A stretch of 12,456 bases of DNA, from NCBI GenBank assembly GCA_021781255.1, contig JAJXXG010000146.1:1-12456 (forward strand), read 5' to 3'. A model generated the notes under the pieces. It ran no database searches, was not told where the DNA came from, and worked only from the letters and a program-made list of their open reading frames with translations. Of this stretch, positions 1-12,456 are shown one piece after another (positions within the stretch are counted from its first letter, which is position 1; every line of letters starts with the position of its first letter). The translations under genes and the position numbers were made by a program. Origin of the DNA: Acidobacteriota bacterium. GTDB lineage: Bacteria > Acidobacteriota > Terriglobia > Terriglobales > Acidobacteriaceae.

Positions 1-38
1 CCGAGAAACTGGCCATGCTCGACCTGGTGGAGAACTGA
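1..38 (+). CDS. 3' end of an unidentified gene upstream of cheB (partial)
   Basis: The frame starting at base 3 reads EKLAMLDLVEN and stops with TGA at 36-38. Only about 11 residues are visible, too few to assign a family. The stop lies 3 nt before the cheB start, and the cheB ribosome binding site (GGAGA, 29-33) lies inside this gene, so the two are almost certainly co-transcribed. A chemotaxis partner such as CheW, CheA or a receptor would fit the context, but that is inference from position only. Confidence 0.55.
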   Translation, partial: EKLAMLDLVEN

Positions 39-41
39 ACC

Positions 42-1181
42 ATGCCCCACGTCCGGCGCGCCCGCATTCTCATCGTGGACGACTCCGCCGTTATGCGCAG
101 CCTGCTGCGCTCCGTCGTCATCGCCGACCCCGCGCTCGAAGTTGCAGGCACGGCCGCCGACGGGCAGTCGGCCCTGGGAATCCTCGACAGCCTCCGCCCC
201 GACCTCGTGGTGCTCGACGTGGAAATGCCCGTCATGGACGGCCTTGCCACCCTGAGACAGTTGCGCGCCCGCGGTCACACGATGCCGGTCGTCGTGTGCA
301 GCTCGCTCACCCAGCGCGGGGCCCGCGTCACCATCGAGGCCCTTGCCGGCGGCGCATCGGACTACGTCGCCAAGCCCGCCGGGCAGGACGGCCGCGAAGC
401 CGCCTTCCACGAGCTCTCCCGCGAGCTTCTTCCGCGCATTCACGCCCTTACCGGCGCAGTGCTGGAGCAGCCGGCCTTTTCTCCTGCTCCGCTTCAGACG
501 CCTGTGCCGTCCTGGCCTTCCGTAGTGCATGCTTCGCCGCTTGCGCAGCCCTGCTCGCCCGCGCCGTCAGTGCTCGTCATCGGCGTTTCCACCGGCGGCC
601 CGGCTGCCCTTGATGTCCTGCTGCCCACGCTGCCCGCAAGCTTTCCGATTCCCGTGCTGGTCGTCCAGCACATGCCCGAGTTATTCACCCGGCTGCTCGC
701 TGAGCGCCTCGCCGAGTGCTGCCGCATGCGCGTGCGCGAAGCTGCCCAGGGAGAAAGCGTATGCCCCGGTGTCATCCACATCGCCCGAGGCAACTGGCAC
801 CTTCAGGTGCATTCCGCCGCTCTGGCAGGCCAGCTCCCAACACTTCACCTCACCCAGACCCCGCCGGAGAACCACTGTCGCCCCGCCGTCGATGTGCTCT
901 TCCGCAGCGCCGCCGCCGCCTTCGGAGCAGGCGTTCTCGCCGTCGTTCTTACCGGCATGGGCTCAGACGGGCTCGCAGGATGTCGCGCCATCCGTGCGCA
1001 TGGCGGCGCCGTTCTTGCCCAGGATCGCCAAACCAGCACCATATGGGGCATGCCCGGCGCGGTCTCTGCCGCGGGCCTCGCGCATCGCGTGCTCCCGCTT
1101 CCCGCCATCGCGCCGGAGATTCTCCGGCTCGTCTCCCGAAGCCAGTGCGAAACCCGCGACACCCGCCAGGCGGTTGTGTAG
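42..1181 (+). CDS. cheB: Chemotaxis response regulator protein-glutamate methylesterase CheB
   Basis: CheB removes methyl groups from glutamates of chemoreceptors (and deamidates glutamines) in the cytoplasm, countering CheR during adaptation. At 379 aa it is slightly longer than the usual ~350. Residues 8-125 form a receiver domain: acidic pair D13-D14, phospho-acceptor D59 in LDVEMPVMDG, conserved S87/S88 and K111 in AKPAG. A proline- and serine-rich linker covers about 140-172. Residues 175-365 are the methylesterase domain, with S183 in GVSTGGP, H210 in VQHMP and D309 in GMGSDG matching the Ser-His-Asp triad of characterised CheB proteins. The ATG at 42 is preceded by GGAGA 8 nt upstream. 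cheR follows after 2 nt. Phosphorylation of D59 by CheA would activate the esterase, as known for the family. All key residues are present, so the protein should be functional. Confidence 0.96.
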   Translation: MPHVRRARILIVDDSAVMRSLLRSVVIADPALEVAGTAADGQSALGILDSLRPDLVVLDVEMPVMDGLATLRQLRARGHTMPVVVCSSLTQRGARVTIEALAGGASDYVAKPAGQDGREAAFHELSRELLPRIHALTGAVLEQPAFSPAPLQTPVPSWPSVVHASPLAQPCSPAPSVLVIGVSTGGPAALDVLLPTLPASFPIPVLVVQHMPELFTRLLAERLAECCRMRVREAAQGESVCPGVIHIARGNWHLQVHSAALAGQLPTLHLTQTPPENHCRPAVDVLFRSAAAAFGAGVLAVVLTGMGSDGLAGCRAIRAHGGAVLAQDRQTSTIWGMPGAVSAAGLAHRVLPLPAIAPEILRLVSRSQCETRDTRQAVV

Positions 1182-1183
1182 CC

Positions 1184-2011
1184 ATGTCCGCCGGCCCCAG
1201 CGCGGACTACGCCTTCCTGCGCCAGATCGTCTTCAACCACTCGCAGAATGTTCTCGACCCCTCGCGCGATTACCTCTTCGACGCGCGCCTCGCGCATCTG
1301 TTGCGCATCCATGGCATCAACAGCGTCCAGCGGCTTGTCCATCACCTGCGCCGCAGCAAAGATCCGCTCCTCGAGCGCGCCATCGCCGAAGCCATGACCA
1401 TCAACGAAACCAGCTTCTTCCGCGACAGCCGTCCCTTTGAGCTGCTGCGCTCCGAGTTGCTTCCCAGGCTCATCGAGGCGCGTCGCCTCTCGCGCAGCCT
1501 TCGCTTCTGGTCCGCCGCCTGCTCCACAGGCCAGGAGGCGTACAGCCTCGCGATCCTCATCCGCGAGCATTTCCCGCTTCTTGCCTCATGGAATATCCGC
1601 ATCGAAGGCACTGACATTGCCTCCGAGGTCGTCCAGCGCGCGCGCCAGGGCCTCTACCACCGCATTGAAATCAATCGTGGCCTGCCCGCACGCTTCATCG
1701 TTCGCTATTTCGACTGCCACGACGACGACTGGATTGCCAAACCCGAGTTGCGCCGTCTCTGCCACTTCCGGCAGGCCAACCTCTGCGTCGCGCCGCTCCC
1801 GTTCCATGAGCGCTTTGACGTCATCCTGCTGCGCAACGTCATGCTCTACTTCGCGCAGCAGGCGCGCCTCGCTCTGCTTGCTGGCATGCACGGCCTCCTC
1901 GCCCCTGACGGCGTCCTGCTTCTCGGCTCCGCCGAACAGCCCGCCGATCTTTCGCTCTGGACGCCCGTCCTCAGCGGCGGCAGCTGCTACTACCGTCCTC
2001 TCCCTGCCTGA
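1184..2011 (+). CDS. cheR: Chemotaxis protein methyltransferase CheR
   Basis: CheR is an S-adenosylmethionine-dependent methyltransferase that methylates receptor glutamates. The product is 275 aa, a normal length for CheR without extra TPR modules. The N-terminal helical domain (about 1-85) ends in TINETSFFR (72-80), a CheR signature. The SAM-binding domain has FWSAACSTGQEAYS (108-121), the GTDI segment (142-145) followed by the A-x-x-G-x-Y element, and LLRNVMLYF (215-223). The usual glycines after the first strand are replaced by AAC, a mild variation. The same frame is open back to 716, but ATG 1184 fits best: it lies 2 nt after the cheB stop, has AGGCGG 10 nt upstream, and begins where CheR homology begins. 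It forms an operon with cheB, so methylation and demethylation enzymes are made together. Confidence 0.95.
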   Translation: MSAGPSADYAFLRQIVFNHSQNVLDPSRDYLFDARLAHLLRIHGINSVQRLVHHLRRSKDPLLERAIAEAMTINETSFFRDSRPFELLRSELLPRLIEARRLSRSLRFWSAACSTGQEAYSLAILIREHFPLLASWNIRIEGTDIASEVVQRARQGLYHRIEINRGLPARFIVRYFDCHDDDWIAKPELRRLCHFRQANLCVAPLPFHERFDVILLRNVMLYFAQQARLALLAGMHGLLAPDGVLLLGSAEQPADLSLWTPVLSGGSCYYRPLPA

Positions 2012-2120
2012 AGTCAGCGGTGCAACCTTCGCAGCAGACATCGCCTCCCATAGCAAGCGGGTTATCTCTCACCGGCCTATTCCGTTACGATGGTAGACTC
2101 CGTAAGCCAACAAGGTGCTA

Positions 2121-3311
2121 ATGCGACTTTCCCAATGCCCAGTGCTCGCGCTGCTTTTGCTGCCCATGGTTATGACTGCTCAAGACGAAGCAGGCGCGCC
2201 CTACCAGGTCTTCGCCGGCGGCAGCTTTATTTCAAACTCCTTCAACGGAACCCCCGGTTCGCGCTCTCCCCTGACCGGATGGGATGCAGCCGTGGCCCTG
2301 CCAGCCTGGCGTCACCTGCGGTTCAAAGTCGATGTCTCTGGCTTCAACGGAAGCAACGTCGGCGCTCCGCAGCATGCGCTTGCCATCATGGGCGGAGCCC
2401 AGTACGAACACACGTTTAGGCGCGAGCTGCTCTACGCGCATGCGCTCTTCGGGGATATCGGCTTAAATCGCAACTGGGGCCCCGGAGGAGCCCCGGGCGG
2501 TACCGCATCCTTTGCCGTTCTGCTCGGTGGCGGCGTGGATACACCCATCAGCCGCCATCTCGCCATCCGCGTGGAAGCTAACATGCAGCACACGAATTTT
2601 GCCTTGATCCAGAGCCGATCTGATCCGGTGCCCTACCGCATTCCGGGCCTTCCCACATATTTCGCGCGCCTCACCACCGGCCTCGTCTGGACCCCACGTC
2701 TCGCGCATCCCGGCAGCCTTGCCAACGCGGCCATCCAAGGCGATCAGCCGCCGGTTGAAAGCGAGCTGATCTATGAAACCCTGAACTCCTTCGGTCACTT
2801 TCACATCTTCGCGTACTCGTGGTGGAGCTATCTCAACCTCGCAGGCGTTGAGTACGATCGCCATTCCTGGGGCAGGTTCATCGGAGCGGATATGGATTAC
2901 GTCGCCGAGATTCTTCCCGTTGTCATCCTGCGCCAACCAGCCAAAACAGACGTCTTCGGCGATCCATTGAGCACAGCCCACAAGACCGTTGCAGGCTTCG
3001 GCGTTTCGCCCATCGGCCTGCGCATGATCTGGCGCAATGGCAAGCGGTGGAAGCCCTATTACCTCATCAAGGCCGGCATGGTCGGATTCAACAAGAAGGC
3101 ATTGTCCGAATACGCTTCCTACGAGGACTTCACCCTGCAACAAAGCATCGGCATGCAATTTCGCTTGAATGACAGATGGGACATCCGCACCGGCATCAGC
3201 GACTTTCATTTCTCCAATGCGTTTCTGGTGCCCAACAATCCGGGCATCGACGAAATGTCCTACAACGTCGGCCTGTCCCTGCACCTCAAGCCCCGCCACA
3301 TCCGCTTCTGA
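2121..3311 (+). CDS. Outer-membrane protein: OmpA-like barrel fused to a PagL-like lipid A deacylase barrel
   Basis: The product is 396 aa with an N-terminal signal peptide: MRLSQ, a hydrophobic core to about residue 18, and likely cleavage after A20 (MTA/QDE). Residues 26-195 alternate as in a small OmpA-like beta-barrel and end with FARLTTGLVWTP. Residues 215-396 resemble the PagL / acyloxyacyl hydrolase family, with GFGVSPIGLRMIW (292-304) and H363-F-S365-N366-A367 followed by PNNPGIDE (371-378). In Pseudomonas PagL a His-Ser-Glu triad removes the 3-O-acyl chain of lipid A. Here H363 and S365 are in place, and the Glu position (H+14) is D377, followed by E378. The terminal residue is Phe, as in many outer-membrane barrels. 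Position 2115 offers an in-frame GTG, but ATG 2121 is preferred because AAGGTG lies just upstream. The gene lies 109 nt after cheR and is probably a separate unit. The barrel and secretion calls are firm; the enzyme activity is inferred. Confidence 0.78.
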   Translation: MRLSQCPVLALLLLPMVMTAQDEAGAPYQVFAGGSFISNSFNGTPGSRSPLTGWDAAVALPAWRHLRFKVDVSGFNGSNVGAPQHALAIMGGAQYEHTFRRELLYAHALFGDIGLNRNWGPGGAPGGTASFAVLLGGGVDTPISRHLAIRVEANMQHTNFALIQSRSDPVPYRIPGLPTYFARLTTGLVWTPRLAHPGSLANAAIQGDQPPVESELIYETLNSFGHFHIFAYSWWSYLNLAGVEYDRHSWGRFIGADMDYVAEILPVVILRQPAKTDVFGDPLSTAHKTVAGFGVSPIGLRMIWRNGKRWKPYYLIKAGMVGFNKKALSEYASYEDFTLQQSIGMQFRLNDRWDIRTGISDFHFSNAFLVPNNPGIDEMSYNVGLSLHLKPRHIRF

Positions 3312-3425
3312 GCACCGCGTCAAGCCGGCAGGGCAGGTTTGCGTGCAAGCACACAATAGAATCCGCCTGCTCTTCGATGCGCCATCAAATTTTTTTCTGG
3401 GGAAAGCCCAAGATCCACCTGATGC

Positions 3426-3444
3426 CTGGTGCCGGGAGGGGGGG
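3426..3444 (-). repeat. Displaced copy of the tRNA-Leu 3' end (att-like direct repeat, distal)
   Basis: CTGGTGCCGGGAGGGGGGG is identical to 4854-4872. Read on the minus strand it gives part of the T-arm, the acceptor strand TCCCGGC, the discriminator A and CCA. Beyond the 19 nt, identity resumes after a 1-nt gap (CGAA against TCGAA) and then stops. No other tRNA arms are present here, so this is a fragment and not a second tRNA gene. Confidence 0.8.
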
Positions 3445-3490
3445 CGAATTTCTAAGCCCCACTGATTCTATGTAAGTTATTCATTTTTCA

Positions 3491-3529
3491 ATACCGCTCG
3501 AATCGCAGGAACAGCACGAATCGCGGTAT
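3491..3529. repeat. Short repeat cluster next to the left att-like copy
   Basis: ATACCGC (3491-3497) and GCGGTAT (3523-3529) form a 7-bp inverted repeat with a 25-nt spacer. Inside it CGAATCGC occurs twice in direct orientation (3499-3506 and 3517-3524, 18 nt apart). This lies 47-85 nt inside the island from the att-like copy. Such repeats could be arm-type recombinase or repressor binding sites, but the repeats are short and chance is possible. Confidence 0.4.
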
Positions 3530-3531
3530 CC

Positions 3532-3554
3532 ACACACGTATTACACACACGGAC
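3532..3554 (+). repeat. 23-nt direct repeat, left copy
   Basis: This stretch begins ACACACGTATT and ends CACACGGAC, and is identical over 23 nt to 4787-4809. Three more bases upstream match with one difference (TCC against TCT). The two copies flank both island genes in the same orientation. Confidence 0.85.
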
Positions 3555-3563
3555 TTTTCTTTC

Positions 3564-3592
3564 TTGTGGATTTTTGAAGCCATGAATATGAG
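3564..3592 (+). promoter_or_regulatory. Possible sigma-70-type promoter for the DUF4145-like gene
   Basis: TTGTGG (3564-3569) and TATGAG (3587-3592) are separated by exactly 17 nt, and the -10 box ends 38 nt before the ATG at 3631. The boxes match the consensus at only about 3 and 4 of 6 positions, so this is a weak call. Part of the left 23-nt repeat lies just upstream and could hold a regulator site. Confidence 0.25.
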
Positions 3593-3630
3593 CATGTATC
3601 ATTCCCCCGAAGGGCGGAGGGAAGTCACAT

Positions 3631-4284
3631 ATGGAAATTGAGTTGATGTTATCTGAGAAAGTCAAAGCTTTCATCGAGACAGTTGATCATGATTTCAGAT
3701 TGACAAAGCAGGAGCGGGCTGAATCTGCACGCGCGCGCGAACTCATTAACGTCATAGTGGACCACTTGGTCAAAGCACGAGAGACGATTATGGACAACAA
3801 ATTGGATTTCCTCGAAAAATGTATTGAAAACGAGCGTGAGATTATTGAGGAGTTTCTTGATGAACGCTACACGCGGGATGTCATCGATGAAGTTTCCGGA
3901 TATGTCCAGCGCACCTTGGAGCTATCTCAAATGAAATGCGCGACGATCCCGTCCAAAATTACGAACGGGTACCTACGTGAGGCGGTGCGCACCTATATCC
4001 TCGGACTGCCACAGGCCTCGGTTGCACTCAGTCGCGCTGCTGTCGAACAAGCTCTAAAGGAGGGGATGGGCTATCAATCGACTAGGACATTTGTCGCGAT
4101 GAACGATTTATTAGTCGAGGCCCAAACTGGCGGCGTGATTGACAAAGCGCATCAACAGCTTGCTCGCGAAGTAGCTGATGCCGCTGATGACGTCCTGCAC
4201 GAAAAGCCAACAACTCTCTCTAATGCCCTAGATGTCTTAGTTAAGATGCGTGGAGTTCTCCAGTTCATATACTCATGGGAATAG
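3631..4284 (+). CDS. DUF4145-like helical protein carried by the island
   Basis: The product is 217 aa, soluble, with no signal peptide or membrane segment. Residues 1-100 are charged and helical with a coiled-coil look, centred on the run of Glu and Lys at about 48-78. Residues 113-217 resemble the DUF4145 domain: an amphipathic helix with AVRTYILGLPQASVALSRAA, then EQALKEGMG, a GVIDKAHQQLA segment, the DDVLHE stretch where relatives carry a conserved His after an Asn/Asp-rich turn, and a final helix ending in LQFIYSW. DUF4145 domains are known alone, or fused to type I restriction subunits and other proteins of defence islands; their biochemical role is not established. No catalytic residues can be named. 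The start is set by ATG 3631 with GGAGG (3616-3620) 10 nt upstream; an in-frame ATG at 3646 is less well placed. Codon use is more A/T-rich than the neighbours, consistent with horizontal transfer. The family call is from pattern memory. Confidence 0.75.
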   Translation: MEIELMLSEKVKAFIETVDHDFRLTKQERAESARARELINVIVDHLVKARETIMDNKLDFLEKCIENEREIIEEFLDERYTRDVIDEVSGYVQRTLELSQMKCATIPSKITNGYLREAVRTYILGLPQASVALSRAAVEQALKEGMGYQSTRTFVAMNDLLVEAQTGGVIDKAHQQLAREVADAADDVLHEKPTTLSNALDVLVKMRGVLQFIYSWE

Positions 4285-4449
4285 TTCACGGCAGCTTGCA
4301 ATTCCCGGCCAATGTGGTTTAGTGAATTTGTGATTCGTTGATGGGGATAGCTTGGCGGTGGCGACTAATCTGCTAGCGTGAAATGACTCAGGAACCGCCC
4401 CGTAAATTTGGTCGCCCTTTCCCATCGGCGAATCATTCGTCGTCCTTTG

Positions 4450-4460
4450 AAAACTTGGGG
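4450..4460 (+). repeat. 11-nt inverted repeat, left arm
   Basis: AAAACTTGGGG is the exact reverse complement of CCCCAAGTTTT at 4729-4739. The pair encloses the whole 80-aa reading frame, with its left arm 17 nt before the ATG and its right arm 8 nt after the stop. It could be a terminal repeat of a tiny insertion unit or a chance match. Confidence 0.55.
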
Positions 4461-4477
4461 TACAAAACGAATCATCT

Positions 4478-4720
4478 ATGCACTATCGAAATGGCAGAGA
4501 AGCGCAGAACGGAGACAAGATTGTTAAGTTGAACGGAGGCACCGTCGTATCGTTTGGCGTTCTTCATAGCGCGACGCCTGGGAATGATTATTGCAATGGC
4601 AATATCGCGCCAGTTCAGCCGACCAATGATGGGGCTTGCATGGTGGACTGCCTTCATGTCGATGACTTGGCGGCAATCCTCGCGGAAAAAGGTTTAGATA
4701 AGCGGCCAGAAGGAAAATAA
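4478..4720 (+). CDS. Unrecognised 80-aa protein in the island
   Basis: I do not recognise a named family. The frame encodes 80 aa from the only available ATG; an in-frame stop lies at 4448-4450. The first half (NGREAQNGDKIVKLNGGTVV) has the Gly-Asp-turn pattern of a small beta-barrel such as an SH3/KOW-like fold. It is followed by PGNDYCNGNIAP and DCLHVDDLAAILAEKG, with two Cys (C39 and C58 or close) and a His-Asp-Asp cluster ahead of a short helix. There is no signal peptide or membrane segment. No strong ribosome binding site precedes it; the nearest purine run is GGGG at 4457-4460, 17 nt away. The gene lies 193 nt after the DUF4145-like gene in the same orientation, and is bracketed by an 11-nt inverted repeat. 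The ordered composition and intact frame favour a real gene, but short length keeps confidence moderate. Confidence 0.6.
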   Translation: MHYRNGREAQNGDKIVKLNGGTVVSFGVLHSATPGNDYCNGNIAPVQPTNDGACMVDCLHVDDLAAILAEKGLDKRPEGK

Positions 4721-4728
4721 ACTAATCG

Positions 4729-4739
4729 CCCCAAGTTTT
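4729..4739 (+). repeat. 11-nt inverted repeat, right arm
   Basis: CCCCAAGTTTT pairs with 4450-4460. It lies 8 nt after the stop of the 80-aa gene. Confidence 0.55.
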
Positions 4740-4786
4740 TAGTGAATGAAGTAAGCAAACCATTATCTATAAGATGAAGGTGGTCT

Positions 4787-4809
4787 ACACACGTATTACA
4801 CACACGGAC
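4787..4809 (+). repeat. 23-nt direct repeat, right copy
   Basis: Identical over 23 nt to 3532-3554 and in the same orientation. It lies 44 nt inside the island from the tRNA-borne att-like copy, against 87 nt for the left repeat. It could be an arm-type recombinase site or the scar of an internal duplication. Confidence 0.85.
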
Positions 4810-4853
4810 ACTTCGAGTATTCAGCTAATTTGTTTTGAATGAATTACATATTG

Positions 4854-4872
4854 CTGGTGCCGGGAGGGGGGG
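4854..4872 (-). repeat. tRNA-borne att-like direct repeat (proximal)
   Basis: This is the 19-nt stretch at the tRNA-Leu 3' end (CCA, discriminator, acceptor strand and part of the T-arm) that recurs at 3426-3444. It marks the tRNA-side boundary of the island. Confidence 0.8.
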
Positions 4873-4942
4873 TCGAACCCCCATGACCGCAAGGGTCGGC
4901 GGATTTTGAGTCCGCTGCGTCTGCCAGTTCCGCCATCCCGGC
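4855..4942 (-). tRNA. tRNA-Leu (anticodon CAA), CCA encoded
   Basis: Read on the minus strand this folds as a class II tRNA of 85 nt plus an encoded CCA. The acceptor stem is GCCGGGA with TCCCGGC, discriminator A (4858) and CCA (4857-4855). The anticodon stem GCGGA/TCCGC closes the loop CTCAAAA, giving anticodon CAA, which reads UUG leucine codons. A long variable arm has GACC/GGTC pairing, and the T-arm is GGGGG-TTCGACC-CCCCC. The gene is intact: the island joins exactly at its 3' end and restores the sequence. It lies 59 nt downstream of the minus-strand acyltransferase fusion gene. Confidence 0.97.
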
Positions 4943-5001
4943 ATTTGGGTGGGGCAGATTCAGTGTACCCGATTCAGTGAAGCGGGCAAGGGAAGTGCGC
5001 C

Positions 5002-7794
5002 TCATCCCTTCAGCAGCCGTTCCACCTCCGCATGCAGCCGCGCTGTAATCGACGCCTCGCTCTCTTCGGGCGCAAACCGCACCGGCCTGCCCACCCGCAC
5101 CGTGATGGTCCCCGCGCGGAACCAGTGCTTCTCGCCCCTCTTCAGCGGGCCCAGGCCCACAATCGCCACCGGCAACACCGCCGTCCCTGACTGCTTCGTC
5201 AATATCCCGATCCCCGACCGAAACTGCGCCAGCTCACCCGTCGCCGAACGTGTTCCCTCGGGAAACACCAGCACGTGATACCCCCGGTCCAGCGCCTCGC
5301 CCGCATGCTGAAAGCTCCGCTGGAACTGCCGCCGCCGGGGCAACGGAAACACGTTGTACAGTGCCGTCAGAAGAAACCAGATCAGCGGCCCTTGCGGCAG
5401 AAACCGCCTTGCCCCCGACTCCCAGTTCGTATTGCGAAAATGCCGGTAGTCATCCAGCATCTCCCCGGACATGGCTGCCGCAACCCACCGCCGCACCGGC
5501 CCCGGCAGCGCATACTCCACCAGCGGCCCGTCCATTGTCGTCACGTGATTGCAGATCATCAGCATCGGCTCGTCAATCATCAGCCCCTCGGCCAGTTCAA
5601 CCTTGGGATGCGCCATCAGCCACACCAGCGGCCTTGCCACGCATTCCTGAAACACCACCCGCACCCACGCCACCGGCCTCCACCATGGCCAATGCGGATA
5701 GATGTGTTTCGCCGCCGGTTCCGCCGCCGCGCCAATTTCCATCCCGGCCCTCGCTGGCAGTTGCGCCATCCGTTTCGCTTCTCTCTCCGCAGGCGGCTCA
5801 AATCCTGGCCGCACCTCAAGTGCCTCTGCCGCTCCGCTCTCCTCCCTCGCAGGCGCGGCAGTCTGCCCCATCGCCTCGCCGGAAACCAGTTTTCGCAGCT
5901 CGCCCAGCGTCTGCGCGCCTTCCAGAAGCCCGTTCTCCGGCGCTCTTCCCAGTCTTGCTTCAATCGCCGCTGCCAGTTGCACGCGCCCCAGGCTGTCCAG
6001 GTGCAGGTCTTCTGCCAGCCGCAGTTCGTCGCCGGTTCCCGCGGGCGCTTCTTCCGTGATCTCCGCAATCAGCGCCGTCAGCCAATCCCCGCCCATCGAC
6101 GCTTGCTCCGCCCCGCCCGCGCGTCTTTGAGCCTCTCTCGCGGCCACCCATTCCGCCACCACCTTGCGCCGCACCTTGCCAGTCGAGGTCCGTGGCAAAT
6201 CCGGCTCAGGCCACAGTGCCCATCGCCGCACGCGCTGGAACTCCGCCAGTCGAGCGTTCGCCCGTTCAAGTACCGCCGGGGCCTGCGTCTCTGCGCCGCG
6301 CAGTGCAAGCACCGCAAACGGCTCCGGCCCGCCTGCCGTCTCCACGGCAACTACCGCGCATGCCGCCACCTCCGGCTCCTGCTCCAGAGCCGCCTCCACG
6401 TCTTCGGGGTGAACATTCACTCCCGCCGCCGTCACAATCGTCTCGCTCTTCCGTCCCAGAAAGCGCAGCTCGCCCGTCGCCTGTGCCTCCGCCAGGTCGC
6501 CCGTCGCCAGCCAATCATCCTCGCGCTGCCGCATCTCGCCGCCTTGCCATGTCGCGCTGCTGATCATCGGCCCGCGCACCAGCACCTCGCCGTCTGGACC
6601 CAGCTTCACCTCGCGCCCCGCCAGCGGCTTGCCCAACGTTCCCCGCGCAACGTGGAAGGGATGGTTCAGCGTAATCAGCGCCGTCGTCTCCGTCATCCCG
6701 TAGCCCTGCACCACCACAAAACCCAGAGCATTCCAGAACTGCTCCAGCGGCCCCGCCAGCGCCCCGCCACCCGAGATCAGCGCCCAGAACTTCAGCCCGA
6801 ATGCCCGATGTACATCGCGAAAGCGCCACCACCGCTCCCACGCCTTCAGGCCCTTCGCCGCGGCCACGCGCTCCGCCAACCCCGGTACGCTCGTCTCCAG
6901 GTGCGTCTTCAGCAGGGCCATCACGCGCGGAACAGCCGCAAGCACGCTGATGCGCTCCCGCCGGATCGTCTCCATCAGCCGCGGCGCCACCAAATGGCTC
7001 TCAAAGTGAACCTCCGCCGCAAATATCGGCGGAATCCAAAGCCCCATCGTCTGCCCGAACACATGGCTCAGCGGCAGCGTATGCAGGAACCGCAGCGGAT
7101 GCACCACGCGCTCGTAGCGCAGGTAGGGCTGCGCTCCCTGTTCAATCGGCCCCACGCTCGCCAGCACGTTCCCGTGCGTATGGACAATGCCCTTGGGCTC
7201 CCCCGTCGTCCCCGAAGTGAAAAGAATCTGCAACTGCGTCTCGCGCGAAAGCCCCGCCACGGGCCCCGCCTCTTCAGTGGGCAGGGCAGCAGCCCAGTCC
7301 TCAAACGCCAGTTGCGGAAAATCGAGGTGCGGATGCACCTGACCCTGGTCCTGCGTTGCGGGCAGGGAAGTCTCGCTGGCCTCTGAGCTGGGTGCCCCAT
7401 CCTTTCCGCGGTCTTGTGCGGAAAGGGTGGGATTCAAAGCACGCAACTGCCTCAGCAGCAGAGCGTCGCCCACCACCAGCTTCGGCCGCACGTCCGCCGC
7501 CACCCGCGCCGCAAACTCCGCGCTCCCATACGCATCCAGCGGAACCGCCAGCACCCCGCGCAGCATGCAGCCATAGAACGCGCCAATCCACTCCGCGCCA
7601 TTCTCCGCCCAAAGCACCACACGGTCGCCCTGCCGAATGCCGCGCGCCTCCAGCAGCGCAGCAAACCGCCCCGCCAGCCTCGCCAGTTCGGCATAGGTCG
7701 TCGCCCGCCGCCGGTTGCCCACCATGCGCACCACGGCAATCCCGCGCCCATATCGGCGAAAGTCGTCCAGCAGAGTTGCCAGATGTTCCCGCAT
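5002..7794 (-). CDS. Acyl-activating AMP ligase - acyl carrier domain - PlsC acyltransferase fusion
   Basis: From ATG 7794 the product is 930 aa with three domains. Residues 1-560 are an adenylate-forming ligase: FTSGTTGEPKG (192-202), GYGMTET (364-370), TGD (431-433), GRKSETIVTAAGVNVHPEDVE (447-467) and catalytic K540 in PRTSTGK. Residues 570-640 are an acyl carrier domain whose LHLDSLG places the phosphopantetheine serine at S601. Residues 695-930 are a glycerolipid acyltransferase with H750-x4-D755 (NHVTTMD) and FPEGTRS (844-850). The likely role is to activate a fatty acid, load it onto the fused carrier and pass it to a lysophospholipid or other acceptor at the membrane. The parts recall E. 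coli Aas, but the domain order is reversed and a carrier is added. A GTG at 7836 would add 14 residues; ATG 7794 is preferred because GGGGA lies 4 nt upstream. A hairpin repeat adds residues near 126-150. The substrate is not visible from sequence. Confidence 0.9.
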   Translation of the reverse strand: MREHLATLLDDFRRYGRGIAVVRMVGNRRRATTYAELARLAGRFAALLEARGIRQGDRVVLWAENGAEWIGAFYGCMLRGVLAVPLDAYGSAEFAARVAADVRPKLVVGDALLLRQLRALNPTLSAQDRGKDGAPSSEASETSLPATQDQGQVHPHLDFPQLAFEDWAAALPTEEAGPVAGLSRETQLQILFTSGTTGEPKGIVHTHGNVLASVGPIEQGAQPYLRYERVVHPLRFLHTLPLSHVFGQTMGLWIPPIFAAEVHFESHLVAPRLMETIRRERISVLAAVPRVMALLKTHLETSVPGLAERVAAAKGLKAWERWWRFRDVHRAFGLKFWALISGGGALAGPLEQFWNALGFVVVQGYGMTETTALITLNHPFHVARGTLGKPLAGREVKLGPDGEVLVRGPMISSATWQGGEMRQREDDWLATGDLAEAQATGELRFLGRKSETIVTAAGVNVHPEDVEAALEQEPEVAACAVVAVETAGGPEPFAVLALRGAETQAPAVLERANARLAEFQRVRRWALWPEPDLPRTSTGKVRRKVVAEWVAAREAQRRAGGAEQASMGGDWLTALIAEITEEAPAGTGDELRLAEDLHLDSLGRVQLAAAIEARLGRAPENGLLEGAQTLGELRKLVSGEAMGQTAAPAREESGAAEALEVRPGFEPPAEREAKRMAQLPARAGMEIGAAAEPAAKHIYPHWPWWRPVAWVRVVFQECVARPLVWLMAHPKVELAEGLMIDEPMLMICNHVTTMDGPLVEYALPGPVRRWVAAAMSGEMLDDYRHFRNTNWESGARRFLPQGPLIWFLLTALYNVFPLPRRRQFQRSFQHAGEALDRGYHVLVFPEGTRSATGELAQFRSGIGILTKQSGTAVLPVAIVGLGPLKRGEKHWFRAGTITVRVGRPVRFAPEESEASITARLHAEVERLLKG
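7391..7434 (+). repeat. GGTGCCCCA hairpin repeat, copy 1 (inside the ligase fusion gene)
   Basis: GGTGC leads into CCCATCCTTTCCGC (7396-7409), an 8-nt loop (7410-7417) and GCGGAAAGGGTGGG (7418-7431). The stem is 14 bp with a single G-T pair. It lies antisense to the host gene and is read through in frame, coding for a polar loop (about residues 126-150) between early strands of the ligase domain. Confidence 0.8.
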
Positions 7795-7905
7795 CGCATC
7801 CCCATGGTACAGCGAGACTTGCCCCAACGTCCGCACACAGCCGGGTGAGCCGCCCTTCTCTTCGCTTCCTATTCGCCACTCTCCGCGTTATGCTCATGCT
7901 CAGGC
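7795..7905. promoter_or_regulatory. Divergent intergenic region between the ligase fusion and lhr
   Basis: Only 111 nt separate the two divergent start codons, 69 nt if the GTG at 7836 is used. Promoters for both genes should lie here or inside the opposing gene. I see no convincing -35/-10 pair or operator on either strand. The lhr start has only AGG immediately upstream. Confidence 0.35.
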
Positions 7906-10900
7906 ATGCCCCCGCACCCGCCCAACCCGGACCCGGCTTCCGACCCCCTCGCCTGCTTCCATCCCGTCACGGCAGAGTGGTTCCGCGCCGTATTTGACGC
8001 GCCCACCGCGCCGCAGCGCCTCGGCTGGCCCGTCATCGCCCGCGGCGAAAGCGCACTCATCCTCGCCCCCACCGGCACAGGAAAAACCCTCACCGCCTTC
8101 CTCTGGTGCCTCGACCGTCTCATGCTCCACAATCTGCCCGGCGACAAGGTGCCCCACATCTACGGGCGCTCTGGGCCCGGAGATGTGGGAGACCACGCGC
8201 CTCCAACCGCCAAATCTGGTTGCCGCATCGTCTACGTCTCCCCCCTCAAGGCCCTCGCCGTTGATGTCGAGCGCAACCTGCGTTCTCCTCTCGCCGGCAT
8301 CGCCAACATGGCCCGCCGCCGCGGCGTCCCGTTCCACGAGCCGCTCATCAGCGTCCGCACCGGAGACACCCCACAGCGCGAGCGCGCACGCTTCCGCCGC
8401 CAGCCCGCCGACATCCTCATCACCACCCCCGAGTCGCTCTACCTCCTGCTCACCTCCCAGGCTGCCGACGCCCTCCGCACCGTCGACACCGTCATCATCG
8501 ACGAGATCCACGCCCTCGTTCCCACCAAGCGCGGAGCTCACCTCGCCCTCTCGCTGGAGCGCCTCGAAGCCCTCACAAAAAAGCCAATCCAGCGCATCGG
8601 CCTCTCCGCAACCCAGCGCCCATTGGAAGAAGTCGCTCGCTTTCTCGGGGGTGTGGAAATCTCTGTGGAGCCAGCCTACGGAAAGAACGATGCCACATTC
8701 CATGGCAATTCAAAATCAACAGGTTCGGGTGCAAATCTTCAAGTTGAACTGGAAGAATTTCTGTCACCTTCCGCAACGCCCGGCCCGCACACCCAGGACT
8801 CCGCACCCGCTGCCTCTCTCGCTCCCGATCTCACCCCCTGGTCTTCCGATACCTCCCAGACACTGCCCCTCATCTACCGTCCTGTCACTGTAGTTAACGC
8901 AAGCCACCCCAAACAGTTAAAGCTGAAAATTGAAGTTCCAGTTGAAGATATGGCGCGCCTCACCGCCATGGAAGAATTGCCCAGCGGCCCCGCCTCGCAG
9001 ACACCGCGCCGCGTCTCCATCTGGAACGCCATCCACCCACGCCTCCTCGAGCTCATCCGCGAGCGCAATTCCACCATCCTCTTCGTCAACAGCCGCCAGG
9101 TCGCCGAGCGCCTCGCCGGAGCGCTCAACGATCTCGCCGGTGATGCGATCGCCCGCGCCCACCACGGCTCCCTCGCCGCCCATCAGCGCTCCGTCATCGA
9201 AGAGCAGCTCAAGGCCGGCCAGATCAAGGCCCTCTGCGCCACCTCCACACTCGAACTCGGCATCGACATGGGCGCCGTCGATCTCGTCATCCAGATCGAG
9301 GCCCCACCCTCCGTCGCCAGCGGCATGCAGCGCATCGGCCGCGCCGGCCACAGCGTGGACGCCGTCAGCGAAGGCGTCTTTTTCCCCAAATACCGCGCCG
9401 ACCTCGTCGCCTGCGCCGCCGTCACCCGCGCCATGCACGAGGGACACATCGAGTCCACCCGCTACCCCCGCAACCCACTCGACGTCCTCGCCCAGCAGCT
9501 CGTCGCCATCGTCGCCTCCGCCCGCCCGGCGAACCCTCCCGTCCACAAGCGCGGAATCAAAACCCTGGGTGCCCCATCCTTGCGACGTTTTTCAGTCGCA
9601 AGGGTGGGAGACCAGGAACCTCAACCGACCTCCGTTTACCAGGCGGAAGAGACTGAACCCAGGCCGGGTGCCCCAGAGCATGCCCTGAGCTTGTCGAAGG
9701 GTCTCGCTTTTGAGACCTGGAATAGCACCGCCAACCCCGCCAACCCCGGTGAAGTCCCCCGGCCCGAAGTCTCCGTCGACGCGCTCTACGACCTCGTCTG
9801 CCGTGCCGCGCCCTTCGCCAGTCTTTCCCGCGCCTCCTTCGAGGGCGTACTCGATCTGCTCAGCGGCCGCTATCCCTCCGACGAGTTCGCCGAGCTCCGC
9901 CCGCGCCTCACCTGGGACCGCGTTCGCAACGTCGTCACCGCCCGCGACGGCGCAGCCCGCCTCGCCATCCTCAATGCCGGAACCATCCCCGACCGCGGCC
10001 TCTACGGCGTCTTCCTCGCCCACACTGAGGGCAAATCCATCCGCGTCGGCGAGCTCGACGAGGAGATGGTCTTCGAGTCCCATCCCAACGAAACCTTTAT
10101 CCTCGGTGCCTCCACCTGGCGCATTGAGGACATCACCCACGACCGCGTGCTCGTCACCCCCGCCCCCGGCGAGCCCGGCAAAATGCCCTTCTGGAAGGGC
10201 GATGGTCCCGGCCGCCCGCTCGAATTCGGCCGCCGCATCGGCGCCCTGGTCCGCGAGCTGCGCGGCCTTCCCAAACCCGCCGCTCTCACCCGCCTCGTCG
10301 CCGAGCACGACCTCGACCCCAACGCCGCCGAAAACCTGCTCCAGTTCCTCGCCGACCAGGCAGAAGCCACCGGCCAGGTCCCCGACGACCGCACCATTGT
10401 CATCGAGCGCTGCCGCGACGAGTTGGGCGACTGGCGGGTCTGCGTGCTCACGCCCTTCGGCAGCCGCATCCACATTCCCTGGGCCATGGCCGTCAGCGCC
10501 CGCATCCGCGCCGCCGGCGGCCCCGAGGTCGAAACCCTCTGGAGCGATGACGGCTTCGTCCTCCGCTTTCCTGACACCGACGAGCCGCCCGACCCCGACT
10601 GGTTCCAGATTGACCCCGCCGAAGCCACGGCGCTTGTGCTGCGCCAGCTCGGTTCCTCTGCCCTCTTCGCCGGCCGCTTTCGCGAGGCCGCGGGCCGCGC
10701 GCTCCTCCTGCCCCGCCGACGCGCAGACCAGCGCTCGCCCCTGTGGCAGCTCCGCAAGCGTTCCTACGACCTGCTCAGCGTCGCCTCCCGCTACCCATCC
10801 TTTCCTTTGCTCTTGGAGGCCTACCGCGAGTGCCTGCGCGACGTCTTCGACATGCCAGCCCTGCTGGAAACGCTGCGCGCGATCCAGCAGCGCCGTCTCC

Positions 10901-12456
10901 GCGTCCACGTGGTGGAGACAAAAAAGCCCTCGCCCTTCGCCGCATCGCTGCTATTCAGCTACGTGGCCAACTTCCTCTACGACGGCGACGCGCCCCTCGC
11001 CGAGCGCCGCGCCCAGGCCCTCACCGTCGATCAGGACCAGCTCCGCGAACTGCTCGGCGAGGCCGACCTCCGCGAACTCCTCGACGCCGACGCCATCGCG
11101 GAAGTCGAAGACGCCGCGCAGTGCCTCGCCGAATCCCATCGCGCCCGCTCCGCAGACGGCATCCACGACCTCTGCCTCCGCCTCGGCGACCTGTCGCGCG
11201 CCGAAATCGCCCTTCGCGTCACCAGCCCCTCGCTGCTCGAATCCGTAGACCGCCTCATCCGCTCCCGCCGCCTGCTGGAACTCCGCATCGCCGGCGAAAA
11301 GCGCCTCATCGCCGCTGAGGACGCCGCCCGCTATCGCGACGGACTCGGCATCCCTCTTCCGCCCGGCCTGCCCACCGCGCTGCTGGAGCCCGTGGCCCAT
11401 CCCGTCCTCGAACTCGTCCGCCGCTACGCCCGCACCCACGGCCCCTTCACGCTGCATGAAGCAGCCGACCGCTTCGCCCTCGACGCAACGGTGGTCGAAG
11501 CCACGCTCCACCGTCTCGCCCAGGAAGGTCGCATCCTCGAAGGCGGCTTCCGCCCCGGCGGCCTGCACCGCGAGTGGTGCGACACAGAAATCCTCCGCCA
11601 GATTCGCCGCAAATCCCTCGCCCGTCTCCGCCGCGAGGTCGAACCCGTCGAGCAGCGCACGCTCGCCCGCCTCCTCGCCCATTGGCAGGGCCTGCTCGCG
11701 CCGCGCCGCAGCGCCCATGCCCATCTGGATGCCCTGCTCGACACCATCGAAAACCTCCAGGGCGCGCCGCTGCCCGCCTCGCTGCTGGAGTCATCCATCC
11801 TCCCTGCCCGCATTGCCGACTACGCATCCGGCGACCTCGACACCCTCATCGCCGCCGGCGAAGTCGCATGGGCCGGCGTCGAGCCGCTCGGCGAGCGCGA
11901 CGGCCGCATCGCCCTCTTCCTCGCCGACAAGCTGCCCCTGCTCCTGCAGCAGCGGCCTCAGCCCGAGCCGCTCTCCGAGCGCGAGGAGCAACTCCTCGCT
12001 GTCCTCGAATCCTCCGGCGCCAGCTTCTTCGACCCGCTGCATCAGGCCATCGGTGGCGGCTATCCCGGCGAATCCATCGATGCGCTCTGGAGCCTCGTCT
12101 GGCGCGGCCTCATCACCAACGACTCGCTGCACGCCCTGCGCGCCTACATCGCCAAACCCGAAAGCGCCCGCGCGCCGCGTCGATTGCAAACAGGCACTGC
12201 ATTTCGCTCCCGCCGCACCACGCCGCCCACCGCCCAGGGCCGCTGGTCGCTGCTGCCGGTGCGTGCGCTGCAGGGAAGCGCCGCGCCTACAACAACCGAA
12301 CGCAGCCACGCCCTCGCGCAACAATTGCTCCACCGCTACGGCGTCCTCATGCGCGAGCACGCCGCCGCCGAAAACATCCCCGGCGGCTTCAGCGCCGTGT
12401 ATGGCGTCCTCAAAGCGCTTGAAGAGAGCGGCCGTATCCGTCGCGGCTATTTCGTC
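7906..12456 (+). CDS. lhr: Lhr-type ATP-dependent superfamily 2 helicase (3' end beyond window)
   Basis: The frame is open from ATG 7906 to the last base: 1517 codons without a stop. Lhr proteins are 3'-to-5' DNA helicases linked to DNA repair. Helicase motifs, in order: I APTGTGKT (54-61), II DEIH (199-202), III SAT (234-236), IV ILFVNSR (391-397), V TSTLELGIDMG (446-456) and VI QRIGRAGH (475-482). The Lhr-core follows, with NAGTIPDRGLYG (690-701) and MPFWKGDGPGRP (760-771), which distinguish Lhr from other helicases. From about 850 onward lie winged-helix-rich C-terminal segments as in full-length Lhr (E. coli, 1538 aa). The protein is longer than usual because of inserts near residues 76-105, 250-324 and 551-620; the first and third carry GGTGCCCCA repeats. 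No stop or frameshift breaks the frame. ATG 7906 is the first plausible start, although its ribosome binding site is weak. Confidence 0.93.
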   Translation, partial: MPPHPPNPDPASDPLACFHPVTAEWFRAVFDAPTAPQRLGWPVIARGESALILAPTGTGKTLTAFLWCLDRLMLHNLPGDKVPHIYGRSGPGDVGDHAPPTAKSGCRIVYVSPLKALAVDVERNLRSPLAGIANMARRRGVPFHEPLISVRTGDTPQRERARFRRQPADILITTPESLYLLLTSQAADALRTVDTVIIDEIHALVPTKRGAHLALSLERLEALTKKPIQRIGLSATQRPLEEVARFLGGVEISVEPAYGKNDATFHGNSKSTGSGANLQVELEEFLSPSATPGPHTQDSAPAASLAPDLTPWSSDTSQTLPLIYRPVTVVNASHPKQLKLKIEVPVEDMARLTAMEELPSGPASQTPRRVSIWNAIHPRLLELIRERNSTILFVNSRQVAERLAGALNDLAGDAIARAHHGSLAAHQRSVIEEQLKAGQIKALCATSTLELGIDMGAVDLVIQIEAPPSVASGMQRIGRAGHSVDAVSEGVFFPKYRADLVACAAVTRAMHEGHIESTRYPRNPLDVLAQQLVAIVASARPANPPVHKRGIKTLGAPSLRRFSVARVGDQEPQPTSVYQAEETEPRPGAPEHALSLSKGLAFETWNSTANPANPGEVPRPEVSVDALYDLVCRAAPFASLSRASFEGVLDLLSGRYPSDEFAELRPRLTWDRVRNVVTARDGAARLAILNAGTIPDRGLYGVFLAHTEGKSIRVGELDEEMVFESHPNETFILGASTWRIEDITHDRVLVTPAPGEPGKMPFWKGDGPGRPLEFGRRIGALVRELRGLPKPAALTRLVAEHDLDPNAAENLLQFLADQAEATGQVPDDRTIVIERCRDELGDWRVCVLTPFGSRIHIPWAMAVSARIRAAGGPEVETLWSDDGFVLRFPDTDEPPDPDWFQIDPAEATALVLRQLGSSALFAGRFREAAGRALLLPRRRADQRSPLWQLRKRSYDLLSVASRYPSFPLLLEAYRECLRDVFDMPALLETLRAIQQRRLRVHVVETKKPSPFAASLLFSYVANFLYDGDAPLAERRAQALTVDQDQLRELLGEADLRELLDADAIAEVEDAAQCLAESHRARSADGIHDLCLRLGDLSRAEIALRVTSPSLLESVDRLIRSRRLLELRIAGEKRLIAAEDAARYRDGLGIPLPPGLPTALLEPVAHPVLELVRRYARTHGPFTLHEAADRFALDATVVEATLHRLAQEGRILEGGFRPGGLHREWCDTEILRQIRRKSLARLRREVEPVEQRTLARLLAHWQGLLAPRRSAHAHLDALLDTIENLQGAPLPASLLESSILPARIADYASGDLDTLIAAGEVAWAGVEPLGERDGRIALFLADKLPLLLQQRPQPEPLSEREEQLLAVLESSGASFFDPLHQAIGGGYPGESIDALWSLVWRGLITNDSLHALRAYIAKPESARAPRRLQTGTAFRSRRTTPPTAQGRWSLLPVRALQGSAAPTTTERSHALAQQLLHRYGVLMREHAAAENIPGGFSAVYGVLKALEESGRIRRGYFV
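8148..8194 (+). repeat. GGTGCCCCA hairpin repeat, copy 2 (inside lhr)
   Basis: GGTGCCCCACATCT opens the unit and AGATGTGGGAGACC closes it. CCCACATCT (8153-8161) pairs with AGATGTGGG (8181-8189), and GGGC/GCCC pairs inside that. It is read in frame as part of a polar loop (about residues 80-97) between helicase motif I and the strand IVYVSPLKAL. Confidence 0.7.
9567..9613 (+). repeat. GGTGCCCCA hairpin repeat, copy 3 (inside lhr)
   Basis: CCCATCCTTGCGAC (9573-9586) and GTCGCAAGGGTGGG (9595-9608) form a 14-bp stem with one G-T pair and an 8-nt loop. Layout and flanks (CTGGGTGC before, AGACCA after) match copies 1 and 2, while the inner stem differs. It is read in frame, coding for residues from about 554 onward. 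Confidence 0.8.
9666..9720 (+). repeat. GGTGCCCCA repeat, copy 4, joined to a CCTGAGCTTGTCGAAGG motif
   Basis: GGGTGCCCCAGAGC opens the unit, followed by CCCTGAGCTTGTCGAAGGG (9683-9701) and a small hairpin GGTCTC-GCTTTT-GAGACC (9700-9717). The middle motif (reverse complement CCTTCGACAAGCTCAGG) is a palindrome-like sequence I remember as recurring in many environmental bacterial genomes. It lies 52 nt after copy 3 and is read in frame (about residues 588-605). Confidence 0.65.

Follow-up and report, generated by a model that had tools for sequence, protein, structure and literature searches.

The locus raises the question of how a short stretch of AT-rich DNA without a recombinase gene came to lie between two copies of the end of a tRNA gene, and by what enzyme it might have been placed there. 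In the window (the whole stretch of DNA analysed, 12,456 nucleotides of an Acidobacteriota contig), the 19-mer CTGGTGCCGGGAGGGGGGG is present twice, as exact and direct copies with a start-to-start distance of 1,428 bp (left and right core, Table 1). Chance matches to the 31-mer at the tRNA 3' end did not exceed 13 nt in 300 Markov-1 simulations of the left flank (4.85 kb); the displaced tRNA-Leu(CAA) 3' end reported in the initial annotation is thus borne out. The AT-richness claimed for the DNA between the copies was also recovered (GC 0.470 in the island, 0.636 in the left flank, and 0.675 in the right flank). The crossover position lies somewhere within the 19-nt core.

The island had further been described as holding two small genes and no recombinase, and this agrees with what was found: genes for proteins of 217 and 80 aa are present, and no recombinase was detected in the window, either with a home-made integrase HMM (built from 19 ORFs among the PF00589 hits, and applied to ORFs of at least 70 aa) or by tblastn with five integrase sequences. 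Replication, capsid, and packaging genes were not found in the window either. The island has the intact tRNA gene and the displaced, exact, directly oriented 3'-end fragment of a tDNA island, and it lacks the internal integrase gene that the Islander definition would demand. An integrase, regulators, or packaging genes of its own, by which a phage satellite would be recognised, are absent as well; the DUF4145 and 80-aa genes alone stand out.

Table 1. Features of the element at tRNA-Leu(CAA), in positions of the window.
Feature	Position	Strand	Remarks
Inserted unit, 1,428 bp	3445..4872 (equally 3426-4853)	.	exact 19-nt direct repeat, GC step, anatomy common to 15 other elements
Left core, displaced copy of the tRNA 3' end	3426..3444	.	
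Family left end	3428..3563	+	profile R1, 98.9 bits (by construction, because the window is one of five R1 training sequences); alignments A1, A3
Left arm-type repeat, ACAC type (ACACACGTATTACACACACGGAC)	3532..3554	+	putative integrase-binding site
217-aa DUF4145-domain protein	3631..4284	+	PF13643, E 7.7e-5
Inverted repeat of cargo slot, upstream half	4449..4460	+	
80-aa slot gene	4478..4720	+	very conserved; also in many IMG/VR contigs
Family right end	4727..4880	+	profile R2, 107.7 bits (window is one of four R2 training sequences)
Inverted repeat of cargo slot, downstream half	4729..4740	+	
Right arm-type repeat, identical 23-mer	4787..4809	+	putative integrase-binding site
Right core, at tRNA 3' end	4854..4872	.	
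Target gene tRNA-Leu(CAA)	4855..4942	-	ARAGORN, Rfam RF00005; right core is its 3' end

Two features that the initial annotation does not mention were noticed in the element: direct repeats inside the cores, and an inverted repeat around the 80-aa gene. The direct repeats (3529-3559 and 4784-4814) lie just inside the two cores and share an identical 23-mer. By their arrangement they resemble split integrase arm sites. In the lambda integrase model, arm-type sites flank the core on both sides; the repeats of the window would do the same in a circular form, and are for this reason treated as putative arm-type sites.

The match of the 217-aa protein to DUF4145 (23.1 bits) is exactly at the Pfam cut-off. 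Among 830 candidate proteins, 130 match it at E≤1e-3, and the 82 stretches obtained for DUF4145 from viral contigs include no relative. The 80-aa protein matched no Pfam family at E≤1 and gave no match by tblastn in plasmids and phages; its predicted model (pLDDT 70) gave no fold match at E≤1e-3. Homologues are nevertheless plentiful (5656 of 5658 candidates match at E≤1e-3), and 32 columns are invariant when the window protein is aligned with 33 of the 120 homologues listed. Among the IMG/VR stretches matched, 373 of 399 encode the gene; it is also present in four of 300 genomes of the family group of G001 (the genome of locus L001, an Acidobacteriota MAG). That the 80-aa gene is itself the mobile unit was considered and rejected from the best 80 of the 373 IMG/VR loci with the gene: both inverted-repeat halves were found in none of these 80 (L071 has one half), the ACACACG motif was on both sides in none, and no exact repeat of at least 14 nt was found at a called tRNA.

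Islands with ends resembling those of the window occur in two of the four genomes with the 80-aa gene (L113/L117 and L114/L118); they are 968 and 873 bp long, and their 21-nt cores copy the 3' end of tmRNA. A sequence-only profile of the left end (R1) was built from five left ends with the tRNA-end core included, and it matched 150 of 398 genomes at E≤0.01; because the core forms part of R1, the weakest of these hits may reflect hardly more than a tRNA end. Forty stretches around high-scoring R1 matches and the five training loci were collected, giving 45 loci with 48 R1 matches. A second core was located for 21 elements among them; the 24 loci left uncounted are L164 (three core mismatches), L227 (124 bp, by hand), and another 22 whose examined stretch showed no second core.

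Fifteen of the 21 two-core elements carry the family arms at each end and lack an internal integrase (window, L117, L118, L196-L200, L204, L212, L214, L216, L219, L223, and L233). They are 705-1,428 bp long (median 923) and have exact cores of 19-25 nt. The left arm lies 106-109 nt from the core; the right arm starts 64-68 nt before the core in 14 of the 15, the value for L223 being 43. The GC content is below that of the flanks in all 15 (Wilcoxon p 6e-5). A profile of the right end (R2, four training sequences) detects that end in 13 of the 15, three of which (window, L117, and L118) are its own training sequences; the right ends of L223 and L233 are supported by the arms alone. A sixteenth element, L281 (866 bp), lies at a tRNA-Leu. 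The target was called by ARAGORN for nine of the 15, namely tmRNA for L117, L197, L198, L199, and L219, tRNA-Ser for L204, L212, and L223, and tRNA-Leu for the window; it was also called for L281. The remaining six targets were judged from the core, and the core of L216 is the tRNA-Leu core of the window itself.

The arms of these elements are of two types, ACAC and GTAC. They resemble ACACACGTATTACACACACGG or GTACGTATTGAGTACACGG, the two half-repeats being changed alike. Read by eye, the type agrees between the two ends in all 16 elements: ACAC at both ends of the window, L117, L118, L196, L198, L199, L200, L214, L216, and L281, and GTAC at both ends of L197, L204, L212, L219, L223, and L233. 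For the first 15 elements, random pairing would give such full agreement with a probability of 1/5005, and common descent of whole elements would give it too. The target alone does not dictate the arm type, because tmRNA is the target of elements with ACAC arms (L117, L198, and L199) and with GTAC arms (L197 and L219). Searched as patterns in the 398 genomes, ACAC gave 17 hits in 14 genomes (backward control: 6) and GTAC gave 44 hits in 38 genomes (backward control: 26), so that many of the GTAC hits are due to chance; only four same-contig pairs were obtained with GTAC, 582-750 bp apart. An earlier ACAC pattern with a CT prefix was matched by genomes G230 and G273 only. Among viral contigs, the 26 selected by the ACAC pattern had no R1 match, the strict GTAC pattern selected none, and four picked with a piece of the left end scored 7.7-14.3 bits.

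The inverted repeat noted in the window recurs in the family. In seven of the 15 elements and in L281 (eight of 16), GAAAACTTGGGG and CCCCAAGTTTTC, each with at most two mismatches, enclose a single short gene as a cassette; the downstream half alone, with the same tolerance, occurred in 102 of 3000 shuffled mini-elements. Pairing of the two halves is incomplete in the window, L219, and L223, with one mismatch each in the window and L223; in L219, pairing is kept at one position by a change on both sides (CTTGGAG/CTCCAAG) and lost at another. Different genes stand between the same inverted repeats, so that this slot looks exchangeable. The 80-aa gene fills it in the window, L117, and L118. Tad2-like genes (PF11195, cut-off 25 bits) were found in L219 (E 1.3e-25, 90.2 bits) and L281 (E 2.1e-19, 70.3 bits). 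The slot of L204 holds a 92-aa Acb2-like gene, for which PF24729 (Acb2/Tad1 hairpin) is matched by seven of 17 alignment members (best E 1.5e-4) and not by L204 itself. The slot gene of L216 is a weak relative of phrog_6978 (E 1e-4), and the 66-aa gene in L223 is without a match. By sequence, three of the eight slot genes appear related, with differing certainty, to known sponges of immune signals, which we take the Tad2-like and Acb2-like families to be. The slot half-patterns were found in one and in no viral contig.

Candidate sources of an integrase were found at related ends. At L239, tmRNA-type cores bound a 15.9-kb element whose left end matches R1 (E 9e-10) with like geometry; a 391-aa PF00589 integrase is encoded 110 bp from its right core, and its arms read GGTACA at both ends, not ACAC or GTACG. 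A 517-aa relative of this integrase (54% over 307 aa) is encoded 70 bp from the tmRNA at L161. In L118, L196, and L221, the N-terminal start of an integrase lies 66-101 bp beyond the left core, as though mini-elements were placed in tandem with integrase-bearing elements. Further integrase matches lie outside the elements at L224 and L227. A viral contig, L341, encodes a 38% relative of the L239 integrase; inspection by eye also shows a slot there, holding a 58-aa ORF. Because the integrase stands at the start of this contig, the att site is out of view; used as query, the L341 integrase matched only itself and a 25% relative. An integrase-bearing element with exactly the arms of the mini-elements was not found with the ACAC and GTAC patterns in the 398 genomes or in the stretches examined, and the helper is therefore something that we infer.

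A search for an empty tRNA-Leu(CAA) site in related genomes had been proposed in the initial annotation. The R1 left end is absent at the tRNA-Leu(CAA) loci of L001 and L009, the two nearest relatives compared; a site joining both flanks was not obtained. L001 carries the flank to the right of the tRNA at 88% identity, and in L009 the tRNA is about 6 kb from the right flank. Positions 1-3425 of the window do not lie beside the tRNA in either, and hence neither offers a clean empty site. Weak R2 matches in L001 and L009 (22.4 and 16.5 bits, tRNA end included) are read as the tRNA itself, a worn right end being possible in L001. Searches with the left flanks of the elements in G273, G219, and G312 gave no empty site among 31, 30, and 31 genomes of their genera; the sole long flank match, in G367 (68%), showed no tmRNA or core in the stretch examined.

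On this evidence the window island is probably a member of a family of miniature att-plus-cargo elements that lack an integrase and borrow a tyrosine integrase in trans. Their cargo is a single gene or a few, small and frequently of phage type. Because no integrase is encoded in islands so small, the enzyme is probably borrowed from larger neighbours. Of the two possibilities raised in the initial annotation, a miniature element that borrows its integrase gains from 15 like elements without integrase at tRNA or tmRNA ends, with the source elsewhere being conjectural; a decayed remnant fits less well for the window copy, although decayed relatives exist. In the mechanism proposed, the right arm, core, and left arm would be joined in a circular form as attP, which a tyrosine integrase encoded by a different element of that cell would recognise; the mini-element would then excise and integrate in trans, much as MITEs are moved by a transposase. 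As helpers, integrases of the L239/L161/L341 family on larger elements at the same tRNA and tmRNA ends would be the likeliest. With less confidence, the slot might spread phage-type counter-defence genes, and movement between cells might be brought about by a helper phage or by DNA uptake.

A helper phage might do more than this: the island could be an ultra-small phage satellite, packaged as well as integrated by its helper, a reading that we consider rather unlikely. It draws on the frequency of the 80-aa gene in IMG/VR contigs (373 of 399 stretches) and on L341, the sole viral contig found with a slot, which has the integrase described above and ORFs that look phage-like by eye. However, the window has none of the replication, capsid, or packaging genes sought, and 1 kb is far under a phage headful.

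Deletion could also have produced the present form, a larger integrase-bearing island having lost its middle and its integrase and being now fixed. Integrase relics of the L239 family occur within L211 (72% over 145 aa) and, in L230, immediately inside its left end, both detected by tblastn and missed by the home-made HMM, and a further integrase relic lies beside the right end of L162; in six of the 21 elements (L162, L201, L211, L224, L226, and L228) the left end is present without family arms at the right. Such loci show decay in the family, but 16 elements keep exact cores, near-fixed arm distances, and agreement of arm type. In addition, the 80-aa gene is more alike as protein (77-86% identity to phage copies) than as DNA (about 71-79% over the main aligned stretch), which points to selection on the protein, although not on the window copy by itself. 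We regard decay as an improbable account of the window island. That ordinary genes merely lie beside a tRNA with a fortuitous repeat, as two clear genes and no recombinase might suggest, is scarcely credible given an exact 19-nt repeat beyond chance and the same ends at other tRNA and tmRNA genes.

The reading as a miniature element with a borrowed integrase can be extended, tentatively and with slightly less than even confidence, to a widespread class of att-plus-cargo elements of about 1 kb that would form the tyrosine-integrase counterpart of MITEs. Such elements would encode no mobility function of any kind. Their arms would have two co-varying specificities, each belonging to a different helper integrase, and their targets would be several tRNA and tmRNA genes. 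Through the inverted-repeat slot, phage counter-defence genes would circulate one at a time between phages and islands; these would be Tad2-like and Acb2-like genes, with the 80-aa protein as a new candidate.

Among known systems, CIMEs are elements flanked by attL and attR without an integrase; the mini-elements are built in the same way, the att function of their ends being presumed. CIMEs are described as deletion derivatives moved in tandem with an ICE; the mini-elements, set against that general description, are a recurrent family of about 1 kb with its own ends in many genomes. Phage satellites (PICI, PICMI, tycheposons, and others) share phage-type cargo and dependence on a helper, which for the mini-elements is presumed. 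The satellites described are larger and usually have their own integrase or regulators; compared with these general descriptions, the mini-elements have neither.

MITEs are likewise small and without a recombinase; they keep ends that are recognised by the enzyme of a helper, as the mini-elements may do. In the accessible part of a 2024 review of hitchhiking elements (PMC11389934), MITEs, described as having no protein-coding genes, and CALINs are named as intragenomic hitchers, and a counterpart for tyrosine integrases is not mentioned in that part; satellites of soil bacteria are cited in the review as well. MITEs are moved by a transposase and, as far as this source extends, lack protein-coding genes, whereas the mini-elements have tRNA or tmRNA cores, paired arm repeats, and small genes. 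CALINs and integron cassettes, according to the same part of the review (PMC11389934), are integrase-less cargo of exchangeable single genes, and in this they are alike; the recombination site of the mini-elements, in contrast, is the tRNA or tmRNA core. The tDNA islands of Islander share the target at the tRNA or tmRNA 3' end and the displaced fragment. By the available text of that work (PMC4383910), an integrase gene is required in the island, and the mini-elements are therefore excluded by design. The Dehalococcoides ssrA islands stand in tandem at tmRNA with 20-bp repeats; in the portion of the paper available (PMC3146451), a serine-recombinase module is encoded by 16 islands, and movement with this module sets them apart from the mini-elements. 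The titles and abstract openings searched, a body of literature without preprints and most subscription papers, contain no account of such mini-elements. The family is filed among the non-autonomous integrative elements, as a variant without a description in the literature searched.

Island finders that demand an integrase skip such mini-elements. Should they prove to be mobilised in trans, they would rank with the smallest integrative elements that carry genes, and the attP of tyrosine integrases would be open to parasitism, as transposon ends are to MITEs. The slot genes would in that case be a source of short, strongly conserved candidate inhibitors of bacterial immunity; the first such candidate would be the 80-aa protein, with thousands of homologues in sequence collections and many viral contigs among its carriers.

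Islands with TTGTACG arms (L236, L244, L245, and L250) were considered as members and set aside as a separate, larger class. At L284, a right end of the family was found at a tRNA-Phe.

The loci L236, L245 and L244/L250 constitute a second integrase-poor class, of larger elements whose arms read TTGTACG. In L236 the cores stand in tandem; the segments contain host-like ORFs, and no integrase was detected in them with the home-made integrase profile. The elements of L245 and L244/L250 measure 8.4 kb and about 24.7 kb, respectively.

Coordinates of features in the window and in the loci compared with it
Locus	Position	Feature
L236 (G009:C23)	891, 5489, 10827	tmRNA-type cores, spaced 4.6 and 5.3 kb
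L226	about 9270-12562	DNA bounded by tmRNA-type cores; ORFs judged by eye to be Fur-like and catalase-peroxidase-like
L162	3329-5760	C-terminal relic of a tyrosine recombinase and a large ORF that by eye resembles a serine recombinase, adjoining a right end of the mini-element family
L239	5048-8068	ORF of 1006 aa adjoining the integrase
L341 (IMGVR_UViG_3300031671_000549)	1653-1880	same inverted-repeat slot as in the mini-elements
Window	4383-4532	short ORF (MTQEPP...), located 5' of the slot

At three other tmRNA loci (L164, L201 and L211), a GIY-YIG-like ORF, recognized by eye, lies between the left core and the tmRNA, and is probably a native tmRNA neighbour. Next to the recombinase region of L162 comes a 4.8 kb segment in which an ORF was judged by eye to be helicase-like. 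The long ORF of L239, the 15.9 kb integrase-bearing element, is perhaps a defence reverse transcriptase, its RVT_1 match (28.9 bits) falling slightly below the cut-off of 29.6.

In the viral contig L341, the slot is situated about 600 bp past the integrase and is occupied by a 58-aa ORF. The start of the window's short ORF, which may encode a leader peptide, recurs in the mini-element L117.
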